DNA of 64,000 nucleotides from Apoderus coryli. Its lineage: Eukaryota; Arthropoda; Insecta; Coleoptera; Attelabidae. How positions within the stretch are numbered: position 1 is the stretch's first letter; every line of letters begins with the position of its first letter. Positions 1 to 64,000 of this stretch are shown here, piece by piece. The notes beneath the pieces were generated by a model. The model did no database searches, was not told the DNA's origin, and saw only the letters and a list, made by a program, of their open reading frames with translations. A program made the position numbers and the translations under genes. The DNA lies in assembly GCA_911728435.2 (NCBI GenBank), contig OU452202.1, forward strand, positions 17,649,135 through 17,713,134, in the 5' to 3' direction.

Positions 1-1195
1 GTGGTAAACCAGTTAGCAGTTATTCGAAACACACTGGCCACAATAAAAGAAATAATAATATTTTTTAGAGAATCCCCACTTCGGCGAAAATTTGTTTTAA
101 ACGTGCCGATGTTCTGTGAGACCTGCTAGTGTCAAAAATACAGAAACATCGCCATTTTTAGGGAGCATTATGTAAAAATCGTGGCAGCTTTAAAAACGCT
201 CTTGATAGATGGCAATGCAGCTACGAGAAAAGCTGCTTTTCAAATACATTGTGCTACTTCAAATTCTGCGTTTATTGTTAATGGCTGCTCAATAGCAAAA
301 TATTCTGCATTTTTGCAACCAGTTGTAAATGTTTTGCAGTCAAAAAGTTGGGACTTATTACAATGTATGAATCATATGAAAAGTATTACAAGCCTCTTAA
401 AAACACACTAGGAAAATGTTAATGACGACAGCCTAAACATAATAAACGAAGCCGAAAAAATTGCCGAGGACCTTAATACGGACTAAAATTCCGAGAGTTA
501 CAAATCGACAAACGCTTCGTGCAAATCCTCCAGGAGGTTCTCGTACTTCATCTTTCATAATTCCGTATCTGGATTCATTGATAATGTCTTTAGGACAGCG
601 ATTCTCTAATGCAAATCTGCCAGCCTATGAGTTGCTTACATTACACCCTAATATATTTCTTGCTTTACCATTTGCTCAGTTTTTTTAAAAAAGTTAAAAT
701 CTTTTGGGACTACTACAACTTAAACGAGATTTTGGCTGAAGTGGAACTACGATATAATCTGTGGAAAGAAAAAAAATTCAGACTCGAAGTTAAAAGAAAT
801 TGAACTAGTTAAAGAAGCTCAATCTTTTTACCCAGGCATTAAAAAAGCGCTCAAATTTCACTCGCGCAACCTTGCACTACCTGCACAATAGAAATATCAT
901 TCAGCACCTTGCGTCGGATAAAAACTTGGTTACGATCAACAATGTTGGAACAACGGCTTGTTAAACTTTGCATGATGAGCGTCCATCGAAAAAGAGTTTT
1001 AAACGGGAAGAATCAGTTTGAAAAAGAAATTTTATCCAAGTTTTGCCAAAATTGTAGGAAGTTAATCCTAAAATAATATAATTATGAGTTATGAACCCAA
1101 TATGGTTTTTTAATAAATTTTTTATGTTAAGATGAGTTTGCTCGTTTTGTTGCCCCACCCTGGGGAACACCCTGGCTACGCCCATGGTAGGTACC
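1..1195 (+). pseudogene. Decayed hAT-family transposase with 3' terminal repeat
   Basis: Three-frame reading gives pieces of a hAT transposase of the zinc-finger/dimerisation type. Pieces in order: LATIKEIIIFFRESPLRRK near 40-100, a segment with AKYSAFLQPVVNVLQSK near 295-350, IAEDL then IPYLDSLI near 460-590, and FSTLRRIKTWLRSTMLEQRL near 897-960. The last is the conserved C-terminal hAT dimerisation block. In-frame stops (for example the TAG after FCETC near 128) and frameshifts break it, so it is non-functional. After the frame, 1155-1193 reads on the minus strand like a hAT end (GGGCGTAGCCAGG). The 5' part lies outside the window. The family call comes from recognised motifs, not a search. 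Confidence 0.8.
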
Positions 1196-1767
1196 CATGT
1201 ATTATATTGGATACCTGCTATATTTAAAAAATGTCATGAAGGTTATTGTCTAGTTTTTATATTGTTGATACATCAAAATCCGTTATTAAAATTAAGATAG
1301 TTTATGTCAATTTTAGAGGTTGCCAAAGTTTTCTCGCCTCCTGGGTTTTTTATAATTCTTTAAAAAACCTAAAACTACCTAAAAATTATAAGAAAACGCA
1401 AGAAAATTTCAAAAGAATATTCACAGGAAACAACTCTGGACATGATGCTTATACCTGAAATTTTAATTACTCCATTGCCCGATTGAGATTCCTCAGATGA
1501 AGACTTAGATCCGAACTTTAGAATTTGTTAACTTTAATGTTTATTGTATGTTTATTTTTTTAAGTCAGATTTGATATTGATAAATTTGTTTCAAACGAAC
1601 TTGTTTAATAAACATTTTAGTATATTGACTTTTATTCTCCGCAATTTTTCACTTAATATCTTTCCTCTAGAATTTTTACTGTCACACCATGTATGATTTT
1701 TTAACATAGTCTATTTCACCTATATTTTTTATCGTTATGAACTATTTTGTATTTAATGTTTTCTCTC
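1196..1767. other. No gene recognised
   Basis: AT-rich sequence with no convincing coding frame. An acidic stretch near 1490-1530 reads DEDLDPNF in one frame, which could be a transposase N-terminus, but it is too short to assign. Confidence 0.4.
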
Positions 1768-2130
1768 AAGGACACCCTGTATATTTACGTCGCTTAAGAA
1801 AACTTAGGTAATATCAATTTTGGGAATTATACAACGTATTTCGCATTGAGTGTCTTTTCCGTTTAATTTTTTTTTTCTAAATTGGCCAAATACCCCACTG
1901 CACCGTTATACTATAATTTATGGGGCTGGTTTAAAGATGAGGTTTATAAAATAACAGTCGATAATCGGGAGGCATTAATTAGAAGCATTAGGAATGCTTC
2001 ACTCAATAGAAAGGCATTAATCAATCAGAAGACCAACGTGCGCCGTTTGTAAACGAATCAGGAAATGTTTAGAAGTCAATGACGGTATTTTTGAACATTT
2101 ACTAAACCAACGATTTATTTAATATAATGT
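1768..2130 (+). pseudogene. Tc1/mariner transposase C-terminal remnant
   Basis: From about 1882 one frame reads YYNLWGWFKDEVYK followed by a helical tail. This is the region after the third catalytic Asp of DD41D-like transposases (usually P-L-D-x-x-L-W-G-x-x-K). The last part, in another frame, gives RKCLEVNDGIFEHLL, the usual C-terminus. Stops and at least one frameshift separate the two. Upstream, ACACCCTGTAT at about 1770 resembles a transposon terminus. Only the C-terminal third survives. Confidence 0.65.
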
Positions 2131-4588
2131 TTTGTTGTGAAAAATTTTGGTTTTACATAATAACTTGAAAACCAATGCCAATCCGATACAAGCATTAGAG
2201 TTTTTCTCATTTTTTTTTACGTTAGATTACATATCTACAGTTTAACTCGTTCCTTCGACTTACCCTATACATATATGGTAATTTGCTATTGTGTCGATTC
2301 AAGATTCATTAGTGAATTATTTCTTGATTGCATCGTAGTTGTATCTCCACAAAGTTAGTAATACCTACCTACGTAAAAAGGAAAAGCGACATCTGGTGAT
2401 AGCAGCAATCTACCAAGTGAAAACAGGATCTAAATTATTAATATTTCTATATCCTGTCTCAAATAGAACACATAATTTCTATAATATGTATAAAACATAA
2501 TATATACAAATTCTGGTTTTCATTCAATAAAAACTTTGTGAAGGAAAAGCAGTAATAATAAACTGGTGCCCTTGATGCATTAATAGCCTAGCCTTCCATA
2601 CAAAAATACACATTTCGAGGTCCACTGATTACGTTCGTACGTATATGTGTCAAAACCACGTTGTTATTTGGATGACTTTTTCTTAGGACAATCAGGTTTT
2701 GTATACCCTTCACTTACACCCTATATATATCCCAACCAACATCTAATAAGTTCGTCCCATGCCCAATAAAATTTTTACAAAATTTGGTTAAAACCCGTTT
2801 TGGCACCATAATAGGTATATTAACATTTTGATTAGTCGTGTTGGTAACGAAACATTGCCGTAATATTTTAACGCTAATGTATTTCCAATAAATCCAATCA
2901 TTATGGCTAGAAGGAGTGCCGAAATTTCCTTATACATTGGATTAATCTAAAACACAAACCACATTATCTTAAATGGATTAACTCTTAGAGCTTTCATCAA
3001 AAAATAGATCCAAACCTTCAGGCTTTGGGCTTGTTAGTTACCAATTTTATTCGATTTATAATTTTCTCAAATAATCAATAACTACTTGCCTTTATTAAAA
3101 ATGCATTACAATTATTTTGGCTTTTATACGCATCACCGTCTAGAACTTTCGACAAGAGATTGAAAATTCAGACATATACATGCTAGTTACGTCAATTTTC
3201 GTTCACGAAAGGTCAGAATGCGATGGAGGCTTTCCAGAATTATTTATTCATAAGGAATTCATTCTTGAAACGTAAATGTTAAATTAAAGTAATTTGATTT
3301 GGTGTATTTTTTTTTGTAGAGAAATGACTTTAGATGATTTATCCTATTAACTACATTATTTGGTGTATATATATTTATTAAAAATATCTATCTTTAATTT
3401 ATTTTGAAATTTGTATTGAAATTACATCTTTCAAATATTGGTTGACCTATTCAATGGAGTACATCTTTTGACTACTAAAATAACTTCAGCTTGTGGCCGA
3501 CCTAGCACTAGACCAATAAATTATCTTAATTTTGCAGTTAACATCAATACATTTTTATTTGTCCTCTGTCACACCAATAGCGCCTATTATCATACATGTT
3601 CTTATGTAGATGGAGGGTGCTTCAAAGTGTTTTCATCTATAATTCACCAACAATGGGTAACACTGCCACTCCGGCATATACCCCATATACAATGAGCAAC
3701 AACCACCTGACGGCCGGCCGTCGCCTTTCGTATAAACTCCATATCCATCGAGAATATTTCCAAATCGATTTACTACTTGTTTTTGTTTAAATAGTAGTAC
3801 CTATTATTAATTTTTAAGGGACCATCTTTAGCGTATTTAACCAATTAAGACAAAATTATATATTTACTCAAAAATTAATTTATTATCTGTATTTTATTTC
3901 TCGGGCGTATTACAATAGAAAAGATATTTTCTGTGTGGAAACTTTTATAACAATGTTTAGAATGAAGTGTCAAATATACATTGTTAATAAGTGATGCATG
4001 TAAGTAGGTATATAATATATTAATTTCAAATCTCTTTTGAAATTCTATTGAGAATTTACAAATAATCACTGTGCGTCATATTTTCTAACTGTTATACTTT
4101 GGATTATTTATTTAAGTAGTCATTATTGCAAGACAGTGTTTTAGTTGAAATCCTTTGATTCACGTAATATTTAGAAAGACCGTATGAGTCATATTGTGTA
4201 AACTAAGTTTTTGCATTTTATTAGGTGTCTTCCTTTTATCACATCGTGTAAAAAACCACGATATTTATGGAGGTTACCATGGGTTTATTGATTGGAGGTA
4301 TTAGATGAATATTTACATTTTTGGAATCCAGAATCTAAACCATGTTTATAAATATTTAATTAAATATCTCCTCACAATCATTTCCCAGAAATTTCGGATC
4401 TGGTTTTTCTACAAAAAAATATTCTTAAATAAAAATTAAATCAAAATTTAAAACAGGGCGTTCCAAAATACAAGCAAAATAATAATGTTTTAAAATGCCA
4501 ATATTAAAAAATATTTTGTTTTAATGTTAATGCTCAAGAGAAGCCGTTTAAATATAAACTTTTGTATGCACAAATTTATTTAATACTC
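2131..4588. other. AT-rich spacer, nothing identified
   Basis: About 2.4 kb with no coding frame, splice-bounded exon or repeat shared with the rest of the window that I could recognise. A short GC-richer patch lies at about 3660-3730. Short open frames here are of the length expected by chance at this base composition. Confidence 0.4.
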
Positions 4589-5276
4589 GAAATAAAAAAA
4601 AAGTTATAATATAATCAAAAATATATGACCAGCGTAACGAAACAGAATTTTAATAATAATTAATATTATAAATTATATTATTTTCATTATTTCCAATAAA
4701 CTAACGTAATAAACTAACTACTTTATTCAAAAATTAGAAGAAAAAAAAAGTTTTGCCAGAGCTTGGATTCGAACCCGTAGCCTTTCGAATATGAAGCGAA
4801 GGCTCTACCAATGACGCCACACCAACTTTGAGAATTTTGTATTTTATTTGTAATATAGTTCCAACTACCTAACTGAAAATTTAAACGCTATTTTCTCGAG
4901 AATTATGAGGGCAAATATCAAAAGTCACTTATCGCTGTAAAGCAGATAAAAAATGCTTTGAAATGATGTTTCACTCGACCCCTACTGCTATATGAAAATT
5001 TAGCGGTTGTCTCCCCCTATCCCTATCACTTAAGCGATTTCAACCAAAAACTAATGAGTTTCTCCTAGGACTCCCCGAAACTCATAAACCAAAATTTAGC
5101 TCAATTGTTTAAAGCGTTTAGGTGCTATCGTGGAAGAATACATACAGACACACAGACAGAGACTTCCATCTGGAAATGGTCTTAATCGTCTCAAGAAACT
5201 TCAACTTATACCCGCCTTTATCTCTTTTTTTTTTTAGCGCATTCACATTACTTTCCCTGTGCGGGAAAGTAAAATG
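4589..5276 (-). repeat. Dispersed repeat B, copy 1 (with tRNA-like module)
   Basis: This matches, in reverse orientation, the sequences at 31990-32940 and 42731-43270. Shared blocks include the tRNA-like module, CTGCTTTACAGCGAT, TTCTTCCACGATAGC, GACTCCTAG and the CTGTCTGTGTGTCTGT stretch. The high-coordinate end carries a short palindrome, ACTTTCCCTGTGCGGGAAAGT less one base at each end, followed on the minus strand by GTGAATGCGCTAAAAAA. The same end recurs alone at 36768 and 51510. I cannot assign the family to a named class. No protein is encoded. Confidence 0.75.
4753..4823 (-). repeat. tRNA-like module in repeat B copy 1
   Basis: Read on the minus strand this has a D-arm/A-box-like start (GCGTCATTGGTAGAGC), an anticodon-arm-like hairpin and a T-arm with the B-box GGGTTCGAATCC. 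The acceptor ends do not pair, so it is not a working tRNA gene. It is one of three copies. Confidence 0.7.
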
Positions 5277-5885
5277 ATGTATGTCTACATACTCAAATTG
5301 CTGTAATTCTCCCCTATGAGGATACTAAAAGCACCAAACATAAATATAACGGCATAGAAGATTTATATTGGCGTGGCCCTTTATTGTCGTTCGATCAAAG
5401 ACTTGCTGACTTCAGCTGCAAGCAAGGACAACGGCAGCCGGAACGTTTCGGGTGTTATCGCACTTTTCAGTGACCGATCCTTCTATATGTTATATGTTCG
5501 GTGCTAAAAGTTTTAGCGATACGCGTGTTAAGAAGGGAATGTTGAAGAGTAACTCGAATTTCCATTGGTACAAGACAAATATTTGTTAAGTATTAAATCC
5601 AGAAGTATCGAATGAATATGATATGCTAAGTACTCTTTTCTTTTCATTATATCTTACCTTTCCTTATACATATTCGTATTATGAATACTTATAGGTAAAC
5701 CATTGGCCATACAAAATTATATCAATTTTGGTTTTGCCTGTAATTTAAAACGTTTTGGAGAAAAATATATGCACTTAAATTATAAGTCCGGATTTTAAAA
5801 GCTCTATTAACATTTGAACTGCCTTATTGCATATTATAGATGAACTGCTTTCTATACAGCAGTTGATAAGGTGAGTCGGGAAAAT
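5277..5885. other. No gene recognised
   Basis: No coding frame or recognised repeat. A slightly GC-richer patch occurs at about 5370-5460. Confidence 0.4.
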
Positions 5886-6130
5886 TTAATAATAATAGTA
5901 ATAAACTTTATTTGGTTAAGCAAAAATACATTTTGATACAATATAAGATCGCCCCCCAAAAGGGAAGAGTGCAACTAACATAGTTAGCTGATTTTACACT
6001 TATCCTCATACTACATGCACTTGCTGTTCTGAATCATCCTGGATTCAGATCGTTTTGTATGTAGCTATGCCCTATCAAATATATCAAATTATTTCTTACG
6101 CAGCTTACTTAATTATTGGTTAATAATAAC
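5886..6130 (-). mobile_element. Probable LINE 3' end remnant
   Basis: It starts with AATAATAATAGTAATAAACTTTATT, that is, a trinucleotide tail next to an AATAAA-like signal on the minus strand. This resembles the 3' ends of the LINE copies at 8556 and 47525. No reverse transcriptase residues are recognisable, so this rests on the tail only. Confidence 0.35.
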
Positions 6131-6665
6131 CTCCTGCTTTTTAGAAATTTGAGGGTGGCAATTGATAGTAACTGAAGTTTTTTTAAACATATTATACTGA
6201 ACGTATTGCCATAATGTTGCGTATACTACTTCAGAGTATAAGATTCAAAAAAAATGAGGATGTCTGTTTTCAGTCTTTGAAGTTTATTTCCAGTTACAAC
6301 TCCCCATTTACTTCTATAGCTTCAATGAAATCAATTAAGCTAATTAGTTTCAGCGATGGCACGTATCCATCTTTGATGACTTCACTTTCGCTATGTTGGC
6401 TGCAGATGGCGATGAATTTTGGAATCAGGTATTTGAGACGTTTAACCTCTTCCTTGCAGGTATGTAGACAAATCTTGTCCACAAACTTAATAAAAATGCA
6501 TTTAACTAACGCACTTTTATAATGTATTTTTAATTTTCGTGATCTGTTGATTTAAGGGATAATATATGGAGGAGGATGCTCATTCTGAACTTCTATTATT
6601 GTTTAACTGCCTGACCTTTCACTGCTGCTAAACGATGTATAAGTCCAAACCAACCTATCTCTATA
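6131..6665. other. No gene assigned
   Basis: Frames of about 60-100 codons overlap on both strands at 6214-6522. Lengths in this range are expected by chance here, and no domain is recognisable. Confidence 0.3.
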
Positions 6666-6935
6666 CAGGGTGCTTCAAAAAGACGCGGCAAATTTAAGGG
6701 CGTGATTTCCTCGGTCATTTTAGGAAAAAAACTTCCCATAAACATGTCCGGAAATGAATTATTTCCAAGATAAAAGTTTTTTCGTAAATAACGTTTTTTT
6801 TTCTTGAAATTTGGCAGCATTGTTGCTAGAGATAGGGAGCTTATATGACCCAAACTAGATCAAAATTATTAAGTCCAGTGCCGTTAGGGAGGCAACTTAA
6901 CCGTTATTTACAAAAAAACTTTAACACCTTGTATC
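6666..6935 (+). repeat. Dispersed repeat A, copy 1 (solo transposon terminus)
   Basis: It begins ACAGGGTGCTTC and runs through TCCGGAAATG, TAGGGAGCTTATA and CTAGATCAAAATTATTAAG. The same blocks occur at 13130-13400 (same orientation) and at about 40850-41040 (reverse). At the last site they form the right arm of a transposon with a transposase remnant. The copies here and at 13.1 kb therefore look like solo terminal inverted repeats. No coding capacity. Confidence 0.7.
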
Positions 6936-8071
6936 TTGGAAACAATGCTTTGCCGTACGTATGGTAAAACCTGTATAATAGGACCGGAAATAGGACAGAA
7001 AATGGGATATACAGTATATAAATTGAACTATCTACCTGCCCGTCATTTTTTTTTGACTCATTGTGTATATTCAATAACATTGAAAAATTATTATTTTTAT
7101 TCTGTAAGGAAGTATAATTAAAACACACATAACGCAACATATAGGAGTAGTAAAAAAATTCATCACGATAATCAGCATTAACCAGTAATCATTGCGATGA
7201 GGTAATCGCTACTAAAGACAATTTTACTAATGTTATTATGAGTGTATTATGTGCTGGTAGTTTCAGCAACAACACAAGCAGGTGAGCCAAGTGACCCGGA
7301 GTCAGTCACTATTGAATCGGTCCGGTGTGGTGTGCCCACAACGTTAGATGACGTTAGATAAACATATACCTGTACCTCGTAATAATACTTATTTATTTCA
7401 ATAACAAAAATTGTTGATAAAAGCATATATTTAACGTAAAGTAGTTTTAAGCCGAATAACTACATTAATTACACTAAAAATATTTAACAGTTTATAATAA
7501 AGTTGTTATTAAGAAGGTTTTACATATCACAATTTTGTTTGGTAAGTTTCAAAAACAGTTTTTTTTGTGACTCTTAATTTTATTCAAAAATTTATAGCCA
7601 TAGCATAAATTAAACACAGTACATGTATACAAGTGCGGAACAATACCAGTTGCATCTTATGGTTTGTTTAAAAGAAATACAAGATGATTCACTTTGAACT
7701 CCGAAATATTTTGATCAAATACAAGCACATTGAGCCTGAGTTACGTGCCGGTAGACATGTTTTGACCTTAAAATGTTTATTTACCCAGTACATATCCCTG
7801 TTTTGTGTTTTCCTATTACAATAGGAATAAAGACGATTTTTTTGTTTCATTTCCTGGATGACATTGCCTATTTTGTGTTGGAGTAAACATATTTAGGAAA
7901 TTGTGAAAATCATTATTTCGGGTTTTTTTCATACTTCAAATTATAATAAATAATAAGGTCACCTTGAAAAAGAATAATACAACAATACATACCTACTAAT
8001 TATAAAATTTATTATTAAAGATTCCATCATATTTTAATTTTTGTCTTCTAAAATAAATAACCATTTCGAGA
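6936..8071. other. AT-rich spacer downstream of the small membrane gene
   Basis: No gene or shared repeat seen. It would contain the 3' untranslated region of the minus-strand gene that ends at 8072, but I could not fix a poly(A) site. Confidence 0.3.
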
Positions 8072-10997
8072 CTAAAGTTCTAAATAAGATGAAATTGATT
8101 TTTTCGACATCATCTTTTCTGCACAAAAATGGGGAAATTGGATTCCTTTTAGTAATGTATCACACAATTTCTGAAACAACAAGAGAAATTATATCAAGAA
8201 ATGCAATTGCCATTTTATTGGAGGTTGTCCATTTTAAATACATCTTATGCTATAATATCGTCATTTAGGCATTTTACAAATACCAACTAAATAGTGTTTT
8301 ATACCTCAAGTTTATATATGTACCTACAAAGTGATCACGTATATTATACTCAATAGCTATCTCCGTTAATTTTGATTACACAGTATACTTTAAAATCGTC
8401 AGATTATGGTGCCAGAAATGACGTATGTCAATCAATTGGCAAAATTTTGACTTATCATTAGCTATTTTGTTTTCATAATCGGTAGAGCTTTTTATTCTAT
8501 TTTACGCATTTTTGGCAGCTGTGGCAGGCTGTTTATGACAGTGCTGATTTGTTTTATAATAATAATAATAATATTAATAAAGGCCTTTATTCAACGAAAA
8601 AAACAAAGAAGAAATGGGCGAGATTCAGTTCGGTCTTAATAAGACCGTCTGTTCAGCTAACCCTTAAATTACAGACTTACTTAAATACATTAAAAATATT
8701 ATATATAATACACAAAAAAATATACATATTCTTCAATTTAAAATTAAACATAATACGTAAAACCAAAGTACTATAACGTTAAACAGTGCACTGTTCCTGA
8801 AACATCGCCCGAAATATCTGTCTTCTGATTGTACCCAATGACACTCCTTCATAAGGTGTTTTTAAAGAATTTACAAGTTTTGTTATCTGATAGGAGTACG
8901 ATCTTTTACAAAATTCTGTGTTGTGCTGAGGTGGTGTTAATGTACTTCTAAATCTGATGTTAATGTGATGGACATCAGTCCTAAACTGCAATCGCCCATA
9001 AAGATATGGTGGAGTTTTGCATTTAATGATCTTCACAAGCCGACATATAGAATGAAGATATCTTCGTCGTGACATATCAAGCCATTTAACGAATTTCAAA
9101 GTATGGCTTATTCGGTCAAACTTACGAATCCCAAAGATCAAATGCAAGCAAGAGTTCTGCAGTCTCTGTATCGAAGCTGCCATGGACATGAAAAACAATT
9201 TGTTCTGTTTGACAGTGACATTTACATTTTTTCACAATTTGAGATTTCATTTAGTTAAAATAATATATTCTGAGGTAGAAAACGTCAATATTGTGTCAGT
9301 TTTTATATAAAGTAATTTAAATCAACGTTTTGCCCGTGAGAAATACAAACGATTTTATCTTAACAGGAACTCCTAGTGCCAGAACATTTCTAACTTATTA
9401 AATTAAAAAACAAAATATCCTTTTATATTTTCAAGGTTAAAGGCTTTTTTTGTGAATATTATATTTTAATAATTATATATATTTTCTAGAAAACTCTTTA
9501 CGAGATTGTAGGCGGGACATGCAAGTTTCATATGATAAAGTGCACAAAACTTTAAAGACTCATATATTAACAATTACAAATTTCATATATTATCTGAGAT
9601 GAACATACGCGATTAGAATTTTGTATATCCTTGCTACGCTAATCAGTAGAAAATCCTGATTTTTTTAATATATTCTTTAGACTGATGAGGCGCGTTTTAA
9701 CACCCACCTAATTTAAGAAATTTGCACGTTTGGGCAGCGAAAAATCCTAGAAAAACTTTATCACTGAAAAGATCTGGCCGAGAGTCGATCGGTGTTTGGT
9801 GCGGTATAGTCAAGAACCGAATTATAGCAAAATTATTATATAACATGCCTTTGACAGGGCATCGATACTTGGAGGTCCTTCAAAATGAAATAGAAGAAGA
9901 AATTAATATGTCTCCTTTAAGTATGTCTAGAAACTTAATCTGGCACCACCTCATAGTGTTTTAGCCGTTCGACAATACCTGAATGCCAATTACAACATGT
10001 GGATTGGTAGAAATTCTTTGGCCTTCTAACAGTCCTGATTTAAACCCAATGATCACTTTTTTTATGGAGATATTGAAAATTTAAAGTTTATATGGCCCGG
10101 CCTCAAATTATTCAAGAAATTCATTACAAATATCCAACCAGGAGTATTAAGAAGAACCCTGGACACTTTAATTAAAAGATATATATTATGTGTAGGTAAC
10201 CATTTTGAACAGTTTCTTTAGTTGCTATATATTTAAGTTTAGTTCAGTTGTTTTCATATCTTTGATAAAAACAAATCGGCACTGTCATAGTTAATCTGCT
10301 ACAGCTGCGAAAAATGTATATTTTTGAAAACAACTAAACATAACCTCAATAAAGCATGCATATTTGAATTCAGAATAAAAAGCTATACCTAAAAAAGACA
10401 AATTACAGGATGTTACATTGAAAATAACATTTTCTTTGTTTTAGTTTTAAAAATTGAAAATAACTAATCATATGTCAAAATTTTGACACTTGATTGACAT
10501 ACGTTATTTCTGGCACCATAATCTGACGATTCAGAAAAAATGCTACAACTTTGGTAATTTAAACTACTATAACTATAACGGAGATAGCTATTGTGTAAAA
10601 TGGTGATCACCCTGTACATAACTGTTTGTTAATATATGAAATTTATTCAGTTTTTATAATTAGAATTTAAAAACTTAATTTTAAACAAAACTTCTCGCAG
10701 GGGGTTTACATTTAAGAGATGTTGAATTCCGTATGCACATATTAGTTGACCAGGTCAATATATTTATAATCTATTAATTGTTATACCACTGATGATGGAA
10801 AAATAATTAAATGTTTTTTTTGTTTGCTAAAAATAGGCCTTACTAATTGTGGACAAATGACTTACCGTTAAGGGTTTAATACAAACGCTCAATGGAAGTA
10901 GAACAATGTAAAATCCAACACATATAAATGCAAACCAAAATGATATTAATAACAAAATTATTAACCAAACAATGAAATTTATTATTTCTTTTAACAT
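8072..10997 (-). CDS. Small membrane protein, paralog 2 (two exons, 76 aa)
   Basis: CDS is complement(join(8072..8170,10866..10997)). Exon 1 begins with ATG at 10997 directly after a minus-strand acceptor (TTTAATTTCAG), encodes 44 residues and ends at a GTAAGT donor. Exon 2 follows a GTTGTTTCAG acceptor, encodes 32 residues and stops with TAG. The junction is phase 0. Residues about 5-40 are almost wholly hydrophobic (WLIILLLISFW and following), implying one long or two short membrane segments. The C-terminal part reads GIQFPHFCAEKMMS. The gene at 13885-15341 has the same start, intron position, phase and motif, so these are tandem paralogs. Function is unknown; I believe similar short proteins exist in other insects but cannot verify that. 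The 2.7 kb intron is filled by transposons. A 5' untranslated exon must exist upstream and was not found. Confidence 0.8.
8325..10614 (+). mobile_element. Decayed long-TIR Tc1/mariner element in the intron
   Basis: The two ends are inverted copies: both carry GATAGCTATTG or its complement, GTCAGATTATGGTGCCAGAAAT and CAAAATTTTGAC, giving terminal repeats of about 180 bp. The right end reads GTGATCACCCTG followed by TA. Between 9600 and 10230 are transposase pieces: TDEARFNTHL (first catalytic Asp region), VWAAKNPRKTLSLKRSG, GVWCGIVKNRIIA and SPDLNP, broken by stops and frameshifts. It lies inside the intron of the small membrane gene on the opposite strand and was itself interrupted by a LINE at 8556-9210. 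Confidence 0.7.
8556..9210 (-). mobile_element. 5'-truncated LINE nested in the Tc1/mariner element
   Basis: Minus-strand frame 9198-8779 (139 codons to a TAA stop) matches the C-terminal region of a non-LTR reverse transcriptase protein: IQRLQNSCLHLIFGIRK, PPYLYGRLQFRTDVH, and TLTPP then SYSYQITKLVNSL. This part follows the polymerase domain. The 3' end is an (AAT)n tail at 8556-8579. The 5' end is lost, the usual outcome of incomplete target-primed reverse transcription. It sits between the left terminal repeat and the transposase remains of the surrounding element, so it is the younger insertion. Confidence 0.75.
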
Positions 10998-11685
10998 CTG
11001 AAATTAAATAGAATTATTAACAAATTACGATAATCTAAAATACCTTAGCAGCATTAAATAATTTATGGAATTGTTATAATAATAAGATGTATTTGTTCTA
11101 AAACACTGGTAATTAAATGTGCAATTATTATTATTAAAAAATGTAGTAATTGGGAATTATTAATTCGCCTTTAAATAGAGGTTATCTGAGCCATAATATT
11201 GTTGTTTACTAGGTATTTTGTGATGAAAAATAGCATATCACGAAGTTTCCAATACTTATTTGTTGCTTTTCTATTTTTATTAACAGTTTTTTAAATATTT
11301 GGATATAAATAAATAATTAAAATACTGAAGAGAAAAGTGAAGATTATTTTGAATTTTTAAATTGTCAGTAATATATTTAATTGTTTATAAAGGAATACCA
11401 CAGCTAAATAAAGTGGTAGGTATCAGTTGCAGCATAGTGTTTGTCGTACACCTAATTTGTAAGCGGTGGAAGTGTCTTTTGTATGACGGTTTGTATGTAT
11501 ATTTAATAATTATTATTAATAATAAATTCAGCTGAATTTCTAGATATGTACCTAATTTTCTTATTTCTGATTACAAAATATAGATAGCTACTAAAACAAG
11601 TAATAGTAAATTAATACCATATTCCAAACATATACAAAGTAAAGTAGAAAAAACCCTTTAGACATGATATAAGAAAAAATAGTAC
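10998..11685. other. AT-rich upstream region of the small membrane gene
   Basis: This should hold the 5' untranslated intron of the minus-strand gene. No exon, promoter motif or repeat could be fixed. Confidence 0.3.
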
Positions 11686-11885
11686 CCAGAGTACTACTCT
11701 GAGCTAAGTACAAACTCCAGAATTGACTAATCAATGAACTACAGTAACTCCATAGACTTTTAAGTGCTTTCCTTTTAATATATAATTGATGTAGTCCATA
11801 AAAGTCAAAGAACGATCTATCTGAACTCTAAGATGCCTAGCGGTATTTGTGTGACTCAAGACAGTGTAATATAAAGAGAGTCCGT
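11686..11885 (-). pseudogene. Possible LINE reverse transcriptase thumb remnant
   Basis: The minus strand reads RHLRVQIDRSLTFMDYI. This fits the H-L-G-V-x-I-D-R-x-L-T-F motif downstream of the polymerase domain in Jockey/CR1-like LINEs. Stops follow quickly. No tail or further domain was found. Confidence 0.4.
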
Positions 11886-12476
11886 ATAAAAAACTGCACT
11901 TGCCTTGATTTCGGTGCTCTTAAGTGCTTTGAACTATATCTTACAAATTTACAAATCAATTTGCAATATTTTCTTCACTTCACTTGTTTTAATATTATTT
12001 CAATATGTTTTTTTCTAACAAACTAAGAACTAAGTACAGCTATTTTGTTGTTGTAAAATTAAATATTATCGTTGACCGCATGCTTACACAAAACACCTTT
12101 TGATGCCAACACAAACAATATTTAAATATAATTATTTATTATTAACTTTCATAATTTTTTGATAAACTTTTATTTTTATTACCACATCATTTTATTGATA
12201 TGTAAATAGATATTTAAATAATAATTCTTATGCGAGATAAAAAGTATAAATATGCGTGTATTCTGACAACTACATAGCTTTACTTTTTCAATAAGTACCT
12301 TGAAATGAATATTTGAAATCTAATAGCCGCTCAGTGCTGTACTGAATCTAATTGTGCTGTTAGGCTAGGTTCAAATGGTTGCGCGTCAACGCGTGTTCCA
12401 AAAGCGCGCGAATTAAGAATCAGCGTAGTAATTAATACACAATGTTTACATGGTTGTGCCACAGTATAATAAATAA

Positions 12477-12935
12477 ATAGTATATTGTGCAACGAACATG
12501 AAATTACATAAATATATTTCCTACGAGTATGGTGCAAATCATACGAGTAGAAAATGGTCATTTCATGTGAGTTTCACACTATACTTTTTCTACGACTGTT
12601 TTAATGCTTTTGAATAAATTAAACATAATTTTTAGGAAAATATTTGTTTTTCGAAACTTACCCCTGTTGCCGTAATCCTAAATACGATAAGTTAGAAGTA
12701 TTAAATGACGAGGTGGTGTTAAGCTATATTCGCTATCCCTGTTTTTGTGTTTTGAAATTAGCGAAATACTTAATTATAATTATTATTAATTATAAATACC
12801 TAAACTGTCAATTTGGTGTGTTTGTGTTGTCGGCGTTGCTATGGTGATGTTTCATGCCCGACGCTACTTTTGTCATTACCAGGAAATTTACCCGTGCCTA
12901 ATAAATATTTCCCACTAGTTGCTAGGCATCGGAGA
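12477..12935 (+). repeat. Dispersed repeat C, copy 1
   Basis: It matches the reverse complement of 27960-28455. Shared blocks: CAACGAACATGAAAT, CACACTATACTTTTTCTACG, GAAATACTTAATTATAATTA, CTTTTGTCATTACCAGGAAA and AATATTTCCCACTAGTTGC. Similar short open frames at 12644 and 27989 simply reflect the shared DNA. The class of element is unknown. Confidence 0.75.
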
Positions 12936-13129
12936 CATACAAAAATTGGGGCATGTATTGGGGAGGGCATCACAAACAAGCTTATGGACCACGCGTCCGA
13001 CAAAAATTCCAATTCCACATAATCTTCGAGGTTTACATTATAGACCGAGAAGTTCTTCATCGAGACGGCATACAGACACTGGTTTACAGACTGGTCAAAA
13101 CCCGAAAGTGGAAGTGGTGCAGGAATATA

Positions 13130-13400
13130 CACGGTGTTTCAATAATACGCGGCAATATTTAAGGGAATGATTTATCAGGTTATTTTTTGGAATAAAGTTC
13201 CCATAAACATACGTCCGGAAATGCACTGTTTCCAACATACAAGGTGTTTTTTAGTAAAAAAGGTTTTGTTTTAATTGTTGCTAGAAATAGGGAGCTTATA
13301 CGGCCCTAACTAGATCAAAATTATTAAGCACAGTGGTGTTAGCCGGGCAACTTAATTAAAAACATTGACGAAAAAAATGTACGCCACTGACTATAATTTA
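13130..13400 (+). repeat. Dispersed repeat A, copy 2 (solo transposon terminus)
   Basis: It begins ACACGGTGTTTC and shares TAGGGAGCTTATA, CTAGATCAAAATTATTAAG and TCCGGAAATG with the 6666 copy. It extends into GCCACTGACTATAATTTAA, which also matches the inner part of the right arm at 40.85 kb. No transposase lies next to it. Confidence 0.65.
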
Positions 13401-13484
13401 ATTTAGATATCTTCTTGAGATAAATCAACTAAAACTACAACTTTTTTATCTCTTGAATTTTTTTCATTTGTTGCTTCGTTTACC

Positions 13485-13683
13485 AGATCCAAATGTAAAA
13501 CATTTTTCAACATACCAAAAATATTCGCATAAAATACGGGGACTGACACACACAATAAGCCCATGGGGCTGCATTGAAACTGGGGTCATAGGTCAAACGG
13601 AGTCTTTCCAAAAACAAAAGAAATTATTTTACACATCCTTTCCCTGTCAAGAAGTTAGAGAAGTAGTTAACATATTAAAATAA
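13485..13683 (+). other. Orphan open frame behind a splice-acceptor-like site
   Basis: An acceptor-like GTTTACCAG at 13476-13484 is followed by 65 open codons to TAA. The peptide includes ISPWGCIETGVIGQTES and has no low-complexity character. AATAAA-like sequence follows near 13682. I do not recognise it. It may be a lone terminal exon of a gene elsewhere, a retrocopy fragment or chance. Confidence 0.2.
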
Positions 13684-13884
13684 ACAATTAAATTAAATAA
13701 TCAAAACCAAAACAACACATAATTTAACAATTTTAATACTTATAATGTTAGATAACAATTTAAATAAAATACTTCATCATTATATTATTTTTATAAATAA
13801 GTTATTAAACATATTAACGAATGTATGATAATGAACACATGTGTTACAATTTACTTAAATTAATTGATAAAATTAGACTTTTTC

Positions 13885-15341
13885 TTAACCTAATGGAGCA
13901 CCACTCATCATTTTCTCAGCACAGTAATGAGGAAATTGAACAGCCGATAGTAATATGTCGGTCAAGCCCTAAAAAATAACAATTATTAATAAATTATATT
14001 TTTAAAAATGCATATGGGGTAGTTGCAATTACACTGTTATGCCACCGTAAACTCTAAAAAATCAATTAATAATCAAATCAAATTGTGTAGTTATGATGCT
14101 AGTATGATTGATTGATTGTTCTTAATTTCGTTTTTGTATTACATTATTATTATAATGTACAAAAATTAAAGCCGTTAATGATGATTTCTTACTGAAAATA
14201 CTTAGGTCATAAGTGAATCGGAGCTCAGAAAAATAATAATGCCAATAAAGGCCTTTATATTATTATCGTCTGCTGACCAAAATTGTCCGGAGAAAAATCA
14301 GTTTTTACTGAGAAAAAATAATAAGCGTCTTCTAAAGACGAGTCGCGCTTTGTGTTTGTGTCCTCGTGATCGTCGTAGAAGAGTCCATGAGCATGAGCCT
14401 AAGTAGAAACTGATCATTCCGTTCACAGCATTCATCGAAGAAATGAAGTGTGTCAAAATTTGAATGGAGGTAGAACGCACGATTCCATATTTTTTTGATT
14501 TTCCTTTTAATAAATATTTCCAGAAATTCATTATTGTTGCCCAAGATATGAAAAAAAATATTCACATTTACTATGGTTGTATTTTGTACCCATTTTACAA
14601 AATTTTTTGTTCTCCAATTATTTATAAAGATAGAAAGAAATAAATGGGGTAAGTATTTATATATTTGTGCAATTTTGATCAATTTTATTATTTGTGTTGT
14701 AATTTTTTTATTTGTGTTTCTGTGTATAAAAGACAGTTTCATAGATACTTCACCTTTTGTTGAAAAGTTTTTCGTTTTTAAAACACCTACATCTGATAAC
14801 TGTACCTATGTAATTCTATTGAGCATTGACAACTGAATATGTTTAAATATTCACATACTTATTTATTTCTTTTAACGGATGAGCAAAGAGGAAAAAATGT
14901 ATTAATTAAGTGTAATGCTGTCTTGCTTAATCCAAAGATTGTGTTAATCTTTGCATATAAATATAATGTATTTCATATTATGAATCTCTAGTTGTTTTTT
15001 AAAAGGTAAGATTTGGATTGCTGATTTGTATTGTTTCGATGTTGTATTGAATTGCGTTTTCAGTGCTTGATAAAGCAACAATATAGCCTACGAAACGTGG
15101 CATTTTGGATAATATAGAGTTTTACTTACATCCCCCTTCCTACAACCCAAGAAAAAAAGTATATTTTTTATGTTGTACTTAAGAAAAAAATGAAAATAAT
15201 AAATTTACTTACTTTTAAACCTGGTATACAAACACAAATTGGATAAAGAATAATGTAGAAGCCGGCACAGAACCCAGCGACGAAAAATGAAATGAAGAAT
15301 AAAATTAGTAACCATATTATTGAATATACAACATTACCCAT
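13885..15341 (-). CDS. Small membrane protein, paralog 1 (two exons, 70 aa)
   Basis: CDS is complement(join(13885..13968,15213..15341)). Exon 1: ATG at 15341 immediately after a T-rich acceptor ending CAG, 43 codons, donor GTAAGT. Exon 2: after TTTTTTAG, 27 codons and TAA; phase 0 junction. The N-terminus MGNVVYSIIWLLILFFISFF is hydrophobic up to about residue 38 (VAGFCAGFYIILYP), then VCIPGLK. The C-terminal part reads AVQFPHYCAEKMMSGAPLG. M-G-N could suit N-myristoylation, but that is only a possibility. Intron site, phase, length and the QFPHYCAEKMM motif match the paralog at 8072-10997, so the reading frames support each other. A possible 5' untranslated exon ends at 17614 (minus-strand CAAG|GTAAAG). 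Function unknown. Confidence 0.85.
15069..15110 (+). other. Degenerate hammerhead-like / Penelope terminal motif
   Basis: It reads GCTTGATAAAGC, then CCTACGAAACGTGGC. It resembles the motif on the minus strand at 52130-52172 beside the Penelope-like fragment. The hammerhead core CTGANGA is not intact (TTGATAA) and the residue at the cleavage site would be G, so self-cleavage is unlikely. It lies in the intron of the small membrane gene. Confidence 0.35.
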
Positions 15342-15949
15342 CTGAAAAAAAAATAAAATATTATTTTAAATATAGCAAATTCAGGTCAAGTAAAAATTTT
15401 AGAAAACGATGATTTATTTTTCAACATTCAAGTAAGAGAGTTAGGTAAGCTGAAAGGTTTAAGCAGAATTCATTGATGTTTGAATTTGTTATTAGTTGAA
15501 AATCGTCAAGTACATATTTTAGTATAATCAGTAATTTTTTTTAGTCAATATCTGTTCTTTTGCCCATTCGATTAAATGAGCTTCTGGGTAAAAGAAGAGA
15601 ACAATCATGAAAATTGACCAGGAAAATGAAACACGAAATTTTGTTATTGCGTGTACAAAAATTTCTTTTCGCTAAAATTCTGTGTCAAAAAATTACATAA
15701 GAGAAGATAAAGATAGATTTTCGGTACACAAATGGCAACTAAACATCAAAGGGACCTTGTCAAACTTAATTAAAAAATATTTAAAATACAAAAAAAAATT
15801 GTCCCGACCGTAATTATTTGAACCCGAAGTTCAGTTCAACATAACTTACACTCACAATTAAACAAAAACTAAAATATCTCGAGAACGAAAAGGTATATCA
15901 AATTTTTTAGCTGTATATGCTATTATATACTTCCATGATTTTTTTTTCT

Positions 15950-16345
15950 AATTTTACCGGAAATACTTGTTTTCGGTCATATATTTGTAGTTATAAAAAA
16001 TGTCTGTTCGTGTGTCTGCCTCCACGATAACTTAAAAACCACTTAACATATTTTAAACAAATTTGGTACAAATATACTACAGGATAGGTCATTGAACGTA
16101 GGCAAGAGGTTTAAAAAGTATTTAAAATTTTTTTAAACTCCTATTTTTTAAAGTTATGGGAAATATTGAATAATTTTTCATTGGTTTAATACCTAATGTC
16201 TACAAGAAAAATAAAGAAAAATATTTGGAAATATAGCTTGCCACCAAGATAAATGACAAAAACATAATATGACTTTTACACTTAAATATGGAGAACTATT
16301 CGTGCTTCGAGGGCAACTGTTTATTTTTGAATAAAAATTTTGCAC
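15950..16345 (+). repeat. Dispersed repeat F, copy 1
   Basis: It shares TGTCTGTTCGTGTGTCTGCC-like sequence, AAATATAGCTTG, then CTTTTACACTTAA and TGGAGAACTATTCGT with 36762-37350. The 3' part also recurs at 21990-22110 inside a MINPP1 intron. Its 5' half resembles repeat B, so F and B are probably related families. No coding capacity. Confidence 0.6.
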
Positions 16346-16805
16346 CTATTTAACATTTAAAAACAGAGTATTTGTAAAGGCTGATTTTTCTAAAGAAAAA
16401 GCATCCAAATAGCTTTTTAAATTCTGAAATTTCGGAAAAAACACAAAAAGATAACATCATGAATGTTTATCTATAACAACGGTGAAACATCATTAGTCAT
16501 AATATTATTCTAGGAAATATTCTTAATAAATTCCTAATTAATCTGTTTATCCTTGAACTATTTTTTTATCATTTTTTTAATTGACTTTTAGATATGCTGT
16601 GAATTTTGAATTGTGTGTTCTGAATAGTTGTAGAATACCCTAAATTAACTTAAATATTTCAAATATTTAATTCACCATCATTTTTGCTTATAACTTTACT
16701 CTACCTCAACAATACCACCTCAATTTGGAGAAAAATAGTGAATAATCCTAAAAATTTATTTTTTTTTCTTATTCTTGAACTTTCTTATTTATATTTAAAA
16801 AATTT

Positions 16806-17165
16806 TAATTTCTTGGGGTTTTAGGTTATCAAAACACAAAATTCTATTAACGTTCACATGTTTAAAAATATATAATTTCACAAATTAAAAGTGCCCCTTC
16901 ATTCAACAAATATGCACGAAAAAAAAAAAGAACTTTGTGAAATTATATATTTTTAAACATGTGAACGTCGTCTTTTGTTTATATAAATGAATCGTATTGT
17001 CGTTTTTTTATTTTTCTGTGTGAATTTGGAAAGCCTGATGAAGGTGCAAATAATGGCACCGAAACGTCGTAATGTGGTGTAAATGATGATGTATTTGGAC
17101 AGCATAACAAACATGCGTTAACAGAATTTGGTGTTTTGAGAACCTAAAACCCCAAGAAATGGAAA
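16806..17165. repeat. Interrupted inverted repeat carrying a hammerhead-like motif
   Basis: Inner arms of 34 bp (16851-16884 and 16934-16967) are exact inverted copies starting CGTTCACATGTTTAAAAATA. Outer arms (16811-16852 and 17116-17160; GGGGTTTTAGG against CCTAAAACCCC) continue the same palindrome. The right side is interrupted by 16968-17115, which contains a hammerhead-like motif. The layout matches the larger inverted repeat at 47721-48652. Confidence 0.75.
17030..17076 (+). ncRNA. Hammerhead-like motif (weak stem I)
   Basis: It has CTGATGA at 17035-17041, a stem II of GGTGC/GCACC and GAAAC followed by the self-complementary ACGT that would form stem III. Stem I pairs poorly (GC with GT only). 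One unpaired A separates CTGATGA from stem II, as in the other Penelope-associated motifs here. Probably a degraded or dimer-dependent ribozyme. Confidence 0.45.
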
Positions 17166-19295
17166 ATCTAAAAATTTATCATTCCAAATGGGGTACCTAT
17201 ACAGTACTTTAATTTATAAATCTAAATACAATACAAATTATCTAAAAAAATAATCGTTCACCATATTATTTATGCCCCTTGCAGATGTAATGTATGGACA
17301 GCCTGTATACGAAATTATCAATCATTAAATGATGATTAATTTAATGATTTTATATTAGACACTCAGGATGTAAGTAAATAACAACACCGGATTAACCTAT
17401 ATGACATACAAACGGAGTAAAAATACAAATGCTCAAAAGTTAAATCTAATTTGGAATTTGAATACCGAAGTACAACAAAAGTTGTTAATTGAAGAAATAA
17501 ATAATACATTAGAAATTACTTAAACGGTCCTAGTTATTACTTCAGAGGAAATATTCCAACGTTTATGTTTATACAACCTAATTTTAATAAATAAATAAAC
17601 TTAAATACTTTACCTTGAAAAACCACAACTTTTATACCTACACACTGGACTACAAATTTTTTCTATATTATTCGACACTGTTTCTCAATAAATTCATACA
17701 CGAATTTTAGAAAAATAATTTTGACGCGATTACAAAAAAAAATCTTAAACAACAAAACACGATAAATAATCAAACATACATACACAGGGCGTCACCACAT
17801 AATGTTTAATTATTAAAGTGATGTCTTAACCTGGTATTTCAGCGTATCCTGCGTGGAATACACATGATTCTATCGTATAGAGATTAAATTGTACAGTTAT
17901 AAGTAGCCACACACGTTCGGATTTATTAACTATAAAAAAATATTAGCTAGATACTCGCAAAACAAATTGAGCACCGAATTTATTTTGAAATTGTGTATGA
18001 ACATTTAATACATAAATAATTTTCAGGATGCATTATTTTTTTTTATTTGTATGTAAAATGATAAATCCAAAGAAAAAATATATATTTATGTACCTATATT
18101 AAGAAGAAGAAGAAAAAAATCAATAAAATAAAATAAAAACTTAAAATAAAGAAATGTATATAAAAATTAAAATTAAATTTGTCACTATCTGTGCCGAGAC
18201 TTTATTTGGTTGATGAGGTTACGTATCTATAAATAAACAGAAGGAAAGTGTGAGCAATTTTGTTCTACAAAAGTGTATATATAAAATCTTGGATTGTATT
18301 GTGCATTTCTACTAATTAATTCCCTTCTACGACATAAAATCGAGATAATATCAATCAAAAATTGCCATCATTCATTGATATACTGAGCGTGCAATGATAC
18401 CAGAGGCAGTTCACGCAAGTGATCGCTCAGGCCACTAACCAATGATAAAACAATCAGGTGCAGGTCACGTAAGATACCGCTCCATATCTGACCAAACTGA
18501 TGTTTCGTACGGCATTAATGAGCCAATGATAATAAATTAATAAAACATGAAAAATCTAATAATTACTCGATATTAATCTTAATATGATCAAGAATAGATA
18601 ATGCACTTGTTTGGAATGTAACTTTCCTCAAATAAATTTGTATTATCAAATTAAAACATCAATACCTAATACCCAAATTTTCAAATAAATAATGAATAAT
18701 TACTCTGTGAGAAACTCACCCTTATGGATGTAGACTTAGAACCCCGTGGAAAATAGGTAGTGTGAGCACACAAGATTCACAAATACACACAAATCAATAA
18801 TTCAAATTAGTGCCACTATGTAAAACGTCTAAATTTGTCAGTGGTTTTTAATCTCATCTGGTCATCAGAGTCAAATGGCAAATAAAATTTACTAAGTAAA
18901 CATTTTATTTTTATATATAATTACAATTAATTAATTGCATAATGTTATTTAATGTTATAGATATATATATATATTAAAAAGGACGTTAAATAATAAATTC
19001 TGTTGGACTTTCCATTACATAAAGGAAAATGATGAATGATATTTTTATGTTTCAAAATGTAGCAGTATAGCAAATGTTGCATTTGAGATTTTTCTATAAA
19101 TTTAATTATAGTTTTGCATCAATTATCAAAATTCAATTTCTAATTGTTACTATTGATAAAAAATACACTCTAGATATATATGATACTCTAATCTTGCCAC
19201 ATGCTGAGAATTGCTTTTAAGGCGCGTCAGATTGGACAAGTTTTAGACCGCCGCGCAAGTTAAATTATCTATAATTTCTAATGAGGTATTAAGGT
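17166..19295. other. Upstream region of small membrane gene, no clear coding
   Basis: About 2.1 kb of AT-rich DNA. The only candidate element is a minus-strand 5' splice site at 17612-17613 (CAAG|GTAAAG) that could end a 5' untranslated exon of the gene at 13885-15341. Nothing else was recognised. Confidence 0.3.
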
Positions 19296-19640
19296 ATTAA
19301 GCTATAAGCTATAAGCTCTTTGTAAATGTTGGAAATTTGGGTCACACTGCCTGCCGATCACCACTGATGAGTCGTGGATCGACGAAACGGCCGTCTGGTG
19401 AAAGCATAGTAGTGTGAAACAAATTTCCAACATAACTTAAAGTCTTGTTGCTTTATGTAACAAGCAATTCTTAAATAAAGCCTCCCTGCTAGGGGATTTG
19501 GGCTCATCTTGTGTTGGCAATAGGATATAATGGAGTTGTTACTTCTTGTCCGGCTATCGTTTGTGAACTGTGTTTCACCCGGCATATTGCCTGTTCACGC
19601 TAGGTGTCGCCAAAAACATCTCTCTCTCTCTCTCAATATT
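19296..19640 (+). mobile_element. Retrozyme-like hammerhead element, copy 1
   Basis: Layout on this strand: hammerhead segment (about 19311-19473), a 55 bp linker (19474-19528), then segment B (19529-19636) from TGGAGTTGTTACTTCTTGTC to a CT-rich tail. The copy at 32276-32565, read on its own sense strand, has the same two segments in the opposite order (B, then hammerhead). That is a circular permutation. The ribozyme is enclosed by longer flanking pairing, TGTTGGAAATTTG with CAAATTTCCAACA. No protein is encoded; such elements depend on other machinery. The retrozyme assignment is inferred from the ribozyme type, the size (about 345 bp for a combined unit) and the permuted order. Confidence 0.75.
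19358..19401 (+). ncRNA. Type I hammerhead ribozyme, copy 1
   Basis: Complete core: stem I TCACCA (19358-19363) with TGGTGA (19396-19401); CTGATGA (19364-19370); stem II GTCG-TGGAT-CGAC (19371-19383); GAAA (19384-19387); stem III ACGG/CCGT with no loop (19387-19394); cleavage after C at 19395 (GTC triplet). Every invariant core residue is present. The very short, self-complementary stem III is typical of hammerheads in metazoan retroelements, which often work as dimers. The same 44 nt sequence is found inverted at 32353-32396. Confidence 0.9.
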
Positions 19641-20872
19641 TTATTTGTCATGTGATGTGCCTATTAAACTTCTTTTCATAGGTACACAATGTAACATTTT
19701 TATTTAATTTTGATATACTCCAAGACAGAAGCTACTTCTTCCAAATATAGGAAGAATACGCCTAATTTATTGATATACTTTCTAGAAATTAGGGGATTGC
19801 GGGCGGTATAAAGTTATAACAGTCAGCAACATGAAAATATAATTAGAACATCACCATGTATGATCAGCTTAAATAATTTGGTACTATTTATAACTTACTA
19901 TACCTATCAGATTGTGTGTCTCTTTCCAACAATTATTGGTTAGTACCTGCAAGATATTTTGTCATGACGTAATCTATTACGTGTTGCAACTTATTTACTT
20001 TCAGAGTATACGAGGCAGGGTTGAGATGATTAAAATCACCATTAAAATCGGATTTTAATCAGCATGATTTTTTGTAATCATGATTAATTTAAAAAGACTT
20101 TACAAATTTTAACACTTAAAATGTATTTGTACATAAAAAATAAATCCCAGAGTTTTTAAATATCACGAAATAGTGCCTGCAAAATATGTTTGTGGATTAT
20201 CTTGTAAAAAAAGACAACGAAAAAAATTAGGCCGATCTGATTTGTTATGTGTCACAAGAAGAAGTTGAAGTAAAAGGAGGTAGATGTCTGATAGATCAGA
20301 GTTCAAATTTCTTCTGATAAACAAATCTTCCACAATTCACATTTAGCCTAGTTGTCAGAGCTATATCTTCCCACCTTCCAGGATTGTTGCGTGTCGCTCT
20401 GTACAAAGTCATATTTGCCATTAATTTCAATTATTGTTGCTACGGCATAGGTTGTAAAATTTATGTTTATGACAATTTTTGTTTTGTTTATTTGTTTGCT
20501 TCAATTTAATTTCAACAATACATTTAACCGAATTTCGCTCGTGTTGTTATCATTTTACTTATTTCTTGTAAACGGCGAATGAGATTTAGCAGACTATTTA
20601 GACTTTATAAGAAATACAGGAATTTGGAATTCGCAAACAACTACATGTAAATGAAGCACTTATGATCATTGCGCTTCCGCCAAAGGCATAATCTGCTAGA
20701 AACAATTTCTTCTCTCTTTCTTTATTATGCTAAGAAATAACATTGTTTCTACGATATTCTCCATGTGGAAGCGCGTTCAAAAATAAAAGAAACAAATCTT
20801 TATGCAATAGAATTTGCTCATCACCTTAATACTTGTGTCTGTTTAAGGTTACGGAGATCAAAGATCTTGACT
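19641..20872. other. Upstream region of MINPP1-type gene
   Basis: It holds no repeat or coding frame that I recognise. It should contain the promoter and 5' untranslated region of the gene starting at 20873. No TATA box can be placed with confidence in this AT-rich sequence. Confidence 0.3.
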
Positions 20873-23800
20873 ATGTCACACAGAATGTTGGTGCTTTGCG
20901 GCGTATTAACAATATTTAATGGCGTTTTTGGTATACCACAGAATCAGTTTGGTTACAATGAGCAAGAATCCAATAATTGTTGTGAGGACTATTGTTATTC
21001 AACTGACGAAAATCCTTACATTTATTTCGCGTCAAAGACTTCGTACGATAGCTTGGATAGAAAGAGTGGAAATCAGCACATAGTACCAGGTAAAACTATA
21101 GTATACAATTTAGATTTAGATAAAAACCGATCATATTAATGAAACAAATAAGCAAAACCACAAAATCAATTTTCAGAATGTGAACCGATTCAATTTTGGA
21201 GTTTAAACCGCCATGGTACTCGATTACCTCAATCTGCAACGATCCAAAGAGTTCGCCAATTGACGAAACTCCAAGATGAAATTATACGAAATTATGAGCA
21301 ACGACGATCATATCCTGATAGAGGACGAGTATGTTATGATGACTTCAATATGTTAAAGAGGTAATTATAAAATATTTTTGTTGCGTCATCAAAGGATATT
21401 TTTGTTAATTGTAACTTACCTTGCAGATGGCGATGGAATGAATCTATTCTTCCAGAACTTGGCAATTCATTGACAGAACAAGGTGTTAACGAACTACGAT
21501 TGATCGCAAGGAGATATAGAGCTAAATATCCACAAATTTTAGGTCAACCATACAATGAAGAAAATTTCTTTGTATGTTAAAATATTGATTATTTCCTATG
21601 TGCATTATAATTTATTGGTAATTTCGTTTCAGTTTCAATATACCGATACTGATAGAACCCATGACAGTTATCAGGCTTATATTGAAGGGCTTTTTGGTAG
21701 CGAATTCTTTAGAGTCCATGCAAATACTTTTTCCAATGATCCACTAATAAGGGTAAGAATATTAGCAATATTTTCTGAAGCAATTTTTCTCGAAATAAAT
21801 CTTGTCAACAAGTGCAATATTTAGGCCACTTAGCTTCATGCTTAAATAAAGGATAGACGTCTATATTTTGAGCAAAAAATTACAATGTATCGGTCTGTCT
21901 ATTATAGAAAACTATATATAAGAGAATTTTGAAAATTTGACTATATAGTTATTGTTATGCTTTCAAAATTAAAAAAATTCTTAATCTTACTAACTTAAAT
22001 AACAAATAGCTGAAGTCGACAATAAGTTTTACGTGAAAGGCAAATGACCAAAAGGTCACAGAAATATTCCTTTTAAACTTACATATATAGCCTTGACGGC
22101 AACAGTTTATTTTATTTAATGATGCGAGAAGATACTTGTAATTATTTTAATTTTTAGGCGTATAAGAATTGTGAGCATTGGACTGAACAAGTTGATAACA
22201 ATCCAAATACAAAATCTGAATATAATCGTTTTATACAGTCACCGGTATATATGGAAATGGCCAGAGATGTATTCAGGCGATTGGGATTCAAATTCAGTTT
22301 AAATAGTAGCATCATACATGATATTTATGATTTATGTCGCTATGAAAAAGCATGGTAAGGGGAAAAGTTTTTAAAATTGATAAAACAATTGTTTATTTTA
22401 ATAATAATAATTTTCTAAAAATAATCAATATTAACAAACTTACTGTCAAAGGTTTTTTTCATCCATCATAAATATTTCTTGGTTCGACCTTTATTTAAAG
22501 AAATCTTTAGTTAAAACATCGGTGATGAATAACTGGATTTCCAAAAAATTTAATTTATATGAGTACAAACGAATACACAATTATTCATAGATTGCAACTC
22601 GTAATCCAGAATCTTTGCATTAATTCATTATGAAGTATATTATATTAAACTCCTAATTAAATGATATTTATTTTTGAACAGGTATGTTAATCAGCGGTCT
22701 CCATGGTGCATTGCTTTCAACAAAAATCAGCTTAAGTTCTTAGAATACGGCGAAGACTTAAAGTATTGGTATCAAACTGGTTACGGAAATAGTTTGAGTG
22801 AAAAAATTGGATGCGCACCATTGCAGGATATGTATCGACGATTTGAGGATACAATAAATGGTATGAGTTGCCTCCAAATAATCTAAAATGCAATCAATCA
22901 TTCAATGTTACTAAGTTATTTGAGTAGTAACTCTAATTTAAAAATAAAATAAGTCAAATTAATTTATATAATGTCTAGCAATTACTATTATAGTTCAAGT
23001 CAACAGAAAATTTTTACTTAAAAAATGTTAAGACTCATAGACAATTTTAATTATTAAAAATCTATTTTCTTTCTAATTTTAGGATAGTTTACAATAGAAA
23101 ATTGTATTTTTGTTCTAGTATTATAAAATAGCTTTATTTGTTTCTAAATTTTCTGATATTCAAAATTAGAGTTAAGAGATGCATACTTAAGTGATTAAAG
23201 TTTAAATTGTTAGTTTAACCACAATGTTTGACTGGAAAATATTCAAAAATTAAGCACTTCTTGCCGTTGCCAGACCCTAGTTAGACTAACCTAAAAGAAA
23301 ACTAGAAATTTCTTACATAGATGCTTTTTGTCATTTGCTTCTATAAGAAACACTTCCATTTGTTCCTTGGAGATAATTAAAGATTTTTTTGAACTGTTTC
23401 CTTCCGATCTCCTCTTTGGAAAACAAATATATTCAGAAATCTACTTAATTACATTCCTTTATTAAGATCGCTGTTATAATAGTTATGTCAAAATAATGGC
23501 TACCTGACGTAAGTATTTTTGCTTACACAAGTGTCTTGACTGCGTTACCCAAAGAGTCATTTGGCAATATTTTGAAACTTCAAAATGAAAGATAAATGTA
23601 CCCTAAGCCCGTGAAGATAGTATATTTACTTAAGTTGCGAAACATATTAGGCATAAGTATTAAGATCTACTGATTTGGAGTTTGAACATATAAAATTGAA
23701 TTTTTGTGGAAAAGCCGTATTTCATTTCTTAAATTATATTTTAATATTGTTTTGTCACATTTAAAATTATTATTATAGCAAATTCTGATGAGAAGAAAGC

Positions 23801-24764
23801 AACTGTCCTTTTTACGCATTCATCTACAATTCAAGCTGTAGTAACAACAATGGGTTTATTGAAGGACTACAATCCTTTGACAGCTGAAAACTATGACCAA
23901 CAGAGTAGACGAAATTGGCGAACATCCCTCTTTGATCCGTTTAGTGCTAACTTGGCAGCAGTGCTTTATAAGTAAGCAGTATTTATTTTTTGTATCAGCA
24001 GTAAATGTTGTTCCAAAACATTCCATTAAAATTTGGAGCTAGAAGGACAGTCAAGTGAAGGATGCAAATAATAAAAAAACTGATATAGATCTGCTGCCGT
24101 TTTTCTTAAATTCGTTTGACTAAAAATGTATTCGTAATTCGTGACTTGATGCTTTCGATAAAACTTTTTAGATAACTTTAAACCGACATTTCATTATGCA
24201 TCGCATATATGAAATGACTGAGTTTAATGCGTTTAATTATCTTAATTACTACTTTTAAGTTACATAATTCCATCACTTTTCAACTCTGGGAACATAATAC
24301 AGGCAACTATTGAACAATAAGGTTTTTAATTTTCACGAATTGCGAGAAACTTTTTCTTAGGCAACTCCCTAATTGAGGGCGGCCTATATTGGAGTTAGTG
24401 ACTTACTAATAATTGTATCTCAAACTGCATGCATCGTAAAGAAAACTGTAATTTAATTGTAACTTTTAATAATTATTGAGAGCAATAATTGATTTTAAAT
24501 TTATTACTCAGGTGCAACACTGGTGAACGTTATAAAATCATGTTCTACATGAACGAAGTACCTGTAGACCTTCCTGGATGTTCAGTCGGTTTATGCAGTT
24601 GGTCAAAAATACAGGAAAAATTCCAAAATATGATGGATAATTGCAATATAGAAGAGTTCTGTAATGGTAACTCCAAGGCAATTTCAGTGCAGTCATGGAG
24701 TTTATTGGCTTTAATGTGTAATTTAGTATTAAGTTATTCATTCTCAAAAATTCTTCAATTATAA
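20873..24764 (+). CDS. Multiple inositol polyphosphate phosphatase (MINPP1-type), 8 exons
   Basis: Exons: 20873-21089, 21177-21360, 21427-21571, 21633-21752, 22158-22354, 22682-22860, 23779-23971, 24512-24764. All introns are GT-AG, and the exons sum to 1488 bases (495 codons plus TAA), close to the usual family length. It is a histidine phosphatase that strips phosphates from inositol polyphosphates via a phosphohistidine. RHGTRLP, with the nucleophile His, is at residues 84-90. The family region L-T-A-x-N-Y then P-F-S-A-N-L is in exon 7. The H-A-E proton-donor motif reads H-S-S (residues 361-363), so the acidic donor is missing. A second in-frame ATG at 20885 starts the better signal peptide (LVLCGVLTIFNGVFG). 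The C-terminal hydrophobic stretch (SWSLLALMCNLVLSYSF) suggests a GPI anchor, so the protein is probably at the cell surface. AATAAA at 25016 is a possible poly(A) signal. Confidence 0.92.
21985..22115 (+). repeat. Repeat F fragment in MINPP1 intron 4
   Basis: It shares GACCAAAAGGTCACAGAAATATT and the following ACTT...GGCAACAGTTTATTTT block (split here) with the ends of the repeat copies at 15950 and 36762. It is the 3' part only. Confidence 0.55.
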
Positions 24765-25029
24765 GCGAACAAAAAGTGCGTTTGATTAGGAATGTATATG
24801 TAGAAATATCCCTTAGTTTAATCTCGATCATGTAATGCTTTTGAACTAAGCTTTAAGAATTTGTTATAACACATGTTACATTAGTATTCAGTTTTGTACA
24901 AATTAATATATAAGTTTATTTGTTGTTTTAGTTATTGTTGTTTGTTATAGAAAGTTTATTATATTTATAGAAAGACTTTATTTACTTTAATTAAAGTATA
25001 TGTCACAATTTATGAAATAAAAATGTAAC

Positions 25030-25990
25030 CTCCATTGAAGTTGTAATGTCATTTGATCTTCCACTCATACGCTTGATAAAAATTAACCAAACTCTGCTCC
25101 ATCGAGACAAATGGTAGAGTAAGTATTCGATATCTGAATTTAAACGTGGTCGTACCACCACAAATGATGCAGAGTGCAGTGGACGCCCAAATGAGGCTGT
25201 TATTCCAGAAAACGTCAAAAAAATTCACAAAATGGTCATTAACTATCACAAATTGAAGGTGCGCGAGTTAGCTGCGATTGTAAAGATATCAGATGGTATT
25301 GTGTTTACCATTTTATATGAACATTTGGGTATGTGAAAGCTCTGTGCAAAGTGGGTGCAGCGTGAGCTCACAGTCGACCAAAAACAACAACGGATTGATG
25401 TTTCAGAGGAGTGTTTGGCGCTGTTAAACCGCAATAAAATGGATCGACAATGGATGAAACATGGCTTTATTATTACCCACCAGAATCCAAAAGACAGTCA
25501 GCTGGGTGGATAGCAATCGACGACCGAATCCAAAGCGAGTAAAGATGCAACAGTCGGCCGGTAAGTTGATGGCTGTATTTTGGAATTGGAACGAAATAAT
25601 ATTTCTAGACTACTTCCAAAAAGGAGCCACTATCAACAGCGACTATTCCTGTGCACTTTTGGATCGATTGAAGGCTGAAATCGCAAAAAACGGCCACATT
25701 TGCAGAAGGAAAAAAGTTGTTCAAAATTGAATGAAATCAGCTTCGATTGCTTACCCACCCACCGTATTCCCCAGATGTATCCCCCAGCGACTTTTTCCTT
25801 TTTTCAGATCTCAAGAAAATGCTTGCTGGAAATAAATTTACGTCCAATGATGAAGTAATCGCTGAAACTGAGGCCTATTTTGACGAGAAAGAGAAATCGT
25901 ACTATAAAAGTGGTATCGAAAAATTGGAAAATCGCTATACTCGTTGTATTGTCCTCGAAGGAAACTATGTTGAATAAAAAAATCGAGTTT
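25030..25990 (+). pseudogene. Broken mariner (DD34D-type) transposase
   Basis: Pieces of a mariner transposase in changing frames: KWVQRELTVDQKQQRIDVSE near 25350-25415, MDETWLYYYPPESKRQS near 25447-25500 (first catalytic Asp), INSDYSCALLDRLKAEI near 25634-25685, then PPYSPDVSPSDFFLF (25751-25800) and a C-terminal GNYVE before TAA at 25977. The segment that normally carries the second Asp (H-Q-D-N-A-P-A-H) is deleted, so it cannot work. It starts only about 270 bp after the MINPP1 stop codon, next to that gene's probable poly(A) site. I could not identify terminal repeats. Confidence 0.8.
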
Positions 25991-26714
25991 TGTCAAAATT
26001 AGGTTATTTTCTTATTTATCCTACGGGCGATAGTACTTGAAATACCGCTCTATTAAAGTGCGAGGCCCTAAACCAATCACGTTGAAGGATATAAACAAAT
26101 ATGCCAAAGTTGAATATATTCATTAACAATTCATATCGTTTTAGGATTGGCTTAAAGATGGTCTCTTAGATACATTACTCACTTGATGTTATCGGGTCAG
26201 TCTCTCATCTATCCTCTGGACATGATTCCTAATTCGATACTGTGTACTGTTTTGTCCACATAAAAAAAGGTTAAAGATTCTAATCCGATTTCATGGGTCT
26301 TCGCTTGAAATGGCATTAATTGACTACAATCAAACACTATCACACACTTTACAATTGAATAGGTGATTTGGAAAAGGGAACATCTCCAAAAATTATTATT
26401 TTTCAGGGGAGACAAAAAACTAATTTCATGAATCCACGTTAAACTTTTACTAATATAATGTTGTAGATCTATTAGTATTTTGTATTACTGATATTTTTGT
26501 AAGTTTCTAAACATAAAATCTGAACTGATTCAATTTTTATTTTTATTTTAGTTTTTTGGACATGTTACTTTTTCGAAATAAATGACATAAAACACACTGA
26601 GTTTGTTTATTTTCAGATTATATTATTTATCCTTATTAACATATTACTGTCAAAATAATCAAATATTGTAGGTAAATACGATAGGATAATAGACATATTA
26701 AAAATCTTCTTCAG

Positions 26715-27150
26715 GACGTTCGTCTAAATCTGCATTTGCCATTGAATAATTTCCTTGTAAAACTCCATTTTATCGTCGGGTATGTACTGCAGAAGACTCC
26801 TAATGTTATCCATTTTCTTTCGGTTAATGGGACGTTTGCAACCTATAGAGTCTCAGCATAGGCTCTAGATTGCTACGGTAGGCAACTCTGGACTAAGGTG
26901 TCGTGGTTTTGCAAGGGAGAATTTTTCACTACCAATATTGTTGGCAATATATTGCCGTAGAAGAAGAACTCCAGGATCGGATGAATGATATTCAAAGTGG
27001 AAATAATCGGTTATTTTTAATGAAATTTTATCTTCCTTTGGTACTTTTTTAGAAAGACTTCTTTGTGAGAGTACAGTCTTTTTATAAAAGTTGAGACACC
27101 ATTTCTTAAAGTCAATAATGTAAACAATAAACAATCCTTTCCCGCAGATG
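26715..27150 (-). pseudogene. C-terminal fragment of an unrecognised repeat-type protein
   Basis: Minus strand 27134-26865 reads FKKWCLNFYKK, then ITDYFHFEYHSSDPG. After stops comes CKRPINRKKMDNIRSLLQYIP and DDKMEFYKEI (split here) at about 26840-26735. The style, a basic P-I-N-x-K-K linker and then L-L-x-Y-I-P, resembles C-termini of uncharacterised multicopy insect proteins of transposon origin. I cannot name the family. Confidence 0.4.
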
Positions 27151-27679
27151 AAATTGGACTAAATCATTGCTACACATAGGACATACTTAAATATGAGAAC
27201 ATTAGCGCCACAGTTAGTTCGTAAGGTTCGAAAAAGAAACATATCCAGGACATATTACTTTTTCCAACCGAACGCAGAAATAACGTCATTACTACCAATA
27301 TAGTAATAACAGGATATGTTCCTCTCTCGCGCAAATCGACGTATTTACCCTTAAAAATTGATTTTGGCCGAAACTAGTGAAATAACAAAAATATGGACAT
27401 GTACCCTTTTCCAAATAACCGATTCAATTATAACTCTCAAGTATTCTACATTATTAATCTAATTGTGAAAACCTTTGCACTCGTTCAAAATTAATATGTT
27501 GATTTAACGATGTAATCCATATACTTGAACATAAATACGATGAGTTAAAAGTATTGAATTGACTAGGTGCTGTTAAACTAGAAACTAGGTATATTCATTA
27601 TCACTATCACTGTTTTTCATTATATAAATAGCTTTCAAACCTTCAAAATTAGGGAAATAATTTGAACGGTCTGCTATGG

Positions 27680-27770
27680 TGATTTTTCATAACCGATGCT
27701 GCTTTTGTCATTACCAGGAAATTTACCCGTGCATTTTAAATATTTCCCACTAGTTGCCCAGCCACTAGTA
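27680..27770 (+). repeat. Dispersed repeat C, short copy
   Basis: It matches the end of repeat C (CTTTTGTCATTACCAGGAAA, then ATATTTCCCACTAGTTGCCC). Together with the inverted copy at 27960 it flanks the foldback at 27773-27949. Confidence 0.65.
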
Positions 27771-27772
27771 GA

Positions 27773-27949
27773 AAATGATAAACAGCATTACAATGTACAA
27801 CATTTTCAAATTATGATTGAACATATAATAAAGACATTTAAAGACAGTTGTAGAAAAAAGTAATTTTTCTACGACTGTCTTTAAATGCCTTTATTATATG
27901 TTCAATCATGATTTGAAAATGTAGTACATTGTAATGCTGTTTATCATTT
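27773..27949. repeat. Near-perfect foldback, about 86 bp arms
   Basis: 27773-27858 and 27864-27949 are inverted copies with few mismatches (AAATGATAAACAGCATTACA at one end, its complement at the other) and a spacer of about 5 bp. The arms lie between oppositely oriented copies of repeat C, so the whole of 27680-28455 is a larger palindrome built around this hairpin. Confidence 0.85.
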
Positions 27950-27950
27950 A

Positions 27951-28455
27951 CCCGTGCGTAATAATATTTCCCACTAGTTACCTAGCAACTACTGGGAAAT
28001 ATTATTACGCACGGATAAAATTTCCTGGTAATGACAAAAGTAGCGGCGGGCATGAAAAATCACCATAGAAACGCCGAAAATACAAACACCAAATTGACAC
28101 TTTTGGTATTTATAATTAATAATAATTATAATTAAGTATTTCGCTAATTTCAGAACACATAAACAGTGATAGTGAATATAGTTTAACACCACCTAGTCAA
28201 TTAAATACTTCTAATTTATCGTATTTAGGCTTATACGCTAACAAGGGTAAGTTTCGAAAAACAAATATTTTCCTAAAAATTATGTTAAATTTATTCAAAA
28301 GCATTAAAACAGTCGTAGAAAAAGTATAGTGTGAAACTCACATGAAATGACCAGTTCCTACTCGTATGATTTGCATTTGCGGCTCATGCTGCAAACGATC
28401 ATACTCGTAGGAAATATATGTCATTTCATGTTCGTTGCACAATATACTATTTCAA
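27951..28455 (-). repeat. Dispersed repeat C, copy 2, with terminal hairpin
   Basis: Reverse complement of the copy at 12477-12935 over nearly the whole length. At its low-coordinate end, CCGTGCGTAATAATATTTCC (27952-27971) pairs with GGAAATATTATTACGCACGG (27995-28014) to form a hairpin with a loop of about 23 bases. No protein is encoded. Confidence 0.75.
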
Positions 28456-29285
28456 CATTAAAACTGAAGTATGGGAAAAATGCTACTTCTGTGAAAATGG
28501 TAAGTACCACGATAGTAAAAATATTTTTGCTCATCGATATTTGTTTACCGTCATAATATATTTGTAATTTTCGATGTCTAGATTTTCATATTATATAAAC
28601 ATCTGACCTTCCCCATACGAACACCTGCAATTTAGAAAATAAAAATAATTCTAAATCGGATACTAAAATTCTATAGGTACTTAACTATCTACAGTTATCG
28701 TTCATACTTTCCATTTCGCTTTCAGTAAGTTCAAGTTTAATTTATTTTATTCATTGATACTTTGATTGAAAAAATCAAATTATTTGAATACAACGATAAG
28801 TACCTAAATGTTGCTATTAAAGTAATTCGTGCATGAAAAATGTTTGTAGCAATGGTTCTTTTTGCGGTTAACAATGTCAAGATAAATATATAGTGTTGTC
28901 AAACTTCAATTAATTCAATATTTGGAATTGGACATTTAAATTAGGAAAGGTGATTTATTCGGCATGTGGTGAGGTGGGATTTTAAAAAAATCTACCTATT
29001 GAGGATACTGTCACATTTAAAATAGCATTATAACCCCTGAATTTCTAACCACAGTTCTCAAGTTTATATATCTTTATATAGAAGGAAATTTTGTTGTACA
29101 GTCTATAGATCGCATGACTTAAGCGGTTAGCCTACTGTCTTAGTCCAGTTCGCTGATCAGCAACATCGAGTTTTATTAAAATGGCGGCCTATCAAAATTT
29201 GTTGGAATGGGTTGATCTTGGAACACCCATTCAGGAGATTATTGCTTTGTTTAAGATTTTCTTATACCAATTGACACGAGCTGTT
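28456..29285. other. No gene recognised
   Basis: AT-rich, no exon, transposon domain or shared repeat seen. Confidence 0.3.
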
Positions 29286-29289
29286 CTTG

Positions 29290-30440
29290 GAGCTATGTTC
29301 AAGTTATGTGAAATCTAGAGAAAAGTGACGCCCAAATCCGTTACTTCAGATACACTGTTTAAAACATGATCATCCAGTTTATACTTACTCATACAACACA
29401 GGATGCTTTAACCTCTGAAAAGTAAGAACACACCATTTTGAAACATTCAGAAATAATTTATTTATACGGCACTAATCATTCACCATGTTGACATCCAACT
29501 GCAAAGCATCACATTTACTCATAGCACTGACGCCAGAATAAAGCTTAAGGTCGTCTGTAAAAGTGAGCCTACAGCCTTTAATTTTTTTGATGAGGTTATC
29601 TATAAAAATGGTAAATAATAACGGATCAAGATTTCAACCCTGTGGCACTCCTGAAGATGCAACAAACTCGTACGATCTGAAGCCCTCGTATTCAACAAAC
29701 TACACTCTGTCTAGAAGATTTGACTTCAGTATATTTAAAGCTCGGAGAGTCCCATCATCCTGAGTTTAGACAACAACACGTAGTTATCAATAACATCAAA
29801 AGCGGTCTGGAAAGTAGTATATATTACATGAACAGAGTCTGGCTGTCTATAGCCATACAGGTTCGATGCGATAAGGTAGCGAAGTTTTTTATACCAGATC
29901 GTCCCGGCATAAACCCGCACTGCTGCTCTGACAGAACCTTCCGACCTCGTCCAGATTCGAAGTCATAGATGATTACTTCAAACAGCTTAGAGAAGTTACA
30001 GAGTATCGATATAGGGCAATAATTTGATACTAAACTCCTATCACCTTTCTGCAACACTGGTGTGACTCTTGCCCTTTTCCAGAAATTCCGGTATATGTGC
30101 AATAAAGAAACAGAGAGGCCCCCAAAATAGTCCTTGACAAAAAAGATGGAATGCCATCAATATCTGCTGTAAGGCTTGGCTTAAGTTTTTTCGAAGCCTT
30201 ATAATTTCATAATCGTCAATATATGTGGCACAATAATGTGATCACAGTTTACCTGCACTTAACATATCAGGAGGAATATGTAAAACAGAAATAGAATCAG
30301 CATAAACACTCTCGAAATAAGTAGCAAATGAGTCAGCTTCTCCCTATATGCCAAGAGATGCCTCTATCTCACTGTAAGGTCATGTTGATATTGTCTAGCA
30401 TTTTGCGCACAGCATCGTATTACAGTATTTTTGGAATCAT
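29290..30440 (-). pseudogene. LINE (Jockey/CR1-like) reverse transcriptase remnant
   Basis: The minus strand carries ordered reverse transcriptase motifs: DGIPSFL, FWKRARVTPVLQKGDRSLVS, NYCPISILCNFSKLFEVII, FMPGRS, then FQTAFDVIDNYVLLSKLRMM, SGVPQG-like sequence, the catalytic box read as TDDLKLYSG, and the thumb region with VTDLGVTF. Several frameshifts and stops divide the frame, and the N-terminal and endonuclease parts are missing. Synthesis would be by target-primed reverse transcription, but this copy is dead. Confidence 0.85.
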
Positions 30441-31135
30441 AACAGATTTTCCATTATGTACCACAACGACGAAATTCCGTTCTGATTACTAACCGTTGAC
30501 CAAAGTGATTTAATGTAAAAACCACCACCTAGTGGTCATTTGTAAAAATATGACGATGACTCTCGTATTTTAGTTGTTAGATGTGGGGTTCCAGATTGTA
30601 AGGGTTATATCCCTAGCAACCTCTCCCGCTGCTACCACTATTAATAAAACTAAACTAGAGCATATTATTTATTTTATTGAAATTAAGAAAATCCGACAAC
30701 CCTTTTTTAAAAAAAACTCTACAGATTTGTGTTTAATTACTACTGTATCAAATAAAAAGTATATTTAAAAATAAATAATAGTTTAGTAATTTCTCTAATA
30801 CAGTAAACCCTCCAGTCTATTTGAACTACAGAACATCGTGTTGTCGCTTAAAAACTCATACTAATATTAAAAATGTGTATTTTAACATTGTTAAAAGTTC
30901 GTGTATCCCATAATAAAAATCCGATAGCAAAATGTTATAAAAGAAATAATCTGCGACAACCAGCGGCAGCGTTTGTGAATTTCACTGATGAGGATGTGCA
31001 TGTATACGAGTTCAACGCGTACTCAACATATTCCGAATACGTGGAGTATATTTTGGATGATGATTTTGATGTGCATTCTGAAAAGTGGCACACGGTGTTC
31101 AGGAATTTTGAAAACAGGTAGGAAGTTAAGCTTTA
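30441..31135. other. Spacer with one possible orphan exon
   Basis: 30873-31121 is open for 82 codons on the plus strand, contains DEDVHVYEFNAYSTYSEYVE, and runs past a donor-like AACAG|GTAGGA at about 31117. I do not recognise the peptide, and frames of this length are common by chance here. Nothing else was identified. Confidence 0.2.
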
Positions 31136-31540
31136 CTTAGTAATTTTTAATCATAACCTACGGGGAATAGTCTGGCAGAACAAAGTACATCAAGGAGACA
31201 TAGAGCTATGAGAACGTTCCCAATTAGAGCACTAGAGATCATTACAAATCTCACACATCTGCACTTGGTGATCGAAGGAACAGCAAATGAGACCACAATC
31301 AGACTGTCTGACATCTCTGATCAAACACATCCCATCTCTAAAGCTCCCTAGTGACGAAACTAACAAAAAATATTACATTCAGAAGAACTTCAATACAAAG
31401 TTAAGTAACAAAAGGGACTGGGAAAGGAACTTACACACCAGCGACCTTAAAAACACTATCCACTGCACAACGGTTCCAGGGGACACTGGGTTCATCCAGT
31501 CAACGAGCGTAGAAAGGATTATGGTGCATATTACCAAGCC
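31136..31540 (+). pseudogene. LINE fragment, post-RT to RNase H region
   Basis: One frame reads RAMRTFPIRALEIITNLTHL and then HLVIEG. This matches the A-M-R-T-x-P-x-x-A-L-E segment downstream of reverse transcriptase in I/R1/Loa-type LINEs. A second frame reads WERNLHTSDLKNTIHC, the usual lead-in to the RNase H T-D-G-S motif, which is itself damaged here. Frameshifts make it a pseudogene. Confidence 0.6.
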
Positions 31541-32275
31541 TCTTGTCTTTTTCTTTGGTCTCGATATTGCTTATTTTGAACATTATTATAGAAAAATCGT
31601 AGTTTCGATTTCAATTAATTATTTTTCCTCAATTTTATGTATGTCATTTTACGGCAACACGCAGTAACACTCTGACGAAAATCTAGACCCTTTTGATATC
31701 AATAACATGCTTTCTGGCGTGTTTAAACGTGTTTAAGCGTGTTTTTGGCGTCTGACAACACATCACCGTAATCAGTGCGGGTCTACTTAACATAATGCAA
31801 TAGATATTTGGATACATGTTAACACGTGTTAACACGTCTCGTGTTAAGAATGTGTCCGTACCTTAACTCAAGACAAGTGGACAGAATAGACCATCAGGTC
31901 GCAGTGTGATTTTAATCTTAATCTTAGTATTTTTTACCGTGAGAGATGCAAGATAAATTTTGAGATAAACAGTAAAAATACTTGAAGGATTGAGATAAAT
32001 ACGGATATAACCATTTTGAAGATGCTTGAGACAATTAAGACAATTTACAGATGAAAGTCTGCCTGTCTGTGTGTCTGTATGTCTGTATGTATTCTTCCAC
32101 GATAGCGGCTAAACGCTTTAACCAATTGAGCTGAATTTTGGTGTGTGAGTTTGGGGGACTCCTAGCACGAACCCATTAGTTTTTGGTTGAAATCCCTGTA
32201 GCCCTGTGATAGGGGTGGACACAACCGCCAAATTTCCAAATAGCAGCAAGAGTCGAGAGATTTTTAAGCATTTTT

Positions 32276-32565
32276 GTACCTAAGAATTGCTTGTTACATA
32301 AAGCAACAAGACTTTAAGTTATGTTGGAAATTTGTTTCACACTACCATGCTTTCACCAGACGGCCGTTTCGTCGATCCACGACTCATCAGTGGTGATCGG
32401 CAGGCAGTGTGATCAAATTTCCAACATTTTCAAAGAGCTTATACTAGCACGAGAATTGATTGAGAGAGAGATGTTTTTGGCGACACCTAGCGTGAACAGG
32501 CAATATGCCGGGTGAAACACAGTTCACAAACGATGGCCGGACAAGAAGTAACAACTCCATTATTA
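32276..32565 (-). mobile_element. Retrozyme-like hammerhead element, copy 2
   Basis: On the minus strand the order is segment B (32565-32460), an 18 bp linker, then the hammerhead segment (32441-32276). It ends at CAAGCAATTCTTA, where copy 1 continues into its 55 bp linker and segment B. Segment sequences are nearly identical to copy 1, while order is swapped. It sits inside repeat B, so both ends are bounded by known sequence. The flanks AAGCATTTTT and ATTTTATCTGC hint at a short A/T target duplication, but no clean one can be defined. Confidence 0.75.
32353..32396 (-). ncRNA. Type I hammerhead ribozyme, copy 2
   Basis: On the minus strand it has TCACCA, CTGATGA, GTCG-TGGAT-CGAC, GAAA, ACGGCCGT, C and TGGTGA, identical to the core at 19358-19401. 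Two unlinked loci keeping the same intact ribozyme argue against chance. It is antisense to the tRNA-like module of the host repeat. Confidence 0.9.
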
Positions 32566-32710
32566 TTTTATCTGCTTTACAGCGATGGGTTACTTGCGAT
32601 ATTTGCTCGCATAAATCTCGAGAAAATTGCGTTAAAATTTTAACCACTTAGGTAGTTGGAACCTATAACTCTTATTAGAATATAATAAAGTAATTTGATA
32701 AAGGGTTTTT

Positions 32711-32776
32711 GGGCGTCATTGATAGAGCGTGCGCCTCGCATGCAGAAGGTTCTGAGTTCGAATCCCAGCTCTGGCA
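32711..32776 (+). repeat. tRNA-like module in repeat B copy 2
   Basis: It reads GGGCGTCATTGATAGAGC, an anticodon-type loop CCTCGCA (TCG in the centre, Arg-like), and a T-arm with GAGTTCGAATCCC. The ends do not form an acceptor stem, so this is a tRNA-derived part of a repeat and not a gene. It is the best preserved of the three. Confidence 0.7.
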
Positions 32777-32940
32777 ATATTTTTTTTTCTATTTTGAATA
32801 AAGTAGTTAGTTTGTTACGTGAGTTTATTGGAAATAATTATTAAAATTTTGTTTCGTTACGCAGGTTATATATTTTTGATTACATTATATTATATCTTGT
32901 CGGGAAAGTTTTGAGGCGACACAACCGATTTTTGTTACTT

Positions 32941-34753
32941 TTGTCGAATTCAAAAAATATTTAGATAGTCAGTGTTAATTAAACTATAGACATATTTCCA
33001 CCTTAGTAAAGCGATCATCAGAATGAATTGTACATAATAAAAGTAAAATTGATGAACATAAGCAAATGCATTTCATAAAAAAAAAATGATCAGCATTCTG
33101 TTTTGTTGATAATAATAAGGCATTAAAGATTGTATATGATCTAATGCAGTCACTGGTGTTCTGCGGAATACCGTGTCAGTTTCAAAAATAAACAAATATT
33201 TATCTTTATCATTACATTTAGTCTGGTATTATTAGATAATGTTAGCATTTGTATTTTATCTTGAAATACCCACTGAAAATAGTTTGACTTTCTAACCATC
33301 ATATCATCTCAAATAGAAGAAGCATTGAGACTAATAAATTAATATTAATATATTAAATATTTTGAACACAAAATTATACCTTTTACTTTATAATACTAAC
33401 TTCAAGTCTGATATTAAACATTATTTCGCAAACCTTCAATTTTCTTTTGTTACATGCATGTGTGTACCTAATAATTTTACGAAGAAATCAATTATTTCAT
33501 CATATTAAAAAAACAAATATATATGTATTTATTATATTCTCAAATTAAATAATGAAACATAATTTTTAATAAGGTTCCGAATAGTAGCAGCAGTAGTACT
33601 TTGTTAGACATCGTTCTAATACAGTAATTGTTAATTAAGTTCTTTCGGGTTTGTAATGAGTACAGACAAACTTAAATATTCCGCTAAATATGTGAAATAT
33701 GCGCGTAAAACTGGTTGTATGAAATTTATGAATATTAATAATGGTGTACGGACACTTGATGTGCCAGTGAAAGAGGCTGAAGCGTTTAGGTACTTCGTCG
33801 AAACGTCGAATTGGTTTTTGTTTGAAAAAGACAATGATTTGCTTAACGTAATGGATAGATTTTTTGGGTATGTCTTTAAAAGTATTTTCTAAGGCTTTTC
33901 AGCTTTTTGTGGAAGTTTAAATTGGGCGACTTACCGATAAACTTATTAATATTTATAACATATTGTAAGCATTTTGAAGTATCGTTAAACTAGCGCAAGT
34001 CAGTGATTCTGGAAGAGTGAAGCAATTTTGTCTTATCTCTAGAAGTACCTTTGTTGGGAGACAAAGAAAGAATAACTGGAGGCATTCCACTTGTGGAAGA
34101 TTCGCTTATTAATGGATATTGTTGTTGCAGAAGAGTACTCATAAATATACAAGGTTTCCAATACGATGAACTTCAGGAAAATTATTTGGATTAAGACATT
34201 TCGGCGAAACTGTTTTCAAAATGGAGGGATTTGTTATTATACAGTCAAATGAATTATCATCTAGATCAATGAATTTTTCTTCATGTTTATTTAGGTATAC
34301 CTAACTAGCCGTTTCTGAGGTAGTGCGATTTCGTTTAAGTCAAAAATGACATTCATACATATTGTCACACAATAAAGCTTGAGATAGTATTAGAATATGG
34401 ATTTTAATAGGAACGGTGCCTTCACCATGTTGCAATAAGAATCAGAAAGTAAGGGAACCTCCCTTATGTCTTTGTAGTATTTGAAGATTCGGGTAAGCGT
34501 GCTCTACTAAGTTAAATATTTATAAACGAGTTTATAGAAGGGTTGGAGTTTTGAGTTACTCGCTTGGCTTGTTGAGCTACTCGAGGATCGCCCACTTACA
34601 TCACGCTCACGAAAGAGGATCTTATTGATTCTCCCTCGTAAACGAGTCTCTCAGTTAATAGTTATTTGATTGAATTTAGAAAACTATTTAAAAATAAAAA
34701 AGAAAGTCAAATATATTTTACTAACTATTGTTTATTAAATCAACTATTTAAAA
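32941..34753. other. No gene assigned
   Basis: AT-rich. An open frame at 33656-33892 begins MSTDKLKYSAKYVKYARK and passes a donor-like GG|GTATGT at about 33868. A second short frame lies after an acceptor-like CTCTAG at about 34041. The phases do not join cleanly, and neither peptide is recognised. Confidence 0.2.
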
Positions 34754-34755
34754 TA

Positions 34756-36051
34756 TTGGGTCTGCCAGATAACTTTTTTTTTTTTGAAAATGCTATAAAA
34801 GAAAAACTGCTGAATATTTTCTCAAATTTCTTTTTTTATTTGAAAGTACAATCCTTCCGGTTTATAATGACAAATAATTTCATTCAAATGGCTGCCTCGG
34901 CTGGCCATGCAGTAGCCTACACGATCGGTCCAATTTTTAAGCACATTATCGATTGTGTGCAGCTGTATTTCACCAATGGCTTCACGCATATTGTCCTTTA
35001 AAGCGTCAATTGTCTCTGGCTTGTCGGCGTAATAATTATATTTGACGGCACCCCACAAATAATAGTCCAACGGTGTCACATCGCAGCTCCGAGGTGGCCA
35101 AACGACATCACCTCTTCGGCTGATAATGCGATCTTCAAAAACATGGCGCAAAACATAGAGTGGCTGTGTGGCACGTAGCGCCGTCCTGTTGAAACCAAAT
35201 GTTGCCAATATCCTCCTCTTCAATTTTTGTGAACAAAAATTCGTTGAACATGGCCCGATAACGATGGCCATTGACTGTAACGGCCACTCCTTGCTCATTT
35301 TCGAAGAAAAATGGCTCAATTATGCCTCCGGACCAAAATCCGCACCAAACAGTGACTCGTTTTGGGTGCATCGGCTTTTCAATGTATGCGTGCGGGTTTT
35401 CTGTGCCCCAAATGCGACAATTTTGCTTGTTTACATACCCGCCAAGATCAAAATGAGCTTCATCTGAAAAGATGATTTTTTTGGCAAAATCGGCATCTTC
35501 TGTAAGTCGATCCCAGGCCCACTGAGCGAAGCGAAAACGCATTGGATGGTCAGTTGGCTTCAACTCCTGAACCAATGGGACTTTGTATGGCGTCTTACCA
35601 AGGTCTTTATGCAAAATTCGTCTCAATGATGTATCCGAAATGTTCAATTGTTGAGACCGACGGTGAATTGATGTTGATGGCGCTTCACGCACACTTTCTG
35701 TCACAGCAGCAATATTCTCGGGTGTACGCACTGCTTTTGGCTTTTTACGCTTTGGTTTATCGATGAGGATGCCAGTTTCTTTCACTTTTTTCACGAGATA
35801 ACGAACATACGGAGCTGACGGTGCTTCTCTTCTTCCAAAATCCGTACGCAATTTTCGCACACATTCTGCAACATTACCATGATTTTTAAAGTAATGTCGC
35901 AATATTTCCCAGCGTTGTTCAAGCGTATACACAACCATATTCGTTCAGCGGAAGGATAAAACTAATTATCTGTCAAATCAGACATGAGCTAAGTGTTACC
36001 ATTCACGAAATAAGCACTAGTTGAAAAAAAAACGTTAGATGGCGGACCCGA
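34756..36051 (-). mobile_element. DD41D Tc1/mariner element, nearly intact
   Basis: TA target duplications flank it (34754-34755 and 36052-36053). Terminal repeats of about 29 bp: left TTGGGTCTGCCAGATAAC plus a T run; right, inverted, TCGGGTCCGCCATCTAAC plus a T run. Total length is 1296 bp, normal for mariner-like elements. The transposase is on the minus strand with one break. Its Asp-Asp spacing, read across the break with the family's usual residues in the gap, is 41. Confidence 0.85.
34822..35938 (-). pseudogene. DD41D transposase with a frameshift
   Basis: Begins with ATG at 35938 (MVVYTLEQRWEILRHYFKNH), a helix-turn-helix N-terminus. The first catalytic Asp is in IIFSDEAHFDLGGY (residue 159), the second in WFQQDGATCHTA and the third in RSCDVTPLDYYLWG. 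The first frame runs to about 35135. The second frame takes over near 35160 and continues to 34822. A small deletion of about two bases plus loss of neighbouring codons just after CHTA is enough to explain the shift. Otherwise the reading is uninterrupted, so inactivation is recent. The C-terminus reads RVGYCMASRGSHLNEII. Confidence 0.85.
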
Positions 36052-36239
36052 TATAAGAAAATCAATTCGGTGAAAAAGGACAAGTTTCAAAAAATCAACA
36101 ATTATATTAATTAAAAATTTGGTACTTACATTACAATTATCATCATCGCCGACACAGCTGCTCTTTTTTTCACGTTATATAAAACATGTTTAAAATTATA
36201 AATACTTGATATAGGTACTAATAATATTAATTCGCGTTA

Positions 36240-36505
36240 AATAAACTATAAAACTTAAGACACTACCCAACGGGGGGATTAGTGCTTTTTGTCGCTAGTA
36301 AGACGCGACGTTCACTCCGCCAAGGTTCGAGAGAAGACCCAAAAATAAACCGAGAGAGATTTGTGGTTAGAGAACCTGGCGGAGCATTCGGACACATATG
36401 TGGTCCAACGCGGGGAGACCTCATCGTCCGAGACACCAAGTCTCCAACCACTCTCCTCAAACTTTATTACACAGAAGTGCAAATCAAAATCCCCCGTAAC
36501 TTCCT
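36240..36505. other. GC-rich island of unknown nature
   Basis: This stretch is clearly richer in G+C than its surroundings (for example CGACGTTCACTCCGCCAAGG and GCGGGGAGACCTCATCGTCC). It carries frames of 80 codons (+) and 65 codons (-), neither recognised. It could be part of an LTR or a captured gene fragment. Confidence 0.25.
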
Positions 36506-36761
36506 GTTACAACAATATTTATAACCTTTGATTTTCTCCACTCTTTCGAATATCGACCAATGCAATTGTCTATTCTTAGCGTCGGTCGTACCGTTTGTTG
36601 TTGAATTTACAATTTGTCTATTAGGTACAATACCAGTGCTAAAGTCATGAACTTGTATAAACTTTGATGAACTTTTTAATAATTATTAATCAGCGTAAAA
36701 TAGCTAGTTTATTACAATATACCGGCTGTGACAATATACCTAAATTACTTACCCAACCCAT

Positions 36762-37350
36762 AGGGAAAGTATTGTGAACGCGCTAAAAAAATTGAGGTAA
36801 AGATGGATATAACCATTTTGAAGTTCCCTGAGACGATTAAAACCCTTTCCAGAGGGATGTCTGTCTGTCTATGTGTCTGCTATCTCCCACTTGCTATCTT
36901 CCACTCAAAATCATCAAAATGCAGCATAAAAAAGGTGTTTACATAAATAGGAGAAAAAGGGTCAAAAAATGGGCTGTAAAATAGTATATATTTAGCCTTT
37001 TAAGTACCTAGATGTTAAAAATACACGACAAACAATTTCTGTACCATAGGCACCCGTGAAAAGTCTAAAAAAGGATCAGAATATAACTTATGAAATGTTT
37101 CATAAAAAATTTTCGTACAAAAGCGTTCGTGCGTTTAAATAGTGGAAAAGGGGTCAAAATAATTCGGAATATGGAATAATTTAAATAAAAAATAGCACAT
37201 GTCTACAATGAAAATAAAAAATAAATTTATTTCGAAATATAGCTTGTCTTACAAAAAAGGTACATGACAAAAAGGTCACAGAAATATTACTTTTACACTT
37301 AAGTATGGAGAGCTATTCGTACCTCGATGGCAACAGTTACATTACTTTTT
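36762..37350 (+). repeat. Dispersed repeat F/B, copy 2
   Basis: It opens with AGGGAAAGTATTGTGAACGC and GCTAAAAAAATTGAGGTAAA, the repeat B end, then follows repeat F to GGCAACAGTT. It joins the two families: B and F share the same beginning and diverge internally. Confidence 0.6.
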
Positions 37351-37478
37351 TATTTCTAATTTTTGAGTAAAGTAGTTAGGTAGTTGGGTTAGTTTAGGAT
37401 GTTATATACCTACGGGAACATTTATTGTTTAACTTGGGTTGATTTTGTTTATGTAAAGGGTTAAATTTAACAGACTAT

Positions 37479-38471
37479 TTGCCGAGTGCACGGACGTTTT
37501 AATTCATTGATTTACAATAACACGAGTTTAAAATTGAAATTTGAAGTGCACCGTTTTTTAGTCATGGTTTATATGTTCTAATCTGAGTATTAGTTTAATC
37601 CGCCCAAAATGACAGATTAAATGCAGCATTAACTAAAACTCACATGTTTTTAGTGCAAAAACATATTTTATAAACATTATTCTAGGAAAAACATTAATTA
37701 ATAGTGGAATATATCATTAGGAATAAGTAAAAATAATAATATATGTATAAGCAAACGGAAAGAGAGAATGGACTTGGATTGGGAAGTATTTGTAGATGAC
37801 ATGGATCTTATAGAGATCATTGATTACGGGTTTCCGCATCAAATTAATATCAGAACCAACATTTTGATACGACTATTTAACGTTTTTTAAGAGACTGCGG
37901 TACATCTTGCTTGCCCTATCAGTTTTTTATCTTCGATGATATCATGGTATTTGTGAAATATATTAAATAATAAAGTCTATTTGTTGGGTGTAAAATTTTA
38001 CTCCCTTTACTTTTGCTTGATTCCATTTTACTGGTTTCTTAAATCCACAAGTTGTAGGATGTCACAGACAATATGTAGCTGATAGATTCTATTATGAGGA
38101 TTATTGTATGTATCTTCATTGTTAAATGCTGTCGATTAGACCCACACAAGTTTATTTGAAACTTAAGATACAACATTATTGTAAATATTTATATTAATTG
38201 AAATAAACACTACTAGTTCATTTATTTTTTAAATTTAAACAGTTTACTATCATTAGAATACCTAACCTGTGTTATTTTTCTTCTACTTTGAGTAGTTTAC
38301 CTTAAATGGCATATAATAACAATGTTGTCAGATTGTGTTGGTCCTAATTTTGCGGTTTAGTTAAACAGGCTATATTATTGAATAATGTATCCCACAAAAA
38401 TTAATCACAGATTAATATTAATCTACCTCTTAACTAATACTGGATTACCAATTTGTCGGTGCACTCGGCAA
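37479..38471 (+). mobile_element. Internally deleted PIF/Harbinger-like element
   Basis: Ends are inverted: TTGCCGAGTGCACGGAC on the left, TTGCCGAGTGCACCGAC on the right read inwards. A 3 bp TAT lies on both sides (37476-37478; 38472-38474), matching the 3 bp duplication size of Harbinger elements, although TWA is commoner. At about 37768-37885 a frame reads MDLDWEVFVDDMDLIEIIDY then GFPHQINIR, like the N-terminus of Harbinger transposases. It stops soon after, and the DDE domain is absent. So this is a non-autonomous, 993 bp derivative. Confidence 0.6.
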
Positions 38472-38543
38472 TATGTATTATATTTTGATCCAGGGTGCAA
38501 AAACAAATATTAATAAAAATTAAGTAGGAATAACCATTAAACG

Positions 38544-38936
38544 TTATTTGCCATACCCATTGTTGTACGCCATGTAAAATAGATGATATTTTTTAGTGTT
38601 CCGCATATATGAATAATTTAGGACAGTTTCAAATGTTTCTTGCAAAAACCTGTTAACTAGCAAGTGGTTGTCTGGTAACGCCCATCGTGTTGGCGATAAC
38701 CTGACAAGAATCTCGAACATTATGCATACGGTTTTGTAGATTTTAGAGTATCTAGTAGTAGGAACCACATAAATTGAATAGATCCACTTGTTTGGACATA
38801 GCATATTATGCAGAAAAGTATTCCAAAACAGCAATTTCGCCATTCTCGTCGTTTTTAGAAAATCAACATTTTTATTGTCGACACTGATCACTACCAGTTT
38901 CTTGGGATATGTTCTTGGTAAACGTTGGTTATACAT
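38544..38936 (-). other. Unassigned 130-codon open frame
   Basis: Begins MYNQRLPRTYPKKLVVISVD and stops at 38544. By a rough estimate from base composition, about 0.2 open frames this long are expected by chance in the window, so it may or may not be real. No domain, splice site or transposon motif recognised. Confidence 0.25.
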
Positions 38937-39175
38937 CTGGTATTATTTGTATTTTAAAAATGACAGGAAATATTGATATTTCTGAGGAAATCGACTGCTT
39001 CCTATTGGCTATGATAGCAAACTAGTAACCGAACCTCATAGCCGTAGGTAACGAACTTAAATTAGGGAGTTGTATTTAAACAAAATAATTGCTAAGAGCT
39101 TTTACACAAAAGCGAAATTCGTATATATATGGGAACCCGTTAAAAAGTAGCACGTAGGTACAGGCTTATTTCCGG

Positions 39176-39270
39176 TATAAGCAATATTTTCCAAATTTAT
39201 TTTTTCCTGGGAGAAATCGAGTTGAACGATTTCACCCAGGAAAAAATAAATTTGGAAAATATTGCTTATA
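39176..39270. repeat. Perfect 36 bp inverted repeat hairpin
   Basis: 39176-39211 and 39235-39270 are exact inverted copies (starting TATAAGCAATATTTTCCAAA). Inside the 23 bp loop, GAAATCG and CGATTTC pair further, so a stem of about 44 bp with one mismatch can form. The surroundings show no transposon ends. It could be a foldback remnant or an RNA hairpin. Confidence 0.8.
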
Positions 39271-39447
39271 TCGTGAAAACTCTCGTAATTAAAGAAAATA
39301 AATAAATGTTGCTCTAGATTTCGTAGTCGACAGAATCGAGAATGGTTTTCGCTATTTGAAATAGTGACACGTCACGTTCGATTTTTTTTGAGCTTAGTTT
39401 AATGCCGTAATCGGAGCGCGGCTAACTTCATTAGTTTTCTTTATACA

Positions 39448-41040
39448 GGGCGATTTTCATTTTTTGTCATTTTTTTTTTCCTTTATATTTCGGCTGTTAT
39501 TACAGTTGCGGGAAAAGTGTTTCTATAAAAGTTAGAGATAATTTAATGCTTAATACAGTGGCGTATCAAGCATTTTTTTCGAAGTCAAATTGTTCAAGAT
39601 ATCGCGAGCAACTTTGTTTTCTTAACTGGAACACCCTATATATTAAAGCGTCAGTAGATTCCAAATCATTCCCTTTACAACCATGTATCACAAGTAGCTA
39701 CATACTTAATAAAAATAAATAAAAACCATATTATATTTCAAATAAAATAAATTTTAAGTAGGCTTGTGTCTTATTGAAAACAATTAATGTCAAATAACAG
39801 ATTATTGATACTGTTATTTATTAATGTATTAGTCAAATGAGAATTATTGTCAGCATTCATTAATTAAAGCATTCGTTAATTAACAGTTTATTACGGAACT
39901 GAAATGTCTCGAAAAATTTGATATGCTGCCATGCTTTATTCAATGTAATAATGATGCTAATGCTGCATCTGAAACCTCCTACAACCGATACCCAGAAAGA
40001 AACATATTTGGAAGGTTAAAAGAAATCCTTATTAATTATGGAGCATTTACACAACCAAGACCTCAAACTTATAATTGCGGCGATGCAGAAGAAGTAAATG
40101 TTAATGTCATTGCAGTTGTTATTGATTATCCCACAATTTCGAGCAGACAAATTGACATAGAAGGTGACATATCCCGTCGCCGGGTGCTCAATATTTTAAA
40201 AAAGCATAAATTCCGACCTTATGCAATTCGTAAAACCCAGCATTTACAACCAAATGATCCGGTCTGGCGTGTGGAATTTTGCAATTGGTATCGAGTCAAG
40301 GTGAGAGAAAATCCATTTTTTTTTGCAAATGTTATTTGGACAGATGAGGCTCACATAAGTAGTGCTGGGATATTTAATCGACATAACAAACACTGGTGGT
40401 CTGATAGCAATCCTCATCGTGTTGCTACTGTCCAACATCAAGATCGATTTGGTTTTAATGTTTGATGCGCAATAAATTCTAGCGGAATTTTAGCCTACAA
40501 GGTATTTGAAGAAAATCTTACGAGCAATCGTTATAACGAGATTGTTAGTGAACACTGGCAGAACAAAGAAATGTGTTTTCCACCAAGATGGCGCCCCACC
40601 GCATAACAATAGAAATTTAAGGGAAATATTGTTTACAAAATTTGGTAATAATTGGATAAGCACTAACGGTCCAGTTAGGTAGTTTTACTAAATATGTAGC
40701 TAGTTGTCATACATGGTTGGAAAGGGAATGAAATTTGGAATCTACTGACGCTTTAATATATAGGGTGTCCTATGTAAGAAAACAAAGTTAATAGCGACAT
40801 CTTGTACGTTACTGATTTTTAGTCGAATTATTAAATTACAGCCACTGACATTTTTTTTGTCAATAATTTGTATTAAGTTTCCCCATTAACGCCACTGGGC
40901 TTAATAATTTTGATCTAGTTAGGGCTATATAAACTCCCTATTTCTATAAACAACGCTGCCAAATTTTAGAGAAATCGCTAAAGAGATATTTAACGTAATT
41001 AAAAAAAAACCTTTGTTAAAGTAATCCATTGCAGAGAGGA
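39448..41040 (+). mobile_element. Long-TIR Tc1/mariner element with broken transposase (repeat A family)
   Basis: The arms contain AACACCCTATATATTAAAGC and its inverted copy ACGCTTTAATATATAGGGTG, plus CAAAGTT...CGATATCTTG-type matches further out. The terminal repeats therefore exceed 150 bp. The left end may be CAGGGCGATTTTCATT after TA at 39446. The right arm continues into repeat A (reverse), linking the solo copies at 6666 and 13130 to this family. The transposase in the middle is dead. Confidence 0.65.
39923..40683 (+). pseudogene. Broken Tc1/mariner-type transposase
   Basis: 180 open codons run to a TGA at about 40462 that replaces the usual Trp codon in N-V-W-C. First catalytic Asp region: NVIWTDEAHISSAGIFNRH. 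Reading continues in frame (CAINSSGILAYKVFEENLTS), then a frameshift leads to VFHQDGAPPHNN (second Asp) and ends at WISTNGPVR followed by TAG. The third Asp region is deleted. The N-terminal DNA-binding part is also diverged. Confidence 0.75.
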
Positions 41041-41114
41041 GTTTCAAGTATAGTAGGAAAATAAAATCACGTCTACTCCCCCAAAAGTTATATATATGTT
41101 CAAATCATTACCAT

Positions 41115-41158
41115 AATGTCAAACATGTTTCGAGATTCATCTCATCGTCAGTGACAAA
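41115..41158 (-). ncRNA. Hammerhead-like motif with perfect stem I
   Basis: On the minus strand: TGTCA, CTGACGA (the variable core position is C), a spare T, stem II GAGA-TGAA-TCTC, GAA, self-complementary ACATGT, T, then TGACA. TGTCA/TGACA pairs fully. The single extra base before stem II is shared with the motifs at 17035, 47845 and 48409. No element body could be delimited around it. Confidence 0.5.
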
Positions 41159-41159
41159 A

Positions 41160-42730
41160 AATCACAGAAGTCCTCATAATAAGCTGAATTCAAACATCCA
41201 TACATCAATCACTGAATTTTTTTTTTCTGTTTTTTTTTTTGTTAAAAAAAAAAAACATTATATAACCAAAATAAAAATTAATTAAAATTTAGATCATGCG
41301 TATCTATGGAAACAATACTTTTCCGCACGTATGTATATGCGAATTTTCGTTCATAAAATCTTTTGGATTCACCCTGTATATGTTTATACCTCTTTACTAT
41401 TTTATTTTCTTAATCTTGATCACTTATTTGCAAATCTCTATAACGACATTGTCGTTTCTCCGAAGCAGCAGAGAGAGTACAGAATCATATCCAAACCAGT
41501 GTAAGTATCTACAGTTTTCACAAGAACAGGTAGGTATTCTCTGCACTACCTAACAATAATAATAATAATACTAAAGAGATAAAAAAAAAACCAATAAAAA
41601 CATAAGGCATAATAACATACGCACATGTGGCAGAGCATACGCTCGATACCGCTGTTGATGCTTTCTCATTTCACAAACAAAACTTCTCCTGCTGTCGCCG
41701 TGTAAACTGTGCTCTTTATAGTAGCAGGAACTCGTTTTGCGTAGAGCGAGGCGCGCGATTTTATTTCGGTTCTTAAGATTTACGGAAAATATTGTTTTAA
41801 TAACAAGGTTTTAGAAGGCAGAACGTCGTTAGCTTTTTGTGCATTAATATTTAGAGAGTGATTGAAATTTAATACCTGATGTATATTTGGATTTCAAACG
41901 GAACGCAGCATCATTTCCTGGTAAGTGTTAAGAGATATGGTTCTTATATGAAAATATTAAAAATCAGACACTGGTCTTGACGACCTATTTTAAACTGTGG
42001 CTACAAAAATGCAATAGCAGATTTACTAGACAATAAAAGGGATCACGAAGCCCCTTTAGAGCCCGATACAGGGATGCTGCAACCGCACTATTATACGCCA
42101 ATTTGTTTTTCATTTTTGACCCAAATATGTAAAATTAACTTTCAATTATTATAACTATATTTTATTAAAATAAATGATAAAACATATTAGCAATAACACG
42201 ATAATTTTGTGGCTTTTCTATCGAAAATGTCTAGACATGCGCATTTACAAGTTTCGCCATCTGAAGCTAGCATTTAAATTTAGGTAAAGGTAAAATAGAA
42301 TTTCTCTAAGGGTACAACCTGAATGATTATGACCAGTATAAACTCTTACTTACAGAAATTTTGCAATTTCTGTTGAAATCATATTTGTAACTCTATTATA
42401 AATTTTTTCAATAGTAGTAGTAGTAGTTATTGAAACAAATTTGTTAAAAGAAAAAACAATAATAATGTGTTCACCTCCCTGCAAAATTATATCTAGTTTA
42501 AGATGAGAGGATCCACATTTCATGTCCCAGACATATTGTAAGGTTTACATTAGCTTCTCGAATTACATGGTAACAACAGCCATATGAGGTCGCACATTCT
42601 ATTGTCTACTGGATCATGGTATATTGCAATTATTGAAGGTAAGGTAAGACAATAAATAGTAACACGTTATTATTGTAGGACTAAGCGTTCATGATGAGTA
42701 AAAAATTTGCAAACTTGATACGAGTATAAT
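41160..42730. other. No gene recognised
   Basis: AT-rich with A and T homopolymers near 41220-41260. An 85-codon frame at 41296 is within chance expectation. Nothing shared with other parts of the window was seen. Confidence 0.3.
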
Positions 42731-43270
42731 AACAAAAAATCGGTTGAGTTGCCCCAAAACTTTCCCGACAAGATATAATGTAATCTAAAATATATGACTT
42801 ATATATTAGTTATTATTGTAATTGTATTATTTTTATTATTTCCAATAAACTTATCTAAAAAACTCAAACATTTGAAATAAACAAGAAATGCAAGACCAGG
42901 GATTTGAACAGAGGACCTTCCGCATGCAAGCGCACGCTGTAGGTACCAATGATGACACCGACGCTTATACAAATTACTTTACTATATAATAAGAGATATA
43001 TTACCAACTGCCGAACTGGAGAAATTTTAAACGCAATTTTCTCAAGCACTATGAAGGTAAAATTCAAAAGTAACCTATTGCTGTAAAGCAGATAAAAAAA
43101 TGCTTTGAAGTGATGTATCACTCGACCCCTACTGTTATTAAAGAATATGGGGATTGTGTGCACTCCCATCACAGGTTCATCCTAGGACTCCCCCAAACCC
43201 ATATGCCAAAGCCAAAATTTAGCTCAATTTTTTGAAGCGTTTAGGCCCTATCGTGAAAGAATATATACAG
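42731..43270 (-). repeat. Dispersed repeat B, copy 3
   Basis: Minus-strand copy: AAAATCGGTTGAGTTGCCCC, CTTTCCCGACAAGATATAAT, the tRNA-like module, GCTGTAAAGCAGATAAAAAA, then CCTATCGTGAAAGAATATA. It breaks off inside the TATACAGACAG block, where the mariner fragment at 43270 begins. Confidence 0.75.
42890..42964 (-). repeat. tRNA-like module in repeat B copy 3
   Basis: Read on the minus strand: GCGTCGGTGTCATCATTGGT, an anticodon-like hairpin GCGTGCG...CGCATGC, and CTGTTCAAATCC as a weaker B box. It is more diverged than the other two copies. Confidence 0.6.
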
Positions 43271-44090
43271 ACAGAAAACCATTGATGCTATGCGCGAACT
43301 GACATTGAAAGATCGTCATGTGACCTATCAAGAGATTGAGACAACCTTAGGCATTAGTGTGACCAGCATACATACAATATTGCACAAACATTTGACTGTC
43401 AAAAAAATTTGTTCGCGTTGGATCCCACACAATTTGTCAAAATCAATCAAAAAAAAAGCTCGTGTCGACTGGTCGAAAGAAATGCTCAAAAAATACGATC
43501 GCGGTGGTGCGAAACACGTCTACGACATCGTGACAGGTGGTGAATCGTGGATTTACGCGTATGAGCCCGAAAGTAAACAACAGTCGACTGTATGGGTGTT
43601 TCAAGATGAGCCAAATCCAACAAAAGTTGTTTGCGCACGAAGCACTTCCAAGCAAATGGTCGCCTGTTTTTTCGGAAAAACTGGACATGTCGCAACCGTA
43701 CCCAACCATTTGTTTGCCAGTTCTCTTCCAAGAAATCAGGAAAACCAACCGCCGAAGACGGATCACTCTTCATCACGACAATGCGAGCTCTCACACATCG
43801 GCTCAAACAACTGCATTTTTGAGCACCCAAAACATCGATTTGATGAGTCATCCGCCGTATAGTCCTGACTTGGCACCGAATGACTTCTTTTTATTCCCGT
43901 ACGTAAAAAACAAACTGAGAGGTCAACGCTTTTCGACACCTGAAGAAGCGGTTGCTGCATTCAGAATGCATGTTTTAGAGATACCTTCCTCAATCAGAGT
44001 GGCAATTGGTTCAAACGCATGCAAAAGTGTATAGATCTTCATGGGGAATATTTTGAAAAACAATAAAGTGATTTTCGATGATTAATATTT
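43270..44090 (+). pseudogene. 5'-truncated DD34D mariner transposase
   Basis: It starts at about the middle of the DNA-binding domain (MRELTLKDRHVTYQEIETTL), so the first 90 or so residues are missing. Then KKICSRWIPHNLSKSIKKKA, VTGGESWIYAYEPESKQQS, a frameshift after KTGHVATVP, LHHDNASSHTSAQTTAFL (second Asp) and PPYSPDLAPNDFFLF (third Asp, spacing 34). A further shift precedes CIDLHGEYFEKQ and the stop at 44066. The first catalytic Asp is Gly (TGGESW for TGDESW). Overlapping minus-strand frames are shadows. It joins repeat B copy 3 directly. Confidence 0.85.
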
Positions 44091-45171
44091 GTTTTTGTTC
44101 TCTAATCTCGGAATATAAAAGTCAATCCTCGTAGTAGACTAATTCATGGGTTTATTCATATAAGTAATTCTCTGAATATGCCAAATATGATATATCAAGT
44201 AACTGTCGTATTTAATCAAAGCCGATCTTAGCCTCTATTGCTATATATTTGTAAAAATTCTTTGATAATATATTATTGTTTATAAAGGAGAGGCCAAGTC
44301 CGTCATCGTAATAAATAATTTAATTAAAAATTAAAAAATTAAATTAAAAAATACTTTTATCACATTATAATTAAAATAATGAAATGCCTGTTTAGAAATA
44401 TTCTTAGTCAATAACTTCCAGGATGCACATTCTGATTCAAGAATGGCATTACATAAAGATATATTAATTAAAATTTAAATTAAAACACTTTATTTACTTA
44501 CAAATGCGTGTATAAGAAACGCTGATATAAACGTAGGTAGTTTATTACTTATATTTATATAAGATACTTGATGACTGAGGTGAGACAGTTTAGAATCATC
44601 CTGGATAACAGAATAAAACAAGAATAAACAAAATCACAATTAAAAATAAAAATATAATTTCATTAACACTTATTATGACTGATTACAAAACATCATGAAT
44701 TAATGTAAATATTCCACAAAAGCGTTGAATATTTCACAAGTTGATTAAGTATTATATTATCCTCAAAATCAACAAAAATAATAAAAAAAAGGTAAAAAAT
44801 ATTTATAATAGCTAGGTTTATTTTGTACAAATTTTTATAGCCAATCTATATTTTTGTAATATTTTTAAAATTTACTAATGTGACATCAAAAGCATATGAA
44901 CTATTTTCGATATTAGAAATCTTCTGTCTCCTCCAGCACATAAAACTTCCAGTTTCGAACGGTCCTTTTCATACCAAATTTGCAAAACTTATAATAATAT
45001 ACCAAATAACCTGAAATGCCTAAGTATCTTTTTATTTAAAAAAAAACTCCGTAATATTATACTTAATCCGCTCTGATTTATTTATTTTTTTTTTTTTTCT
45101 GATTTTTGATTTTTTGTTTTGATTATTATTGTTATTATGTGTTATTATTTTTATAATATTGTTATATTATA
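44091..45171. other. Very AT-rich spacer
   Basis: No gene or recognised repeat; long A/T runs near 44310-44360 and 45080-45170. It ends at the TA target site of the long-TIR transposon. Confidence 0.35.
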
Positions 45172-47257
45172 CAGGGTGGTCCAACGAAAAGTTTGCACCT
45201 AGCTTTTCTCTTTTTTTTGTAGTCGAATGCGAAAATGCTCGGACACGTCGATTTTGCTTTTGAGGGGGACACATTTTAAACATATTTTTCGATCTGCGCC
45301 TTTACCCCCTAGCGGGGGTGAGTAACAACCCTAACATTTTAAATGGAAAGAGGGGTCTAATGACATATCATTTGAAAGGACACAAAATTGTCTTTCTAAT
45401 GATACCCTATTTGTCGAATTTTACTAAAACAGTTAATACGAAAACGACTTTAAAGACATTAAGCCGATAATTTTGGTATTAATGAGAAATACAAATAAGT
45501 TTTAATTATTGCGAGTGAAAACACCTGCAATCGTTAGTACATTCCAATGTTTGTTAGTTTTAACATTGCTTTGTAAAAAAAGTAAACAAGCTGTTAAATT
45601 GATTTATTAAAACGTTACATTAACAAATGTTGAAAATGTGACCCATTTGATTCCATACAATAATACAGATTTTGTTCAAATCTATTTCTAACATTTTGTA
45701 GCATATCAGGTGTTATGTTTCTGCACTCTTCTGTAATGCGTTGGCGAAGATCTTCTATGGACTCGGGCTTCGTGGCAAAACATTTATTTTTTAAGTGCCC
45801 CCAAAGAAAAAAGTCTAAAGGCGATAAATCCGGTGACCTGGCAGGCCATTCAATTGGGCCCCTCCTTCCAATCCACCGTCCAGGGAACCGGTCATCTAAG
45901 AACTGTCTTACAGGAGCCACATAGTGCGGAGGTGCTCCATCTTGCTGGAAATAAAGCCGATCAGCAGTATGATTTTGGTCATCTTCTATTATTTGTGTTA
46001 TTAAAGGATCAATTGTGTCTTCAAGCATGTTTAGGTACACTTCACCAGTTAAATTTCCAGGAATAAAAAGTGGTCCTATAATATGATTTCCTAATATGCC
46101 ACACCAGACGTTTATTTTTTGAGGATACTGGGTATGAACCTCACGGAATAAATGTGGGTTACTGTCATCCCAGTAACGGCAATTGTGCCTATTTACAGCT
46201 CCATTCAAATAAAATGTGCATTCGTCGGAAAAACAAATGTTAAATAATAATTGCGGATCTTCAATTAAACGCTGGCTCATTGCTTCACAAAATTGCAGCC
46301 TTCTATCAGGATCATCCTCATTTAGTTCCTGTACTAATTTGATTTTGTACGGATGAAATTTGTACGCTTTTAAAATTCGTATTATGGACGAACGGGAGAC
46401 ACCTGAGGCTTCAGCTAGTTGACGGGTACTTTGACTATGATCCATTTCAACATGCCCTAAAACAGCGACTTCCACAGCTTCATTTCTGATCGGTTTCTGC
46501 GGCTGGTGTTTTACATTACAGACAGATCCGGTATCTACAAACTTTTTAACTAACTTGCCAACGTACACATCATTCACATTTTTATCGGGATGTCTCTCAT
46601 TAAATAAGCGAGCCGTAAGTCTAGCACTACTATTATTTTGAAAATAAAGTTTAACAATTTCAACTCGTTCTAGAATGGAATAAATCATTTTGTACGGTAA
46701 AAGTAAAATAACTTGAGAAGCAACCAAACTGAATCAATGAAAAGACTAAAATAAACAGTGTAAATTCTTTTCCTACACGTATCTGCAGTTTTTATTTCAA
46801 CAAAAAACGCAAACGATTAGTGAGGAATTTAGTTCTGATAAATAAGATAGTGTTTTTGAAATCCCGTTTTTCTTCAAAGTAAATAATTTAGAAATGATTG
46901 TAGTTGTTTTCAGTCGTAATAATTAAAACTTATTTGTATTTCTCATTAATACCAAAATTATCGGCTTAATGTCTTTAAAGTCGTTTTCGTATTAACTGTT
47001 TTAGTAAAATTCGACAAATAGGGTATCATTAGAAAGACAATTTTGTGTCCTTTCAAATGATATGTCATTAGACCCCTCTTTCCATTTAAAATTTTAGGGT
47101 TGTTACTCACCCCCGCTAGGGGGTTAAAGGCGCAGATCGAAAAATATGTTTAAAATGTGTCCCCCTCAAAAGCAAAATCGACGTGTCCGAGCATTTTCGC
47201 ATTCGACTACAAAAAAAAGAGAAAAGCTAGGTGCAAACTTTTCGTTGGACCACCCTG
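45172..47257 (-). mobile_element. Apparently intact DD41D transposon with 340 bp terminal repeats
   Basis: The element starts CAGGGTGGTCCAACGAAAAG and ends in its complement, with TA on each side (45170-45171; 47258-47259). The left repeat is 45172-45510 and the right 46918-47257. Comparing them by eye, I find one single-base length difference (in the CCTTTA(A)CCCCC tract) and one substitution over about 340 bp. They enclose one uninterrupted transposase. This is a young insertion and the best candidate for an autonomous element in the window. Such long repeats are unusual for mariner-like elements. Confidence 0.9.
45615..46688 (-). CDS. DD41D Tc1/mariner transposase, full length (357 aa)
   Basis: Start chosen at ATG 46688 (MIYSILERVEIVKLYFQNNS), which aligns with the usual N-terminus; an upstream in-frame ATG at 46727 would add 13 residues. 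Residues 1-110 form the helix-turn-helix DNA-binding region. The catalytic triad is D155 in ICFSDECTFYLNG, D250 in YFQQDGAPPHYVA and D292 in RSPDLSPLDFFLWG; the last two are 41 residues apart. The C-terminus reads NLYYCMESNGSHFQHLLM. The product would bind the terminal repeats and cut and paste at TA. No stop, frameshift or missing key residue. The chance of an open frame this long in AT-rich DNA is negligible. Confidence 0.93.
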   Translation of the reverse strand: MIYSILERVEIVKLYFQNNSSARLTARLFNERHPDKNVNDVYVGKLVKKFVDTGSVCNVKHQPQKPIRNEAVEVAVLGHVEMDHSQSTRQLAEASGVSRSSIIRILKAYKFHPYKIKLVQELNEDDPDRRLQFCEAMSQRLIEDPQLLFNICFSDECTFYLNGAVNRHNCRYWDDSNPHLFREVHTQYPQKINVWCGILGNHIIGPLFIPGNLTGEVYLNMLEDTIDPLITQIIEDDQNHTADRLYFQQDGAPPHYVAPVRQFLDDRFPGRWIGRRGPIEWPARSPDLSPLDFFLWGHLKNKCFATKPESIEDLRQRITEECRNITPDMLQNVRNRFEQNLYYCMESNGSHFQHLLM

Positions 47258-47526
47258 TATATATAGTTTCTTTTTCTGTTAAATGTGATAGGGAGATACA
47301 AGAATGATATTATGATATTACTTATACATGTTGTTTTTTTTTTATTATTATTTTGTAAAATATAAGTTAACTACTTATGTTTTTCTTTCTCTGGCCTAGG
47401 TTTTGAAATCAGTCTTACTGCCATCTAGACCATTTTGTAGTTCTATGTTTAAGTTAAAATTAAGTACGGTATTGTAATTTATTTTTTGAACTGCAAATAA
47501 ACTTATTATTATTATTATTATTATAT
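47258..47526 (+). mobile_element. Probable LINE 3' end
   Basis: It ends with GCAAATAAACTTATTATTAT and further ATT units to about 47526, a LINE-type 3' tail with a poly(A)-like signal. No protein-coding part was recognised upstream; the transposon at 45172 may have inserted into or beside it. Confidence 0.4.
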
Positions 47527-47813
47527 TATATGTTAAATATCTTGAAATGTTGGTTAAAAAAAATTAAATAATTTGTTTAACAGCATTAATGGGGCGATTG
47601 GCAAAAAATGTGTCACATATTTACGAAAACAGTTCAAAGTTCTCATAAAATGACTATTTTTGAGATAGAAATCACTTAATGAAAGTTACCTTATAGTAAA
47701 ATTTTCTAATGATTTCAGATTTATTTTTTTATCCTTTCTTTGGGTTCTGGTTCGTATCAAAAATTAAAACACCTTCCTATATGTTTTGAAATAACATTGT
47801 CATAATTTTATTT

Positions 47814-47860
47814 TTTATACTACGTTTCGGCAATGTTTTTGCCTTCTTCAGGTACATATA
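47814..47860 (-). ncRNA. Hammerhead-like motif
   Basis: On the minus strand: TGTAC, CTGAAGA (variable core position A), a spare A, stem II GGC/GCC around AAAAACATT, GAA, ACGT, A, GTATA. Stem I pairs over five positions with one G-T. It has the same layout as the other Penelope-associated motifs. Confidence 0.45.
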
Positions 47861-48015
47861 ATCTATAATCATACTTCTTAATTACAAAAAAACAGGACGA
47901 AAACATAACACATATATATTCATATTGAAATAATAAAATAATTGTAAATAGGAAATAAAACGTCAAACTCCACGAAATCAATTTAATACATCACACTTAA
48001 TGTGTTAGGTCGATT

Positions 48016-48064
48016 AAACTACCATACATGTTTCGAAGCTCGCTAGCTTCATCATCAGTTTTAA
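48016..48064 (-). ncRNA. Hammerhead-like motif, left arm (stem I lost)
   Basis: On the minus strand: CTGATGA, T, GAAGC-TAGCGA-GCTTC, GAA, ACATGT, A, TGGTAGT. The upstream half of stem I reads TTAAAA instead of TTACCA, so stem I cannot form as in the right-arm copy. Probably inactive alone. Confidence 0.45.
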
Positions 48065-48401
48065 TATTTTTAGAGAAACTGTATTTTGAAAGTATTACAT
48101 CATTAGGAGTACTTTAAGAGTAATGTGTCGAAGTCACCTCGAGGAAAAATATTATTAATTGGTTATTATATTACGTTTTATGGTTTTCTTTTTATTTATC
48201 ATCTCGACTATTAAATTAAAATTAAAAAAAAAAAGTTTATTAGTCGAGATGATAAATAAAAAGAAAACCATAAAATGTAATATAATAATTATATTTTATT
48301 CTCATTAACAATTAATATTTTTCCTCGAGGTGACTTCGACACATTACTCTTAAAGTACTCATAATGATATAATACTTTCAAAATACAGTTTCTCTACAAA
48401 T

Positions 48402-48450
48402 ATTACCACTGATGATGAAGCTAGCAAGCTTCGAAACATGTATGGTAGTT
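48402..48450 (+). ncRNA. Hammerhead-like motif, right arm
   Basis: ATTACCA pairs with TGGTAGT (one G-T) as stem I. CTGATGA is at 48409-48415; after a spare T, stem II is GAAGC/GCTTC; then GAA, self-complementary ACATGT, and A as the cleavage-site base. All invariant core residues are present apart from the one extra base before stem II. Confidence 0.55.
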
Positions 48451-48652
48451 TAATCGACCTAACACATTAAGTGTGATGTATTAAATTAATTTCGTGGAGT
48501 TTGAAGTTTTATTTCTTATTTACAATACATTCACTCCACTTAAGAATGGACTACTTCTTTAAAATTAATAAAACAATTGTTTATTGTGGATATTCAAATA
48601 CTAATACTACTTTTTGATACGAACCAGAACCCAAAGAAAGAATAAAAAAATA

Positions 48653-51509
48653 AACATAATAAAAGGTTCAAGAAAAATAAAAAACAAATTTTAGAGCCCG
48701 CAAACGTTTTTTTTGACATAAAACGATTTACGCTGTACTTTCAAACAGACTTAGGTACCGATTCAAACTTTTCCCAATAATATTTGCATTTTGTACGTGA
48801 GAGATTTTTTAAATTAATAATATATTTTTTTAAATCCTAAATAACGAGCCGCAATATTAATTTTGGTTGCTCCAAGGATTTTTTAAAATTATTAGCAATT
48901 GTTTGTTTTTAATCAAAAGTAATTCTAAACTCGACTAATCCTATATTTGATTGATTGATTCTTGTAGAATCATCACTCTGTTAATACCTAAATCACCCGG
49001 TATTCCTCTGTCAAGGTACGTACAGAGTAAAAGTTAAGTAAAATTAAACTACATACACATGCATACATTTCAAAGAATATAACTAAGCGGTACAAATAAA
49101 TTATTATAATTGAAACGAACTACTATTTATATTATACCTTTAGGTATTTTCAATGCCACAGATAAAATCTAATAATTCACATGAATTATTTGTTGTTTTT
49201 ATTAACAAGTGTCCCAGAAAACAAACTCTATACTTAATATCAATATTTATATAGGTCTAAATTAATATTTATTTATTATTTTAATAACATTTACCGTAAT
49301 AATTACACAATTAGGTATATCTATTTAAGTTACTGGCAGACTAACTTAATAAATATATATGATTTGCATTAATTTGTGGTATAATTACTCAAATAGCGGT
49401 TTTAATAAGTTTATCCGCAGTATAAGAGATCGACATTGTTAATATTGAATAAAATTTTCACTACTTGGGTAAAATTTAGCAGTATCATAGTCCATTAAAT
49501 CTCAGATATTATTCTTAATAAAATCATAGGAACAGCAGTTAGTTAGTTATCAAGATTATGTGTACATTAATGCAGTAAAGGAGAAAGTTGTGAACAACTC
49601 TCCTAAAGTATGAATAATCCTTAAATATTATTTATCTCGCAGAAATCTAACACTATATCAAGAACACATGATTTTCTATATTTTTTATGAATAAAAATGC
49701 AGTTTTCACTATCATCTTGCAAAACCACAGGCGTAGCATAGAGGTTCTGAAGCAAATTTATTTGAAAAAGAGATTTATAAATATAAACTACATTTTTACC
49801 ATTTATTGGCCTTAGAATACGTGGTATGCATAAGCAAATGTTTGTTTACAAAAATGACTTTATTATTTTGAAAATGCTTCAAAAACTACTCCTTTAACTT
49901 CTGTAAAGGATAAGATAAAACATTTCTTGAAGCATTTCAAGTCATAGAAAAATAAATTGGTTAAAAAATATCACATAATCGATAAATGGTTACGGGAATA
50001 TTGTCAAATTAAATTAACGACTATCAAACAATGCAGGTTCTATATTAATTATCGATTTTTCTGCTACGAAATCCTTATTTACTATTTTAAGTTGTTACAA
50101 AGCACCTAATTTAAGATATATTGGCGAGGATATTGGATAATGTTTTGATAATTATTAATGTTGAGGCTGGTCAAATAATAAGATTAAAAATTAAATGAAG
50201 TTTACCCTGAAAAATCAACGTGCTTTGGAACTGTCACCATTCTTTTCAAATTTAAATTACAAATAACAATGCCGGAGAGCTTAAATTATACTTATTTTTT
50301 TTTAAATTTATTGTAGATGTAACAAACTTTTATCAACAACATGATGTGACATATTTGATAATAGAAACTCAGACCAAAAGAAACTGACAGTGAACAGTGA
50401 AAAAAAAATAATTAAAAAATTCTAAAATTTTGAATCTGTTAAAAAACAAAAGAAAAGCTATTGTTTATGATGAAAATGTCAAAATTGCGGTTTTGTGACA
50501 CCCGAAAGTAACTGAAAGAAAATCTTATTGCGTTTAGGGCCTCGCACAGTGAGGTATTTGGCCAACATAAAATATAAAAATAAAAATATATAAAAAAAAA
50601 ACTATACCTAAATGATCTTCAAAATAACATATGTCCTGTAAAAATGAGTACTGATATCGAAAAAATATTTTAGCGAGAACAGATTACAGATTATTTAAAA
50701 TACTGTAGTTTCAACATGTAATTTAAAATTTATAACATTGTTTTATAATTAACTGTTTTACTAAGGTAAGTAATTTCTATATTTTAAAACAAAAAAAAAA
50801 TCATTCTTAAAACACATGCATTATGGATAATTTACATGATTAACATGTGCGTTTAAGTGTCGTGAAACCGTTAGTAGAGGTTTTTTTCTTTTTAAATTAA
50901 ACAAAATATCACTGCAGTAAACGTTTGTATTTATGGCAAATGCTAATTTATTTTGCATGTTATTCAACTAAAAATTAGTGAACAAATTACTTGTTCAGGT
51001 GTTGTTGGATTAGATTCTACTTTCCATCTCTGTATTCTGTCTTAATAAATTTAATTTTATTTATTTCACATCCGTTGAAATCGAAAACAAATACACGAAA
51101 AAAGAACGACAAAAACCGTTGATACGGTCTATTGCAATTTACGTTATTATTGCTAAAGAATTATTATTATAAGTTTATTGACGATAAAATAAAAAGTAGA
51201 TGGACTGACTGGACTGGACATGATATGGATGTTTACGTCGAAAGTTGGTGTTCTACTAATCAAAGTCAGCAAGCATATATTTTCACTCACTACTATGCGA
51301 TATTATTGAGAGTAACTAAAAGAGTCATATTATATCTTTATACATTTTTTATATCTAATTAAATATGGTGCCAAACCTTGTTTTACCAATATTCTGGTTG
51401 GTATAGCGGTTCTACTTCTACTTCTAAAATGTTTTAACTCCTTTGAGTTAAAACGAAAAAATGCTTTCTTACTTTTTCCGTTAGAAACTGCCCAATATGT
51501 TGCTTTCCC
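48653..51509. other. AT-rich spacer, nothing identified
   Basis: About 2.9 kb with no coding frame above chance length, no transposon domain, and no repeat shared with the window that I could see. Confidence 0.35.
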
Positions 51510-51605
51510 GCACAGGGAAAGTACCTACTGTGAACGCGCTAAAAAATTTTTTTGAGATAAAGACGGATATAACCATTTTGAAGTTCCCTGAGACGATTAA
51601 TATGT
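51510..51605 (+). repeat. Repeat B/F terminal fragment
   Basis: TTTCCCGCACAGGGAAAGT followed by GTGAACGCGCTAAAAAA and GATATAACCATTTTGAAG, the shared beginning of repeats B and F. Truncated after about 95 bp. Confidence 0.7.
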
Positions 51606-51999
51606 ATGTGTTAAAACATGAGTACAAAAATTCTACGTTTATTTTTTTAAAAGGACTTTTTCCAACTTATGAGTTTTCATTTGATACACATGTGTTGGTT
51701 GACAACTGACGAAAAAAGTTTAAGCAATATGGCAACCTTTAGATTTACAAAGTAAAAACATATAGGCTGCTTTCTTTCTCTCATTTTTAACGTTATTATT
51801 ATGTAGAAACATAAATAATTTACAGTACAGTTTTATGAAATACATGTGCACTCTCCTAGATCTCATGTATTTTTATTATTAACTTTATATTTGATTACGT
51901 TATAATTAATTAAAATTAAAAACAGCTACCTATTATAAGGATAAAAAACTAGTTCTGTAAAGCACGACTAGTTTTGTGGATTATTTCATAATTTATCAT

Positions 52000-52880
52000 A
52001 ATTGCAGTAAAATAAAATGTACTGTTAAAATATGAAATAATTGAAAATTTAATAACTGCATAAAATAAAACAACTTTAGTTTTAAATATTTCCAAACTTT
52101 TATAATATACAAATTTATATTTCAAAATCACACGACATGTTTCGTCCACACAGTGGCTTTATCAAGTGTAACTTAAGACTAAAATACAAAATATTTATAT
52201 GGTTTATACAGGTAATAAAATACAGTAAAAGTGTAACAAAATGAAAACTAATAACTAGGTCACAGGTGCATAAAAACTACCTAGGGTTACAAAAATTAAA
52301 AGAGGTTTAACAAAGGGGAATTATTTAAATCTGTTTGGCTATTGAGTAATTTGTTAGAATATTTAAGTTTGTTTATTTCTAATGATTCTAAAAGATCCAG
52401 CTTTTTACTTTTGTTTTCTATATGAATAATTTTGAAATTATCGTTAAAATGATGATTATGTTCTAAAAGATGGTTAGAGTAATTAGAATTGTCTTTTTTC
52501 TTGATATAACTTAAGTACTGTTCCTTAATTCTTTCAGAAAAACTTCGACCTGTCTGTCCTATGTAAACCCGATCGCAGTCTCCACACGTCAGTTCATACA
52601 CTCCAGATTTTTCTCTCTTATCTATTTTTGATTTTGAATTTTTGATAATTTTTCCTATTGTATTGTTGGTTTTAAAAGCTATTTTTATATTATGTTGGTT
52701 AAAAAATTTTGAAATATAGGAACAATTATGGCCTGAGTAGGTAATTAAGCCATAATTTTGGGGATCTTTTGGGCTTTGAGGGAAAACAGTGTTGATTATT
52801 TTTTTGTAATTAATTTTGTTTAGGATTTTTTCTACTATTGTCGGTTGATAACCATTGTTTATTTAATTTAATAAATTATA
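52000..52880 (-). mobile_element. Penelope-like retroelement fragment with GIY-YIG domain
   Basis: Minus-strand frame open from about 52878 to the stop at 52296. It reads PTIVEKILNKINYKKIINTV, KIAFKTNNTIGKIIKN, then SGVYELTCGDCDRVYIGQTG and RSFSERIKE. The last part is the GIY-YIG endonuclease that Penelope-like elements carry after their reverse transcriptase, for cutting the target. Only the linker and endonuclease survive; the reverse transcriptase is truncated. Downstream at 52130-52172 is a degraded hammerhead-like motif (CTTGATAAAGCC, then GGACGAAACATGTC), as expected in the terminal repeat. Confidence 0.8.
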
Positions 52881-53842
52881 TACAAATATTATTTATTACA
52901 AATCAGTTAACATTTAATATTTACACATATGTGTACCTTCATTCTTTTTCGGCTTCATAATCAGTCAAATACAACTGTAGAAGCCAGTAAAATTTAGTAA
53001 TTTGTAGTTACATTCACTTTGATATTTTTAAATTAAAGGATTACAATTCTTGTTTTAATCAAAATAAACTTTTAATCTATTTAAAGGTTAATATCAAATT
53101 AGGGTAGGATTTTTTATAATAAAACTAATTTACATGAGTACTCAAGCAAAACAAAAACGGAATAAAGTTAAAATATATACACAAAACCTAAAATAACAGC
53201 TAAAACCATTACAGGGCGTCAGGGACACTTAAAAGAGGGAATTTTTAAACAAAAAATATAATTCAACTGGAGTATATTATTAATTCGTTCTTTTTCTATA
53301 GATATTACACAAAATCTTTGATATTCTTAAAATGACTTATTAAAGAAATTAAGAGTTCCCACACATTTGTACCTACTGCAACCGGTAGGTATATCCAATT
53401 TCGTTAAAGGAAATTGATATTAATTATATGTTAATTGTCGTTACACAACAATAAACGACACATCTAAATATGAGAAAATAATCAAAATATTATTTTTTTA
53501 ACAATCCAATTAAAATCTGGCTTTCACTTGTAAACAATAATTTTAATAATAATGAACCAATTGAAATAACAGTTTTTAAAGGATTCACGTGGTGTAGAGG
53601 TTGGCCTTAAGTCTACTGTTGCGGTTTATTCTAAGGTTATTAAATAATATTATTTGATTATAATTACAAACTAAATAAATTATTCTAATGAATTAAAAAT
53701 ACAGTCAGGTTTCTAGATTTGAAACTTTTATGAAAAGTGCCAGATGTAGCATGAATTGAAGACACAACACCTAATTAAAATCCACGTTTCATGATTTCTT
53801 GCGACTTTTCTAAGCATCTTTTATTTGAATGTCTCATATATA
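52881..53842. other. No gene recognised
   Basis: AT-rich with no coding frame or shared repeat seen. Confidence 0.3.
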
Positions 53843-54697
53843 CCGGGTGCCCCACCGGAAAGGGTTTCGATCGATTATGGAGAAACTACACTGTGGAACA
53901 ATCTGAAAGTCGGGCGTAGTACATGGTCGATTAGGCTAAAATGTTTTCAAGAATATAGTACGTCCGGTTATACATGAAGTGGGTGTCAACTTATTTCTTT
54001 TAAATATTTTTTATTATATGGAAGCTTTAATAATTGAATTTTTTGGGATATCCTAGTAATTATAGACCTACCTTAAGCGCCGATGTATATTTTTTTAATA
54101 AATATTAATACAGGGTATTTGAGAAAAAGCATATAAAATCAGATTGAAAAAAATGTCAAAATTCAAAGTTTCTAAATGACAACCCCAAATTTTTATATTA
54201 TAATTTTTTTCCATCAAAAATTAGGACAAGGATGTCTATTCCAAAAATTTATATAGTTTTCAAAATATTGACAATTTTACATCATGACCAACTAAAATCA
54301 ATTAAATTTCACAATCTTATCTTTTAATCTATTTGTAATAGAAAAATATAAAATTGTCAATATTATAAAAACCATAAATTTTAATTTGGATGCAAAAAAA
54401 TAATAAAATATTATTGAGCTTAAATTTCAAATATTTCGAAAACAGCTGGACATAGGTGGTATCACATATTATACATGAACTATCTTTAGAATTACAAGTA
54501 GAATCCAAAAACAAAATATAATTTATATAGGGTCGTATTTAAAATAAGGAAGTTGACACCCACTTCCGGTATAACTGGAAGTACTAGATTATTGAAAACA
54601 TTTTAGCTGAATTGGCCCTGTCGACCTAAGTACTACACTAGATTTTCAGATTGTATAGTTACTCCATAATCGATTGAAAGCCCTCCAGGTAGGACAT
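53843..54697. repeat. Foldback element D, copy 1
   Basis: The left end is CCGGGTGCCCCACCGGAAAG with ATCGATTATGGAG close behind; the right end carries the inverted counterpart (CTCCATAATCGATTGAAAG and beyond). The two halves are inverted copies through most of the length and meet near 54290-54320. No protein is encoded. It matches 60539-62152. Confidence 0.75.
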
Positions 54698-55925
54698 CAA
54701 AAGTACTACCTATATAGGTATATCATTTTAAAAAATCAAATAACATCAGTTAGAAGGACGCTTATATAAGCCTTGCCATTCAAAAATCCACAATTTTTAT
54801 TTTAAAAAATATTTAGAATCCTTGGGACATTTAAGTGTTATGTTTTGAATCGTTGTTACTGTGATGCCACATAATAAATAAATAATTTATCTTTGTCTGT
54901 ATTTCTAGTACAATGCGAACATATTATTTATTTGATAAGCACTATTAATAATTATTATTGATTATAGGTAAGTACAATGTATCTACATCAGCGTAACAGC
55001 AAATCTGCCGTTTAAATTCATGACGTTTCCTATTACTATCTGAGAAGCTGATAATCAATTATTATATTATACAGAAATTTTTAACAAAATGATCTGTCAT
55101 AGTAATAATGAATCTGAAAGATATATGCAAAAAGAGTCAACTATCTGACATTATTATTTGGTAGAGCATCGAAAACTGGATACATTGTACAACCAAATCA
55201 CACATGACCGAGCACCCTTACAAAACAAGATACAAAAAAAATCAACCATACTACCTATACTATTTCCGTTTTGTAACAAAATACTGTCCACCATACTAAA
55301 TTTTTAAAACAGATTTTATTCAGTGTCATGTAATTCGTGGGGACTATTGTTATCAGTGTTTTAAATATTAATGTGAATTTATGACGAAAAATTTCCTTGT
55401 TTAAACAATGTGATTAAGGGTGTTAATTAAAAGAGTAAACGTTAAAGAGAAACAGAGTAATAATTTGAATATTAACAGGCTAATCAAGCATAAAAAGCTA
55501 ACTGGGGATATCAAGGTTTAAGTTTTGTGATAATAAATATAAGCTTTAAAGTTTCCCTGAATCAAATCACAGAGTAGTTTAAATAACTTATTTTTATAAA
55601 AGAAGCAACAATCACAAGCCACAGTGCAACCTTTATAAAGAGTTCAAAAATAATGTCATTGAAACTAGTTATACCTTTTGAGGATGATGAACTTTGAAGA
55701 TTAGGACCTGCAAACATATGTCGCTCTATATACATTAATGTTTTAGGAAGTTATTTTAAGGCCTGTTTTATTATTTGTTCAACGATTACTATTATATTTT
55801 GATTTTAGTACATTTTTCTATATCTTAGTCTTCGTCTAGAAACATTTATTTGGTTTAACTCCTTACAATAAAAGTATGAAAAAATAATTTATATATAATA
55901 ATTGGAATCAGTTTGAAGATAAACT
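54698..55925. other. Upstream region of the unrecognised coding region
   Basis: No recognised gene or repeat; it may contain promoter or 5' exons of the plus-strand coding region that follows. Confidence 0.3.
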
Positions 55926-56342
55926 ATGATCAAAATCTTTAGTCACTTAATCCAATGTTTCTGCCTATGGATGATAGTTGAAAAAGACTCTTGGTACCCA
56001 AACCACTACCAACCACAAACCAATAATAGACACCACAAAGCAATAATGAGGAATCGGTTTATGAAAAAGCAGACAAAAACCAATTCCGACACGGTAAACA
56101 CCAAACCAGTATGGATGAAAGAATGGACAATTAGTAAGGGTTGGACACATAATCGATCACATATGCTTGAACTCAGTAAAACAAGCAATAATCAAGTTGA
56201 TGATGAGTGTCAACATAGTGATAATAATAGTACAGTATCAAATGTTGATGAGTTAATAAGTAGCGATAGTTGCGATGGTATAAGTGTATGTGATAATGAT
56301 CTATCAAATTCAGGTATAATTATTAAAGAACCAACCTCGTAA
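55926..56342 (+). CDS. Possible exon or gene, unrecognised (138 codons)
   Basis: Begins MIKIFSHLIQCFCLWMIVEK, with a hydrophobic patch that could be a weak signal peptide, then a basic middle (HHKAIMRNRFMKKQTK) and an acidic Ser/Asp/Asn-rich end. A donor-like TTCAG|GTATAA lies inside at 56313-56315. By rough estimate, about 0.1 frames this long would arise by chance in the window. It may be an upstream exon of the frame at 56887, but I could not find a clean junction. No family recognised. Confidence 0.35.
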   Translation: MIKIFSHLIQCFCLWMIVEKDSWYPNHYQPQTNNRHHKAIMRNRFMKKQTKTNSDTVNTKPVWMKEWTISKGWTHNRSHMLELSKTSNNQVDDECQHSDNNSTVSNVDELISSDSCDGISVCDNDLSNSGIIIKEPTS

Positions 56343-56886
56343 CTGGTAATTGTTAGAGAGTAGAGAGGCAATTTTTTCTTGCAATTATTGTATATAAACA
56401 TATCACAAACGAAAAGGATATACATTCAACACCCACTCAAAATAAACGCTTTTCTTTCTAATTTTCAAAATAGATCCATTATTAAAAAAAAAAAACAAAA
56501 ATCTACATTGCTAACAATAATGATAATCAAATGTTGGAAGTCAGGTAGAAGCTTAATCAACTGGTGGTGAATGTAATATGGTGCCTACAAGAAAAAACCA
56601 AGTTGATGGTCGTTTACTGAAGATAAAACGTTGCCTAAGGTGCACATGTGCTTTTTCTTTTCTGACACGCTTTAAAATAATTGCAAAAAAATTAAAATCA
56701 AAATGTAAGTTTTATTGGAAAATTTTGAGGTTGCAAATTTTTTATGATTGCCCAATTTTGTCGAAAAGTAAACTACATCTCAAACTCTTACCATTTACGA
56801 GATCCCAGTGGAATGTGAACCACTCTGTATAATTACCTAATATAATTTCTGAAAATTCAGAAAATCAACCAACAAACTTTAACGAA

Positions 56887-57777
56887 ATGCATACAATTCC
56901 GGATAACTTTAACACAAATAATAATCCAATTACGCAAAATTGCTTTGAAGATTTGACAAAACTAAATTATCGTAAGAGTTTTCCAATTCAAAAATTACCT
57001 GAATTAAAAAACAGTAATACAAAACTACCACAAATTTATAAAGAACATTTACTAAACGAACGCGCACAAGAAGAAAACAATACATCGATTTTTGTGAAAA
57101 TTTTACGTCAGCTTAAGCCTAAAAAACATAAATTAGACATGAACAAGTGTCAACACAGCTTTACTGAAAACGTTTTGTATAATAATGACACAAATCCTGA
57201 TAATATAAATAATAATAAATCTAGTGCGAGTAGTAATTTAAGTCGAAGTATAACTCGTTTTAACACGTTAAAATCACGTACAAACTTACATGAAGACACT
57301 ATCTACGAATGTTCGGAAGAAAGTGCGTTGAATTCACTAAGTTATATATATTTTAACCCTTTATATATTCCAAAACACGATAATAACAAATATTTCGATT
57401 TTCACAGTAACCATTCTAAAAATCTTAATATTAAATCTAAACAGTCAACAAGTGATAATAAATTTACGAAAATATTTAGAAAAAAGCAAAAATCTACTAA
57501 TGGTTCATTAAAGTCTAAATTGCGTACGGAGAAATTTGTGATTCGGCATGTTCGGGTTCGGATTATGTTGACGATGCGGTTGGGGAGATTTAAGAAAGTT
57601 GCGGATAAAGACACGACACGTTTGGGTTTTGACAAAAGTAAGATTTGTGATGAACAAATTAGGCTAAACGTTCTAAAAATGCATGAACATCAAAGGAGGA
57701 TCGGTAATGGACGGACGTCGTTAAAAATTCAAAACATGAGGTATGCAGAACTTTTCAACAATAAACTTACTCTTTAA
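56887..57777 (+). CDS. Unrecognised Asn/Lys/Ser-rich protein (296 codons)
   Basis: An uninterrupted frame from ATG at 56887 to TAA at 57777. With roughly 8 percent stop codons expected per random triplet here, such a frame by chance is vanishingly unlikely, so it is or recently was coding. The N-terminal two thirds are Asn/Ser/Lys-rich and probably disordered (NNNKSSASSNLSRSITRFN). The last 90 residues are basic and more ordered: HVRVRIMLTMRLGRFKKVAD, then EQIRLNVLKMHEHQRRIGN. The same frame is open upstream to 56578, apart from one TAA at 56830-56832. An acceptor-like TTCAG ends at 56860, so this may be the last exon of a spliced gene. No domain recognised; probably lineage-specific. Confidence 0.5.
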   Translation: MHTIPDNFNTNNNPITQNCFEDLTKLNYRKSFPIQKLPELKNSNTKLPQIYKEHLLNERAQEENNTSIFVKILRQLKPKKHKLDMNKCQHSFTENVLYNNDTNPDNINNNKSSASSNLSRSITRFNTLKSRTNLHEDTIYECSEESALNSLSYIYFNPLYIPKHDNNKYFDFHSNHSKNLNIKSKQSTSDNKFTKIFRKKQKSTNGSLKSKLRTEKFVIRHVRVRIMLTMRLGRFKKVADKDTTRLGFDKSKICDEQIRLNVLKMHEHQRRIGNGRTSLKIQNMRYAELFNNKLTL

Positions 57778-58955
57778 ATTAAAGATAGGACAAAACAAAA
57801 TATTGTCCTGCATGTTGGTGTTTATCAAAACTTAATGTAACTATAAATAGCTTATTCATAGTGCGAGAAATAATTATTTTCAAAAATTGTTTTATTGTTT
57901 TTCAGTGCCCTAAAAATAGGGGTTGCAATTTAACACAAACATGACTTAGCTTTCGGATCAAATACGTACTTTTTTTTCTTAAAACATCAATATAATATAA
58001 TAAATGAAATAATAAATATTATATGTGTAAATTAAGAAATTAAAATCTACCTACTATCATTGCAGTAAAAAAGTCCACAGAGTCGTAGATTCTTCCGAAT
58101 TTATTTGATACACCCGGTTTAATAACTTAAAATATTATTTTTGCTAGACATGTCCTTGTATCTTTTGTAGTTATAAAAATGTATACATATTATTTTTATA
58201 TGCGTAGCCTTGTTAAACGGAAATATTTACACAGATTACATATTATTAACAATTTTTTTTTGTTTGTTTCAAAATATATATAATCAACTAAAAACTTCAT
58301 TTGCTAAATCGGCATAATTTCCTTTCAAAAGTATCTAAATAAATGGCGAGCAATGGTGTAGTTTTTCAGACGTAGAATTCACAAAACTTAACCTACTTAA
58401 AATTTGATAATAAAGTTTCAGACGAACTATCCTCAGAAAAATATACAAACCATTGTACTTACTTGTGACACGTAACCTGACTCGGAAAATCACTCGACAT
58501 ACAAACTAAGCACTTTTTTCTTCCCATTATTTAAAGAAAAACAGTTTTACACACTACAAATGCAGTAAAGTGGAAGAGTCTCGTAAAATTCACTTAATTC
58601 GGGTTATAAAACTGTACGTAGCACTACTCGCACCCCACACGTCAACGTGAACTGTAAATATTAAAAAAATCCCTCCGCGGGGTTGCCACATATTTATATC
58701 CGTAGAACTCTATTTTTGTAAATCATATTATATTTGATTGATTTCTTGACGTTAAATAGTTTATGAACATATAATGGAAGCCGAATACCAAAATAAATAT
58801 TATAAATATTGTATAGTTCTGTAATGTAAGAACATTGTGACCAACCCTAATAAAAATTTACACTGGGATGTGAAATAAGAGTTCTAATTCTATGAATAAA
58901 ACGAACAATTTGCAACAGTGTTAGATTTTATTAGTAAAAAAGTAAAGGTTATGTC
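57778..58955. other. No gene recognised
   Basis: 3' flank of the coding region, then AT-rich DNA; a short CG-rich spot (CCCTCCGCGGGGTTG) at about 58671. No shared repeat seen. Confidence 0.3.
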
Positions 58956-58959
58956 GGCT

Positions 58960-59200
58960 ACAAACATTTTTGTGATTATTTTCTTGTTATGCCACTTCTA
59001 TGTTTGTTTATTTTTCTGAGGAACTATCTGTTTTGACAGGAGTACCCCAAGGTGTAAGCTTTATATAGCCTATTTACATCACCGTTATGTATCTGACACA
59101 ACTCTCCTCTACTGTTTCCAATCCAACGAACTACAAGGCGGCTGATTTGGATATTTTAATTCGAATATCTGAAGAACATTCGTTAAAACTTTGAGTAATT
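58960..59200 (+). pseudogene. LINE reverse transcriptase scrap
   Basis: LTGVPQG is read near 59033 (reverse transcriptase motif before the catalytic box), and in another frame SDTTLLYCFQSNELQ near 59091 (equivalent to A-D-D-T-T-L-L). Frameshifted and lacking the rest of the domain. Confidence 0.55.
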
Positions 59201-60538
59201 TTTACTTTTGTGATTTTTGTGAGAAAAAAGAATATTGCGAAAAACCCAAGGACACTTTTAATGATTTTTTCCCAAAAAGATGTACATTTTTTGACTGTGT
59301 TGGCTGCAGCTACACGCATTTGAAGTATTGCTATTTTTAAAGAACAGAAATAATAAAAATAAATTAATCTCCTTAAAATGAAAACCAACAATACTGTCAC
59401 TTAGTTTTAAAAAAAATCATTGGGGTTTTTAACAAAAACTAAGTTTTTTGTAAAATTACATAAATAAAAATTCCTCAAAAACGGTGAAGGACTTTATCGC
59501 AAATGACCTCCTCTTTCACGTCCTTTATTTTTGACTATAACTTATGCCCCATTTTAAAGCCAAGTTGATGGTATTTCAAGTAAATGCGCTACAAAATTAT
59601 GTCCCGTTTTTCCTTTTAAAAGAACGAAACCTATAAGAACAACTTTTTTAGTGTGATAAAATTGTATTTTCATCTAATTAGTACATTTTTACTCTCGCTA
59701 GTCCTCATGTGTACATATATAAAGTGAAAGTGATAAATATATACGTCGTCTAGTAGGTACTTATATTTAAGAAAACTTATAATTTTATTATTTTGAAAGA
59801 TTGTATTAACCTGCCGCATTCAGCAGCTGATGTGTTTTGTGCATAGAAGTCCTACTTATCGAGACACGCTTAAAATTTTAGGCTAAGCAAATACCAATTG
59901 GAAGAAAGTTTTTTTATTTCATGATTTACTTACTGCACGAGTATGATGTTTACGAGCAATTTTATGATGTTACTTTCTAGTACGTAGGTACCTATTTAGA
60001 TAAATTAAAAAAACAGTCAATCACGCAGTGGAACCACTAATTATAAAAGTGAGATGAAAGTATTTAGGTACCTACCGCAATACTTTTAAAACTTCGGAAG
60101 AATATAATCATGTACAGAATTAGCAAAATTTGATGGTTTATAAAACAAAACTAAGTAATATTACCAAAGATTACTAATATTTATGATGTAGTCTTTGATA
60201 TTACGCTTCATTTTTGAGTCATTTTTTTTATTTTTTGTTTCTTGGATGTCTCCTTTGGTATCAAAGGTAATTGAAAATAGATATCATAAAATTTAGGGGT
60301 AACGTATGTGAAATACATTGTAGAACCACGGAAAAATAAATATATACACTGTGTCCTATTTTGGTTGAGACTGCAGAGTATGTCAGCTGCTAATAAAAAT
60401 AAAGACTAGCGGTTTTTGCGACCCTGTACCATTTTTTGTGAAACTTTTAATGTGACAAACAGAATTCATCTAGCTTCTTTTGGTTCTGCGAGTTACAAGG
60501 TGAAAACGAAAATGTTCACCTTTTGGAGTGTTATAATA
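59201..60538. other. No gene recognised
   Basis: AT-rich. CTGTGTCCTATTTTGGTTGA at about 60351 may be a transposon end, but no partner was found. Confidence 0.3.
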
Positions 60539-62152
60539 CCGGGTGTCCCACCGGGAAGGGATTCGATCGATTATGGAGGAACTACACTGTGAAAGAATTT
60601 GAAAATCAGGTGTAGTCCGTAGGTCGACGGGACCAATTAGATTATACCGAATATGGATGTCAACTTCCTTATTTCAAATACTACCTTATATATATTATAT
60701 ATTTTTTGGATTCTCCTTGTAATTATAAACATATTTTATGCATAATATGTTATACCTATCTCCAGCCGTTTTAGATTTATTTGAAATTTTATGTCAAAAA
60801 TGACGTTTTCAGAATAAAGAATAATAACAATTTTTTATTATATGGAAGCTTCAATAATCTAATATTCTAGGAGATATAGACCTACTTTAGGCGCGTACGT
60901 ATTATTTTAATACAGGGTATTTTAAAAAAAAAAAAGAGTAAAAAATCAAATTGAAAAAAGTGTCAAAATTCAAAGATTTTAAATGGCAACCACCCATTTT
61001 ATATTTTTTTATTTTTTTACATCAAAAATAAGGGCAAGTTTATGAAAGGATGTCTATCCCAAAAACTGATAGTTTTCAAAATATTGCCAATTTTACATTT
61101 TTCTATTACAATAATGATATGAATTTGAAATTTAATCGATTTTAGTTGGCCATGATGACTTTAGAAAGGAAATAAATATGATGTGAAAAGTGTTTAGAAG
61201 TTTAAGGTCAAAATTTTGAACATTTGTTAAAGTAATTTTTTTATGAGTAGACCTTAGATAAGTTTGTATCATACGTTCACGCTATTAGTTAATCAAATTC
61301 TTCATAGACTCGAAATAATGTACCTATGATTAGTCTAACAACTTTTGGTGATGGTTTGTGTTTTTCTGGGTATTTGATAGCAAATGTTATCACACGTTCT
61401 TGTTATCACTCGGACACCCTCTCCATAAATAATAAACAAATTTAGATAGTATTCGTTACCATGATTATTACTACTAATTAATATCTACAATTTGTCATAA
61501 TTGTTGATTATTTTTGACAAGTGTCTTAGTTATTTGATTTCTAAAGCCATCATGGCCAACTAAAATCAATTAAATTTCAAATTCATATCACTATTGTAAT
61601 AGAAAAATGTAAAATTGTCAATATTTTGAAAACTATCAGTTTTTGGGATAGATATCCTTTCATAAACTTGCGCTTATTTTTGATGCAAAAAAATAAAAAA
61701 ATATTATTTTTTTTTCAAATACGCTGTATTAATATTTATTAAAAAAATACGTAGGCGCCTAAAGTAGGTCTATATCTCCTAGCATATTTTAACAAATTAG
61801 ATTATTAAAGCTTCCATATATTAAAAAATTGTTATTATTCTTTATTCTGAAAACGTCATTTATGACATAAAATTTCAAATATTACGAAAACGGCTGGAGA
61901 TAGGTATAACATATTATGCATGAAATATGTTTATAATTAGAAGGAGAATCCAAAAAAATTATAATTTATATAGAGTCGTATTTGAAATAAGGAAGTTGAC
62001 ACCCATTTCCGGTATAACCGGAAGTACTACAATCTTGAAAACATTTTAGCCGAATTTGTCCCGTCGACCTAAGTACTACACCAGATTTTCAGATTGTTTC
62101 ACAGTGTAGTTTCTCCATAATCGATCGAATCCCTTTCCGGTGGGACACCCGG
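60539..62152. repeat. Foldback element D, copy 2 (about 615 bp arms)
   Basis: Ends: CCGGGTGTCCCACCGGGAAG on the left; on the right the inverted form CTTTCCGGTGGGACACCCGG. Arms 60539-61161 and 61541-62152 are inverted copies; the inner boundaries are TTAGTTGGCCATGATGACTT and its counterpart near 61545. A unique core of about 380 bp separates them. Non-coding. Confidence 0.8.
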
Positions 62153-62339
62153 GATATCACATCCCATGGAAGATACTAAAAATGTGAAAACTGTTTTTGA
62201 TAAATATTTTTACACGGAATTCAATGGCGTATTCAAAAGGTTTTTTCAGGGCATCGTTTCTGAGATTGGACCGAAAGTTGGTATTTTTTTAAATAGAATA
62301 TCATATCAGTATTGCTGCCTTCTGACCCTTTTCGTAATC

Positions 62340-62400
62340 ACTTATGTACATTATATGGTATTGTAATTTGATTGCAAATAAAAAGATTATTATTAATATC
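62340..62400 (+). mobile_element. Probable LINE 3' tail
   Basis: GATTGCAAATAAAAAGATTA followed by ATTATTAAT, the pattern of LINE 3' ends elsewhere in the window. No coding part recognised. Confidence 0.3.
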
Positions 62401-62694
62401 CTGTATACCTTAACGTTAAATTTTTTTCCTTAATTACATTGATGCATATCAGACTATATTTTGTTATTTTTAGCCGTCAAAATCACAACAAATCTTATTT
62501 TGTATTGTTTTTTACAAACATACGAGCAATTATTACTTTCCTAAATAAACACCATATATCTTAAAGGTTCAAAAAATGTACTTATTAATTTCTTTGAAAT
62601 ATAGCCATAAATAAAACTAATTAAAAATGTTAAATACAAAAAATGTATATATCAGTGAGGATTTAACATTAGACAACCAAAACTATTAACCAAC

Positions 62695-63062
62695 CTAGTT
62701 AAATGTTCAACGTGTCGATCATTTTCTCTTACACATAAACTACACACCGTTTCAATTCTCTCAAGGGTTTCCTCTGTAAATTTGGGGACAAGATTCCAAA
62801 TGTTTCAAATTAAAAATAATTCGTACAATTCTCTTCTGTAGAACAAACACACGTTGTATATCCACACTCTGCAAGTGCATAATAAACACACAAAAGAGTA
62901 TTTAGAGAACACAATTGACCTATATCCTGAGGCCAACTCAGGTTTTCGTCCAACATTATACCCAGGAATTTTGATTTTGCAGTTATTTTTATAGGATGTG
63001 AGTTAGGTGTAAATTTAAGTCGAATGTAATATCTCTGGTTTTAGTTCTAAACATAATGCAAG
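62695..63062 (-). pseudogene. LINE reverse transcriptase C-terminal remnant
   Basis: The minus strand reads FLGIMLDENLSWPQDIGQLC (thumb motif) at about 62975-62915, then in another frame VLQKRIVRIIFNLKHLESCP at about 62845-62785. Several frameshifts and stops. It is adjacent to and opposite in orientation from the LINE at 63084. Confidence 0.65.
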
Positions 63063-63083
63063 ATGTTTTTTCTGCGTTTATAA

Positions 63084-63955
63084 TTAATTAATAGTACTGA
63101 AGATTGTTCTCATCTTCAGGACGATTTGAATGTTGTATATGAGTGGTGTGTCCGTAATAATCTTTATCTCAATATTGATAAATGTTTTAGTGTTTCCTAT
63201 ACACGGAAAATAAACCCTGTCAAATTAACAACTTGTGATGAGTTTAAAGATTTAAGTGTTTGGTTTGATGGTAAACTGAGCTTTACTAATCATTACAATA
63301 ATATAGTTTCAGCATCCTATAGATCTCTGGGTTTTATTGTGCGCAATTCGAAAGTGTTTGTGACACCTCAAACACTCATAGTTCTTTTCAACGCATTTGT
63401 CAGATCTAAACTGGAATATGCATCTGTAGTATGGAATCCTATGTATTCCATACATATAACTAATATTGAACGAATCCAGCGTCGTTTTGCCAAGTTGCTG
63501 TGGTTTCGGGTTGATGGGGTTTATCCATCCATTGGGTTTCCTCATGATATACTGCTAAACCGTTTTAATCTAGTATCATTAAATACTCGGAGAGAATATT
63601 CCGCTCTAGTATTGCTCTTTAAAATTATTAATGGACTTCTTGACTGTCCAGAGTTTGTAAGCCAGATTCCTTTTTCTGTCCCAAATCTACGTACACGTAA
63701 TAACGGAATCATATTTTACTTTCGGGCCCCGCGTACTAATTTGTTGTTGCGTTCCCCTTTATATTTTATGTGCTATACTTGTAACTCTGTGTCCGAGCAA
63801 ATTGATATTTTTAATTCAACTTTGTCTTGTATAAAAAATGTATTTCTTAGAATATAAATTTAGTGTTAGATATTAAGAATTTACTGCAATTTTTCCTGCC
63901 CTTTAATTGGATTATTTATCTGTCTGGGCAGTGTATCTTAAATAAAATAAAATAA
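63084..63955 (+). mobile_element. 5'-truncated LINE, open C-terminal frame
   Basis: One frame open from 63084 to the stop at 63857. In order: STEDCSHLQDDLNVVYEWCV, NNLYLNIDKC (typical after the catalytic box), FKDLSVWFDGKLSFTNHYN (thumb, usually L-G-V), FVRSKLEYASVVWNPMYSIH, IERIQRRFAKLL and the C-terminal FNSTLSCIKNVFLRI. The reverse transcriptase catalytic part and endonuclease are missing. The tail AAATAAAATAAAATAATAAA at 63937 marks the 3' end. The frame has no stops, so truncation is fairly recent. Confidence 0.8.
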
Positions 63956-64000
63956 TAAAATAATTTGCTTTTGAAGCACCATTGACTAAAAGTTTTTAGT

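Follow-up and report, generated by a model that had tools for sequence, protein, structure and literature searches.

Hammerhead repeats of animals include newt satellite 2, schistosome Sm-alpha and cave cricket pDo500. As described in parts of PMC7229834 and PMC6155905, the repeats of newt, schistosome and cave cricket carry a type I hammerhead in repetitive DNA, are tandem or SINE-like, and in the newt the ribozyme acts as a dimer. Metazoan non-LTR retrozymes (Cervera and de la Pena 2020, PMC7229834) are characterised in passages of that paper as non-coding elements of 170-400 nt with a type I hammerhead, a G+C content under 45-50% and a stable fold; their sequences and sizes are species-specific, and insects and crustaceans are among their hosts. 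They are described there as tandem dimers to multimers, with target duplications, where present, of more than 4 bp (15 bp in Nematostella according to a passage of PMC4918200), and are reported to co-occur with Penelope-like elements. In the model given in parts of PMC7229834, PMC4918200 and PMC8490949, transcripts cut by the hammerhead are circularised, probably by a ligase, and are proposed to be circular templates for the reverse transcriptase (RT) of another element. For animal retrozymes, reverse transcription of circular RNA is treated in PMC7229834 as a model, with Penelope-like elements just a strong candidate for the enzyme.

The element described here was found as two copies in the window, by which we mean the whole 64-kb stretch of DNA that was analysed, which looks eukaryotic and probably comes from an arthropod. 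It resembles the metazoan non-LTR retrozymes in its type I hammerhead, size, low G+C, lack of coding capacity, stable fold and probable coexistence with a Penelope-like element. In contrast to the tandem dimers to multimers of PMC7229834, its copies are single, shorter than one unit and have differing breakpoints. With plant LTR retrozymes, as presented in parts of PMC4918200, it shares a proposed circular RNA template, giving cDNAs of variable length, and a short target duplication (4 bp in plants). However, those elements carry a type III hammerhead in LTRs, form circles of 600-800 nt and have a tRNA primer site, which should give them a fixed start. Penelope-like elements, according to passages of PMC11167929, likewise have a type I hammerhead, use AT-rich targets and act as dimers, but they encode RT and GIY-YIG domains, their hammerhead is minimal, and a preferred internal RT start leaves a common tail. 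The newt, schistosome and cave cricket repeats differ again in their tandem or SINE-like form, whereas the present copies lack a tRNA-type B box. A tRNA-type pol III SINE was rejected because this box is in neither copy.

Architecture of the two copies

Comparison of the two loci by BLAST divides them into the following parts.

19310-19473 (+): HHR segment of copy 1, an extended hairpin containing the type I hammerhead; 160/164 identical to copy 2
19474-19526 (+): linker 1, 53 nt, in copy 1 only; the gap between the matching segments
19527-19637 (+): segment B of copy 1 with a terminal CT run; 101/102 identical over 19527-19628; last matching bases about CTCTCAAT, ending at 19637 (end read by eye)
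32462-32563 (-): segment B of copy 2, first in the sense direction; BLAST match
32444-32461 (-): linker 2, in copy 2 only; 18 nt by alignment, of which about 15 have no counterpart in copy 1
32281-32443 (-): HHR segment of copy 2; BLAST match

Copy 1 runs from the HHR segment through its 53-nt linker to segment B, and copy 2 from segment B through a linker of 15-18 nt to the HHR segment. Between the two HHR segments (19310-19473 against 32443-32281 on the minus strand, E 2e-79) there are three mismatches and a single gap; all four differences lie outside the 44-nt ribozyme, which is identical between the copies. Segment B (19527-19628 against 32563-32462, minus strand) matches with E 2e-50. 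The divergence between the copies is about 2%, from which the element would appear to be young.

Local alignment of the two linear copies scores 150. With copy 1 doubled the score rises to 228, and a single run over 283 of the 288 nt of copy 2, with small indels, replaces two broken alignments. Moreover, rotation of copy 1 in 3-nt steps raises the global score from 98.4 (unrotated) to 239.6 at the best rotation. The two copies represent one unit of about 343 nt in circularly permuted form. This upholds the original prediction that near-identical segments occur in swapped order and that each copy carries a linker missing from the other. The bounds first drawn for copy 1 (19296-19640) are better placed at 19310-19637; copy 2 occupies about 32276-32564. 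Short AT-rich repeats ahead of copy 1 blur its start by several bases.

The breakpoints of the copies are complementary. The ends of copy 1 flank the short linker 2 of copy 2, where the roughly 15 nt without a counterpart in copy 1 sit between CTCTCAAT and TATAAGC, and the ends of copy 2 flank linker 1 of copy 1. Each copy falls short of a full lap of the unit, copy 1 by about 15 nt and copy 2 by 53 nt. This order of parts implies a repeated or circular precursor. Moreover, the ribozyme cut site is the terminus of neither copy, which argues for a template that was intact across that site, either a circle or an uncut multimer, and not a linear cut monomer.

The hammerhead ribozyme

Searched with an E-value limit, Rfam returned Hammerhead_1 (RF00163) once in each copy. 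Both scores are 0.2 bits below the gathering score of 34, and a search at the gathering threshold gave no match.

19358-19401 (+): type I hammerhead of copy 1, predicted cleavage after C19395; RF00163 33.8 bits, E 1.2e-4, and motif scans
32353-32396 (-): type I hammerhead of copy 2, predicted cleavage after the C at 32359; RF00163 33.8 bits, E 1.2e-4, and motif scans

A strict motif scan of the window found two motifs, those of the two copies only, against a mean of 0.01 and a maximum of 1 in 100 shuffles. On this count and on the segment identities (160/164 and 101/102) a chance match was rejected. The hammerhead is complete in both copies. Stem I has 6 bp and is continued by an outer stem, stem II has 4 bp, CUGAUGA and GAAA make up the core, and stem III is the palindrome ACGGCCGU, with a 4-bp palindromic half-stem. 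A complete type I ribozyme with a self-complementary stem III had been predicted, and both features are present. Stem III can form either 2 bp with a GGCC loop or eight continuous base pairs in a dimer. The Rfam Hammerhead_1 consensus is likewise drawn with a loopless stem III, and therefore a self-complementary stem of this kind is not unusual.

For the 44-nt core, the computed folds are -7.8 kcal/mol for the hammerhead monomer, -16.5 for the best monomer, which is inactive, and -34.5 for the hammerhead dimer. The energies thus point to the dimer rather than the monomer as the acting form, without demonstrating it. The suggestion that the ribozyme works as a dimer is to this extent supported, but a dimer that is not a hammerhead lies lower still, at -40.5 kcal/mol. 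In a 116-nt context the hammerhead is masked in the predicted minimum-energy fold, which reaches -54.6 kcal/mol, whereas a fold constrained to contain the ribozyme reaches -45.9, a cost of 8.7; these energies leave loop-loop contacts out of account.

The HHR segments are long hairpins (z -8.2 and -8.8, against 200 shuffles each). Folded as a circle, copy 1 reaches -99.7 kcal/mol compared with -73.5 +/- 5.7 in 100 shuffles, none of which was as low (lowest -88.9). Its paired fraction of 0.63 is hardly above the 0.59 of the shuffles and lies under the 'above 70 %' given in a passage of PMC4918200.

Insertion sites

Copy 2 interrupts an older repeat, relatives of which lie at 4605-5204 and 42730-43273; the pieces of this repeat are 73-92% identical, the longer ones 73-81%. 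Two uninterrupted relatives, near 4970 and 43100, supply the empty site of copy 2, a T tract. The empty site reads GCATTTTTTATC or GCATTTTTTTATC, and the filled site reads GCATTTTT, the insert, then ATTTTATC.

32269-32275 (no strand): left end of the copy 2 insertion, in host sequence CATTTTT; placed with the help of the two uninterrupted relatives just named
32565-32572 (no strand): right junction of the copy 2 insertion, host ATTTTATC; duplication of 2-5 bp, ambiguous in the T tract

The target duplication of copy 2 is AT and 2-5 bp long, depending on how the T tract is assigned, compared with the more than 4 bp and the 15 bp given in the passages of PMC7229834 and PMC4918200 cited above. 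In the sense direction the 3' end of copy 2 abuts an A tract, and therefore the complementary T-rich end could have been its primer. The final five bases before this junction, GGTAC in the sense direction, have no equivalent at this position of copy 1. The flanks of copy 1 share only short words and no duplication was assigned to them; the best common word, a 6-mer lying 24 nt beyond the element, counts for little in AT-rich DNA. Window self-matches with E up to 1e-5 include no long direct repeats flanking either copy.

Inside the repeat that is cut by copy 2, the stretch 32710-32780 (relatives near 4790 and 42930) is tRNA-like and contains the B-box-like GTTCGAATCC. ARAGORN called no tRNA there.

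Class of element and alternative explanations

We consider it probable, with good confidence, that the copies are two insertions, each of less than one unit, of a non-coding, non-autonomous metazoan non-LTR retrozyme that was reverse-transcribed from circular or multimeric RNA. This reading starts from three observations: a ribozyme motif is present, the copies are circularly permuted, and copy 2 has been inserted at a T tract within an older repeat. The unit of about 343 nt, the type I hammerhead, the G+C content of 0.43 for copy 1 (30.8% for the window) and the lack of coding capacity agree with metazoan retrozymes as described, so that the assignment made in the original prediction stands. 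Only short frames, of at most 78 codons, overlap either copy, and the longest stop-free frame overlapping copy 1 is antisense. A protein search with two chance reading frames of the element, including that of 78 codons, gave no candidate. The prediction was also right that retrozymes are known from plants and animals (described in parts of PMC4918200 and PMC7229834), and the element adds to an already known class.

In the cycle that we envisage, a tandem repeat of the unit would be transcribed, and hammerheads pairing through the palindromic stem III would cut the multimer into monomers, to be circularised by a host ligase. Reverse transcriptase would be supplied by an autonomous retroelement, perhaps a Penelope-like element. 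It would begin on the circle, or on an uncut multimer, at no fixed position, with a nicked AT-rich target as primer, and would halt just before completing one lap. Transcription, cleavage, circularisation, the enzyme and a circular rather than a multimeric template are the parts of this cycle that we infer; for these two copies, circular and linear multimeric templates make the identical prediction.

The more specific idea, that the retrozyme in this arthropod inserted as single laps of circular RNA whose start was not fixed, is put forward tentatively, as a serious possibility that falls short of being probable. If it is true, genomic copies would be permuted near-monomers, and their breakpoints would record where reverse transcription started and stopped on the circle. 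This would be a direct genomic trace of retrotransposition templated by circular RNA, distinct from the tandem-array state in other animals. In a family of permuted single laps, the start and stop points could be mapped from genome sequence alone, and once mapped would test for a match to the preferences of Penelope-like or other retroelements. With two copies known, both within the 64-kb window, the finding is a good lead and not yet a result. By title or the start of the abstract we found no report of permuted single copies, a search that does not prove their absence from print; the literature passages on 'permut' concern three ribozyme topologies.

Among the alternatives, the one that fares best places the source in a tandem satellite array, or in DNA circles from one, with unit-sized pieces of random ends being inserted by DNA repair or by reverse transcription of a linear multimer RNA; an RNA circle would then be unneeded. 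A piece of an array up to one unit long is by nature a permuted monomer, and both copies are shorter than one lap with different ends. Hammerhead repeats of newt, schistosome and cave cricket are known (parts of PMC7229834), and reintegration of circular DNA is mentioned for repeat elements in a passage of PMC8490949. However, such an array is absent from the window: none of the ten rows from Tandem Repeats Finder covers either copy, both of which are single. Moreover, the short AT duplication of copy 2 at a T tract suits target-primed copying, although repair of a staggered cut could match it. We regard a satellite source as unlikely, if still deserving of weight; its linear-multimer branch overlaps with the retrozyme reading, and the likelihoods of the two are not exclusive.

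We find it quite improbable that the segments are pseudo-LTR pieces of a Penelope-like element and the copies 5'-truncated Penelope insertions. Type I hammerheads, tandem occurrence and AT-rich targets with an ATT motif are all described for Penelope-like elements in parts of PMC11167929, and the end of a GIY-YIG ORF is present in the window. Truncated copies should have a common 3' tail, however, and the two 3' ends differ here. In copy 1, the frame that opens within the hammerhead runs only to about 19417, and comparison of the element with the region downstream of the GIY-YIG ORF gave no significant similarity. The 6-bp stem I, outer stem and 4-bp half-stem III also exceed the minimal Penelope-like motifs in passages of PMC7761336. 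A solo pseudo-LTR was rejected on the differing 3' ends and on the lack of an ORF, which 5'-truncated copies could also lack. Finally, a simple DNA rearrangement, by which a local duplication or swap reordered one copy of a family with a fixed linear order, accords with just two copies being known but would need segment B to move, 53 nt to be lost and a linker to be gained exactly at the two ends of copy 1 in an otherwise clean insertion, and it was rejected as highly improbable since each copy's two ends adjoin within the other copy.

Relatives, a Penelope-like remnant and other features of the window

Relatives of the retrozyme were sought in viral, prokaryotic, plasmid and protein collections, and none turned up there. 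Neither the exact HHR-core pattern with GGCC nor a 21-nt pattern from segment B occurred in the viral contigs or the genome contigs (0 in each collection), and blastn with the element found nothing in phages or plasmids. A generic hammerhead pattern matched at least 120 stretches in the viral contigs. Among the matches listed between these viral loci and the element, all but one fall on 26-36 nt round the ribozyme core, the other being 30 nt elsewhere, which suggests a common core with no kinship to the element shown.

A candidate for the helper lineage lies in the same window.

52299-52862 (-): probable 5'-truncated Penelope-like element, end of an ORF with GIY-YIG, candidate helper lineage; PF01541 E 4.5e-4, 20.9 bits

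The domain stands at the end of a 188-residue reading frame, and its match is 1.7 bits below the PF01541 cut-off of 22.6 bits. The frame is probably Penelope-like on the evidence of the GIY-YIG domain and of motif features that we take to be Penelope-like; RT is not part of this evidence. Parts of PMC7229834 report that retrozymes and Penelope-like elements occur together, and such a remnant agrees with this. A PDB sequence search with the GIY-YIG piece gave no match, and its single-sequence structure was uninformative (mean pLDDT 32). About 150 nt past the stop of this ORF, the stretch GGACGAAACATGTC (52147-52139) looks like half a decayed hammerhead; Rfam over 51900-52400 found nothing.

After further motifs had been seen by eye, the motif scan was widened post hoc so that the CUGANGA box could be followed by one additional base. 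With a stem I of at least 4 bp it gave five motifs, including both copies, against none in each of 200 shuffles, three of the five depending on the widening; with at least 2 bp, again post hoc, it gave six against a mean of 0.01 in shuffles. The small motifs from the widened scan are as follows.

48409-48442 (+): small hammerhead-like motif
47851-47821 (-): small hammerhead-like motif
41151-41122 (-): small hammerhead-like motif
17035-17068 (+): small hammerhead-like motif with a 2-bp stem I

All four carry a single additional base where the CUGANGA box passes into stem II, and their self-complementary stem III is very short; they form a recurrent variant. Weaker hammerhead-like motifs were seen by eye at 48058-48030 (-) and 33021-32995 (-). 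A large foldback occupies 47720-48654, with inverted arms of 214 nt (96%) and with nested 53-nt and outer 47-nt arms. Each of the 214-nt arms contains a hammerhead-like motif, one of them decayed.

Other repeats lie elsewhere in the window. The region 27532-28227 holds nested palindromes with arms of up to 86 nt, and gives Rfam miRNA matches on both strands that are below gathering scores and are probably an effect of hairpin shape. A related repeat family is found at 53837-54684 and 60525-62164, where blocks match in shuffled and inverted order. Lastly, a long transposase ORF with DUF4817 (45615-46727, minus strand, 370 aa) is perhaps intact and has a 97% identical relative in the protein database; 3118 relatives were found, and three of the 120 listed carry an organism's name, those of the scorpion Centruroides and the weevils Euwallacea and Anthonomus.
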